The translations under genes were made by a program, and so were the position numbers. Shown here one piece after another: positions 1 through 64,000 of a DNA stretch of 64,000 nucleotides (position 1 is its first letter; the number at the start of each line of letters is the position of its first letter). Below the pieces are notes generated by a model, which searched no databases, was not told where the DNA came from, and saw only the letters and a program-made list of their open reading frames with translations. Source of the stretch: Argopecten irradians (Eukaryota > Mollusca > Bivalvia > Pectinida > Pectinidae). The stretch covers positions 25,522,264-25,586,263 of the forward strand of contig NC_091142.1 of assembly GCF_041381155.1 (NCBI RefSeq), in the 5' to 3' direction.

Positions 1-480
1 CTAACTTCTTTGTGTGTGCTAGCGCCTAGTCGTACGCTAACTTCTATGTGTGTGATAACTTCTAGGTGTGCGCTAACTTCCAGGCGTACGCTTATAACTT
101 CTATGTGTGTGCTAGCGTCTGTTCAAGGCGTGCGTTTACTCTTATGTGTGCTCTAGCATCTAGTTGTACGCTAACTTCTTTGTGTGTGCTAGCGTATAGG
201 CGTACGCTAACTTCTATGTGTGTGATAACTTCTAGGTGTGCGCTAACTTCCAGGCGTGCGCTTATAACTTCTATGTTTGCTCTAGCATCTAGGTGTACGC
301 TAACTTCCAAGTGTGTGTAAGCGCCTAGGCGTACGCTATGTGTGTGTTAGCGTCTAGGCGTAGGCTTACTTCTATTTGTGTGCTAGCACCTATTCAAGGC
401 GTACGCTTACTCTTATGTGTGCTCGTGCAAGTGTACGTTAATTTCTAGTCGTACGGTTGCTCTTATGTGTGTTCCAAACT
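1..480. repeat. degenerate minisatellite with about 170-bp higher-order period
   Basis: The block is built from short variants of motifs such as GCGTACGCTAACTTCTATG and GTGTGTGCTAGCG. The stretch starting at base 1 recurs almost unchanged at base 171, giving a higher-order period of about 170 bp over 20-30-bp sub-repeats. Beyond about 420 the copies decay. The array enters from the left edge, so its true length is unknown. Both strands are open for 60-80 codons, but only because of the repeat. Confidence 0.8.
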
Positions 481-1226
481 AGTTCCAAAGGACTAGCGTA
501 TAGCTGATCGAGATTTATGATAAAATACTAAGGAACTAGTATTTACTTTGATAACTCAATAAAAAGAGGTTTATTAATATATTTATTAACATGAGCCGGG
601 TCATAGTTTTTTATTTGAAGTTTTGATTTATTTTTTTATCTGTGGACATACATTGTGTATATAAGAAAATAGAGGCAACGAAGCAAAGAAAAGGGATGGG
701 GGTCTGGGGGCACCGCTAGAATCCCTCAAATATACCGCCCTCAACTATAGTTTTTCAATAAAACATGTAAGATAATTTATGTCGGTTCGGTTTTATGGCC
801 TAGTCAGGTAAGCTCAAACAAGGTAATTAAATGTATAAATCAAATCGTTTTATAATGGTTGGCATGAAAAGGGGAAAAAATTGTAGCTCTAAAGAAGACA
901 CCATTTTCAGTCCTACATATACAGTTTATATTTTACATGTAGCCCTAAATATACTTTAACTGTTTTAAGAGATCGATGTATACAAAATATTTGCTTTCAC
1001 TGAAGGCCTTATTTGTCTCGTGTGCTATATCCGTGTCTTGCTAATTCAACAGCCATGTTCGTTAGTGATCGAAATCTATGGACGACATAAATTTCAGAAT
1101 TAAAAAAATAAGAAACTAGAAATGACATTTCAATATATTCCACGATGATCACAATAACTCGATCAACACAAAATCCGTGTGGTATCATTGTGACGTAAAC
1201 TAAACAGTGACGTCACACTTAGTGAT
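481..1226. other. intergenic, no gene seen
   Basis: AT-rich sequence without a convincing reading frame or a recognised repeat. It must contain the promoter and 5' UTR of the CBM20 gene that starts at 1227, but I cannot place a TATA box or transcription start. Confidence 0.5.
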
Positions 1227-2769
1227 ATGTCGCTGAGTAGTGGGAACGATTTTGTTTCCTACGTTTTCGAAATATCCTACATAATACATAACACTCAGGA
1301 TCGTTTGGCAGTGTGTGGTTCTATAGAGGAGCTGGGTTCTTGGCGACTTGATGGCGCGGCAGTCGCTAAGGAACTCCCGCCTAAATCGGGAACGTGGTTT
1401 GCTGCCGCGGAGCTCCCGAAAAAGTCGGAATTCAGCTGGAAATGGGTTGTGATCAATGAGCATAACGACGCCTTGCGGTGGGAGGAGAGACCACCCAGAC
1501 AACACCGGACAGGTGTGTGTCATGGTAGGCTGCTCACAGCCTGGAATGGAGGGGAGACCTTGTCAATTCCACAAAACCAGAAATTCCGACACATTGGTAA
1601 TTACAATCTCAACACGATTTTAATAGTTTATACATCACATGGTGTTTGAGAATGTGGATAGACTAAGTTAACAAGTTTATTTGTGATTTCAATTATCTTT
1701 ATTTCTTTGTTATCTTGGTTTGAAAAAAAGAAGAGAAAAAACAGTTGCAATATTAATTATAACATATAAAACAGCAACAGTAGATACTATCACTGATGTT
1801 ATATCCACCCCTGGAATATCTCGCAGAAAACTGAAGGCAACAGAAGACGCAGGTAATTTATCATTTGATGGACACAAAAAGAGACGGTACACTGTGGTTG
1901 AAAGTGTGGCTTTGAAGTTGGGCGTCGCTCTCTCTGTATCTTCAAGGGAAGTCTCTGCAGGCCTGTGATTGGGCAGTTTTTCTCTCTTTAACCGTCTTCA
2001 GTTTTACTATGAGATAGTCCAGGGTTGATATAACGACAGTGATAGTAACCCCTGTCGTCATGTCCACTTCAAGAATGTTTTCTTTCTTCTATGATCTCTC
2101 TTTTAAGAACATGCGAATAAGGCAATAGTATTCTATACATGTCCATAAATTGTGTCACCAGGGACATGAGAATAAGCGATATTATATTGAATTTTAGGAT
2201 CCTTATCTTGAGTATACTATTCTAGTCTGCATTACATTATAACGGGGATCTACATGTATTTAAAGACTAGATCAAAACTACATATTCAGTTACCAATCAG
2301 CATGGCCCTCCGTACTAAAATGGGTCAGATTATATACAGTACATGTTTAACGAATCCTACAACCCGTGATTTTATAAACGTTAAAGCGTCCTCTTTATAT
2401 TTACATGTAATTTGATTTTTTCTAGGAATAGATGATACAGGCGATGAAACTGAAGAAGAACACAGTGTAACGCCGTCACCAGATATATCGGCACTGTCAA
2501 AAGAAAACGATATGTTTGCGTCAGAACGTCATTGTCCACCAGAAAGCAGTCTCCTGACTCATGTAAACACTATATCTACGAATCCTGACAATGTGTCGGC
2601 ACAAGAAGCTATTCGTTTGGAGACGTCCACGGACACAACTAAACCAGTTATTGAGACATCGGGAAAGTGTGGTGACAAACCGTCACTAAATCCCTCACGG
2701 ATCATATCCGCATGTATCTCAAGCATATTAGAATTCTGTAAAACTCTTATTGAAATAAATTACAGTTAG
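1227..2769 (+). CDS. CBM20 (starch/glycogen-binding) domain protein, three exons
   Basis: Proposed exons are 1227-1596, 1775-1852 and 2426-2769, all joined in phase 1, giving about 263 residues. Exon 1 (residues about 9-115) has the CBM20 pattern: an early beta strand, then LAVCGSIEELGSWRLDGA, an aromatic W in GTWFAAAELP, FSWKWVV, and a WEERPPR stretch like the WE-x-nR end of the fold. In that family the tryptophans bind alpha-glucan chains, so a role in glycogen binding is likely. Exon 3 encodes an acidic, Ser/Thr-rich tail (TGDETEEEHSVTPSPDIS) and a more hydrophobic C-terminal stretch from about 2698. No phosphatase domain (as in laforin) or phosphodiesterase domain (as in GPCPD1) follows, and no signal peptide is seen. 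The exon 2 acceptor is uncertain: AGs at 1735 and 1744 also keep frame and lie nearer a pyrimidine tract. STBD1-like is possible, but there the domain is C-terminal. Confidence 0.68.
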
Positions 2770-2875
2770 TATTTTAGTTTGTTCTTGCGTGCGTGTATAA
2801 ATCAATCAACTATAAAAAGATTAACGGAATATTTTGAATCAAATAGTTCTTTTTAGTTCCGTTCTTATTTACTAA

Positions 2876-5009
2876 TGCTAGGTTTACACTATGCTCCCGG
2901 CGGTTACGGCAGCCCCGTTTCAGACCACCGTGGACAAAACTTGGTGACCGCAAGACAACGTGAGACAACGCAGGAGGACGTGATAGACAAACGTGAGCGG
3001 TCGTGATTACCGTGGAAGCCGTGCCAAATTTTTAAACTGTCAAAAAATTTGCCACGGCAGTCACGGTACAGATGGTGAACGCCACAGGACGTAATAAAAC
3101 GGGGTTGACGTAACAAAACGTCACAGTGCGTACGAGGCCGTAACAAAACTTCCAGACGGTCCGTGGTGGAACGGGCAGCAATCACGTTCCCCGGAATCTC
3201 ACAGTGATTTCAAGTTTTGTGACGTTCTGTGTCGTTTTTTCCACGTTTTATCACGGTTGATGCAGATTGGCTGCACGTTTTGTGCCGTTTTATTCAGGTT
3301 TATCAAGCTTTTGACGGCATGCCAAGGTGGATGATAAACCGTTTTGATGGGTTCTGTCAAGGCACATCACGGCTTGTAGCGGTGGAAAGCCCGACGTGAT
3401 ACGGCTTGTTACGTCTTATTACGGTCTTACGTTGCAAGCAATATATGATGGAGTATCATTGCCTGGCCTGGTACATATTCGCTACTTCATGGAATTATTT
3501 GTATAAATAAATAGAAATAGTCATTATCAAACAAATTCAAACTCTCAAATTATACCAAAACTAGTATTGCAGAATGCAGATTAAGTGAGAACCATTACAA
3601 AAAAAATATTTGCATAGAAACACTTGGCTACAATAATTATATATTTATACCAAACACAGTTAATATTTTCATTCTTTTAACGCATTTTAATATACCTCTA
3701 CTTTATTTACACTATATAAAAGATACTTTGTTAAATTTACTAGCTCCCTGCTTTTTCCAAAAACCTCTCTCAGCTGTGTGCTAGTCATCGAACTAGCACA
3801 CCCCTGGAAGCTAGCACACCCTTGCACTCGGATATTTCCGTTTAAACCAATCAGATTTGAGGTGGGCGGGACTTGTTTCCGATCACGCCATCAGTTGCTA
3901 GGTGACGTAACAATTGGACAAAGCTAGTTTCCGATCACGCCATCTCCGTTGGCGTACTCAGACGGCGTTAGTATCGATCGGAAACTGTTACCGAACACGT
4001 CGTCATGTTTATCTTGTAAGTGAGAGGCTTGTGATAAATGTAATGGGGTCAGAGGACAATACCTTTTACATATACGAACAGTTGTTATGTATATATTTAG
4101 GCTACCTGTAAGTGGTTAACGTCTCGGAATTTCAACAATATTTATATATAAATTTAGAAGAATGCCTAACGTTAGTGGTATAAATGTTGAAATAGCGAGA
4201 AATCATAGCGGAATCAAATTTTAACCTGCGGTTTGAATAGAAGCAAAACAAAACGGACATGGAATCACAGTTATCATCTGGGAATAATTTGTATGTTTGA
4301 AGATAAGATTACGTAGATCGATTACAATGTAAAATTATCTCAATCTCCAATGGCCATTGCCGTACGCGACAGGAATATAAAAGGTATGAAAGAAATATAT
4401 TTTTAGTGTAATCATAGCTTTTGTATGTATCGGTATATTAAAACAGTTAAAGTATGGGATTGAGTGACATATCAAGTTTCCGGTTTCCCTCGAACTTGCC
4501 TATTTCCCTCGGTTCCGCCTCGGGAAATAGACAAGTCTCGGGAAACCAGAAACTTGCTATATCCCTCAACCCCATACTTTAACTGTATATTGCAATCAAA
4601 ACGTGTTTGAAATGACATATTAGGCAATAGATATTGTTTCATTTGCTCAAAAAAGCCCGGCATCATACTTTCATTCCTAGTAAGCCTTGGCGGACCGTGA
4701 AAAACGTATCGGAGCTTGATCAAAACGTGTAACACGTAGCAGACATCATCAGATCGTAACAGGCCTAGAGAGAACGTAGTGGTATCCTTGATAGACCGTG
4801 CTAAAGCCGTAGTGTATCTTTAACGTCCGGGAACAACACTTTCCCTTATATCCACAGTCCATCACGTTATCCGTAAAAGACCGTGGCAAAACTTCACAAG
4901 ACCTAGCTGAACTTGAATACAGAGACAAAATAGCCAAAATTCCACGGCGCACCACGTTTTGGGCAAACGGGGATACCGTGGTCGCCGGGAACATAGTGTA
5001 AACCTAGCA
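2876..5009. mobile_element. non-autonomous DNA transposon, TSD TAA, Harbinger-like
   Basis: The left end TGCTAGGTTTACACTATG is matched in inverted orientation at the right end, and similarity continues into the flanking CCGGCG and ACGGYAnCCCCGTTT stretches. TAA is present on both sides (2873-2875 and 5010-5012), which fits a 3-bp target duplication of the PIF/Harbinger type. The outer 500 bp of the left side is unusually rich in CACGG, ACGT and CGT words compared with the AT-rich interior. No transposase frame is present. The interior holds a separate 142-bp palindrome. Family assignment rests only on the target-site length. Confidence 0.65.
4444..4585. repeat. long imperfect palindrome (snap-back MITE)
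   Basis: The left arm begins CAGTTAAAGTATGGGATTGA and the right arm ends in its near-exact complement, CCCCATACTTTAACTG. The arms run about 65 bp each around a centre near GGTTCCGCCTCGG. The whole segment could fold into a single hairpin. It lies inside the transposon at 2876-5009 and is probably a later insertion. Confidence 0.75.
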
Positions 5010-5012
5010 TAA

Positions 5013-5629
5013 CATTGTCAGGAAACCATATAGTGACATTTTCAATGATTTGTTTGTTTGTTTGTTGTGTTGTGTCCTCTTGTATAGTGACATTTTCCAT
5101 GATGACATCCGCATGGTGTATCGAGGCTTTGCTAAGCTATGCCGTAATTCCGTTGATATACAAGTATAACATTTTATATAGTAAAAAAACGACCAAAAGT
5201 GTGTATCGTGGATACATCTTGGATTTTGATAGTCGGAGTTTTTCAAATTCACAAGTAGGTTCCTCTTGAAGCGTATATGCACGTAATTTAGCATACTGCA
5301 TTTAAAAGCTAATCACATTTGTCCGACTGAATCCATCTTGGATTTTGACTGTCCAAATTTGTTACCCCTATATCTTACAATTGAAAGTAACATATGGATC
5401 TTTCCAAAATAACATCGGCAGATTTCCGTTGGATCCCTTGTTGGAAATAACGCTTCTTGGAACCTATGGAAAAGATCAAAAGACGACCATCTTTTTTTGA
5501 CATTCGATTTTATTTTTACTCAGAAAGTCGAGAAAAGGAATTTCCTAAAATTTTAAATGTATGGGAAGTCCGTTTCCATCTTTTTTTCAATATGGTACTT
5601 TTGGACCAATTGGACATGACAACCGACAT
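5013..5629. other. intergenic, no gene seen
   Basis: Short open frames occur on both strands but none has protein-like composition or splice context. A small duplication of TATAGTGACATTTTC is seen at about 5030 and 5084. Confidence 0.4.
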
Positions 5630-6820
5630 TCGTGATTAGCTATCGTGGATTTTGACAATGAATCTCAATGCTCGAAAGAAGAAAAGGGAAAAGGAAAGAA
5701 AAGCTCCCTAGTAACCGCGGGATAACACTTTCCTGTTAAGTACATGTATATATATATGTATAGGAAAAGCTCCGCCCCGATAAAAAGAATTCAACGGTAA
5801 CTGTTACGTTGGCTGGGAAAGAACATGAAACCACACGCAATACTATATTAAAACGTGCTAATTCAATAATTTTGCGTGGGAACGCAACGTGCGAACGTAA
5901 TAGTTTTATTGCGAACATATAAATCACCATTGCGTGCGAACGAAATAATTAAATTAGGTGTGAATGCAATAAAATTGCGTGTGAATTCAATAATAATAAT
6001 AATAATAATATATTATTGAGTGATTTACTTACCAACAATTTTAACTGTCATTTACTAAATGAGTGATATATTGTTGTGTTCGCAAACAATAATATTGCGC
6101 TCACAAGCAATAGAATTGCTTCACACTTAAAAGTATTCCTTTCCTTTAATTTTTTTATTTTTTATTTTTCCCATGTCCTTTCCCAGCCACCATAGACCAG
6201 CATGTAGGTGTCAAGATCTTTCTCATGGTCTTGTGTAATTCTTGTTTTTTTTTTTTGGCAAATGCGCATTACATTTTAAATGTATTCGTGATCAATTAGC
6301 TTTGGCCATTTTGACAATATCATGATCTCAATGCTCGAAAGAAGAAAAGGGAAAAGGAAAGAAAAGCTCCCTAGTAACCGGGGATAACACTTTCCTGTTA
6401 AGTACATGTATATATTTGTGAAGCTCCGCCCCGATAAAAAGAATTCAACGGTAACCCGTTGGCTGGGAAAGAACATGATTTATAAAACGTGCTAATTCAA
6501 TATTGCGTGGGAACGCAACGTGCACGTAATAGTTTTATTGCGAACATATAAATCACCATTGTCGTGCGAACGAAATAATTAAATTAGGTGTGAATGCAAT
6601 AAAATTGCGTGTAAATTCAATAATAATAATAATAATATATTATTGAGTGATTTACTTACCAACAATTTTAACTGTCATTTACCAAATTTTTTTATTTTTT
6701 ATTTTTTCCATGTCCTTTCCCAGCCACCATAGACCAGCATGTAGGTGTCAAGATCTTTCTCATGGTCTTGTGTAATTCTTGTTTTTTTTTGGCAAATGCA
6801 TTACATTTTAAATGTATTTC
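5630..6820. repeat. tandem duplication of a roughly 530-650-bp segment
   Basis: The sequence from about 5630-6286 recurs at about 6287-6820 in the same orientation, including AAAGCTCCGCCCCGATAAAA, the ATAATAATAATA run and the CAGCCACCATAGACC block. A third, very short start of the unit follows at about 6825. The second copy is shorter and lacks many small pieces relative to the first, with few substitutions. Confidence 0.8.
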
Positions 6821-6843
6821 AATCAATTAGCTTTGGCCAGTAT

Positions 6844-6933
6844 ACAATATCAGGAATCAATCTCTCCCAGGGTGCATTTTTGAATTTGTGAACCGCAGTG
6901 AACCCTGGGAGAGATTTATAAGGAATGTATTGT
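6844..6933. repeat. hairpin MITE, about 90 bp
   Basis: An ACAATA start and a TATTGT end flank inverted arms ATCTCTCCCAGGGT and ACCCTGGGAGAGAT around a loop of about 28 bases. No coding potential. Confidence 0.65.
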
Positions 6934-7489
6934 CACGACCACTGAACACATTTTACTTTCTTTTTCAAAATCCTTCTTTCATTTCATATGCACATATATA
7001 TATTATCTGTTATTAATACTTGTTAACAAACATGATTTACAAGTGTAGATCTTATATCTAATTTATTTGCCTTGTAGCTAAATGTGCCATAAAAGGACAT
7101 TGTGACCATTAGGGAATGTTTGGGACAGATATCCCTGTAGTACATGTATGACCTATTGCATGTATACAAATTGTAATGGGAATGGTACCTGTAACACATT
7201 ATTTGTTCCAAAATTTGGTTTGTAAATTCACTCGGCCTATCTAACTTTGACAGAATGATTTACTTTGAAAAAATAATGTGTTTCGTTTCTTCACGTTGAA
7301 AAAAAGGTAAAAAAAATAAAAGCAAAGTCTTTCTATCAATAAAATATAATTTTATTCATTAACAAATTTTATTAATTAATTAAGTGCTTCTATATTTGTA
7401 TTTCTTAACTGATTAACCAAATTTTTGTTTTTTCTGATTCAAGACATTTATCACAGTATACGTATATCTACATGTGTATCTGACAGTAT

Positions 7490-7580
7490 TCGGAGTTATC
7501 TGCCCTTGTGGGTAGGTATTGATTGTGGCAAGCCTAACATCATACTTTTCATTGACTACCCGCAAGGGAGGTAACTCTGT
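7490..7580. repeat. hairpin MITE with CGGAGTTATCTGCCC arms
   Basis: The left arm GGAGTTATCTGCCCTTGTGG pairs with the right arm ending CGCAAGGGAGGTAACTC around a 40-base loop. A half copy (CAGAGTTACCTCCTTTGCGG) is present near 27127, so this is a dispersed family. Confidence 0.7.
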
Positions 7581-7599
7581 AATATGTGAAGAGGAATAC

Positions 7600-10021
7600 A
7601 CACCTGTACCGTGACTATATTCATCTTCTGTTTTATTGTAACCTTTTAAATATTTGTTTATATCCAAAAGACTCTAAAATAAAAAGACTGACCTTTTTGC
7701 CTCCCAGGAAAAATCCAAATCTTTAACTCATATCACTGTATCAATTATAATCTAACTTGAATGGAAAATTAAATTTCATTATATAGTGTATATACAAATA
7801 AAAATATTAATGATATCAGAAAATTTGTTTTTAATTAGACAAAAAAACGTGAAAATTTTTAATTTCCTACCTAAAGCAAGATGATGAATCTTTGATAAAA
7901 AAATACCAAAACATGAAAATAACATCTATATAAACCCTAGCGTACTACAGTGTAGTAGTTATAGGGTTTAAAATACACAAACACTGTAAGGAAAGACTTT
8001 AAAACCAAAACAAATAACTCATAAAGTAAAAACAGACAAATCATTGGGTAATATAATAAATAAGTACAAGTAGCAAAGAGCTGACCGATTGCTGAGCAGT
8101 ATTCACACACCCGGTACACATGCATGTGTTTCCATTCAATGTCACAGCAAATGTTGTAATCCCTTGTGTGGTCTTTATAGACAGGTTTGACAGTAAATCC
8201 TCTTATTCATTAGTATACATACAGATTTGTACTAAAATCACCCAGATAATGTCCACATGAAAACAAACCAAATGGCAATTACTAAAAAAAAGGGGAAAAA
8301 AAAGAAATAATATGTTGTGAAAACCTGGTTCATAGTTACATGTATACAGTACCAGTATAAAGCTTCATATAGTAAACACTAAAAATGGTTATATAATAAA
8401 TAAACAACCAATTTATCAGTTTGGCATACACATGTAGAGGTATTTTAATGCTGATATTGGTTAAATGTACCTTCAAATATTTATATCTGTATACAACAGA
8501 TCTAGACTTATCTTGAAAACATTGTTAAAATCAGTGGTCACTGCAATCATTAATATAATATAATAAGTTTTATTTCATAAGATACTGATATAGACTTACA
8601 GCTATTCGTGTGTGTCCCAGGTCTAAACGTATATATACTGTCAGTTATCAGTGCCATGCGATAGCTGGCCAGGTCTGTACATAATAGTCTGGGTTATAGG
8701 TATAGGTTTCTCGTTGTTGTGTAATGGTATGTGGTGCCTGAAAATCTTATATGTAATGCTAATTGTGAAACTGGTCAGTATTAATTGGTTCAGCGTGTTA
8801 CTTATGTTATGCAGTAGCTATCCATGTATCAGATGTTTCAGGTGTTGGATATCATGGCCAAATACTGATCCCCATGCTCTCGTTGTTATGTATAAATAGA
8901 GCTGACCACTTATTGTAGAAGAGAGAGGGAGAAACATAGAGGGGCACACACCTTGTGTGTGGTCATCAACAATGACTCTATGTAACGATGAAGTACTAAA
9001 GAATAAAATGTCGACAAAAACATCAGAGTCAATCATCATTTCAACGACAATTCTCAACGCACAAGAAGTTATAGGACCCAACAAACGAAGACTACATATA
9101 CCTGATGGCCACCTATACAACAGCTAAATAATACAACTTTACAAAACAAGATTCAAAAACCATTTTATTATATTTATTTTTTTGGCATTATCTTATTGTT
9201 TTTACTGTTCAATTAAAGACATATACTGTGTATACATACACATATCAGACAATATCTACACTGCCACATCTGTAAAAGTTTGAATCATGATCAGATTGAA
9301 ATACAGAGTTTCAACATTGTTAACTAGACCAGCACCACAGTAACACTTTGAGTTAATTATTATATAATCCAAAATTTTTCAGAAAATCATATGTTAGCAA
9401 TTTTTAAATTTTCGCGATATGAACTTTAAAGTTAGGAATCATTTAACCTTTTTCAATTATTTTGCGGATCAAATTTTCGCGGCCATAGCAATGACCCACA
9501 AAATTGCGAAAGTAACCAGCTATATGGTAAGTAAAGTTTACGTGAATATATGTTTTAAGTGAAAAGTTTAGATGGGACCAACAACATACTCTGAATTAAA
9601 CAGGGTACCATATTCAATGCAATAAGTACCCCTCATCCCTATAGGCACCCCTCCCCCTCTCTGAGGCCTCGATTTCACTTACAATGTACATTAACTTATA
9701 TCATACAGACTGGAACTAAATTTATGAAGACTGTGAGGTTTCTCTATTTGATTTCTTTCATAAATTGATAAATGTGTTGTGAAATGTTAGTCCATATTTG
9801 GTCCTATTAAACGCCATTTCATTTTTCAATATTTTAACCGCCCTGGGCACAAATTGGGTCAAATTCTTGAATTTAATCAAATTACATGTCAGAGTTAATT
9901 AAATGTTCACAAGGTTCAATCACATATAGCATATAAATCAAGGACAGATAAAATTAGATTATCAAACTTGTTAAGTTTGCAAAATTGTTCTTTACAATCA
10001 CAGATAATTTCAGGTCAAAGG
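7600..10021. other. intergenic / MUL1 3' flank, no gene seen
   Basis: AT-rich sequence without a supported gene. The segment nearest 10021 should include the MUL1 3' UTR, because MUL1 is read leftward and stops at 10022. Fragments of dispersed repeats occur, including TTCGCG-containing sequence near 9410-9500 and a decayed MITE near 9604. Confidence 0.5.
9604..9665. repeat. decayed end of the CCGTATTCRACCC MITE family
   Basis: The stretch resembles one end of the intact element at 28487-28746 (TACCRTATTCAAnnCAATAA followed by a CCCTCATCCCTATAGGCAC-like segment). The partner end could not be placed with confidence. Confidence 0.4.
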
Positions 10022-13000
10022 TCATGCCCTGTAATATGGTACAAAGCGCTCCACAGGTGCTCTGCACACAGGACATAGAAGTGGCTGAGGGAGTATTTCA
10101 GCACAGTCAATACACAGACATATATGTCCACAGCTAATGAGGACAACTTCTCGTGGGTTTGTCAGACAAACCACGCACAGTTCACGATCTTCGTCGTGGA
10201 CTCCATCCTCTTGTGAATCTCCATGTCCACCCTCGGGATCTCTTTGATGGCGGGCATTACGCGCCCTCTGTTCCATCGCTTCCCTCCTCGCTCGTCTATT
10301 CTCTTCTCGTATATTTTGTAACAACTGCCTTTGATGGTATTCTTGCCGTAACTTCTTGTACCAACGATATATCAGAAAAGTCAAGAGACAGGTACCCAGA
10401 ACCAAGGATATTCTGAAGAAAAACTTTGCCATTTTGGACTGTGATTTAAACTTGCTGATAAGTTCCTCCTTGCCGATTGCAGTGACAATGTATCGTTTCC
10501 CATCAGTAGGGGGGCGTAGCCTGACTTTACCAGCTTCTAGTGCCAGTTCTCCTACACCCAATACTGGGGTACCGACTAGTAACATTCGTTCCATTTCATG
10601 GAATCCCTTACTTACTTCACCCGATAGGATGTCCATGCCATGTTTTATGATGGAAGAATTCTCCTTCTTTTCGAACTTATCATAAGTGGTCATCAGATTG
10701 TCTGTTAAGTATTCAGCCCGTCCAGGTTCACTCACGAAAATTTTGTGGTCTGGTTGGCCCTGAGCGTGGATAAGAAACGGAATGAACTCTGATGTATCTC
10801 TTATTGTATTCTTTGTGTCGGCCCTGTACAAATAAAAACATATCTGTAGTTACAACAAAAGAATGTCTAGAATGCAAGAAACCTATAAAACACAAATGTC
10901 TATAAAACTGGGCCTTTAATTAAACATAAAACCCAGAGGAGGAGATCTAGTAATATGGTGGAACAAATATATACATATATATAAGCAGGATGAGACATAC
11001 CAGGATGATAGAGATATGGAATAAGTTTACACTGTCTCCAAAAATGCCTTCAGGTTTTTGACATACATGTACTCTTGGGTGGTTATTACAAAGCAAATTT
11101 CTTCTTTAATTTGAATATATTAAGGATACCTGAACCCATGGGATACATACATATATGTATATAGCTACCTGTTCTGCTAATACCTGTACTTGTATACCAA
11201 TAATCACACACAAAAATATGTACATACCATGTACTCCCTGCAATTCGTTTTGATTTGTGCTCCACTAAAGAGATGGCCTGAACGACTCCCTCCTTGTCGC
11301 TGTATCGACTAATCATAGAGTTACCGACAGGGGCCACAACTCCTTCTAACCACACATACGGCATGATACTGTTTGTACAGTTCTCCAATTCCTTCTCTAA
11401 TCCAGCACCAAGTTTGATATGTTTTGCTCCCTGTAAAAGAAATGGAGGAATCTTAAGAAATGAAAGCGAAATTCAAAGCTTTAATGGCTTATACAGAAGA
11501 GTGCATGACTTGATCACTTTCAAGGAGTTTAACTCTAAAATCTATAATAATATTAATGCCTATATCGACTCAAATAACTCAATTGCATGCATGGTGTACC
11601 AGTGCATACTTAATACCCAATATATGATCAAGATTACTAAGATTGTAAGTAAGAGAACTAACCTTCCTTCCATTTCTGATATTAAAATTATCAATTTCTT
11701 AAGAAAATGTAATCAATTACAATTTCACGATTACGATTACCCCGTGCCTGTCTAATTAGTGACTAAAAGAGTAGATCAAACACAACCTTTGTAACCTTGA
11801 ATGAATATCAAGGTCATTTATTTAAAACAAGAGGCCCATGGGCCTTAACGGTCATCTGACTATTAGTACAATACAACATAGTCGTTTAAAGATTTTAGCC
11901 TATTTGACCCGTGACCTTGATTGAAGGTCGAGGTAATTCATTTGAACAAACTTTGTAGCCCTTCATCCCAGCATGCTACATGCCCAATATCAGTACCCTT
12001 GGCCTTCTGGTTCTTGAAAAGAAGTCATTTAAAAGATTTTAGCCTATTTGCCGCCCGTGACCTTATATGAAGATCAAGGTCATTCATTTGAATACACTTG
12101 ATAGCCCTTCATCCAAGCATGCTACATGCCCAATATCAGTACCCTTGGCCTTTTGGTTCTTGAGAAGAAGTCATTTAAAGATTTAAGCCTATTTGACCCC
12201 CGTGACCTTGAATGAAGGTCAAGGTCATTCATTTGAACAAACTTGGTAGCCCTTCATCCCAGCATGCTACAGGCCCAATATCAGTACCATGGGCCTTCTG
12301 GGTCTTGAGAAGAAGTCGTTTAAAGATTTTAGCCTTTTTGACCCCCATGACCTTGAATGAAGATCAAGTTCATTCATTTGAACAAATTTGTTAGCCCTTC
12401 ATCCCAGCATGTCAAAGGCCCAATATCAGGTCTCTAGGCCTCTTAGTTATTGACAAGAAGTTGTTTAAAGGATTTTAGCCTATTTAACCCCTGTGACCTT
12501 GAATGAAGGTCAAGGTCATTTATTTGAACAAACTTGGTAGCCCTCCATCCCAGCAACCTACAGGCCAAATATAAGTACCCTGGGCCTTCTGGTTCTTGAG
12601 AAGAAGTCATTAAAAGACTTTAGCATATTTGACCCCCGTGACCTTGAATGAAGATCAAGGTCATTCATTTGAACCAACTTGGTAGCCCTTCATCCCAGCA
12701 TGCCACAGGCCTAATATCAGGTCTCTAAACCTCTTCATTATTCACAAGATATTGTTTAAATGATTATAGCCTATTTGACCCCTGTGACCTTGAATGAAGG
12801 TCAAGGTTATTTATTTGAACAAACTTGGTAGCATTTCATCCCAGCATCCTACGGGCCCAATATCAGTACCCTGGACCGTCTGCTTCTTGAGAAGAAGTCG
12901 TTTAAAGATTTAAGCCTTTTTGACCCCTGTGACCTTGAAAGGAGGTCAAGGTCCTTCATTTGAACAAACTTTGTAGCCCTTCATCCCAGCATGTCACAGG

Positions 13001-16000
13001 CCCAATATCAGTACCCTGGGCCTTCTGGTTCTTGAGAAGAAGTCGTTTAAAGATTTTAGCCTTTATGACCCCCATGACCTTGAATGAAGGTCAAGGTCAT
13101 CTATTTGAACAAACTTGGAAGCCCTTCATCCCAGCATGCCACTGGCCTAATATCATGTCTCTAGGCCTCTTAGTTATTCACAAGAAGTTTTTTAAAGGAT
13201 TTTAACCTATTTGACCCCTGTGACCTTGAATGAAGGTCAAGGTCATTTATTTGAACAAACTTGGTGGCCCTTCATCCCAGCATGCTACAGGCCCAATATC
13301 AGTACCCTGGGCCTTCTGGTTCTTGAAAAGAAGTCGTTTAAAGATTTTAGCCTTTTTGACCCCTGTGACCTTGAATGAAGGTCAAGGTCATTCATTTGAA
13401 CAAACTTGGAAGCCCTTCATCCCAGCATGCCACAGGCCTAATATCAGGTCTCTAGGCCTCTTAGTTATTCACAAGAAGTTTTTCAAAGGATTTTAACCTA
13501 TTTGACCCCTGTGACCTTGAATGAAGGTCAAGGTAATTTATTTGAACAAACTTGGTAGCCCTTCATCCCAGCATGCTACAGGCCCAATATCAGTACCGTC
13601 GGCCTTCTGGTTCTTGATAAAAGAAGTCGTTTAAAGGTTTTAGCCTTTTTGACCCCTGTGACCTTGAATGAAGGTCAAGGTCATTCATTTGAACAAACTT
13701 GGTAGCCCTCCATCCCAGCAACCTACAGGCCAAATATGAGTAACCTGGGCCTTCCAGTTATTGAGAAGAAGTCGTTTGAATGAAAAGTTTACGGACGGCG
13801 GACGGCGGACGACTGACGGCGGACGGCGGACGGCGCACGACGACGGACGGTGCATGATGACAATAGGTCATCCTGACCCTTTGGGTCAGATGACCTAAAA
13901 ATAGTAATCGTTCATACATGTATTATATATGCATATATCAATCAGGCAGAACAGCTCCATTACCAGGTCTCTTAACTATTAAGATGAAGTTGTTTAATAC
14001 TGAAGTATATTGACTCTTATGATCTTGATTGATTGATGGTCAATCTGATTAAAATTAGACTTGTAATTCCGCTCCAACTAGGATACTCTACATAGAGTAT
14101 CGTAGTGGGAGCAGAATTAAAAGTCTAATTTTAATTAGATTGGTTTGATGGTCAAGGTCAAAGAAACAGTTGAAATTTGGAAGCCCCAGTATAATACAGG
14201 CTCTATCAGGTATCACAAGTTGCAGCATCTTTCTCATTGAGAAGACAAATGAGGTTTATTGTCCTATAGACAACACCTCTATAAAAGGTTAAGGTCATTC
14301 ATTTGAGCAAACCTAATACTTTACACATACAGTATAATATTTTTTTGTACTGTCATAATTATATAATTCAATATATAGTACATGTATGCTCAGGCTTAGA
14401 CATCAACTTTTGTCAGTGCTTACATTTATCCACCCAAATGAGTTGTTTTTTAAAATACATTTTAATTGTTCTGTGTATTTATTTACATGTCACTGTATCA
14501 AGTAATATAATGTCTTGTAAATGTAAATATATGTGTACGTGCAAGCATTACAGCCTACATTTGTATAAATATGCATACACAGACACACACATGACACCTA
14601 AAGCTACAAAGTCTGAGTGCTTTACTGCCACACATTTATAAAGTTAAAATAAAGAATTCAACCAGGAGCATGTATATATGTTTCTGATTCTGTTATATAT
14701 TAGAAAATTTACAAAACATGTATAATTTGTATTCTACTGTTACATTGTACAGTCAAACCTGCCTATGCGTCACCCTGTATATTAAGTCACCCTGTCTAAT
14801 GCGTCATATCCAAAGTCCTCCCGCAAAATTTCCTGTATATTTCACCTTTTTAATGCGTCAACCTGTCTAACGTGTCTGCGTCACCCATTTTTTTGCACAA
14901 ATTTCGCACAAGACCTGTATACTGCGTCACTAAATTGCCGATCATAGTATTGCCTACATGTACCAGGCAGTGGGGTACTGGCTTGATTATTAAACAAACA
15001 AATATAATAACAATGTAATTCAAAATTTAAATAAGAAAGAAATTTACTTTTGTTTTCTCTCTATCTAAAATATATTTTGACTACTACTGTAACAGATTAA
15101 GAATATTTTAGTAATTAGTAAGTGCTTCTGTTGTGATGAAAATTAAGTACATTCATAATTGTGAATAATTTAAAACTAATTTAATTAAGCCCTAATTAAT
15201 GCAGTATTTTTTCCAATATTTTATAGTATATTTTTATACATAATATGGTGTCACGATCCTTCGGTAACCTGTATATTAAGACACCTGTCTAATAAGACAC
15301 ATTTTTGTCTGTCCCTTGGGGTGTCTCATTTCACAGGTTTGACTGTAGTTATCTATTTTAACTTTTTGAATAACTTGTCCTTTTATTAACTTGTCTGTAA
15401 CTTTTAGAACATTTTGGTTAGCTATCTGTATAAGTTCAACTTGTTGTCAGAATATATGTAATTTGTGACTACATATACATATATGTATATAATTATAAAT
15501 ACAATGTACATGTACACTATAAAATGTATATTAAATGAATTATGGCGATCCCGTACCCATTCAAACTCGTACCCAAACCAACTCGTACCCACATTTGGCG
15601 AACTCGTACCCAAGCATGGCGAACCCGGACCCAAGTTTGGCGAACCCGTACCCATGGAATTTGGCGAACTCGTACCCATCATGAAATTTAAACTTCATGT
15701 ATTTATTTATGATTTATAAAAAATTTAATATATTGTGTTCGATCAGATGCTTCTAGTCAATGATCATAAAACGGTACGCAAGAGATTCCAGCCAAGATTT
15801 ATTCATTTTTAATTAGTAATTTTACATTTTCCCCCTCTTGTGTATTTTCCCGTAGCTTATTATTATTCAAAATAATTATGAAGTAAAAACCAATTGATGT
15901 CAAATTTTGTTACAATGCATATAAAAAATTAAATAGAGAAATATTTCACAAACATATTTGAAGATTATTTGGACCATTCTCTCAATAGATATCAAAGATT

Positions 16001-18527
16001 TCCTTCCCGCATTTTGCCCCAGCCTTCTCTGCATCTGGTTTTTCTAAAATACTAGGAATTTTTTAGCTATCACAGTTCGTATATAGGCACGTTTAAAATA
16101 AATAAATGCAATATAGACACACACACACACCCAAAACAATATATATATTTTTTTATGAAATATACACAAAATTGAACGCGTGAGGGTAGAGAATTCCATT
16201 GTAAATGACGTATGACGGTATAATGTCCCAGTAAGATGTGTTCTCAAATTATGTTATACAAATTATGTTATACATTTTACTTAAATGTTTAATAAAAAAA
16301 ATGACGTAGCTCTGAACGACGGACGGAAGAATTCTGACAGATGGTCGTCGTCCTGCCGGGAACAGAGTGGAGGCAGGGTATTCGTTCTACTGTACATAAT
16401 CTACAGGTAATAAAGTTACGATAGAAAATGTACGCTCATATTCCCATAAAATATCTAAATATGTCGTTCTCATGGGTTGTTGTTCCATACCGAAAAAAAG
16501 TCAAAACAAGTGATTTCTAGAATGATTTCCGGTTCAACACTGAAAAATACAGATTGTTGAAATATTCTACACCCGCTCTTGGGATTTCGAGGACGCTTCT
16601 ACAGTCAAAAAAAAATAATAGAACATAATCGATTTCATATGAACGTGCACGAAAGAGGAACTGTGTTGGTACCAAACCTAAGAAAGGTGTGGTGGCATTT
16701 CATGAGGAAGATTGTAACAGTAAGATGATACCATCACCAGAAATAAACTGAAATTTTCTTTGAACAAATTGTATTCCTATTGAGAGAATGGCTCATTTAG
16801 AGAAAATGACAATATTGAAATAGAAAATTTGTCAATGCATGAAAAACATATCGTAATATATAGCTCAGTATAGCTTAAATAGTGTTTTTAACTATTCATT
16901 CCGATATTACCAAACTCTGCACAAGACGGTGAAGATGGTATAAAGTGTATTCTGCTACTGTACATCAATACAAAACCAAATAATGACACACAACATCGCA
17001 ATAATTGGATGCAGATGGCATAAGGAATAAAATTGAAAATTATTTCAACTTCTAAGAACATATTTAATAAATTAACATTTATTCTTTAGTACTATCCGAT
17101 AGAGATCATGCACTGTAAATAGAACTTGAAACTGGGCACATTATAATAGTAAAAAAAATAAAAATGATAACTTTCTCCAATTAATCTATGAATTACAACG
17201 GAAAAATTCTTTTTCGTACAGTATTTAGCTTTTCAGACATCGCGACCGTCAGTACTTGGTAGTAGCATATATTGTATGCCGTATCTATCTTTAGTCTAAC
17301 ACAAATTCTAGTCGTAGATTTTCTGGTGAACCATGATTTAAAAAATCATACAAAATGCATTTATTTAAGAAAAATGTCAAAGAAATTCCAAATAACTTGG
17401 TCACAGGTCGGTTCAGAAACCAATGAGGAACACGCCTTGTCATATCATATTGACAGACACGTGTGGTGAGAGCTCGTCAGCCAATGATATTTAACGGGGG
17501 AGGAGCCATACGCTTCGCGTGCCTGTCAATTATACCTGACTGACTGATTGATCAAAGGGAAAGCCACGGGAGCACGCCAGTAGACGTCAACTCTATTGTG
17601 TTGTACTAACAAATGTTTTTGTATCGTTACACAGAAAAACGAAATATGTATATGTTAAATTAACATATCATCCTCTCAGGGTGACTTTCCACGGTACCTC
17701 GCAAGTTGAAATATGCGCCATTAAATTTCAAATATGTTTTAATTTATACATGTGAATGCAACCTTGAGGGGAAAGAGAGAATTAAATTAACGATGTATAA
17801 ACAGCGCTGTTAAACCAAGATTTACGTTGACTCAATTATGCATTATTCAGGCCAGTGATATATTGAATCAGATACACGGAAGAAACTAGGACTAATACCT
17901 GTAATTAAATTTAAAAAACCAACGAAACTTGATGGGTACGGGTTAGCCAATCATGGGTACGAGCTCGCCAAATATTTTGGGTACGACTTCGCCAATTTTG
18001 GGTACGGGTTGGTGGGTACGAGTTGGAATGGGTACGGGTTAACTATACCCCTATTAAATTGATTCATGAAGACATTTAATTAATAATGTATTAAGTATAT
18101 AAAAGTCGCGGATATATATTGTCAGGTATGGTTCAACTACTTTTGTCCGGTCTCTGTAGCTTTATCTGTCTATAGTATGATGAAATGAAGCAAGTGGGTT
18201 TGATCATCGCATAACGTGCAGTACACGGTAGTTACTACTGTATACTATTTTAATGCAGAATTTTTTAATTAACTTTGATTTATTTCAGAAAAAAATTCAT
18301 CCTTGAATTTGGTGTCTTATAAAAGGCCTTAGTAGGCTCATCATATAGTAAAATTTAGAATCAAAACGTTCTTGACATTTGACCCGTTACTAACGTCAGT
18401 TTGGACCCACCTCAATATCGGCCACATATCGACTTCCGTACGTATACAGCTTATACATACAGTAGCCAAAAGCAAAATCCGTGGCTATTCCTGTAATCAG
18501 CCCCCAATCGACTGGTTGTAACATCAT
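10022..18527 (-). CDS. MUL1: mitochondrial E3 ubiquitin ligase MUL1 (MAPL/MULAN), complete
   Basis: Exons on the minus strand are 18527-18411 (39 codons, phase 0), 11430-11228 (phase 2) and 10823-10022, giving 373 residues against 352 in human MUL1. In this family the protein sits in the outer mitochondrial membrane and works as a ubiquitin and SUMO ligase controlling mitochondrial dynamics and signalling. Seen in the sequence: an N-terminal membrane segment in exon 1 (about residues 8-27); the intermembrane BAM/GIDE region, including the typical VGTPVLGVGELAL stretch; a second membrane segment (about 241-260) followed by a basic coiled stretch; and a C-terminal RING (323-362) with C-x2-C, C-x-H, C-x2-C and CPVC, then FVPYYRA-stop. 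Two adjacent ATGs (18527, 18524) are possible starts. All junctions are GT/AG and in phase. The first intron is 7 kb and filled with repeats. The start lies about 300 bp from a probable first exon of the divergent PhnD-like gene. Confidence 0.94.
11827..13903 (+). mobile_element. HINE/pearl-like element with 145-bp tandem core, complete
   Basis: The head is ACAAGAGGCCCATGGGCCTT followed by AACGGTCATCTGAC. The body is about 12 copies of a 145-bp unit marked by GACCTTGAATGAAGGTCAAG; alternate copies differ, suggesting a dimeric period near 290 bp. A GC-rich GGACGGCGGACGG stretch leads to a tail hairpin (GGTCATCCTGACCC / GGGTCAGATGACC) and ends CTAAAAA. Subterminal inverted repeats, tandem core and 3' hairpin match Helentron-associated elements. 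No coding capacity. It lies in MUL1 intron 1, in antisense orientation to the gene. Confidence 0.8.
14041..14142. repeat. 102-bp palindromic MITE
   Basis: Two arms of about 49 bp are near-perfect complements (AATCTGATTAAAATTAGACT and AGTCTAATTTTAATTAGATT), meeting at GATACTCTA-CA-TAGAGTATC. It sits inside a partly related stretch of HINE-core-like sequence in MUL1 intron 1. Confidence 0.75.
14750..15345. mobile_element. TA-flanked MITE, CAGTCAAACCTG ends
   Basis: Terminal inverted repeats CAGTCAAACCTG and CAGGTTTGACTG bound 596 bp. TA is present on both sides (14748-14749 and 15346-15347). This fits the Tc1/mariner/pogo group. The interior repeats phrases such as CCTGTATATTAAG(T/A)CACC near both ends, so the inverted similarity extends beyond the terminal 12 bp. 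No transposase. Confidence 0.75.
15541..18046. mobile_element. fold-back-like element: inverted short tandem arrays 2.3 kb apart
   Basis: At 15541-15683 about six units containing CTCGTACCCA or CCCGTACCCA and TTTGGCGAA alternate every 22-28 bp. At 17931-18046 the same units occur in the opposite orientation (GGGTACGAGCTCGCCAA, GGGTACGGGTTGG). Both arrays lie in MUL1 intron 1. The 2.2 kb between them holds no recognisable coding sequence, though 17470-17560 has a CCAAT-like box and a GGGGGAGGAGCC stretch. Whether this is one element or two opposed repeats cannot be told from one copy. Confidence 0.5.
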
Positions 18528-18829
18528 TGTTGGTTCTCGTCAGTTCAAACTCTTCACATTAACAATTCTACCGACAAACACGTAACGTAATGTTGTGAAA
18601 GTACATACAAATTTAGGAATATATTTAAAGCGAAACAAAGTATGTTACAATTAAAATCATAGTAAATGTTTAAACTACAAAATTTTAGCTTAGAAATTCC
18701 AGTTATTATCATAATAATAATATACTTAAGAACCACATAAACGGCCATTACATTATAAAACTTATGTGACTTTCTGAAAATAAACGTAGATTTTTTTCCA
18801 TGTCATTCCGTAAAATAGATAACCCGGTC
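18528..18829. promoter_or_regulatory. probable divergent promoter, MUL1 / PhnD-like gene
   Basis: MUL1 starts at 18527 leftward. A strong 5' splice site (GCAGAG|GTGAGC at 18890) suggests that a first exon of the PhnD-like gene starts rightward close by. About 300 bp therefore separate two opposed transcription units. The region is AT-rich, and I see no clear TATA box or CpG island. Confidence 0.4.
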
Positions 18830-18890
18830 TACTTTCATTTTGGCTGACTTAAAAAAGTTAGGAGGAAGTGGGGAACAAACCGCTGCAGAG
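18830..18890 (+). other. probable 5' non-coding exon of the PhnD-like gene
   Basis: The segment ends in a strong donor (GCAGAG|GTGAGC). The next supported exon begins with AG|ATG at 21537-21539, so an upstream exon carrying only 5' UTR is expected, and this is the best candidate. One frame is open here (ADLKKLGGSGEQTAAE) and would run into the downstream frame, but it has no ATG. The 5' boundary is a guess. Confidence 0.4.
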
Positions 18891-19296
18891 GTGAGCCATT
18901 TGTTCAAGCGTCTTTATCATTCTTGAAGTGTTTTTTTAATTCTGTCAAAGCAGAATTTATATGTTATGTTTTTAGATACTCTGTCAAAGGCCTAATTTGG
19001 AAATGTCAAATAACGATCTTACGTTACTTGTTTTTTACCAGTTATCAACGTAAACTTTAATTCATTTCCTAATAGATCTAGTAGCTGGTTACAATTTCAA
19101 GTTAATGTGTTCTTTCAGTAGTTTTACTATATATCTGTATCGAATAACAATAGTAAGCATATGGATGGCATGCCACACTAAAAAAATAAAGTAAATGAGT
19201 TTTAAGAAGGTACATGTAAATTGAAGGATTATTAAGCATGTTCTGTACACAGTAAAACATGCTTTAGTGACCTCTGTGTGAAGATTACCTTCCTAA

Positions 19297-19475
19297 ATAC
19301 TAGGATGCATACAAATATATATATATGTACATAATTTTAATATTTGATAATGATTACAATTAAAGGGCCACTACCTTTCCGAAACGGCTTTTAATTTTTA
19401 AAATGGGAATACTAGGATGCATACAAATATATATATATGTACATAATATTAATATTTGATAATGATTACAATTAA
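19297..19475. repeat. direct duplication of about 68 bp
   Basis: AATACTAGGATGCATACAAA and the following AT-rich segment occur at about 19297 and again at about 19408. Between them is GGGCCACTACCTTTCCGAAA, which looks like a dispersed-repeat fragment. Confidence 0.6.
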
Positions 19476-21538
19476 ACTGTTAAAGATAATAATCATTCCA
19501 GTGTGATGGTTTTAATTTTTACATCATGTTTTTGTAATACATGTAGAGGTATTGAAATGTTAACAGAAAATGTAGTGTGTATATGTATGTTCATGTTCAT
19601 TATGTATATATAGAAATGTAACCTTAATCTTGAGTTTTGACCTTCTTTTTGCATGGTTGATTCATAGTAAACCTTCAACCGTCAGGTTTACCTGTAAATT
19701 AACTATCGGACATGGCTCAATGACCATACTGATGAAGAAAAGATATCATGGAAATATATAATGTTGATGGAGTTTTAAATGTTGTGTTTAAATTGGCTTT
19801 ATTACTGAAATATTATGTAGAAATCGTCGATCAACATACTGTATATTTCTGTATACCATATTTGCAGAACTAATAATATTAAGAGCTGATACAGTTCAAT
19901 CTTTTAAATTGCTCTTATTTTTTCAGCCTTCAATTTAGATGGTACAATTAAGTGCCTCTTGATTTTCTGAAGTGTAAAGCCACCTTGGCACTTCAATTGG
20001 GTTGAATACGGTACATGTACAGTTTATAACCAGTGACACTTAAGCAGACAGTATTATTAATTTAAGATTCATGTATGTTAAGTACCATTAAAGTACCATC
20101 ACCAGCATGTAAACCTTCCTGTGTATTGCACATGTACTAATTTTAGCGGTATATTCTATATTTTAGGATTTTTTCATGCTCAGGTAATTAAGCTAAATTC
20201 TAGTACAGCGATAAAATTTGTCTATAGAAGTGTAACCAAATTTAAGAATAGTTTTGCTAATGTACTTTACAAAAAGGACCTCTTATTTGATTGTGTAAAA
20301 TTCCTGTCATTAGACAATTTAACAATTTTTTTATTGTGTCTGAAATTATCCATGATTTGAATACGAAGAAAACTAAGACACATTATGAATAACCCAACTT
20401 ACAATTTTGTATAATTAAAGTCAAATCGAGTTGAACTCAATGAAACACAGACACCTTGTGGCTTATTAGCTGATCGTTCTCATTACCTAATTCCATGTTT
20501 TTTTTATAATAATAAAACAATTGATACTTGTGAATTTACTAATATATCTACAGCGTTTCCGTTGGACATTTGGCATTTTGCACAGTTAGCTTAATTCTGA
20601 TTCATATTAAGTCCCCTACTTCCTGTTGATGTTTCAGCCAGCACTAATCTACTTATATACTTTTTTCCTTTTCAGTAATGATTAAGGTCATCAATTGTAA
20701 TCCACTGTCCGCCTATGGATCATGTTCACCACAAATAAGACGCCTCATGGAAATAGTTAAACGCCACTTATTTTAACAAATTTCCAGAATTTGTAGGGAG
20801 GGGGGGATGTTTGAATATATAAGACCCTTCACCTATTATTTTTCCATTTACTGGAAGCTGTATACATATAATAATGTACAAATATGATAATCTACACATA
20901 TAATAATGTATACATACAATAGTGTATCTTTTGCATAATTTAAACATATATTTATTGTGTATTCAATTGATTACTATTGCAATGTATTTTACAATATATT
21001 GCAGTGATTTTTCAGGGTATTTTTGGAAAAAAGTTTTTGTAACAAATTGGGAATATTTAATCGCAAAAAGAGCAGTTTTGGGAAAAGGCTACCCATTACT
21101 GAACATGGTATAATAAGTGATTAGATATTGTAAAACAGTAAACTGTTTCATTTTATCAAAAGGTGACGACCATAACAACAGTTTCAGAGTAGTTTGTTTT
21201 ACTTTAAACAATGAGGGGAGAGCTATTCGGGTTTTGTTTGTTTTTCAGAGATTTGATTTGGGAATTTTTAATTGTAATTGGGAAAAAATAGGGGGGTTTG
21301 GCATTGGGAATGGGATCGTTTACCGACCCCAGATTTATAAGGAGAAAAATCACTGTATTGTATCTTACAACTGTAAATTGTATTGTTATGGCACTTATGA
21401 AGGCTACAAGTAGTAAAACATCGAACATTAAGTAGAAATAAAAGGAAAGAAACTCAAAGACTTTAGTTTCATGGAGAATATTAAATTCTCTGATCGCAGC
21501 CACCTCTGTCCAATAATAAACAGAATGATGTTTTCCAG

Positions 21539-24500
21539 ATGTCGGAGAAAAAGTTACGACTGATCACCTATATGTGCCCAGGTCTACCTGTGGAGCTGTT
21601 TGAGGTGATCCTGCAGTACCTAGAGGAGGTAACTGAGAGGGAAGCCTATCTGATCTACGAGTCCCGGTGGGATGGTCCACCCAGAGAGAGAACTGACCCA
21701 TTCACAGCAGACGAGGTCGATATAGGTAATGGTGTTATCTGTGTAAGGTTTTGTTTTCATTATAAAAAGTGCATTATTTAAACATCTTCAACATCTTTTA
21801 TCGACCATTTATAGGCTTTTTGGAATTTATGACTGGTGGCCTTTTATCGATTGACGACCTTGAGAGATAGGTGACTTTCATGGACCAACATACACATGTA
21901 GACCGATTACTTATGAAAGTTTTTGAACTTTATCAAACAAGTGACATTGAATTTTATAAAAAGGAGACCTAAAAGACAGGCAAACATTTGGTGTAAGTTA
22001 TAGATAGGTGTCACATCATAGTGACCTCTATAGACTGGTGACCTTCACATCATAGTGACCTCTGTAGACTGGTGACCTTCACATCAAAGTGACCTCTGTA
22101 GACTGGCGACCTTCACATCATAGTGACCTCTGTAGACTGGTGACCATCACATCATTGTGACCTCTGTAGACTGGTGACCATCACATCATTGTGCCCTCTG
22201 TAGACTGGTGACCTTCACATCATAGTGACCTCTGTAGACTGGCGACCTTCATGTCATAGTGACCTCTGTAGACTGGTGACCATCACATCATTGTGACCTC
22301 TGTAGACTGGTGACCTTCACATCATAGTGACCTCTGTAGACTGGTGACCTTCACATCATAGTGACCTCTGTAGACTGGTGACCTTCACATCATTGTGACC
22401 TCTGTAGACTGGTGACCCTTCACGTCAAAGTGACCTCTGTAGACTGGTGACCTTCACATCATAGTGACCTCTGTAGACTGGCGACCTTAACATCATTGTG
22501 ACTCCTGTAGACTGGTGACCATCACATCATTGTGACCTCTGTAGACTGGGTGACATCTGTTCTGGTGACCTTCACGTCATAGTGACCTCTGTAGACTGGT
22601 TACCTTTGCATCTTAGTGACTTTGAGAGACTGGTGAACTTCACTCCACAGTTACCTCTGTGAACTGGTGACCTTTGCATCTTTGTGATCTGACCTCTGTA
22701 GTTGATGACCTTCACATTATGTTGTCCTCAGTGGACTGATGACCTTTGCATCTTAGTGGACTGTTTAATTGTCAATTTTAGACTTGCAACTTTATTAATA
22801 ATAGGCTTGAGAGGTTCAGTCACATATCTTTGTTTCTGTTTCTTGTATAGACAGACCTTTTTATATTGGTGACCTTTGAATATTGGTGACCTTTGTGTGT
22901 TGGTGACCTTTGTATGTTGATGACCTTTGTATGTTGGTGACCTTTGTATATTGGTGACCTTTGTATGTTGATGACCTTTGTATGTTGATGACCTTTGTAT
23001 GTTGGTGACCTTTGTATGATGGTGACCTTTGTATATTGGTGACCTTTGTATATTGGTGACCTTTTGTATATTGGTGACCTTTGTATGTTGGTGATTTGTA
23101 TGTTGGTGACCTTTGTGTTGGTGACCTTTTGTATGTTGGTGACCTTTGTATGTTGGTGACCTTTGTGTATGTTGATGACCTTTGTATATTGGTGACCTTT
23201 GTATGTTGATGACCTTTGTATGTTGATGACCTTTGTATGTTGGTGACCTTTGTATGTTGGTGACCTTTGTATGTTGGTGACCTTTGTATGTTGGTGACCT
23301 TTGTATGTTGATGACCTTTGTATGTTGGTGACCTTTGTATATTGGTGACTTTTGTATGTTGGTGACCTTTGTATATTGGTGACCTTTGTATATTGGTGAT
23401 CTTTGTATGTTGGTGACTTGCAACTTTATTGATAATAGGCTTGAGAGGTTCAGTCACATATCTTTGTTCCTGTTTCTTGTATAGACAGACCTTTTTATAT
23501 TGGTGACCTTTGTATATTGGTGACCTTTGTATGTTGGTGACCTTTGTATGTTGTTGACCTTTGTATGATGGTGACCTTTGTATATTGGTGACCTTTGTAT
23601 GTTGGTGACCTTTGTATGTTGATGACCTTTGTATGTTGATGACCTTTGTATGTTGGTGACCTTTGTATATTGGTGACTTTTGTATGTTGTTGACCTTTGT
23701 ATATTGGTGACCTTTGTATATTGGTGATCTTTGTATGTTGGTGACCTTTGTATATTGGTGACTTTTGTATGTTGGTGACCTTTGTATGTTGGTGACCTTT
23801 GTATGTTGGTGACCTTTGTATGTTGATGACCTTTGTATGATGGTGACCTTTGTATGTTGGTGACTTTTGTATGTTGATGACTTTGTATATTGGTGACCTT
23901 TGTATATTGGTGACCTTTGTATGTTGGGTGACCTTTTGATATAGGTTGATGACCATTTGTTGTTTCCTTTGTATGGTGACCTTTGTATATTGGTGACCTT
24001 TGTATATTGGTGACCTTTGTATGTTGGTGACCTTTGTATGTTGGTGACCTTTGTATGTTGATGACCTTTGTATGTTGGTGACCTTTGTATATTGGTGACC
24101 TTTGTATGTTGTTGACCTTTGTATGTTGGTGACCTTTGTATATTGGTGACCTTTGTATATTGGTGACCTTTGTATATTGGTGACCTTTGTATATTGGTGA
24201 TCTTTGTATGTTGGTGACCTTTGTATATTGGTGACTTTTGTATGTTGGTGACCTTTGTATGTTGGTGACCTTTGTATGTTGGTGACGTTTGTATGTTGAT
24301 GACTTTTGTATGATGGTGACCTTTGTATATTGGTGACTTTTGTATGTTGATGACCTTTGTATATTGGTGACCTTTGTATATTGGTGATCTTTGTATGTTG
24401 GTGACTTGCAACTTTATTGATAATAGGCTTGAGAGGTTCAGTCACATATCTTTGTTCCTGTTTCTTGAATAGACAGACCTTTTTATATTGGTGACCTTTG

Positions 24501-27500
24501 TATATTGGTGACCTTTGTATGTTGGTGACCTTTGTATGTTGTTGACCTTTGTATGTTGGTGACCTTTGTATATTGGTGACCTTTGTATGTTGGTGACCTT
24601 TGTATATTGGTGACCTTTGTATGTTGGTGACCTTTGTATGTTGGTGACCTTTGTATGTTGGTGACCTTTGTATATTGGTGACTTTTGTATGTTGGTGACC
24701 TTTGTATGTTGGTGACCTTTGTATATTGGTGATCTTTGTATATTGGTGACCTTTGTATATTGGTGACCTTTGTATATTGGTTACCTTTGTATATTGTTTA
24801 CCTTTGTATGTTGTTGACCTTTGTATGTTGGTGACCTTTGCATCCTTTTAACCTTTGCAGGTTGATGAACTGTAAATCTGATTCGTTTACTTTGAAGACT
24901 ATTAGTATTTTCACTCTGGCAATTATCAAAGACATGTATACAAACTTTTTGATAGGTGTGAACACATGATCTTTTTAGAAAGGTGACCTTTAAAAACAGA
25001 TGGACTTCCAAAACAAATGATATCTTTATTGTGTAACCTTTGTAGACCAATGATCCCTTTTTAGTCACAATGTCGTCATGATTTACATATATATAAGGTA
25101 AATACAAAAGTCTTTTTATTACAGATATTTAAATAAAAAGTTCAAATTATGACTTAAAAGTGTTTTCTACTCTCATATATGTCAACTGGTTAACATTTAG
25201 TGATATTTGTTGTTTTGATAGGTTTTATGAGCAGTGAAACATTTCTACCACTGCAGCAGAGGAAGAACTCAAAAGTCGAGTTATGTGGAGCGGCTCCTGT
25301 CCATGTCCATTCCAAGAGTCAGGCTAATCCTGTATACTTTTCTGACCTCATTATCAACACAAAAGATGTGTAAGTATGCATGTATATTAATGTCTGTTAA
25401 TTACTGTATAGTTGTTTAATTTGACGGGGCGAACATTTCATGGTTTCCTTTTTGATATTTATCTGCAGGGATAAATCTTCGCCCATTTGTCAATTTCAAA
25501 CATTAATACAGCGCTATATACTTTACATTCTTAGAATTGGAATGATTACTCTGTATATTTACATCAGTATAATATCAGAGCACCATCATGAGATTTTAGA
25601 TTTATTAAGAAGACTTATATAATAGTAAGCTCTTTTTAAATTTTGTAAACTTAAAGGAAATTATCTATGCAGATCCCAAAATTTTATGTTGTTAAAATTC
25701 AAAATTCAATTAAGTTTTGAAAGTTGCAATGCAAAAAAGAAATGTAGTGTATGCAGCAACAATTGCTGGCTACAACATATTTGGATTACAAAAATCAATA
25801 AAATCCACAATACTAAACTTTCCACTGTGTTTAGTCCCTTCAGATATCAAAAGCAAAGTTGGCAGTCTATCTATCATATTTAACTTTACACAGGGGGGAA
25901 TACAAGGAAGTACACGACCTACAGGGACACAGCTTTGCCTACGTAGAGGACTCCTCCCTTAGTGGATGCTTGGTTACTTTACAAGAACTGAAAAAGATGG
26001 GATATAACTCAAACTTCTTTGGAAATGTTCTCCGTTCAGGTAAAATTTTGTTCTGTGAAATTGTCCTCTGCTCAGGTAAGTCTTTGTTCTGTAAAATTGT
26101 CCTATGCTCAGGTAAAGTTTTGTTCTGTGAAATTGTCCTCTGCTCAGGTAAGTCTTTGTTCTGTAAAATTGTCCTCTGCTCAGGTAAAGTTTTGTCCTGT
26201 AAAATTGTCCTCTGCTCAGGTGAGCCTATTTTCTGTGAAATTGTCTTCTGTTCAAGTAAGTCTTTCTTCTATGAAATTGTAGAATATCTTGGAATTCATA
26301 AATGAATATTTACAATTATTTGGTAATCTCTATACTATATATATATTGCAGGCTCTCCCCTGAAGTCTATACAGATGGTACTAAATAAAACGGCATCGTC
26401 AGCAGCTGTTGACTCCACCGTTTTATACAACTACCTTCAACAGAATCCACAGCACAAAGAAAACATCACCGTACTAAAATCGTTCGGACCCCTCCCAATT
26501 TACCCAGTTGTGTTCAATTCTCAACTTCCAGGTAGGTGGGGCATTCGCTTTATATAATTCATTTTCATGAATTTTCATTTTTGTGTTTCTTATTTTTAGT
26601 TACACAAATTACATTAAGCCATTACATGTATTTCTAAAATGTTTTATGACTGTTTTAATCAAGGATTTATAAATAAGAAGGATTCGTCACTGTCTCTTTA
26701 CACTACTAAACACCATGCGTGATGCCAATGAACCGGGAATAAAAACCATTTTTCTCAACAAATGCTTTTCTTATCGAGCCAAACGAAACACCAATGTAAA
26801 GTTAATTAAATTTCACAACGTTTAGTACTTACTTTAAAGACGGAAGATTTAGAAGATATGTCTTAAATTTTTGTTAAAAAAATATGTCAGCTCATGAAAT
26901 GACAGCACGCTTCAGAAAGTAAGACGGTAACCCTCGCACCAGCAAGCTACATCAAAGGCTGCGGCAGCAGATATCAATGGAAAATCAGTTGTTGCCCAAC
27001 GTCACGGTCAGTGTACAAACACAAAAGCTCCTACGCAGTACTTGTCCAAAACCCAGTGTGACTTATCCTTCTCATATACGTCCTTGCTTTAATTTATAAG
27101 AAAACTTAAACTGTCTTTGTATATGACAGAGTTACCTCCTTTGCGGGTAGGTATTCATTATGACGTCGTTGTTATGTTGTAAAAACTCTCGTTTTTTTTA
27201 GGTCATCTGACCCGAAGGGTCAGGATGACCTATAGCCATCATGCTTTGTACGTCGTTGTGCGCCGTGCGCCGTCTGTAAACTTTTCACATTTCAATCTTC
27301 TTCTCAAGTTTGACCACTGGGATTGAGCTGAAACTTACATGAAATGATCCTGAGATGGTCCTGACCTAGTGTTGTTATTTTTCGGGTTGATCCGAAATCC
27401 AAGATGGCTGCCACAGCTGCCATCTTGAAAACACATTTTAAACTTCTTCTCAAGTTCTACTGGTGCAATTTAGCTGAAACTTGCATGAAATGATCCTGAC

Positions 27501-28254
27501 ATGGTCCCGACAAAGTGTTGTTATTTTTCGGGTCGATCCAAAATCCAAGATGGCCGCCACAGCCACCATCTTGAAAACACATTTTGAACTTCTTCTCAAG
27601 TTTTATCAGTGCAATTTAGCTGAAACTTGCATGAAATTATCCTGACATGGTTTCGACAAAATATTGTTATTTTTCGGGTCGATCCAAGATGGTCGCCACA
27701 GCCCCCATCTTGAAAAAACATTTTGAACTTCTTCTCAAGTTCCATCTGTGCGATTTAGCTGAAACTTGCATGAAATGATCCTGACATGGTCCCGACAAAG
27801 TGTTGTTATTCTTCGGGCCGATCCGAAATCCAAGATGGCCATACAGAATAACACATTCTAGCCTATATTGCTTCATGTGAATTGGAGCAAAAACAGTTCA
27901 TGGTTCATGTGAAAACTCTAATGAAACAATATTATATTAAAGTATTGCATGCTTATATATTTTCATCAAGAATTATTTTAGCAGCAATATGGCCTATTTA
28001 TGGTATATTGCAACTGTGAACTAGACTACATGCGTGATAAAAAATAAATTTGGTTTCAAATATTATTTGCAGATGACATGAAAGAAAAAATAACCAAAGC
28101 CCTAATTGATATGTCCAGTAAAAAGGAATGGTTGGATAAGTTGAGGGCCTTTGGAATCACCGGTTTTAAACCTGTGGATATGACAGTGTTCCTCAAAGAA
28201 AAAGAACTTATGGAGTCTGTGAAAAAGCTCAGCATCACGGCAGCATATTACTGA
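21539..28254 (+). CDS. PhnD-like phosphate/phosphonate-binding protein, cytosolic, intron-bearing
   Basis: Exons are 21539-21725, 25222-25369, 25894-26039, 26352-26531 and 28073-28254. All boundaries are GT/AG and all phases match (1, 2, 1, 1), giving 280 residues. The protein follows the bacterial substrate-binding family of phosphate/phosphonate ABC importers: a KLRLITYMCPG start strand; GFMSSETFLPL (63-73) where bacteria bind ligand; SDLIIN; the hallmark DLQGHSFAYVEDSSLSGCLV; NFFGNVLRSGSPLKSIQMV; SSAAVDSTVL; a GPLPIYPVV strand; and LPDDMKEKITKALIDM. There is no signal peptide or lipobox, so it should be cytosolic, and no importer partners can be expected in an animal. Its role is unknown; binding a phosphate-bearing ligand is an inference. 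The ATG follows directly after the acceptor, hence the 5' exon proposed upstream. Intron 1 of the coding part holds a 2.8-kb minisatellite. The exon ending at 26039 runs into a 36-bp array that repeats its splice donor, so its true 3' end may vary. Confidence 0.87.
22020..22640. repeat. 34-bp minisatellite (dimer of a 17-bp unit)
   Basis: About 18 copies of GTGACCTCTGTAGACTG plus GTGACCTTCACATCATA, two 17-mers that both start GTGACC. Decayed copies extend leftwards to about 21840 and rightwards to about 22760. It lies in an intron of the PhnD-like gene. Confidence 0.88.
22860..24840. repeat. 17-bp minisatellite with an 85-bp spacer block repeated three times
   Basis: More than 100 copies of GTGACCTTTGTATRTTG. 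An 85-bp non-repeat block (CAACTTTATTGATAATAGGC ... CAGACCTTTTTATATTGG) occurs at about 22788, 23418 and 24403, always in the same orientation and followed by the same run of variants, so larger segments were also duplicated. The minus strand is open for hundreds of codons purely because of the repeat; the array is intronic and non-coding. Confidence 0.9.
26036..26275 (+). repeat. 36-bp tandem array duplicating the exon 3' splice donor
   Basis: Seven donor-like sites lie exactly 36 bp apart: GT at 26040, 26076, 26112, 26148, 26184, 26220 and 26256, preceded by TCAG (TCAA in the last). Units alternate between GTAAGT-type and GTAAAR-type, suggesting a 72-bp dimer. Each inner unit also has a pyrimidine-rich lead-in (TTGTCCTCTGCTCAG) directly before GTAAGT, so an AG and a GT are juxtaposed. 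The frame of the upstream exon remains open through the whole array and would add about 12 residues per unit (for example KSLFCKIVLCSG). Confidence 0.85.
27191..27858 (-). mobile_element. HINE-like element, tail plus about four core units, truncated
   Basis: The tail hairpin (AGGTCATCTGACCC GAA GGGTCAGGATGACCT) lies on the left, followed by a GCGCCGTGCGCCGTC stretch. Then come about four units of roughly 135-150 bp marked by GATCCAAGATGGCCGCC-like and CTTCTTCTCAAGTT words. This core is shared with the opposed copy at 48250-50190. No head is found at the right end. It lies in the last intron of the PhnD-like gene. Confidence 0.75.
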
Positions 28255-28486
28255 AGGTGGTATCACCTGAGACCTTCAATTGAGAATCATATCCGTGATT
28301 ATTAATACTCTATAAAATTCATGTTATTGTGAAAATACTTCAAAAACTTTCATTTGGTGCATGTTTGAACTTAAATGCTGATTATTTGACTGGCGGTATT
28401 GTTTTGTTAGGTCAAGACTTACCTGTTTGGTATTGTAGCCGACAAAAAGATGATTACCAGCGTTTTACAATGGTCAATAGGACATA

Positions 28487-28746
28487 CCGTATTCAACCCA
28501 ATAAGCGCCCTTCAAAAATTGAAGCAAATAAGGGGGCACTTAAAAGAAACAAATTTGAAATATAGCCTTTAATTTATACAATTATTATACAAAGTAAGGC
28601 ATAAATCAATTTGGAAAAGAAATCAGTCAGGAAATCAACAGTTTTGATATTTTCAGTCTGCATTTGATTCGTGTAAAGTGAAATTAAAGCCATAAAAAAG
28701 GGAGTGGCACTTATAGGGATGGGGGCGCTTATTGGGTCGAATACGG
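28487..28746. mobile_element. TA-flanked MITE, CCGTATTCRACCCAATAAGC ends
   Basis: The ends are inverted repeats of about 24 bp (CCGTATTCAACCCAATAAGC and GCTTATTGGGTCGAATACGG) with TA on both sides. It is 260 bp long and has no coding capacity. It inserted 230 bp downstream of the PhnD-like stop codon, possibly within the 3' UTR. A decayed relative lies near 9604 and an isolated end near 19998. Confidence 0.75.
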
Positions 28747-28749
28747 TAA

Positions 28750-30490
28750 GATGTATACTTAATCATGTATGGGAAACGGTGTTAACTATTATATAAAATC
28801 AAAATAACAAACAAGAGTTACTAACATGTAGATTCTGTAGGATGCTGTATAGTCAGTTATTTTTCACGATTTCGCGGGTCATCACCATATGGTTGTGTAA
28901 TTTTGATCCACGAAATTTTATGAATTTATTTATTTTATATACAATTGAAGCCAAACTGTGAAGTTTTGATTCACACTAAAATTTATTTTTTTAGTTTTTG
29001 GTCCAAATCATGAAAATTTTGACCTGGGAAAATAACCTGTTATACGATAACTAATGATTTGAAAATTCATTTATATCTATATGTATAGACTACTTATTCT
29101 ATATCATTAATCCAAGTGGTCTATTTATAAAAACTGTGATGGAATTTTAATGTGCCATTTGTAATGTATTTCATTTGAACTTTCGTATAGTTGGTAATTT
29201 TTGCCGAGATGAAATTTCCACAGCTTTGAGCACAATTATTGAGAACACAAAAATTTAAGCTTAATGGAACGATAAGTGGAAGATCATAAAATTTTCATGT
29301 GGTGAAAATTTCTCTTTTCTGGTTTATGTCCAGATCAAGGAATTTTTGACCAGATGTATTGTCACATTTAACTCAGGAAATCAATTATTCAATGAAGTGT
29401 TCGATTGGAGATTGTATGATCCATGAAATATATACCTATGGAAAGTTGACATGTTGTCTTTGGGACCAATATACCATGTTAAAATTTTTATTTATATGTT
29501 AATATATATGTCCATGTATTACTAAATTTTTGTTATGATTTGTTTTAGATAATTATTGGATTCCTTCAACAAAAAGTCTTCATGACAATCTGTATAATTA
29601 TAACTGGGTATATAATAACAGTATATTTTTCTATGTACCTGGTATCCAAGAATCTCTTAAAAATTAATAAACATATATTGTATCTTTTTACATGAAAATA
29701 TCTATATTTATAGACACAAAAAACAGCTATATTTATAGACACAAAATATATAAATATTTGTTGACGCCTTTATTATATTCATAAGACTGACATCTATTTT
29801 TGTAGATACTATATTCAACAATTTTATGTAATTCTAGAAAAAACTAAACACTTATACATTACCTATCTGTTGTCATTACAAAAGTTGTTGTAAAGTTGTT
29901 GTGGTGATCGATTCACTCATAGAATGTGATTGTTGTCATGTCAACAGTTGTCAAAAAGTTGTAGTTACTATTTATTCAGAAAAAAAAGATGTAATTGTTG
30001 TCATAGCGAGATTTGATAGAGTGGCAATTTATTGATGATGTATCTGTTGTCCTGAAAGGAAAGTTGTACGGAAATATCCGACAAAGTAGTTGTTTTTGTT
30101 ATGGCAACAGCTGTGATAAAGTAATAGAGCTTTTTGTAATGTATTATGTATTCAAACAGAACTTGCTGTCATCGCAACCCTTTCTGTAAATTTGTTGTCA
30201 TGGTAACAGTTGAAGCAATTCTGAAAAGATTACAAGTATTCCTCGCTATGACATTTCTAATTGTAATGATTATTAATTAAGTCAACTTTCAAAAACAAAT
30301 GTATTTTTTTGACCTGACAAATGTTGTAACAAAATATCTTCCTCAATCAAGATCTTTGTCTTTCAGCGTGGATTATAAACTTGTTTGTTTTATGATTTAT
30401 TGACTATTACAACATATTCCAGCCATTTACTTGATATATCTATGGGATCCATTATCTAAAATCACTATATTTTGTAATATAGTATATAGT
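28750..30490. other. intergenic, no gene seen
   Basis: AT-rich sequence with TTTCGCGGGTCA-type dispersed repeat near 28870 and a loose GTTGTTGTCAT-rich stretch near 29870-30220. No reading frame looks coding. Confidence 0.45.
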
Positions 30491-33400
30491 TAATACAAAC
30501 CTCCCTACTCCCACAAAGGAGAGAGGTAAGGGCCAGGTTTTCTGTGTACTACAAACCTCCCTACTCCCACAAAGGAGAGAGGTAAGGGCCAGGTTTTCTG
30601 TGTACTACAAACCTCCCTACTCCCACAAAGGAGAGAGGTAAGGACCAGGTTTTCTGTGTACTACAAACCTCCCTACTCCCACAAAGGAGAGAGGTAAGGG
30701 CCAGGTTTTCTGTGTACTACAAACCTCCCTACTCCCACAAAGGAGAGAGGTAAGGGCCATCAGGTTTTCTGTGTACTACAAACCTCCCTACTCCCACAAA
30801 GGAGAGAGGTAAGGGTCAGGTTTTTTCTGTGTACTACAAACCTCCCTACTCCCACAAAGGAGAGAGGTAAGGGCCAGGTTTTCTGTGTACTACAAACCTC
30901 CCTACTCCCACAAAGGAGAGAGGTAAGGGTCAGGTTTTCTGTGTACTACAAACCTCCCTACTCCCACAAAGGAGAGAGGTAAGGGTCAGGTTTTCTGTGT
31001 ACTACAAACCTCCCTACTCCCACAAAGGAGAGAGGTAAGGGTCAGGTTTTCTGTGTAGTACAACTACTTACACAAAGGAGAGAGGTAAGGGTCAGGTTTT
31101 CTGTGTAGTACAACTACTTACACAAAGGAGAGAGGTAAGGGTCAGGTTTTCTGTGTACTACAAACCTCCCTACTCCCACAAAGGAGAGAGGTAAGGGTCA
31201 GGTTTTCTGTGTACTACAAACCTCCCTACTCCCACAAAGGAGAGAGGTAAGGGTCAGGTTTTCTGTGTACTATAAACCTCCCTACTCCCACAAAGGAGAG
31301 AGGTAAGGGTCAGGTTTTCTGTGTACTACAAACCTCCCTACTCCCACAAAGGAGAGAGGTAAGGGTCAGGTTTTCTGTGTACTACAAACCTCCCTACTCC
31401 CACAAAGGAGAGAGGTAAGGGCCAGGTTTTTCTGTGTACTCAAAACCTCCCTACTCCCACAAAGGAGAGAGGTAAGGGTCAGGTTTTCTGTGTACTACAA
31501 ACCTCCCTACTCCCACAAAGGAGAGAGGTAAGGGTCAGGTTTTCTGTGTACTACAAACCTCCCTACTCCCACAAAGGAGAGAGGTAAGGGTCAGGTTTTC
31601 TGTGTACTACAAACCTCCCTACTCCCACAAAGGAGAGAGGTAAGGGTCAGGTTTTCTGTGTACTACAAACCTCCCTACTCCCACAAAGGAGAGAGGTAAG
31701 GGTCAGGTTTTCTGTGTACTACAAACCTCTACTCCACAAAGGAGAGGTAGGTCAGGTTTTCTGTGTACTACAAACCTCCCTACTCCCACAAAGGAGAGAG
31801 GTAAGGGTCAGGTTTTCTGTGTACTACAAACCTCCCTACTCCCACAAAAGAGAGTAAGGCAGGTTTTCTGTGTACTACAAACCTCCTACTCCACAAAGGA
31901 GAGAGGTAAGGTCAGGTTTTCTGTGTACTACAAACCTCCCTACTCCCACACAAAGGAGAGAGGTAAGGGTCAGGTTTTTGTGTACTACAAACCTCCCTAC
32001 TCCCACAAAGGAGAGAGGTAAGGGTCAGGTTTTCTGTGTACTACAAACCTCCCTACTCCCACAAAGGAGAGAGGTAAGGGTCAGGTTTTCTGTGTACTAC
32101 AAACCTCCCTACTCCCACAAAGGAGAGAGGTAAGGGTCAGGTTTTCTGTGTACTACAAACCTCACTACTCCCACAAAGGAGAGAGGTAAGGGTCAGGTTT
32201 TCTGTGTACTACAAACCTCCCTACTCCCACCAAAGGAGAGAGGTAAGGGTCAGGTTTTCTGTGTACTACAAACCTCCCTACTCCCACAAAGGAGAGAGGT
32301 AAGGGTCAGGTTTTCTGTGTACTACAAACCTCCCTACTCCCACAAAGGAGAGAGGTAAGGGTCAGGTTTTCTGTGTACTACAAACCTCCCTACTCCCACA
32401 AAGGAGAGAGGTAAGGGTCAGGTTTTCTGTGTACTACAAACCTCCCTACTCCCACAAAGGAGAGAGGTAAGGGTCAGGTTTTCTGTGTACTACAAACCTC
32501 CCTACTCCCACAAAGGAGAGAGGTAAGGGTCAGGTTTTCTGTGTACTACAAACCTCCCTACTCCCACAAAGGAGAGAGGTAAGGGTCAGGTTTTCTGTGT
32601 ACTACAAACCTCCCTACTCCCACAAAGGAGAGAGGTAAGGGTCAGGTTTTCTGTGTACTACAAACCTCCCTACTCCCACAAAGGAGAGAGGTAAGGGATC
32701 AGGTTTTCTGTGTACTACAAACCTCCCTACTCCCACAAAGGAGAGAGGTAAGGGTCAGGTTTTCTGTGTACTACAAACCTCACTACTCCCACAAAGGAGA
32801 GAGGTAAGGGTCAGGTTTTCTGTGTACTACAAACCTCCCTACTCCCACAAAGGAGAGAGGTAAGGGCCAGGTTTTCTGTGTACTACAAACCTCACTACTC
32901 CCACAAAGGAGAGAGGTAAGGGCCAGGTTTTCTGTGTACTACAAACCTCCCTACTCCCACAAAGGAGAGAGGTAAGGGTCAGGTTTTCTGTGTACTACAA
33001 ACCTCCCTACTCCCACAAAGGAGAGAGGTAAGGGTCAGGTTTTCTGTGTACTACAAACCTCCCTACTCCCACAAAGGAGAGAGGTAAGGGTCAGGTTTTC
33101 TGTGTACTACAAACCTCCCTACTCCCACAAAGGAGAGAGGTAAGGGTCAGGTTTTCTGTGTACTACAAACCTCCCTACTCCCACAAAGGAGAGAGGTAAG
33201 GGTCAGGTTTTCTGTGTACTACAAACCTCCCTACTCCCACAAAGGAGAGAGGTAAGGGTCAGGTTTTCTGTGTACTACAAACCTCCCTACTCCCACAAAG
33301 GAGAGAGGTAAGGGTCAGGTTTTCTGTGTACTACAAACCTCCCTACTCCCACAAAGGAGAGAGGTAAGGGTCAGGTTTTCTGTGTACTACAAACCTCCCT

Positions 33401-36400
33401 ACTCCCACAAAGGAGAGAGGTAAGGGTCAGGTTTTCTGTGTACTACAAACCTCCCTACTCCCACAAAGGAGAGAGGTAAGGGCCAGGTTTTCTGTGTACT
33501 ACAAACCTCCCTACTCCCACAAAGGAGAGAGGTAAGGGTCAGGTTTTCTGTGTACTACAAACCTCCCTACTCCCACAAAGGAGAGAGGTAAGGGTCAGGT
33601 TTTCTGTGTACTACAAACCTCCCTACTCCCACAAAGGAGAGAGGTAAGGGTCAGGTTTTCTGTGTACTACAAACCTCCCTACTCCCACAAAGGAGAGAGG
33701 TAAGGGCCAGGTTTTCTGTGTACTACAAACCTCACTACTCCCACAAAGGAGAGAGGTAAGGGCCAGGTTTTCTGTGTACTACAAACCTCCCTACTCCCAC
33801 AAAGGAGAGAGGTAAGGGTCAGGTTTTCTGTGTACTACAAACCTACTACTCCCACAAAGGAGAGAGGTAAGGACCAGGTTTTCTGTGTACTACACAAACT
33901 TCCCTACTTACACAAAGGAGAGAGGTAAGGGTCAGGTTTTCTGTGTACTACAAACCTCCCTACTCCCACAAAGGAGAGAGGTAAGGGTCAGGTTTTCTGT
34001 GTACTACAAACCTCCTACTCCCACAAAGGAGAGAGGTAAGGGTCAGGTTTTTCTGTGTGTACTACAAACCTCCCTACTCCCACAAAGGAGAGAGGTAAGG
34101 GTCAGGTTTTCTGTGTACTACAAACCTCCCTACTCCCACAAAGGAGAGAGGTAAGGGTCAGGTTTTCTGTGTACTACAAACCTCCCTACTCCCACAAAGG
34201 AGAGAGGTAAGGGTCAGGTTTTCTGTGTACTACAAACCTCCCTACTCCCACAAAGGAGAGAGGTAAGGGTCAGGTTTTCTGTGTACTACAAATCTCCCTA
34301 CTCCCACAAAGGAGAGAGGTAAGGGTCAGGTTTTCTGTGTACTACAAACCTCACTACTCCCACAAAAGGAGAGAGGTAAGGGTCAGGTTTTCTGTGTACT
34401 ACAAACCTCACTACTCCCACAAAGGAGAGAGGTAAGGGTCAGGTTTTCTGTGTACTACAAACCTCACTACTCCCACAAAGGAGAGAGGTAAGGGTCAGGT
34501 TTTCTGTGTACTACAAACCTCCCTACTCCCACAAAGGAGAGAGGTAAGGGTCAGGTTTTCTGTGTACTACAAACCTCCCTACTCCCACAAAGGAGAGAGG
34601 TAAGGGTCAGGTTTTCTGTGTACTACAAACCTCCCTACTCCACAAAGGAGAGAGGTAAGGGTCAGGTTTTCTGTGTACTACAAACCTCCCTACTCCCACA
34701 AAGGAGAGAGGTAAGGGTCAGGTTTTCTGTGTACTACAAACCTCCACTACTCCCACAAAGGAGAGAGGTAAGGGTCAGGTTTTCTGTGTACTACAAACCT
34801 CCCTACTCCCACAAAGGAGAGAGGTATGAGAGGTACCTCCCTACTCCCACAAAGGAGAGGTAAGGGTCAGGTTTTCTGTGTACTACAAACCTCCCTACTC
34901 CCACAAAGGAGAGAGGTAAGGGTCAGGTTTTCTGTGTACTACAAACCTCACTACTCCCACAAAGGAGAGAGGTAAGGGTCAGGTTTTCTGTGTACTACAA
35001 ACCTCACTACTCCCACAAAGGAGAGAGGTAAGGGTCAGGTTTTCTGTGTACTACAAACCTCCCTACTCCCACAAAGGAGAGAGGTAAGGGTCAGGTTTTC
35101 TGTGTACTACAAACCTCCCTACTCCCACAAAGGAGAGAGGTATTACCCAGGTTTTCTGTGTACTACAAACCTCCCTACTCCCACAAAGGAGAGAGGTAAG
35201 GGCCAGGTTTTCTGTGTACTACAAACCTCCCTACTCCCACAAAGGAGAGAGGTAAGGGTCAGGTTTTCTGTGTACTACAAACCTCCCTACTCCCACAAAG
35301 GAGAGAGGTAAGGGTCAGGTTTTCTGTGTACTACAAACCTCCCTACTCACACAAAGGAGAGAGGTAAGGGTCAGGTTTTCTGTGTACTACAAACCTCCCT
35401 ACTCCCACAAAGGAGAGAGGTAAGGGTCAGGTTTTCTGTGTACTACAAACCTCCCTACTCCCACAAAGGAGAGAGGTAAGGGTCAGGTTTTCTGTGTACT
35501 ACAAACCTCCCTACTCCCACAAAGGAGAGAGGTAAGGGTCAGGTTTTCTGTGTACTACAAACCTCCCTACTCCCACAAAGGAGAGAGGTAAGGGTCAGGT
35601 TTTCTGTGTACTACAAACCTCCCTACTCCCACAAAGGAGAGAGGTAAGGGCCAGGTTTTCTGTGTACTACAAACCTCCCTACTCCCACAAAGGAGAGAGG
35701 TAAGGGTCAGGTTTTGTGTGTGTACTACAACCTCCTACCAGTTTTCTGTGTACTACAAACCTCCCTACTCCCACAAAGGAGAGAGGTAAGGGTCAGGTTT
35801 TCTGTGTACTACAAACCTCCCTACTCCCACAAAGGAGAGAGGTAAGGGTCAGGTTTTCTGTGTACTAAAACCTCCCTACTCCCACAAAGGAGAGAGGTAA
35901 GGGTCAGGTTTTCTGTGTACTACAAACCTCTCCCTACTCCCACAAAGGAGAGAGGTAAGGGTCAGGTTTTCTGTGTACTACAAACCTCCCTACTCCCACA
36001 AAGGAGAGAGGTAAGGGTCAGGTTTTCTGTGTACTACAAACCTCCCTACTCCCACAAAGGAGAGAGGTAAGGGTCAGGTTTTCTGTGTACTACAAACCTC
36101 CCTACTCCCACAAAGGAGAGAGGTAAGGGTCAGGTTTTCTGTGTACTACAAACCTCACTACTCCCACAAAGGAGAGAGGTAAGGGTCAGGTTTTCTGTGT
36201 ACTACAAACCTCCCTACTCCCACAAAGGAGAGAGGTAAGGGTCAGGTTTTCTGTGTACTACAAACCTCCCTACTCCCACAAAGGAGAGAGGTAAGGGTCA
36301 GGTTTTCTGTGTACTACAAACCTCACTACTCCCACAAAGGAGAGAGGTAAGGGTCAGGTTTTCTGTGTAGTACAAACTACAAACCTCCCTACTCCACAAA

Positions 36401-37548
36401 GGAGAGAGGTAAGGGTCAGGTTTTCTGTGTACTACAAACCTCCCTACTCCCACAAAGGAGAGAGGTAAGGGCCAGGTTTTCTGTGTACTACAAACCTCCC
36501 TACTCCCACAAAGGAGAGAGGTAAGGGTCAGGTTTTCTGTGTAGTACAAAACTTACACTCCCTACTACTTACACAAAGGAGAGAGGTAAGGGTCAGGTTT
36601 TCTGTGTACTACAAACCTCCCTACTCCCACAAAGGAGAGAGGTAAGGGTCAGGTTTTCTGTGTACTACAAACCTCCCTACTCCCACAAAGGAGAGAGGTA
36701 AGGGTCAGGTTTTCTGTGTACTACAAACCTCCCTACTCCCACAAAGGAGAGAGGTAAGGGTCAGGTTTTCTGTGTACTACAAACCTCCCTACTCCCACAA
36801 AGGAGAGAGGTAAGGGTCAGGTTTTCTGTGTACTACAAACCTCCCTACTCTACCACATCCACAAAGGAGAGAGGTAAGGGCCAGGTTTTCTGTGTACTAC
36901 AAACCTCACTACTCACACAAAGGAGAGAGGTAAGGGTCAGGTTTTCTGTGTACTACAAACCTCACTACTCCCACAAAGGAGAGAGGTAAGGGTCAGGTTT
37001 TCTGTGTACTACAAACCTCCCTACTCCCACAAAGGAGAGAGGTAAGGGCCAGGTTTTCTGTGTACTACAAACCTCCCTACTCCCACAAAGGAGAGAGGTA
37101 AGGGTCAGGTTTTCTGTGTAGTACAACTACTTACACAAAGGAGAGAGGTAAGGGTCAGGTTTTCTGTGTACTACAAACCTCCCTACTCCCACAAAGGAGA
37201 GAGGTAAGGGTCAGGTTTTCTGTGTACTACAAACCTCACTACTCCCACAAAGGAGAGAGGTAAGGGTCAGGTTTTCTGTGTACTACAAACCTCCCTACTC
37301 CCACAAAGGAGAGAGGTAAGGGTCAGGTTTTCTGTGTACTACAACTACTCCCACAAAGGAGGAGAGAGGTAAGGGTCAGGTTTTCTGTGTACTACAAACC
37401 TCCCTACTCCCACAAAGGAGAGAGGTAAGGGTCAGGTTTTCTGTGTACTACAAACCTCCCTACTCCCACAAAGGAGAGAGGTAAGGGTCAGGTTTTCTGT
37501 GTACTACAAACCTCCCTACTCCCACAAAGGAGAGAGGTAAGGGTCAGA
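30491..37548. repeat. 7-kb minisatellite, 56-bp unit, about 125 copies
   Basis: The unit contains CAGGTTTTCTGTGTACTACA, AACCTCCCTACTCCCACAAA and GGAGAGAGGTAAGGGT in order. Most copies are identical or differ at one of a few positions (GGGT/GGGC, CTCCC/CTCAC). A shorter variant with TAGTACAACTACTTACAC recurs near 31066, 31112 and 37127. ACCTCCCTACTCC and GGAGAGAGGT can pair as a small hairpin in each unit. Small clusters of copies carry several single-base losses. It is intergenic between two converging genes. Confidence 0.95.
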
Positions 37549-37867
37549 AATTGCATGGCTATTTGATACCCTATAAAAGTGGTCTTATTAAGCAGGTGGT
37601 CTGTATACAGAGGTGCTTTGCTTTGACAGGCAGGTTTTAATGTACATGTATAATGTCACTAAATCTACTTGCCATGTAAGATAATAACTGGTAATGAACA
37701 CAACATTTACTTAGGGCTGTTCCAGCAAAACATATATGGTACCCAGGGAAGGCACTTTAAAAATAGTATGTGCCATGGTGTGTTTAAAATAAAATCACTT
37801 CTGTGGCAGGGTGGCATTTCAATAAAATCACTTGAGTGGGTGGGTCTCTCTGAAGCACTTTTTGAAA

Positions 37868-39609
37868 TACAAGAGGCCCATGGGCCTTAACCGTCACCTG
37901 AGTTAGAATATATAATGAAACAAATAATGAAACAAATTAAAGACATATATACACTATATGCTGGGCCTTGAAGTTGGTCAGTGATTTATAAATTTGACTC
38001 TTTAGACTATGAAGAGTATTTGCTTCCATCAGACCTGTGAACTTAGAGGTATTTTTTGAAATTTTAATCATTTTGACCCTGTTTGATCCTGCTCCTCTGG
38101 TCCCCCAGGGAGTCATCGAGGATGGATATGGATGTTAAAATGCTATATCTTCGGCTAATAATTCTAATCAAGCTTGACTAATTTCCTACGAAAATTGGGC
38201 AAATAATGTTCACAAATATGTTTTTCCTATATAAACTAAAGGAAACTCGACCCCTCCCCAGGGGGTAATGTGAGACCCCAAGGTCATATAATTCACAATT
38301 TTTATAAAACACCTTAAGACCTTTCCATCTATAGTTATTTGATTCTACTATATCCAGAATTTTAGAAGATTTTTGAAGTTTTAGCCTATTTGACCCTTTT
38401 TTAGCCCCGCCCCTCTGCCCCCAGGGGGTCGGCCAGGACTAATGTGGATATGATATTAAAATGCTATCTCAGGCTAATAATTCTAACCAAGTTTGACTCA
38501 TTTCCCACGAAAATTGAGCAAAAAATGCTCATTTTCTTTTTCCTATATAAACTATAGTAAACTTGACCCCCTCCCCAAGCGGAAACAGGAGACCCCAGGG
38601 TCATATAATTTACGATTTCTTTAAACAAACTTTAAGACCTTTTCATCTTTAAAGTGTATTTGATTACACCATTTCCAGAATTTTAAAAGAATATTTTTGA
38701 AGTTTTAGCCTATTTGACCAATTTTTGGCCCCGCCCCTCTGCCCCCAGGGGGTCGGCCAGGACCAATGTGGATATGATATTAAAATATCGGGCTAATAAT
38801 TCTAACCAAATTTGACTCGTTTCCAATAAAAATTGAGCAAAACATGCTCATAAATGTGTTTTCCCTATATAAACTATAGTAAACTTGACCCCCTCCCCAA
38901 GGGGAAACGTGAGACCCCAGGGTCATATAATTCACAATTTTTGTATAGGACCTTAAGACCTTTCTATTTATGAAAAGTATTTGATTCTACCATTTCCAGA
39001 ATTTCAGCAGAAGATTTTTGAAGTTTTAGCCTATTTGACCCCTTTCGACCCCACCAGAAGGCCCCTGGGGGTCAGTCATAGAAAATTTGTTAAAAGGATT
39101 AAATGGCCATCTCATACTGATAATTCTGACAACATTTGACTCATTTCCTATTACAAATGACCAAATAATGCGCAAAAATGTGTTTTCCCAATATAAACTA
39201 TGGTAAACTTAACCCCCTCCCCAGGGGGAAATTAGAGACCCCAGGGTCATATAATTCACAATTTTTGTAAAGGACCTTAAGACCTTTCTATCTATGAAGA
39301 GTATTTGATTCTACCACATCTGTGAGTAGAGAAGAAGATTTTTGAAATTTTACTCAATTTTACCCCTTTTGGCCCCTCCCACAGCCCCCTGGGGGGTGGG
39401 GACCACATAATTCACAATTTTGATTGGCCTTATGCCTTAGAAGGTTTGTGCAAAATTTCATTGAAATTGCTTAAGCAGTTTTGGAGAAGAAGTCGAAAAT
39501 GTAAATTGTTTACGGACATACGACGCACGACGGACGACGCACGACGGACGACGACGGACAAAAGGCGATTAGAATAGGTCACTTGAGACTTCGTCTCAGG
39601 TGACCTAAA
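37868..39609 (+). mobile_element. HINE-like element with about 320-bp tandem core, complete
   Basis: The head is ACAAGAGGCCCATGGGCCTT then ACCGTCACCTGAG. Four units of about 320 bp are marked by GACCCCCTCCCCAAGGGGAA and GGGTCATATAATTCAC. A GACGCACGACGGACGACG stretch leads to a tail hairpin (GGTCACTTGAGAC / GTCTCAGGTGACC) ending CTAAAAA. Head and tail are complementary in the same way as in the 11.8-kb element but with different bases. Confidence 0.78.
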
Positions 39610-40013
39610 AATGCTAAATTTGTGTTTTATAATGTTGCTGTCAGTCCTCCTGACTACAAAAATAACTGTTGAGAAAAAACTTAATTTCTAACAATATTAA
39701 TGTGTTGTTTATCTTCAATAAAAAAATATTTTATTTTCTGGGTGTTTTAATATAATAATGGCCAAATATTTATCTAAAACATATTATATTAAATCAATAG
39801 TCATTCAGATCCCCCGCCAATGGAGATATCAAAGCTGAAGTAAGTTTGATTGTGGAGACTTATGTGTATGAAAAAAAAACAGGAAAAAGGAAGTTGAGCT
39901 AAAGAAAGATGGAGTATAATTCAAGTAGAGCGGGGCTGCAATTGTTGAATCAGGTATACAGCCTTGACATTTATATTAGACTATATACACAGAGATGGGT
40001 GGAGTTTTGCAAA

Positions 40014-40735
40014 GTAACATTTACCATTTACCATGATATTTTCAGCAATTTTTCCATGGTAACGGAAAAAGTGCAAAAAATGAAAACCTAAAAATAGCAA
40101 AAGGTACTACTAAACCATAAAAAGAATGTGTCTATGAAGTTTCGTGGAAATATCTCTGCTGGTTTTAGAGTTGTGCTCCGGAAACGATTCTTACACAAAA
40201 ATCTGCTATTTTCAGCAATGTTTCCATGGTTACAGAAAAAAGTACAAAAAGTGAAAACCTTAAAATAGCAAAAGGCACTACTAGACCATAAGACAATGTG
40301 CTATGAAGTTTCATGAAATATCTCTGCTGGTTTTGAGTTGTGCTCGGAAACGATTCTTACACAAAAATCTGTATTTTCAGCAATGTTTCCATGGTTACAG
40401 AAAAAAGTACAAAAAGTGAAAACCTTAAAAATAGCAAAAGGCACTACTAGACCATAAAGACAATGTGTCTATGAAGTTTCGTGGAAATATCTCTGCTGGT
40501 TTTAGAGTTGTGCTGCGGAAACGAACCTGGTACAAAAATATGATATTTTTAGCAATGTTTCCATGGTTACGGAAAAAATGCAAAAAATAAAAACCTAAAA
40601 ATAGCAAAAGGCACTACTAGGCCATAAGAACAATGTTTCTATGAAGTTTCATGGAAATATCTCTACTGGTTTAAGAGTTACGGTATGCTCCGGAAACCAT
40701 TCGTACGGACGGACAGACGGACGGACGGAACCCAT
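40014..40735. repeat. 171-bp tandem repeat (about four units) with CGGACGGACAGACGG end
   Basis: TTTCCATGGTTACGGAAAAA recurs every 163-171 bp, and the block ends in GGACGGACAGACGGACGG. The layout is like the HINE elements (tandem core, GGAC-rich end) but no matching head was found. The third unit lacks many single bases compared with its neighbours. Confidence 0.7.
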
Positions 40736-41128
40736 TTGTATATCCCTGATCTTATATCCCTGATCCCCGGATATCCATGATAAAAATTGATTCTATCGAT
40801 GGGTCTCCCTATTTCAAAGTGCCTTCCCCCCCTACCATATATGTTTTTTCTAGAACAGCCCTTATTCTCTCATACAAAAGCATTGAAATATTGTAAAACA
40901 GGTAACAGATATAGGATTCAACCATATTGGATTCACACAGCCAGAATGGAAATGAAGGAAAGACCCAAGATTTTAGTATCATGATACAGGTATTATATTA
41001 CTTAAGTGATGCAAATACTTTAATAAGTTACCAAGTGGTACAGATATACATATAATGTTTATAGTTAATTCACCATACTTTAGACATTTTTAGTTTTATT
41101 CTTAAAAGTTCAATGACCAACATGTAAA

Positions 41129-41225
41129 AGTTATTGCATGGCTTTCTAGTAATAAGGGATTTATTACCCCCGAGCGAAGCGAGGGGGTAATAAGTCCCGA
41201 GTGACGAGAAATCATGCAATAACTG
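41129..41225. repeat. hairpin MITE, about 97 bp
   Basis: Outer arms AGTTATTGCATGGCTTTCT and AGAAATCATGCAATAACT enclose an inner perfect palindrome, TTATTACCCCC / GGGGGTAATAA, around GAGCGAAGCGA. No coding potential. Confidence 0.7.
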
Positions 41226-41279
41226 ACTTACTGCATACTTCTTAACCTCGAACAAAAAGACAGGTTGATTGAAAAAATA

Positions 41280-41860
41280 CACACCTTTGCACCCCTATAC
41301 CCCTACTCTCCAATTGTTCTCTGTTTTAATTTACCTGTACCTTTTATGCTTGTGAGCACTTTTCAGTATTAGAGGTTCATTGCTCAATATTGATATATCA
41401 GTTTGTCATTGTCCATCGTAAGGAGCACAGGGAGTTTTGCCATGTGTAGAGATAAAAACTTTGATTCTGCAAAATGCTGCATCAAAATGTTTTAAGAAGA
41501 TATGTACAGTATAAGCAATTGGATTTTTATCAACCTCTGTTCAGCGATTGCAAGAAAAATCAGTAAATGAAAAAAGAAATTGTTGGAAACTTTAAATGTA
41601 AGTGAATTTTATTTGAAATTAATTCCATATCTGTGCTTTCAATTGATTAAATGCATTACTAAGGCATCATTTGTTGATAAAAAGGTTCATGAGGAGTGAA
41701 AACTTTTCCTTACAATACGAAGTTGCTATTATATGATAATTAATTGGAATGATAATTAATGAAGCGTTTTGATGTACATTTAAATAAATGTGATTTTCTT
41801 ATTGCATTGTATATTAAAAAAAAATTGTCAGCATTAGTTAGTTGGTCTATTGATTAATCT
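41280..41860. repeat. dispersed repeat, diverged copy of 57460-58155
   Basis: Blocks such as TGCACCCCTATACCCC...CCATTGTTCTC, GTGAGNACTTTTCAGTA, CATCGTAAGNAG and AAAACTTTTCCTTACA occur in the same order in both places. The copies are strongly diverged with large indels. A local GCCCCTTTCATGG triplication near 41940-41990 follows. Family unknown. Confidence 0.5.
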
Positions 41861-42675
41861 AATCATTAGAACAAGGTGATAAATGATTATCTCCCCTCTC
41901 TTACAACATTTGTTACCATGGTTGACTGCACACATGTTCAGCCCCTTTCATGGTCCTGATTCGCCATGAAAGGGGGATTCAGCCCCTTTCATGGTCAAGT
42001 AATCCTAATTAATTCTGGTATTGTGGAGTAAACTGTGGTAACAAGACATTTGTTGGCCACACTTTTCCTTTGTGAGAGGTTGGAAGTATGCAGTAAATAT
42101 AATGTACAAGCATCCTCATAAACTAACCCATTACATGAACAGTACTGGCTGGTGACCAGTTCTCATCAAATACTACTCAATTCTCTCCAGTGCTTTTTGG
42201 GTGACTGTATGCAATCTTTTGGATTGTTTTGTTCGAAACCTTTTTAGTACATGTAGCATCTTATATCAGATCAGTAGATTACTTTTTTGCATCAAAGCTT
42301 ATTTCAAATCATAAGTCACATACATAAAATGTATATTGATGAGAAATGGTACTTTGAGAAAATTGGTCACCAGTTGATTTACTCCGGTAATAGCTGGAAT
42401 ATAGAGGATGGTGTTCATTATTAATCAATAGCACCAAAGTCAATTATGTTCTCTGTAACAAAAAAGAAATGGTTTGAAAAAAAATATATCAAAATATTTG
42501 TTCTGTTATCTCGAAAGTACATTCCAACCTAGCTATGTGGCTACATTTAACAGTACATGCATGTGTATTCCTACACTCCAAGACAACTCGACATGTATTT
42601 CATAAGTAAGATAAATAAAATAATGTACCTAACCAAGAAAAGGTTATCATGACCTTGAGTAAAAGACCTTCACTT

Positions 42676-45600
42676 TCATTCTAGAATAGTGTTCATGGCT
42701 TGAGGAGCAAGACTACGTCTGTACATGTTTGGGTCATTCAGGGTCATTGAGGCTACGGAACTTGGCCTTAATTCCTCCATATCTGGTAGTTCAATCTTTT
42801 CCATGACTTCCTTAGCTATAGGACTAGCCTCGTGCACGTCATTGGCAATGCTGTCCTGGAGTAGACGTAACATGTGTTTTATCTCCTCCAATCTGAAGAG
42901 TGTCTGAAAAAGGGAGATAATTATTTTAAAATGATACAACAACACATGATGAAAGCCTTATCACACTTATCAGCCACCAGCCTTGATCTTAGACTAATGA
43001 GTGTATATATAATAACAGGCTGAATGTCAAATGATTTAAAATTTCAGCATCTAAAAACTTAAGACAATATGTTTGCCTAAAGCTAACTAATAGCCCCCTT
43101 CCTGTTTCCCCTTATTTCAGCCCATGGCTACCCACTGTTCCTCCATTATGGTTCCATGGTAACAGTTATTGATTAAGCATGTAAAATGTGTCAAATCATA
43201 GACATCGACATTTTACACGAATTCACGAGTTTTGAACAAAATTGTTAAACAAGCTAATATGTTATTGACCAAATTTCATTGATATAATTTCTATGGAAGT
43301 TTATTTTCATGGAGGTTATGACAGGATTACAAACTTCCAATACCGCTGATTTTATATAAAGCTATGTACCTGATCCTCATATGCAAGGTAAGAGTTGTCC
43401 AGATACGGATCCTCCTCAATGGCCGTCCTCAGCTTGGAATCCAGGAAGTTAGCTATCTCCGTACCAGCCATTGTGATTCGAGCTTTACACACTTCGTTAA
43501 GTTTTTGTTGAAACACCATTATCATTTTCCCCAGCTGTGCTTCATTAATAGGGCCCTGTAAACATGGTGACTGGGGTATAAATCTACCTTGTGATAAATC
43601 TAATTATCAAATATGAACTTTTGGACAACTAACCCAATTTATAAAGATGAAAAAATATTCAAGGGGAAAATATACACGTATTATGCTCAATTATATGGTT
43701 ACTTTTGATATTATATCACTTGCCAAGAATTTAACCTGTTATCTTAAAATTATTTGCAATTGGTAAAATTTCCTAACAAGATTAAACGGAAATAAAGAAA
43801 TTAATTTGAAGTTTGAAATAATAACAAAAATGAAATTTATCTAAATTATATTTGAACACCTGAAACTGTTAATAAAATTAACACAGTAGAAACAACAAGA
43901 GCTTTTTTAAGAACAGCAAAGCCTGTCTCTGGAATTTTGTTTATTTAATTCAGGTTCCTTGTATTATATAAAATTTATTATAAAAATCATTATGAAATAT
44001 AGCAATGTCGTTACATATTTTAAATTTTCAGCCCAATGGGCCTCTTGAATTTCTCAAATCCAGCATTTCCCTCTTAAGTAGTTGTCCATACCCATCACAA
44101 CAATTATAATCCAAAATCATCGTACAAATCAAAATTATTTGTGGTAGATAATATAGTATTACAACACTTGCACCAAAACCTTAACCTGGCTATTTCGGCC
44201 CATGGGCCTCTTGAAATTCTGACTATCCAGCATTTGGCTTCCTTTAAATGATAGTCCACACCCATTGTAACAATTATAATCCAAAATGATTGTAGAAATC
44301 AATGTCAATTGTGACAGCTAAGAGTATTACAACACTTGCACGAAAACCTTAACCTGGGAGTTCCAACGCCGAAACCAACACCAAAGTGATTCCATTACCC
44401 CCTATCTTCGAGAAGCGACCTAAAAATTCTAGATTAATTTTTTTTAATAAAATCTGAAAAATTACCATATTGTATGCCTTACCTCTAACTCCTCTGTAGA
44501 ACTAAGAGAAGCGGCAGTTACTGGGGTCGCCTGACTACGCTGTGACCTTCTGGTGCCCTTTGACCCCCGACTCGGCTGCTGGGAGGGAGGTGGAGGTTGG
44601 CGGTTCCTAAATCTCTCCTGGTTATGACCTATGAACTCCATCATGAGCTGAACAAGGTCCTGTAATGTTTCCACCATGAAGGTGACATACTCTATCTGGG
44701 CCGCCATACTGTGTAACATACGCCAACTCTCTGCTATGTGGTTCAGGTCCTTTTCACAGAAAATAAGTAATAAAGATCTTAATTTATTGTCTTAATGACA
44801 TTTAGTTTCCCCTAGTCATTTCTAATTTCAGACCATAGAGTTAGGCCTCTCTCTCTCTATGTATATATCTATATACACATTCATTTGTCATCATCAATAT
44901 ATAAATTAACCAAGCCCAAGTGAAGTCTACTGTATTGTTAAATTTTGTAGGTGTAAAATTTAATTTCAAGCTACTGTTTGAAACTGATCGGTATTCACAA
45001 GGGTCTGTTTTCACTAATCATCCTTTGGCTTCAATCAAAGAAAGTCTAATGCTTTAATATTCAGCTTGTCATCATGTACTAACATTGTGTTCTTGTAATT
45101 TCTGTATCAGGATTGAACTAGGTTGATCATCGGCAACTAGGTAGCTTAATCGATTGAGCATCTTGCTTGTGTTTGGAGATTCTCGGATCAAACAACAATC
45201 TGACTGTTACATTTTTTCCTTTCCTGTTACAATTTGTAAATTTGGGACAGCAAAAAAAATTGCCTACTTCATATAAGGGTCTCATGAAAATAAGGTAGGA
45301 GGAGAGTTGAGGGAAAAATCTTGTCGACTATACTTGAAGACTGGGAAGTGGGAGGGTAAAATCTTGTCGACTATACTTGAAGACTGGGAAGTGGGAGGGT
45401 AAAATCTTGTCGACTATACAGTGGAACTTGGTTGATACGAACTCGGATAATTCGACAACCAGGCTTAATACGAAGTACTTTTCCGGTCCCGGCCGAATTC
45501 CCTCTTTACTTTGTTTAAATAACTCGGATAGTGGGAGGGAAAAACTAGAAAAACTCGGATAATACGAAATAAATTTTGGTCCGAATCACAAAAATCATAC

Positions 45601-48600
45601 ATAAAATGGTCTTGCAACTGGAAGTGAGATTATTTGGATAACAAGATCGCCGAAATGCGATTTCTTTTTCATAAATCTGCTTTAGAACGACATTTCAAAA
45701 TATCTATCGAAGTTTTCTTGTTATAATTTTGCAACTACCATCGGCGATTTTGACATCTCTCTTGTTCACATTGTTTTACGACATGGAAACTAGTCCATAT
45801 ATACCAAGTAAAGAGATAGTCAGTAGACACACAAACTCGCTTAATTCGAACACTCGGATAACTCGAAGTTTTATCCGGTCCTTCGAGTTCGTATTCGAGT
45901 CACTTACTTGAAGACTGGGAAGTGGGAGGGTAAAATCTTGTCGACTATACTTGAAGACTGGGAAGTGGGAGGGTAAAATCTTGTCGACTATACTTGAAGA
46001 CTGGGAAGTGGGAGGGTAAAATCTTGTCGACTATACTTGAAGACTGGGAAGTGGGAGGGTAAAATCTTGTCGACTATACTTGAAGACTGGGAAGTGGGAG
46101 GGTAAAATCTTGTCGACTATACTTGAAGACTGGGAAGTGGGAGGGTAAAATCTTGTCGACTATACTTGAAGACTGGGAAGTGGGAGGGTAAAATCTTGTC
46201 AAGTAAAGTTGACAATGGTACGGAAATAGTTAATCCTACCTGATTAAGAAGACTCCTGAGAAGAAGTCCACGATGGACCGTCAGCCAATCACAGTGGAGT
46301 TTAGCGTCTCCTAACATCCGATTGAGAAACTGGTGGGCAGTTCGTGTGTTGGCTCCGTTCATAGGATCACCACCATTTCTAGAACCACCATTTTGATAAT
46401 GGAATGCTGCCTGTTGAAACAAACAAGATTTACTATGTTTCTCTTGTCCAGAAATTAATTAAATTATTAATATAACATTTCAGGGTAGTATGTTAAAGAT
46501 GCTCCATCGCTGACAAATGGTATTTTTTCACTATCAAAAACAGGAGCAGACGATTTAGTATTTTCTTCATTACAAAAGTTACTTACTTTACACCATTACC
46601 ACCATTAAAAAGTTTGAGTTTCTAATTTCACTTTTAGCTAATAAAAATATGAAAAATAATTAATTGCATCCCAAAACAATTTGATGGCACTATATCCTAT
46701 ATGGAATGAAGTACTGATTGCTCATGCACCAAAGGCAAATTTTTTATATTTTTTTTTTGTTAATTAGACAATAAACAACAATCATTGTTCAAATGATAAA
46801 TATCGAATATCATTTATGCTCTGTCGGCAGTGGAGCATCTTTAAAAGCTCTAGAATTCATTTACATATTTTTAATGACACAATGCCAAGCAAAAATGTAA
46901 AATTACTTGCTATGAAAAATTCTTATTCAGTGAACTCCCTCCAATATGATAACCTAGCTGCACTGAGAGTGATTGTTTCCAAATTAAAATTATCCTTAAA
47001 TGTATTCTTCAAATACAATGACAAATGATCCGGTTTTTAAATTCTGTAAGACATGTAATAATAGCTGCTATCAGTAAACAAATAAACACATTTTAAAAAC
47101 TTTTACTTCATCTAATGAGACAAATCTGACTCTTACTCAAACCAGAGACAAAATTGATACTTATAATTTAAATGATTATAATTAAATTAATTTTAGACTA
47201 AACCGATATCATACATACCCGATCTTGAGACAAAAATATAGACTGGTAAAATGCCACTGGATTGTCAGGGTAAAACACCTCAGCCCTAAACGAAACAGGA
47301 ACAATGTGATTCAATACATCGTCAGTAGACTGACAAGTGACATGGACATCTTTTTCAGCTTCTTATTTCTACCATAGCCAAACCTAATACTATTTGATAA
47401 TATTAATTACAGATTGCAGTCAGTAGTGGCTGCATGTGCGGCTGGTATAACAGTGCGACTTACATATGAACAAAAGCCTTCTTCTATGTAGGTCAAAACA
47501 TAGATCACAGTGACCTACATTTGGTACATTGTACCTACTGGTAATGTAAACCACTTCGAGTTATTTTCCTGCACATAAATAATAACTGGCATCTTCATTA
47601 TTTTCAACATACGTGGATTTGCGAACACAGTGTACATATCAAATTCATAATATTAAGGACTCTTACTGACACATAACAGTGAAGTATTCATGTTTTACTT
47701 ATTAATTATTTACATAATATTTGAATTCACGTTCAAGCTCACTCATGAATTTCAAAGATAAACACTTAACCTCCTGACAAAGGTGACAATAAGTTAGGAA
47801 ATTCTCCCTGAATGTGGGCATAAAGCCAGTCTGCATATCCATATTGGATCATAAACAAAATTGATATGTTTGGTTTAAGTAGTTCAACATCCTATTAACA
47901 GCTAGGGTCAATAAAGGATAAGCCAGCTAAGTTAAGCTAGTGGAGAAAAGCTGGAGTACCCGGTAAAAAGACCACTGACCAGCGGTCAGTACCTGGCAAC
48001 TGCCCCACATGGGATTTGAACATATATGACTCAGAGCTCGAGGCGAATATACGTGGGGACATCTCAGCCATCGCACCCAAACAAGCAATTCATAATGGGT
48101 AAAGAATCAAGTACTCACTCTACATCATCGTCGGTGAGGAAATGAAACAGGAAGTATTTCCGAACTGGTACATAGCGCCACTGGTCTAGGAACACATATG
48201 CCTGTAAAAGAAAAGACAACTTCAATTTTGGTATTTTTTGACAAATCATAACAAGAGGCCCAAAGGGCCTTAACGGTCATCTGACTACCTTGGCAATAAT
48301 AAAATTAATTTCATATGGTGTCACTTTGTCAGGACCATGTCAGGATCATTTTCCATTTCCTTCAACAAATTTTATTTCAAACAAGAGGCTCAAGGGCCTT
48401 AACATGTAGGAAATTAATCAGATATAGTGTCATGGTAGCCTTCTTCTATTTGGGATCAACCAGAGATGTAACAATACTTTGTCGAACCATGTCAGGATCA
48501 TCTCATGCAGATGAAGTTGCAGCCAAATCACATAGGTAGAACTTGAGAAGAAGTTCAAAATGTGTTTTCAAGATGGCGGCTGTGGCGGCCATCTTGGATT

Positions 48601-51600
48601 TTGGATCGACCCGAAAAATAACAACACTTTGTCGGGACCATGTCAGGATCATTTCATGCAAGTTTCAGCCAAATCCCATAGGTAGAAATTGAGAAGAAGT
48701 TCAAAATGTGTTTTCAAGATGGCTGTGGGCCATCTTGGATTTCGGATCGACCCGAAAAATAACAACACTTTGTCGGGACCATGTCAGGATCATTTCATGC
48801 AAGTTTCAGCCAAATCACACTGGTAGAACTTGAGAAGAAGTTCAAAATGTGTTTTCAAGGTGGCGGCCATCTTGGATTTCGGATCGGCCCGAAAAATAAC
48901 AACACTTTGTCGGGACCATGTCAGGATCATTTCATGCAAGTTTCAGCCAAATCGCACTGGTAGAACTTGAGAAGAAGTTCAAAATGTGTTTTCAAGATGG
49001 CGGCCATCTTGGATTTCAGATCGACCCGAAAAATAACAACACTTTGTCGGGACCATGTCAGGATCATTTCATGCAAGTTTCAGCCAAATCACACTGGGCA
49101 AACTTGAGAAGAAGTTCAAAATGTGTTTTCAAGATGCGGCTGTGGCGGCCATCTTGGATTTCAGATCGACACTGAAAAATAACAACACTTTGTCGGAACC
49201 ATGTCAGGATCATTTCATGCAAGTTTCAGCCAAATCACACTTGTAGAACTTGAGAAGAAGTTCAAAATGTGTTTTCAAGATGGCGGCTGTGGCGGGCCAT
49301 CTTGGATTTTGGATCGACCCGAAAAATAACAACACTTTGTCGGGACCATGTCAGGATCCATTTCATGCAAGTTTCAGCCAAATTCGCAATGGTAGAACTT
49401 GAGAAGAAGTTCAAAATGTGTTTTCAAGATGGCGGCTGTGGCGGCCATCTTGGATTTCAGATCGACCCGAAAAATAACAACACTTTGTCGGAACCATGTC
49501 AGGATCATTTCATGCAAGTATCAGCCAAATCACACTGGTAGAACTTGAGAAGAAGTTCAAAATGTGTTTTCAAGGTGGCGGCCATCTTGTATTTTGGATC
49601 GGCTCGGAAAATAACAACACTTTGTCGGGACCATGTCAGGATCCTTTCATGCAAGTTTCAGCCAAATCGCACCGGTAGAACTTGAGAAGAAGTTCAAAAT
49701 GTGTTTTCAAGTTGGCGGCTGTGGCGGCCATCTTGGATTTCGGATCGACCCGAAAAATAACAACACTTTGTCAGAACCATGTCAGGATCATTTCATGCAA
49801 GTTTCAGCCAAATCGCACCGGTAGAACTTGAGAAGAAGTTCAAAATGTGTTTTTCAAGGTGGCGGCCATCTTGGATTTTGGATCGGCCCGAAAAATAACA
49901 ACACTTTGTCGGGACCATGTCAGGATCCTTTCATGCAAGTTTCAGCCAAATCGCACAGGTAGAACTAGAGAAGAAGTTCAAAATGTGTTTTCAAGATGGC
50001 GGCCATCTTGGATTTCAGTTTGACCCAAAAATAACAACACTTTGTCGGGACCATGTCAGGATCATTTCATGCAAGTTTCAGTGAAATCGCACCAGGCAAA
50101 CTTGAGAAGAAGTTCAAAATGTGTTTTCAAGATGGCGGCTGTGGCGGCCATCTTGGATTTCAAATCGACCCGAAAAATAACAACACTTTCTTAAAATACT
50201 TTAACTAAGTAATTTTCTTTTTAAAAATCAAAATAAGTCACAGAATATATAATGATAGGCTTTATAAGTTTTTTTCCACTTACTCCACTCTTTAAATCCA
50301 AAATTTCCTTTTTTCCTTTTCCAATTGTCAGTATAGAAAAAAGCCTGTAAGCTGTTTCAAAACTTTTGTAGTAATGAGCTGTACCCAATACATTTCCCAT
50401 AAATATGTTTATGCTTACTCAGGAATATATAGGAACCGGGATTTATATATATATTTTTGTCCAAATCAGTATCATTTCAAATCATCATATATCAAGTTCC
50501 CATTTTTCTTTTTAACTAGATGGTGTTTTGTTATTTTTCATAAGCTATTATGGTAAAAATCTTTGAGCGTAGGATCACTCGAAAAATGATTTCTAAATTT
50601 TGATGGTATCTAGTGACATCATAAGACAATTCTATTTCTTCCTCAAATCCAAACCTGATCTAATGGTCTAGATGTAAAGTCCGAGCTATTGATTCTGGTA
50701 TTTCTGTGAGGAATTCATTTTGATTGTTAACCAATGGTATTCCCAAACTGACTCTTTTTTCTCCTTCATGGTCATGACAGTTTTTTAAGTTTTACAAATA
50801 ATTACAATTTTAGCGAGCAAATAAAAGTGTCCAATATTTATCAATTTCAAGCCTCCATTCATTCGATCTCTCTTGATTTTAACTGAAGTAGATTTTTTAG
50901 GAAAATGATGTTTTAATTTATAGACTATAAGTATTAATAAATTATTTTTAGTCAGAGTTTTCAACTTTGGAAATTCAATTGAGGATTCTTTTGAACTTTT
51001 TGCGACCTATCCAAACTACTTGAATTGTGTTTTTTTTGAATGTTTTTTCAACCTGAATTTTTGAATATTGACCAATTCAATATTGCCCACCAAAGATTTT
51101 TCGGATCCATCAAATATCAGTGATGTGTTCGTCTGCAACTGTGATTACTAGTATTGGACAATATCAATATCAATACCTGTAAAAATATCATTATTCTTAA
51201 TCTAATAGCCAAAATTTTTGCACAAGTATAAAACATATTAAGGAGCGATGGATTCTCCTGACTACAGCCTCGTTTTATATTAAGAGAAGAAGATAAATTA
51301 CCAATCGTTATCTTCAATTATCCAAAACACTTCTAATGTATGATGTATAATTTCGCCTATAAAAACTGCTTACTTCTCTAAAATGTCATCCTGTTTGTTA
51401 TAACACCATTATCTGTAAACAACTTAGGTTATAATTTTGGACGTAAAATTTCTGTTCATCTAGGCTAAAAAATAGTTGTACGGCTTTCCCCTTCTACTAC
51501 CCATCGTGCTCTAGACGAATTACCACATTCCTTTGATGCATCAGTATAGTAATAAACACTTAAGGCAATACGAGGAACTCTTGTATTAGTAGAAAAAATA

Positions 51601-54600
51601 AGTTTATGATATATTTGAGGAATTTGACCTTGAATGAAGGTCATGGTCATGATTTAAAATTACTGATGAGAAGTTTTTAAAGATTTAAACTTATTTGAGT
51701 TTGAAATGAAAATTTTATGCACAATGTATGATGCATGATGGATGTCTCACGGCGGATGGCGGACGGCACACGACAAAAGAGATGGAACATGATGACTATA
51801 GGACTTTAGGTCAGATAACCCAAAAATACAAAATTCCAAAATTCAGCAGTCTACACATATTTCATTTTGTGATACTTACCTTCATAAATATGGTTTCTTT
51901 GCTGGAACAGATAGCCACACATTCTGAGATGAAGCCACTTTTCTTGGTCATTATATCAGCCCAGGTCCAGCGGGTCTGACCGTCACCGAAGTAAGCTCCC
52001 ATTACAGGGATTTCCTCTTGTCTGATCAGATCACTCAGGTGGTTGTGTACTATATATAGACACATGGTATTTATTATGTACACTTACAAAGGACGCTCAA
52101 GTATAAGTAACACACTTCCTAACAACCTCCTCCTTCTCCAGCGTTCAGGTATCAAGACGCGATAAAATAGAATACTATAATAGCTGCTTAGTTTCGCAAG
52201 CCAAAATTTTCAAGCTTTGGACATAAAGTTAGAAAATAGAATCTTAATGAATCAAAATTTCACAAAAATATATCATTCCTGTAAAAATAGCCAGCATGCA
52301 AACTGTGAAATCATTTAATTTTGTTTGGGTCTATTTTCTTGGGAGACAATATTTTACAATTTCACTGGGATTGAAATTCGTGGAGACTGTACACAGTATT
52401 TATGTGTTCTTGTGTTGACACTGCGATTTTAAGCTTTATCTAAGGCATTAGATAAAACAGCAATTATTTCAAGTTTGGCTTTAACTACTATCAAAATAGA
52501 GATGATTATAATTGTTTTGAAAATAGGTTTGCTTTTACTTTTTTACAGATCTAATACTGTAATCAAAGTTTTGTCCCTTAAAACAGATAAAAAATTATGG
52601 GGACATATTTTTCGTTGCTTCAAAATAAAAACAAAAACCATGAAAATGCAACCCCCATGAAACATAATGATTTCACAATACTGGGCATTTCTTAATCAAC
52701 ACAAGACCTCTACGGCCTTTTTCAGATGTTGAGAGACTGACAATGTTTTCTTATTATAGTAACAGTGACTTTGACCAAGGCAAAATAATGATGAAACCAA
52801 TTTGATGAGCAACACACATAATTATCAGGTAAATCCCAATTAGTTTGATGGACAATTCACAGATTTTATGAAGTTTCTGATATAATTACCTATCAGAGCG
52901 AACAGCTGCATTGCCTCCCCTTGACAGCCGGGGGGTCCCTGGATGTAGATGTGCTCGTGAAGTTCTATCTCATTGAGATAGGGCTGCATTTTCCCGTACA
53001 GAATGCTTGGTCCACACATCGCCATACAGATAGCTACCTATATCATTTATCAGTACACTGGCGATGAATTGGAACTTTTATGCATAGCTAAACATCTTAT
53101 AGCTTGTTATTGTAAACAATTAATTTAAATATTTTGGTGCAAATTAATTTTAGCGAAAAACTTGATTTTGAATAAGTAAGCGAAATACAACTGTAATAAT
53201 ACATGTAATAGCTCTATCATAGATATCGCAATTAGTTCATTTATATTTTAGGGCAGAGTTTCTTGTATGAAATGTGCTAATATGTGATAACCAATAAAAT
53301 ATGTATATTTACAGTACACTTCTATTACAAACGTAGGTTAACATATTCTGGTTTTCACAAATGCAATGAAGTGGTGGAAATAAGTTCTTCAAATTGACTT
53401 CCGTCTTGCTAAAAATGTACTTGTGCTTGTTCATTATTTTCAGCACTGACTGTATTTCTTTATATATCTATAGGTCAGTCTTGATAGCCATTAACAGTTT
53501 GAGTATGTATTTAATGAATTATTTGATCACTGACTTCTACACATAGATTGATAAAGACTTACCCGGTAGGAGCCCTTTCTCTGTATATAGCTCTGTTGTT
53601 CAAATATCTGCAAAATGAAACTATAGATTAAACTACTGACTTATCTCCCTTTATGAATATTCTGTCATGAAAAGGTCATATGGGTCTGTTAAGATCATAA
53701 CAAAATAGATAAGGATACATAAACACATTAGGAGTTGGGTATCTAGATCTAGTGCTTTTATTCCCCTTCAAACTGCTTACATGCATCTTTATAAGAGATT
53801 CTGTAAGAGGCTCTCTTTTGATTAGGCCAAAAGAAAATGTCTGTTTAGGGTTACATTGGCAAAAAAAATAAGGTCGATAGGTAGGGATTTCTCTTTTTTT
53901 AAATAATTTTTAATTGATGTAATAGGGAGCTGTTTACTAAACAGGTATATGGCTCATATTCATCAATAAAATTATCAAACATTATTGTCTTTCATTATTG
54001 ACTCTTTATTTAACAATGAATAAATGGAAATTTGACTAAGAATTAAAGAAGGTATTAACAGCTCAGATTGGCTTAGAGTAAAACTATTAATAGGAGTATC
54101 CTTTAAGGGAAAGAGAAAAATTAGGGTCAGGGGTAAAGTAAAAAATTAAGGTCGGTCGGGTAACCCTAAACAAACATTTTTTTTGGCCTTACCTTGAGAA
54201 ATTCTGTGAGGGGCTCCTTTAGGATGCTTATATTTAGAGATTTTGTGAGGGGCTCCTTAAGTATGCTTACCTTTAGAGATTCTGTGAGGGGCTCCTTTAG
54301 TAAACTTACTTTTAGAGATTCTTTGAGGAGCTCCTATAAAATAAGTATACTTACCTTTAGAGATTTTGTGAGGGGCTCCTTTAGTATACTTACCTTTAGA
54401 GATTCTGTGAGGGGCTCCTTTAGTATACTTACCTTTAGAGAATCTGTGAGGGGCTCCTTTAGTAAACTTACTTTTAGAGATTCTGTGAGGGGCTCCTATA
54501 AAATAAGTATACTTACCTTTAGAGATTCTGTGAGGGGCTCCTTTAGTATACTTACCTTTAGAGATTCTGTGAGGGGCTCCTTTAGTATGCTTACCTTTAG

Positions 54601-55867
54601 AAATTCTGTGAGCGGCTCCTTTAGTATACTTACCTTTAGAGATTCTGTGAGGGGCTCCTTTAGTATGCTTACCTTTAGAAATTCTGTGAGCGGCTCCTTT
54701 AGTATGCTTACCTTTAGAAATTCTGTGAGGGGCTCCTTTAGTATACTTACCTTTAGAAATTCTGTGAGGGGCTCCTTTAGTATGCTTACCTTTAGAAATT
54801 CTGTGAGCGGCTCCTTTAGTAAAAATATCTTTAGAGATTTTGTGAGGCGTTCTGTAAGCATGCTTTCCTTTAGAGATTCTGGGAGGGGCTCCTTTAGTAT
54901 GCTTACTTTTAGAGATTCTGTGAGGGACTTCTTTAGTATGCTTACCTTTAGAAATTATGTGAGGAGCTCCTTTAGTAAAATTTCCTTTAGAAATGCTGTG
55001 AGGGGCTCCTTTAGTATACTTACCTTTAGATATTCTGTGTGGGGCTCCTTTAGTATGCCTACCTTTAGATATTATGTGAGAAGCTCCTTTAGCAAACTTA
55101 TCTTTAGAGATTCTGTGAGGGGCTCCTTTATAATTATCTTTAGAGATTCTGTGTGGGGCCCCTTTACTTACTTACCTTTAATGATTCTGTGAGGGACTTC
55201 TTCTTTAGAGATTTTGTGAGGCGCTCTTTAAGCATGCTTTCCTTTAGAGATTCTGTGAGAGGCTCCTTTAGTATACTTACTTTTAGAGATTCTGTGAGGG
55301 ACTCCTTTAATATGCTTACCTTTAGAGATTTTTTGAAGGTCTCCTTTAGTATACTTACCTTTAGAGATTCAGTGAGGGGCTCCTTTAGTATGCTTACCTT
55401 TAGAGATTATGTGAGAAGCTCCTTTAGTATAATTACCTTTAGAGATTCTCTAAGGGGCTCCTTTAGTAAAATTACCTTTAGAGATTCTGTGAGGGGCTCC
55501 TTTAGTATTCTGACCTTTAGCAATTCTGTGAGGGGCTCCTTTATTATGCTAACCTTTAGAGATTTTTTGAAGGTCTCCTTTAGTATACTTACCTTTAGAA
55601 ATTCTGTGAGCGGCTCCTTTAGTAAGATTATCTTTAGAGATTTTGTGAGGGTCTATTTTGTGAGGTGCTCCTTAAGCATGCTTTCCTTTAGAGATTCTGG
55701 GAGGGGCTCCTTTAGTATGCTTACCTTTAGAGATTTTTTGAGGGTCTCCTTTAGTATGCTAACCTTTAGAGATTTTTTGAAGGTCTCATTTAATATGCTT
55801 ACCTTTAGAGTTTCTGTGAGGGGTACATATGCTCCTGTATCCAGTATGGCTAAAGCACTCGGTGTAC
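42676..55867 (-). CDS. conserved multi-exon protein, C-terminal part, family not recognised
   Basis: Ten exons join in phase on the minus strand: 55867-55803, 53607-53563, 53037-52890, 52049-51880, 48201-48119, 47285-47219, 46410-46240, 44749-44483, 43555-43370 and 42903-42676 (TGA). They give about 475 residues; the first exon starts in phase 1, so the N-terminal part lies beyond the window or was missed to the right. Order of visible segments: DTGAYVPLTETLK; IFEQQSYIQRKGSYR; a Cys/Met-rich CMAMCGPSILYG and QGPPGCQGEAMQLF; RWTWADIMTKK; a hydrophobic YFLFHFLTDDD; DWLTVHRGLLLRSLLNQ; a helical region; a Pro/Gln/Arg-rich linker (QPPPPSQQPSRGSKG); and helical segments to the end (SLAPQAMNTILE). 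No membrane segment, zinc finger or kinase motif is seen. The composition suggests an all-helical scaffold or adaptor, which is only an inference. The first exon abuts a 39-bp array that repeats its splice donor. Confidence 0.8.
44028..44365 (-). mobile_element. two tandem HINE-like head modules, reversed
   Basis: CCCAATGGGCCTCTTGAA and GGCCCATGGGCCTCTTGAA, the reverse of the HINE head, occur about 165 bp apart. Each is followed by the same CAACAATTATAATCCAAAAT and TTACAACACTTGCAC blocks. No tail is found. Intronic. Confidence 0.6.
45133..45250 (+). mobile_element. decayed tRNA-derived SINE
   Basis: TAGCTTAATCGATTGAGCAT resembles a tRNA A box and D-arm, and TCTCGGATCAAAC is a degraded B box. 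The 3' part has CTGTTACATTTTTTCC, also seen at the end of the SINE near 59.5 kb. Intronic in the unrecognised gene. Confidence 0.5.
45330..46203. repeat. 43-bp minisatellite split by a MITE
   Basis: The unit is ACTTGAAGACTGGGAAGTGG plus GAGGGTAAAATCTTGTCGACTAT. Two near-perfect copies precede 45418 and about seven follow 45905. The copies on both sides are almost identical, so the array expanded recently. Confidence 0.9.
45419..45904. mobile_element. MITE inserted in the 43-bp array, TSD TA
   Basis: It starts CAGTGGAACTTGGTTGATAC and its right end is the inverted CGAACTC/GTATTCGAGTCACT version. Reading the flanking units together shows that the target TA was duplicated (45417-45418 and 45905-45906). 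The 486-bp body has further ACTCGGATAATTCGA-type inverted words and no transposase frame. Ends and target fit the pogo/Tigger branch of Tc1/mariner. Confidence 0.78.
47925..48092 (-). mobile_element. tRNA-derived SINE with GGGTACTCC central motif
   Basis: Read leftward: GGTGCGATGGCTGAGATGTC (A-box region), GTTCAAATCCCATG (B box), then ACCGGGTACTCCAGCTTTTC, a motif shared by many mollusc SINEs, and an AT-rich 3' end. Several substitutions suggest an old copy. It lies in an intron of the unrecognised gene, in the same orientation as that gene. Confidence 0.65.
48250..50190 (+). mobile_element. HINE-like element, head plus about 13 core units, tail missing
   Basis: The head ACAAGAGGCCCAAAGGGCCT and TAACGGTCATCTGAC is followed by about 13 units of 137-150 bp marked by CTTGAGAAGAAGTTCAAAAT, AAGATGGCGGC and CGACCCGAAAAATAACAACA. 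The same core is found reversed at 27191-27858. The array stops abruptly at about 50190 without the usual hairpin tail. Open frames of 60-90 codons here come from the repeat. Intronic. Confidence 0.78.
51626..51829 (+). mobile_element. HINE-like tail remnant
   Basis: One decayed core unit (GACCTTGAATGAAGGTCATG), an ACGGCGGATGGCGGACGG stretch and a degraded tail (TTTAGGTCAGATAACCCAAAAA). It lies about 50 bp downstream of a splice donor of the unrecognised gene. Confidence 0.6.
53825..54188. mobile_element. Harbinger-like MITE, GGCCAAAA ends, TSD TTA
   Basis: The ends are GGCCAAAAGAAAATGTCTGT and its inverted match, with terminal repeats of about 30 bp extending through TTTAGGGTTAC. TTA flanks both sides (53822-53824 and 54189-54191). 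It is 364 bp with no coding capacity. Its right edge touches the last unit of the 39-bp splice-donor array. Confidence 0.78.
54189..55803 (-). repeat. 39-bp array duplicating an exon/intron junction, about 40 units
   Basis: On the gene's strand the unit is CCCCTCACAGAATCTCTAAAG followed by GTAAGTATACTAAAGGAG. It is homologous to the 3' end of the exon 55867-55803 plus its donor. Nearly every unit keeps CTAAAG|GTAAG, and each also has a TACTAA-like branch-point word and a CCCCTCACAG that could act as a weak acceptor. In the exon's own frame the first three units are open (VSILKEPLTESLK-like), a stop follows in the fourth, and a further open run lies at 54496-54861. The long open frame on the other strand is a by-product of the repeat. 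Confidence 0.88.
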
Positions 55868-55880
55868 CTGTAAAATTTTA

Positions 55881-56052
55881 AACAAAAGCTATTAATTGTT
55901 GACTGTTACATCCATTTACATTGTAATAAATAAATAAATGTAAACAATTCTAGACCTAAAGGTGAAGATATATTACTATAATAATTCAAAATACAGTTAA
56001 GACCATTTAATTTCACATCAGATAATATAAAAATTACGGAGGGTAAGAAATT
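55881..56052. other. intronic spacer, nothing recognised
   Basis: AT-rich sequence upstream of the first visible exon of the unrecognised gene. Confidence 0.4.
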
Positions 56053-56812
56053 CACAAGTGGCCCAGGGGACCTGTATTGCTTACCTGGTTTATTCAGTAA
56101 TTATCATAAAAAACTAATAAAATTTGAAATAGCAAACTTGAAAAATGGCCCCACCATTTGTACAATTTTGAATCCCCTTTCCATAAGGATGTTTCGGATG
56201 CAATATGAGTGCTATCCATGCAATGCTTAGTTTATGGGAAGAAGTCAATTTTATGGGAATAACCAAATAGCCACTTTTGGCCCCGCCCCTCAGGCTCCCG
56301 GCTGTCAGCCCCACACTTTGTACAATTCAAAATCCCTTCCACATAAGGATGCTAACAATGCAATATGAGTGCTGTACAATGCTTAGTTTCAGAAGAGATG
56401 TTGTTTGTCATAATAGAGAAATAGCTAAATTGACACTTTTGGCCATGCCCCTCAGGCCCACAGGGGGTCAGCCCACTATTTGTTGATTTTGAATCCCCAC
56501 TACATAAGGATATTGCCAATGCAATATATGAGTGCTATATCCAATGCTTAGTTTCAGAGACGATTGAGTTGTTTTTATGAAAACAGCCAAATTGGCTCCT
56601 TTCGGTCCCGCCCCTTGGGCCCCTGGGGGGGGGGGGGGTCAGTCCAATAATTTATACAATTTTCAGTTAGTGCCCCATAAGGATGCTACTAGTCAAATTT
56701 TGTTAAATTTCGACCAGCAGTTGTGAAGAAGTCAATTGTTGACAGATCTACAGACGGACACCAGAGGCCGGACACTGTGGTATTGCATAAGCTCACCATG
56801 TGAGCTAATAAA
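56053..56812 (+). mobile_element. HINE-like element, GGTGAGC subfamily, about 175-bp core
   Basis: The head is ACAAGTGGCCCAGGGGACCT with TTGCTTACCTGG. Three to four core units are marked by TTGGCCCCGCCCCTCAGG and GGGGGTCAGCCC. A CTACAGACGGACACC stretch precedes the tail CTCACCATGTGAGCTAATAA. The same core recurs at the right edge of the window. Confidence 0.7.
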
Positions 56813-57459
56813 ACCAAATTCACTAATTTTTTTAATATGATTTAGAGGTTAAACAGAAACCACAAAACAAAGAATGTTTCCACACAGAGAATCAGTAAAT
56901 GCTATATAGAATATAGCCAGATGTTTTCAGAGAACATATTATTTGCTATATTTCTCACAACACTGACATGGTTATATATAAGAATTGATCACTGAAAAGA
57001 TCAGAACTGAGGTAATCATGTTAAATATAATGGTAATTTTTTGTTTTAATTTTTCTCATTTTCTCATTTAAGTGAATATTACCTCAACTTCTGACACACT
57101 GACCACAAAGTAACTAAATCAGTAAACCCAATCATTTACTACTTTCAGATGGCCATGTGGTTTTGGTGATCATTAACAGATTCATAAGATATAAACACCT
57201 ATAAATCTATAAATATTGGGCTGTTTTAGTGTTCCTAAGGTTTCTTCTCTCCAGATTACTCAAATCATAAACTTTTAAGTTGTTTATTTATTTCTTTATT
57301 TTTTTTTGTAGTTTTATATTTGAAAAGAGCAAGACACTAACTGTACCATTATCAACATCATAGATATAAAGCATACATTTCCTAAAGACAAGATTGTCAT
57401 GGCTCCATAAGAAATCCTGGACATGAGAATAGGTTACTGACTGCCTATATAGATATACA
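56813..57459. other. no gene seen
   Basis: AT-rich sequence with homopolymer runs and no supported feature. It could be intronic if the unrecognised gene extends past the window edge. Confidence 0.4.
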
Positions 57460-58155
57460 CACCTTCCCTATACACCCCACTCCCCATTGTTCTCCCTCTA
57501 CCTATTGTGTCTGTGAGGACTTTTCAGTACCTGGGTTCTAGGCCCAGTAAAGGACTTACCTGTAGCTCTGTACTTGTGAGTACTTTTCTGTGTTAGTCTG
57601 CCATTACCCATCGTAAGAAGTACAAGGATTTTTGTTATGGAAAAGATACTATGACTGTATGACCCAATTATGAAGCTCTGTTCAATGATTGGAAGTGTAA
57701 AAGTCAGCCAAAGGGTAAGCAAATATGCAAAGAATTTGACTGAAACTTAATTACCACCACCCCCGTCTCATTGCCTCCATCCTACCCCCTGCCCAACCAC
57801 CATCTCCGGCATACCCACTGCCCCATCCTCGTTCCTCTGCATCAACATCCCCCACATGTACAGTCATTCTATAGCTATAAGTATTATACTCCATACAACT
57901 TCCTGGCCGTAATGGGGTAGGGTAGAGGCGGTGGTGTGGAGTTTTGTTTCACTTTATGTTGACAGTCTACAAAACCTCATTAATTTCCAACTGTCATTTG
58001 TTGATATATTCCTGAAGAATTAAAACTTTTCCTTACATTATTTTTAAGTTGCTTTTCAGCTATCATATGATATTTTAACCAAATGAACATTAAATAATGA
58101 AGCTTTTTGATGTTCATTGATACAAATGTATTTCTTTTTATTGCATTGCCTTTTT
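57460..58155. repeat. dispersed repeat, diverged copy of 41280-41860
   Basis: Shares ordered blocks with the 41.3-kb copy, from CTATACACCCCACTCCCCAT to a final TTTCTTTTTATTGCATTG block. It contains a CCCC-rich insertion (57761-57850) absent from the other copy. Family unknown. Confidence 0.5.
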
Positions 58156-58157
58156 TA

Positions 58158-58305
58158 AACAAGAGGTCCAAGGAGCCTTAACAATAACCCTTGGGTATCA
58201 ACAAGAAGTTAATTAAAGATTTTAACTTATTTGACCCCTGTGACGTTGAATGAAGGTCAAGGTCATTCATTTGAACAAACTTGGTAGCCCTTCATCCTAG
58301 TCTAC
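58158..58305 (+). mobile_element. HINE-like head remnant
   Basis: ACAAGAGGTCCAAGGAGCCT head followed by one core unit of the 145-bp type (GTTGAATGAAGGTCAAGG, CTTGGTAGCCCTTCATCC), then unrelated sequence. Confidence 0.6.
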
Positions 58306-59099
58306 CAGTGCAGACACCACAGAAACCGTAAACAATGTGACGTCATCGAAATGTGCCACATTGAACATTGTACAAGACATATGTGTGTAAATTACATGAA
58401 TATTAGTACTGTAAAAATAAACCTTGGGACGATAATATCACGATATAAACTACACGGTTTGGTTCACAGTATTTTTTCCTATCACGGTATGCCCCACCAA
58501 TTTCCGGATCGGGCAAAATTTGGATTTATGAGCAGTTATGAGTATCTCCCCACAAACAAACATGGCAGAGCTTTAAAGACCCGGAGACATTACAGAATTA
58601 AAAGAACTTCCTGCAACTTTAAGATCACACATATGGAAGTATTTTGCATTCCGTATTATTGAAAAAGATGGGGTAAAATTGACAGTGAAAGAGTAGAATT
58701 TTTTTACTTTTTGACAGATTAATTTTATTTAATACATATCGTGATACTTATCATATCATGTGACAAGAATTCAATACATATTGTACTGTGGGGGAAGCGT
58801 ATTGTTGCAATACATATAAATGAATATACCAATAAGCAATAAAATGAAACCTAACAACCCTTATGCAAAGTCACTGACAAACCATTTCCATATTCAAACT
58901 CATCCAAAATATTATAGATTTTAGGCAGCAAACAGTTCTGACTAGAACTGGGACTAGAGAGGGAGGTGGGGAGGGTATCATTATTATCGATTGATTGACT
59001 TGATAGGCAAAATTAGGTATATTGCAATACTGTTGCTATTCTTATCAGTCATGAAATCCTGATTGGCCATCAAAGGGGAATTAAACCTTATTTAGGGTC
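58306..59099. other. no gene seen
   Basis: One frame is open for about 100 codons at 58351-58662, but its composition and lack of splice context give no support for a gene. Confidence 0.4.
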
Positions 59100-59469
59100 A
59101 CATAATCCCAATTGGCTAAGCTAATACAGATAGTATTACATTCTGAATTCTACTTATTTCCAGTCTATGAATTGGACATGTCGTACATCTGGTGCAGTGT
59201 TAGTTTAGAGTTACTTCCCTTTGCTGTGTCAGTGACAATTCATCATCAAACACACTGACAATTGCGACTAAGAACAATGTCAGTGTTAGTTTTTGATTGA
59301 ATAGCTTGGAGAAAAGGTGACTGTTGATAATGACTGTTAGTCTGTTATCATATTAAACTTCTGCGTGTACTTCATTTTAGTCCACTTCAGTCCGTTTCAG
59401 GTAATTCTAACTAGTGTTCTATGGTAGGAGGACTATCCCCTAAAATTTTAACTATTGCAATACTATTGT

Positions 59470-59640
59470 GTAACAGCATGCAGGATTTATAATAAATTCA
59501 ATAACTGCCTCTGCCAGGGATCGAACACAGGACCTCTGGATTACTAGTCAGATGCTCAACCGATCGAACTAAAGAGAAGTTCTCTCTAGCGGAGTGTATA
59601 TTGTTGCTAGTATTGACCAGGGTTACAACTGCTATTGCGA
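59470..59640 (-). mobile_element. tRNA-derived SINE inserted in a satellite unit
   Basis: Read leftward: TTTAGTTCGATCGGTTGAGC (A box), an anticodon-like loop CTAGTAA, TGTTCGATCCCTGG (B box) and a CTGTTACA end. The insert interrupts the satellite between ACTATTGCAATACTATTG and GGGAGAGAACACT and is absent from the other units. The anticodon stem is mismatched, so this is not a working tRNA gene. Confidence 0.65.
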
Positions 59641-59848
59641 GGGGGAGAGAACACTCTTGGGATAGTTTAACTAATGCAGACTTCAATTGCAATTATAGTA
59701 TTTCATTCTGAATTCTATTTGATTCAGTCTATGAATTGGATGTCATGTCGTACATCTGGTGCAGTGTCCGTTTAGAGTTACTTCCCTTTGCTAGTGTCAG
59801 TGACAATGGGACTAATTCACATACCACGTGATACCTGATAATGGCGTT

Positions 59849-60699
59849 GAAATGACATTCCCAAGAGAAAATATGACCAGGAATCTCAGCAGGATCCCAC
59901 TGGGATATTTTCCCAGGACTCCGGTCAATCCCCGTGGGATTCCGGTCATATCCTGGCAGGATCCCGGTCATATCCCGGTCATATCCCCGCGGGATCCTGG
60001 GACAAAATCCCGGACAAAATCCCGGTGAGATCCTGGGGAAATATGCAAGTGAATCCTATCTTTTGCAATATTGATCATAAATAATTTTGCTTTGTCAATG
60101 AACATTTTTTTTAACTTTTATGCAATTCCAAGAATTAATACTTTTCATCAAATAAAACTTGAGATGTGTTACAATAGCTAGACAATTAACAAAAAGATTC
60201 ATAAGAACTCAAGCCATTCCTTGACCTTCAAATGTTATTGAATTAAAGCTTTGTTCTTTTCATAATTTTGTAAACTTATAATGCTACACACAAACAAAAT
60301 ATTATTTGATTTTAATTTGAAACTTATAAATAATAATAATTGCCACCACTATATGCCTAATTGTAACTTATTTATCAATAAAAGACTTTCATCACTCAGA
60401 AAGATCATGCTTCAAGGTTACTGGTCATTTTTATTAAAACAAAAAAATAAAATCACTGAGAATGCAATGTATGTCGAATTTCTTGTCTTTTTGACTTTTG
60501 TAACATTCTGTAGCTTAATACCCAAAATGCTGATATCCTAAAATTCACAAATAAATGCACAAAACTTTGATAACCCTACCGCAGGTAGCCCCATCTTAAT
60601 TTTGAACAGCCAAAACACAAAAGACTTCCAAAAAGGGGAGAAACTCTTCTGTGACCAGCCCGGATCCCGGTCATGTGAAATCCCGGTTAAATTTTCTCC
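59849..60699. mobile_element. insertion in a satellite unit, putative 7-bp TSD
   Basis: TGGCGTT stands on both sides (59842-59848 and 60700-60706). Both ends carry ATCCCGGTCATATCCC-type words and GAGAAAAT in opposite orientations. The middle is AT-rich and non-coding. Family unknown. Confidence 0.45.
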
Positions 60700-63600
60700 T
60701 GGCGTTAGCACAGGTTATCATCTTTTGATATCATTCCATCTCCAATAGAAACAATAGTCCCGCACACACCTATGTTTGTCTGGTATCACATGGTACATGA
60801 ATTTAAAAGTCCCATTCATGATCAAACACACTGACATTGAGAACAATGTCAGTGTTTGTTTTTGATTGAATAGCAAGGGGGAAAAAGTGACATTAAATCG
60901 ATAGTCTGTTATCGTATCAAACCTCTGCAAGTACATGTCTATGAATTGGACTTTATGTCGTACATCTGGAGCAGTTTTGATTTATAGTTACTTCCCTTTG
61001 CTAGTGTCAGTGACAATGGAACTAATTCACGTACCATGCGATACTTGTTAACATTTGTGCGGGACTAGTATCTCTAGTGATAATTGTTGTACGTAACTCT
61101 TTGTAATATTCCTGCTAAAATGACCTTAGCGTGGGATATCATATCTTTTCACATCATTCCACCACCAATAGAAACATAAGTCCCAACAAACATTATCAGG
61201 TATCACATGGTATGTGAATTAGTCCCATTCATGATCAAACACACTGACATTGAGAACAATGTCAGTGTTTGTTTTTGATTGAATAGCATGGGGAAAAGTG
61301 ACTTTTGATAACAACTGTCAGTCTGTTATCGTATCAAACCTCTGCGAGTATTTCATTTTAGTCCAGTTCCTAGAATTTTAACTATTGCAATACTATTTCT
61401 ATTGGGGGAAACACTGTTGGGATAGTTTAACTAATGCAGACTACTATTGCAATAGTATTGCATTCTGAATTCTATTAAATTCAGTCTATGAATTGGACTT
61501 TATGTCGTACATCTGGAGCAGTTTTGATTTATAGTTACTTCCCTTTGCTAGTGTCAGTGACAATGGAACTAATTCACGTACCATGTGATACTTGTTAACA
61601 TTTGTGCGGGACTTGTATCTCTAGTGATAATTGAACGTAACTCTTTGTAATATTCCTGCTAAAATGACCTTAGCGTGGTATATCATATCTTTTGACGTCA
61701 TTCCACCACCAATAGAAACTAAGTCCCCCACAAACCTTATCAGGTATCACATGGTATGTGAATTAGTCCCATTCATGATCAAACACACTGACATTGAGAA
61801 CAATGTCAGTGTTTGTTTTTGATTGAATAGCATGGGGAAAAGTGACTTTTGATAACAACTGTTTGTCTGTTATTGTATGAAACCTCTGCGAGTATTTCAT
61901 TTTAGTCCAGTTCCTAGAATTTTAACTATTGCAATACTATTTCTATTGGGGGAAACACTACTGGGATAGTTTAACTAATGCAGACTACTATTGCAATAGT
62001 ATTGCATTCTGAATTCTATTAAATTCAGTCTATGAATTGGACTTTGTTGTACATCTGGAGCAGTTTTGATTTATAGTTACTTCCCTTTGCTAGTGTCAGT
62101 GACAATGGAACTAATTCACGTACCATGCGATACTTGTTAACATTTGTACGGGACTTGTATCTCTAGTGATAATTGAACGTAACTCTTTGTAATATTCCTG
62201 CTAAAATGACCTTAGCGTGGTATATCATATCTTTTGACGTCATTCCACCACCAATAGAAACTAAGTCCCCCACAAACCTTATCAGGTATCACATGGTATG
62301 TGAATTAGTCCCATTCATGATCAAACACACTGACATTGAGAACAATGTCAGTGTTTGTTTTTGATTGAATAGCATGGGGGAAAAGTGACTTTTGATAACA
62401 ACTGTTTGTCTGTTATTGTATGAAACCTCTGCGAGTATTTCATTTTAGTCCAGTTCCTAGAATTTTAACTATTGCAATACTATTTCTATTGGGGGAAACA
62501 CTACTGGGATAGTTTAACTAATGCAGACTACTATTGCAATAGTATTGCATTCTGAATTCTATTAAATTCAGTCTATGAATTGGACTTTGTTGTACATCTG
62601 GAGCAGTTTTGATTTATAGTTACTTCCCTTTGCTAGTGTCAGTGACAATGGAACTAATTCACGTACCATGCGATACTTGTTAACATTTGTGCGGGACTAG
62701 TATCTCTAGTGATAATTGAACGTAACTCTTTGTAAACTTTCTGCTAAAATAACGTTAGCATGGGATATCATCTTTTGACTTCATTCCATCACCAATAGAA
62801 ACTAAGTCCCCCACAAATGTTATCAGGTATCACGTGGTATGTGAATTAGTCCCATTCATGATCAAACACACTGACATTGAGAACAATGTCAGTGTTTGTT
62901 TTTGATTGAATAGCATGGGGGAAAAGTGACTTTTGATAACAACTGTTTGTCTGTTATCGTATCAAACCTCTGCGAGTATTTCATTTTAGTCCAGTTCCTA
63001 GAATTTTAACTATTGCAATACTATTTCTATTGGGGGAAACACTACTGGGATAGTTTAACTAATGCAGACTACTATTGCAATAGTATTGCATTCTGAATTC
63101 TATTAAATTCAGTCTATGAATTGGACTTTGTTGTACATCTGGAGCAGTTTTGATTTATAGTTACTTCCCTTTGCTAGTGTCAGTGACAATGGAACTAATT
63201 CACGTACCATGCGATACTTGTTAACATTTGTGCGGGACTAGTATCTCTAGTGATAATTGAACGTAACTCTTTGTAAACTTTCTGCTAAAATAACGTTAGC
63301 ATGGGATATCATCTTTTGACTTCATTCCACCACCAATAGAAACATAAGTCCCAACAAACATTATCAGGTATCACTTGGTATGTAAATTAGTCCCATTCAT
63401 GATCAAACACACTGACATTGAGAACAATGTCAGTGTTTGTTTTTGATTGAATAGCATGGGGGAAAAGTGACTTTTGATAACAACTGTCAGTCTGTTGTCG
63501 TGTCAAACCTCTGCAAGTATTTCATTTTAGTCCAGTTCCTACAATTTTAACTATTGCAATACTATTTCTATTGGGGGGAAACACTATTGGGATAGTTAAA

Positions 63601-63739
63601 ATATGCAGACTGCAATTGCAACAGTATTGTAATGGTATTGCATTCTGAATTCTATTCAATTCCAGTATAAGAATCTTTGAAACTTTGTACACATGAGCCT
63701 AGTAGTAGAATAACAAACGAGTTCAAAAATCAGAATTAT

Positions 63740-64000
63740 CGAACAGTAAACTTTGAGATATATATAATCAACTATGAATGCTATCTAGTACATAGTTTCA
63801 GAGAGGAAGTAGTTTATCTGAAAATAGTAGCATAATTGACCTTTTTGGCCCTGTGCATCAGGCCCCGGGGGGTCAGCCCCATCATTTGTACCATTTTGAA
63901 TCCCCTGCCTATAAGAATGCTACCATGGCATTATAAGTGCTATTCCATGCTTACTTTCGGAGAAGTTGTTTATAAGGAAATAGCCAAATTGACACTTTTG
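63740..64000 (+). mobile_element. HINE-like core of the 56-kb type, cut by the window edge
   Basis: Shares GGCCCCGGGGGGTCAGCCCC, TTTGAATCCCCTGCC and CAAATTGACACTTTTG with the units at 56053-56812. Head and tail are not visible. Confidence 0.6.

Follow-up and report, generated by a model that had tools for sequence, protein, structure and literature searches.

Tandem arrays spanning exon-intron boundaries in the bay scallop Argopecten irradians: a seven-copy splice-donor array at a PhnD-like exon

In the bay scallop, an exon of a PhnD-like gene runs into a tandem array in which its own 5' splice junction is repeated seven times. This array likely belongs with the boundary-spanning minisatellites described as mirages in lancelets; the first donor would be the one used, the inner donors would be tolerated decoys, and both the 36-bp unit length and the open reading frame would be coincidental. 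All window coordinates below refer to the 64-kb stretch of genomic DNA that was analysed.

Structure of the array at the PhnD-like exon

TRF reports 26015-26280 (forward strand) as 7.4 copies of a 36-bp period (84% matches, score 339), and 26036-26280 as 3.4 copies of a 72-bp period with 89% matches and a score of 376, above that of the 36-bp unit. Sequence comparison gives a unit made of 25 nt of exon tail and 11 nt of intron: likeness to the unit ends 25 nt inside the exon (25894-26039), and the array reaches about 240 bp into the following intron (26040-26351, 312 bp). The GT sites are found at 26040, 26076, 26112, 26148, 26184, 26220 and 26256, with a spacing of exactly 36 bp. Six of the seven copies have AG|GT, and the seventh has AA|GT. 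From donor 1 (CAG|GTAAAA, 26040-26041) through the six inner copies (26076-26257), the hexamers are GTAAAA, GTAAGT, GTAAAG, GTAAGT, GTAAAG, GTGAGC and GTAAGT. Against the 9-base consensus donor 1 matches 7 positions, which makes it equal weakest (donors 1 and 3 were scored, the rest judged by eye). A preliminary description of this DNA had reported that the 5' splice junction of a PhnD-like exon is tandemly repeated at the end of that exon, that the seven sites have an exact 36-bp spacing, and that the first donor is further from the consensus than several of the inner donors (GTAAGT). The TRF result together with the Pfam match of the gene (PF12974, 4.8e-19), the GT positions and the hexamers bear out these three points.

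The copy that includes the exon has 61 to 78% identity with the six downstream copies. Among the inner copies, adjacent ones are 75-89% identical and next-but-one pairs reach 100, 97, 83 and 78%, copies 2 to 5 being of two alternating versions, GTAAGT and GTAAAG. A 72-bp dimer seems to have been the unit of growth for part of the array, and we infer from the whole pattern that an early duplication at the edge of the exon was followed by expansion and homogenisation downstream. Tandem arrays are hard to assemble, and 5.6-12.6% of the bases in the intron bins of myosin exons are repeats, which would speak for an assembly artefact or for a chance minisatellite merely touching the exon. Either is very unlikely in our view: the copies differ and have a dimer structure, the unit boundary falls 25 nt inside the exon, and the same layout is found at conserved exons of ABC, sideroflexin, mitofusin and myosin genes. 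The array region has a single match in the one assembly searched. Rfam and tRNA scans of the 64-kb window returned no matches.

Donor choice in the PhnD-like gene

Three forward-strand exons of the gene join in frame, an upstream exon between AG and GTAAGT (25222-25369), the exon that seeds the array (25894-26039, 3' end in phase 1) and a downstream exon (26352-26531). Joined at donor 1 they encode 157-158 residues with the PF12974 (Phosphonate-bd) match given above, while the upstream exon on its own (25224-25369) has no Pfam match. When the junction was moved in silico, the score fell from 69.1 bits at donor 1 to 60.0, 57.4, 55.5 and 53.3 bits at donors 2, 3, 4 and 7, the five donors compared, all of them above the cut-off of 27 bits. 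Two ArrX sequences (1.7e-4 and 1.1e-3) are the sole solved relatives at E ≤ 0.01, and the junction is aligned to them free of gaps. The PF12974 scores and this alignment indicate that donor 1 gives the ordinary fold of the family. A normal PhnD-like protein thus requires the exon-proximal donor, and donor 1 is most likely the splice site used. A protein search of the genome for a PhnD-like paralogue that could serve as an array-free comparison found none, the three matches being the exons of the gene itself.

One expectation runs against the use of donor 1. Where two comparable 5' splice sites compete, the intron-proximal one is favoured according to PMC6002489, which also calls the choice of the spliceosome among near-identical donors unresolved. 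In the PhnD-like gene this preference would predict the use of an inner donor, and the rank of donor 1 as equal weakest also speaks against donor 1.

The preliminary description had suggested a length-variable splice switch, in which donors 1 to 7 are all used and each step adds 12 residues to the PhnD-like protein. The seven copies in one phase, the open frame and the several inner donors that are stronger by consensus are in favour of it. On the other hand, the PF12974 score drops with all four insert lengths scored, though staying above the cut-off, and the inserts would interrupt the stretch aligned without gaps to ArrX. The frame itself says little: the frame of the exon does stay open through the array, intron retention leading to a stop only at the TGA of 26303-26305, and the unit is divisible by three, as had been noted, but shuffling the 36-mer leaves the frame open in 47% of cases. 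Further frames are open through all or most of the array too (forward 25992-26279; reverse 25942-26268 and 25977-26225). The array itself exceeds chance; its divisibility by three and its open frame do not.

A second array and other features of the window

A second boundary-spanning array was found on the minus strand at 54188-55823, where TRF gives a 39-bp unit and 44 matches to the donor consensus are present. Its units consist of exon tail plus donor, and it is seeded by the exon TPSALAILDTGAYVPLTETLK (55803-55867, minus strand), in which, judged by eye, a frame stays open between a CAG acceptor and the donor. The first in-frame stop falls in the fourth copy past the exon. The 21-residue peptide of this exon has no Pfam match, the mechanical acceptor rule described below did not pick the exon, and a family name sought for the minus-strand gene was not found.

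Other repeats are present in the window. A 7-kb array at 30494-37547 contains about 126 copies of a 56-bp unit (92% matches) whose consensus includes GAGAGAG|GTAAGG, with no edge exon recognised by eye. Upstream of the PhnD-like exons, about 116 copies of a 17-bp unit form an array (22854-24840); a longer segment, acttgcaactttatt..., precedes this array at about 22780 and recurs within it at roughly 23417 and 24404. Two further coding features are an open frame on the minus strand at 10025-10849 with GIDE (PF12483, 1.5e-20) and RING finger (PF13920, 7.2e-14) matches, which we take to be a MUL1-like E3 ligase, and a starch-binding CBM_20 domain at 1194-1646 (PF00686, 3.9e-12).

Donor arrays elsewhere in the genome

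From genome pattern lists and one sequence sample we obtained 26 further donor-motif arrays with the upstream side in hand. The upstream edge was reached in 22 of them, the edge lying beyond the sequence for L066, L072, L073 and L075. A plausible coding exon is present at the start of 13 of these 22 (L005, L043, L044, L045, L050, L056, L057, L059, L067, L068, L071, L074 and L076), and no clear exon is seen at the edge of the other 9 (L040, L041, L042, L051, L052, L053, L055, L069 and L070), of which L041 has mobile-element-like sequence there and L053 starts about 100 bp inside an intron. In L043, L045, L071 and the myosin array L085 the similarity begins at the donor or within a few nt of it, with no evident copy of the exon tail; for the first three, the part evidently copied is the donor and the intron start alone.

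A mechanical rule for seed exons, requiring an acceptor with pyrimidines and an open frame to the donor (first donors placed by eye), picked 11 of the 22 arrays, against 56 of 296 AGGT sites with an exon of at least 45 nt (P ~0.001). For L051 and L055 less than 200 nt of upstream sequence was available to the rule. L005 and L059 were added as seed exons by eye, L059 with Pfam support. Given the base rate of the rule (56/296), single seed-exon calls that have no family match are weak. Three of ten seed-exon peptides scored above the Pfam cut-offs, with matches to ABC_tran (4.1e-10), sideroflexins (1.5e-12) and mitofusin (2.1e-8). The remaining seven have no match above cut-off, and four of these have no match at all; matches below cut-off include LIM (0.011) and CANIN (0.0081), and one peptide shows a weak MmgE_PrpD match that is at odds with its reading as myosin. 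Judged by eye, L043 is presumably glutamate-receptor-like, L057 LIM and L056 CCDC50-like.

Some of these arrays are very long. A mitofusin-like exon at the edge of L076 (about C1:6463090-6468540, minus strand) leads into some 5.4 kb of donor array with a 42-bp unit, on the order of 130 units if continuous, in which one stretch looks like a copy of another about 1.6 kb away. At L057 (about C1:27400253-27403210, minus strand), dozens of 52-bp units come after a LIM-like exon and repeat its last ~45 nt nearly unchanged.

For 16 donor arrays seeded by exons, the unit lengths, read from the sequences and with L045 omitted as irregular, are 36, 39, 41, 28, 37, 40, 37, 52, 32, 40, 51, 46, 51, 42, 54 and 34 bp. 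Six are multiples of three, where 5.3 are expected (P 0.45), so that selection for in-frame insertion does not characterise this class of arrays. Frame preservation was accordingly rejected as a mark of function, with the multiples of three at chance level, the shuffled unit open about half of the time and other frames open as well. Since multiples of three are not enriched, these arrays also count against the splice switch, which we hold to be unlikely.

The sister arrays bear equally on recursive splicing, the other idea of the preliminary description, in which each CAG|GTAAGT would serve as a 3' and then as a 5' site and the units would be removed stepwise, as in a ratchet. Like recursive splice sites, the array has juxtaposed AG|GT, in six of its seven copies, and the pyrimidine content before the inner donors is moderate (59-65%). 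These pyrimidines look ordinary, though, both in the PhnD-like array and in 17 arrays where 5 to 13 of the 17 positions before the donor are pyrimidines, and they probably form no distinct tract. Recursive splice sites are known from long introns, and here the intron has 312 bp and the steps would be of 36 nt, which is shorter than introns are known to be. Moreover, the sequence preceding the donor is coding exon in several sister arrays, for instance L110 and L068, and in the PhnD-like array it is likewise of coding origin. We find this reading barely credible. The switch and recursive readings both rest on features that an array can inherit by chance from the exon.

Arrays at myosin exons

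The frequency of such arrays was estimated in the Myosin_head family (82 places), taking 60 exon 3' ends and 40 exon 5' ends by list rank, irrespective of arrays. Donor-side arrays were found at 2 or 3 of the 60 exon ends, L110, L085 and probably L106 (95% interval for 2/60, 0.4-11.5%). In L110 a 54-bp unit is repeated in at least 5 full units past the exon, whose tail is EQIQYYFNQHIFAWEM, and L085 carries a degenerate 34-bp array. The L065/L067 array, which the myosin family search also brought up, was left uncounted since its exon is not among the 60. Near a myosin exon, L065 contains a 39-bp repeat (229-983) that lacks the donor motif and has a 207-residue open frame, (HSESTNNEISKLQ)n, in antisense orientation to the gene. 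Two trimmed exon pieces of a muscle myosin (L061) agree in 208 of 208 residues with 1dfk and 1dfl in the alignments shown; 1b7t, 1kk7 and 1qvi reach an equal bit score, and 2ec6 and 2os8 a lower one. The first five are bay scallop myosins and the last two come from another scallop, in keeping with the bay scallop as source; a lancelet was set aside on the strength of this match.

On the acceptor side, 4 of 40 exons carry arrays (2.8-23.7%), with units of 60 bp in L158, 56 bp in L172, 42 bp in L140, where the array is degenerate, and 86/99 bp in L153. In all four, the pyrimidine tract, the AG and the exon head are repeated upstream of the real exon. A 118-bp duplication in L169 was not assigned to this class. 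A bias of arrays towards donors alone, entertained as a candidate, was dropped after these four acceptor arrays among the 40 acceptor sides. An automatic test for arrays spanning the boundary, run on 59 donors (L123 was skipped), lists L094 and L110, not L085; for acceptors it lists L153, L158 and L172, not L140. L094 seems to be a repeat within the intron whose donor was wrongly placed.

Are splice sites a hotspot for array birth?

Beyond this, minisatellites could be born preferentially at splice donors in the bay scallop genome. The donor motif TGAGGTAAGT forms 7 arrays in the first 144 Mb and its mirrored motif 5 in the first 466 Mb, about 4.5 times as many per Mb (P 0.010), although the single motif is about as common as its mirror (1959 vs 2231, array copies included). 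For TCAGGTAAGTA, 7 arrays in the first 211 Mb compare with at most 5 of the mirror in 846 Mb, at least a 5.6-fold excess (P 0.004), most of which is accounted for by the single motif being 3.9 times as common as its mirror (1606 vs 407). A repeated donor consensus is also present in 4 of 18 array clusters with periods of 25-60 bp in a 124-kb sample made of the 64-kb window, 8 random 5-kb pieces and 6 myosin loci, the window's own array being one of the four.

Against such a preference, repeat coverage shows no peak at the boundary. In successive 60-bp intron bins it amounts to 5.6, 8.8, 10.1 and 7.8% at 59 myosin donors and to 12.4, 12.6, 8.9 and 9.2% at 40 myosin acceptors. Acceptors carry arrays too, as the four myosin cases show, and in site-level counts the mirrored control is commoner in two pattern lists (355 vs 225; 2 vs 1) and close in the third (11 vs 16). 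A hotspot at donors is a possibility to which we give somewhat less than even weight. Other enrichments counted by site (8740 vs 886, 840 vs 15 and 469 vs 5) were set aside as inflated by giant arrays; because of this inflation and of the opposite result of 225 vs 355, only array-level counts were used. We conclude that tandem arrays form widely in the introns of this genome, boundaries being no exception, and that donors may be favoured in addition.

Discussion

The closest known systems are the mirages of lancelets, described for Adh3, troponin C, globin and PGBD5 as tandem repeats over both 5' and 3' exon-intron boundaries. According to the accounts in PMC3087553 and PMC3902484, many of their units contain AG/GT, the edge copies escape homogenisation, and their length is unstable while splicing is apparently undisturbed. 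The PhnD-like array has the structural features of a mirage. Its unit spans the boundary, AG/GT signals are present in the units, and the edge copy is set apart, as a matter of degree, with 61-78% identity for the exon copy and 75-100% among the inner copies. The bay scallop differs from the lancelet cases, as these are described, in being a mollusc, in having exon-seeded donor units of 28-54 bp in two to dozens of copies or more, and in frequency, since mirages were reported from a handful of lancelet genes (PMC3087553, PMC3902484) and the scallop arrays apparently affect a few percent of the sampled exon boundaries. The evidence also differs, RT-PCR being reported for lancelets and DNA alone being used here.

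Other systems share part of the pattern. In human duplicated genes, variable minisatellites with units of about 30 bp on average are described at exon-intron boundaries (PMC2812944); according to that account they belong to segmental-duplication paralogues and can create novel introns, whereas the scallop arrays, known from DNA, are in conserved genes. A 27-bp intronic minisatellite of the abalone TSSK1-like gene varies in copy number between individuals (PMC6905558). Both it and the scallop array are mollusc intronic minisatellites, with boundary spanning shown for the scallop one. Our survey of the open-access literature, mostly at title level, turned up no molluscan case of a minisatellite that spans an exon-intron boundary. 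A model of intron gain by tandem duplication of an AGGT segment, discussed in PMC3087553, likewise starts from a duplicated AG/GT segment. In the scallop, in contrast, the intron is there, the copies lie inside it, and no new intron is indicated.

We suggest that the PhnD-like array began when a tandem duplication copied 25 nt of exon tail together with the 5' splice site and 11 nt of adjoining intron. It may then have reached seven copies by slippage or unequal exchange, in part through 72-bp dimers, a growth route suggested by the similarity of the units. The copy at the exon edge differs from the inner ones, which are more homogenised, and this would be expected if it is under coding constraint. 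Splicing at donor 1 would most likely yield the normal phosphonate-binding fold, while the inner donors, lying within the intron, would be tolerated as decoys and might cause some mis-splicing. The 36-bp unit length and the open frame would then be a coincidence. More broadly, the genome is generally prone to tandem duplication, with donor- and acceptor-spanning arrays as one outcome.

The U1 snRNP is reported to protect roughly 35 nt, and the arrays form natural ladders of near-identical 5' splice sites in conserved genes, with two to dozens and perhaps more than 100 copies placed 28-54 bp apart, that is, around the U1 footprint. If the exon-most copy were reliably chosen against the intron-proximal preference, a so far undescribed rule of donor choice would follow, or the ladders could act as U1-loading platforms; we regard this as a long shot. 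The conserved scallop genes affected include mitofusin, sideroflexin, an ABC protein and myosins. The arrays of the bay scallop thus offer many natural tests of how the spliceosome chooses among near-identical donors, and they also bear on how introns lengthen and acquire new boundaries.
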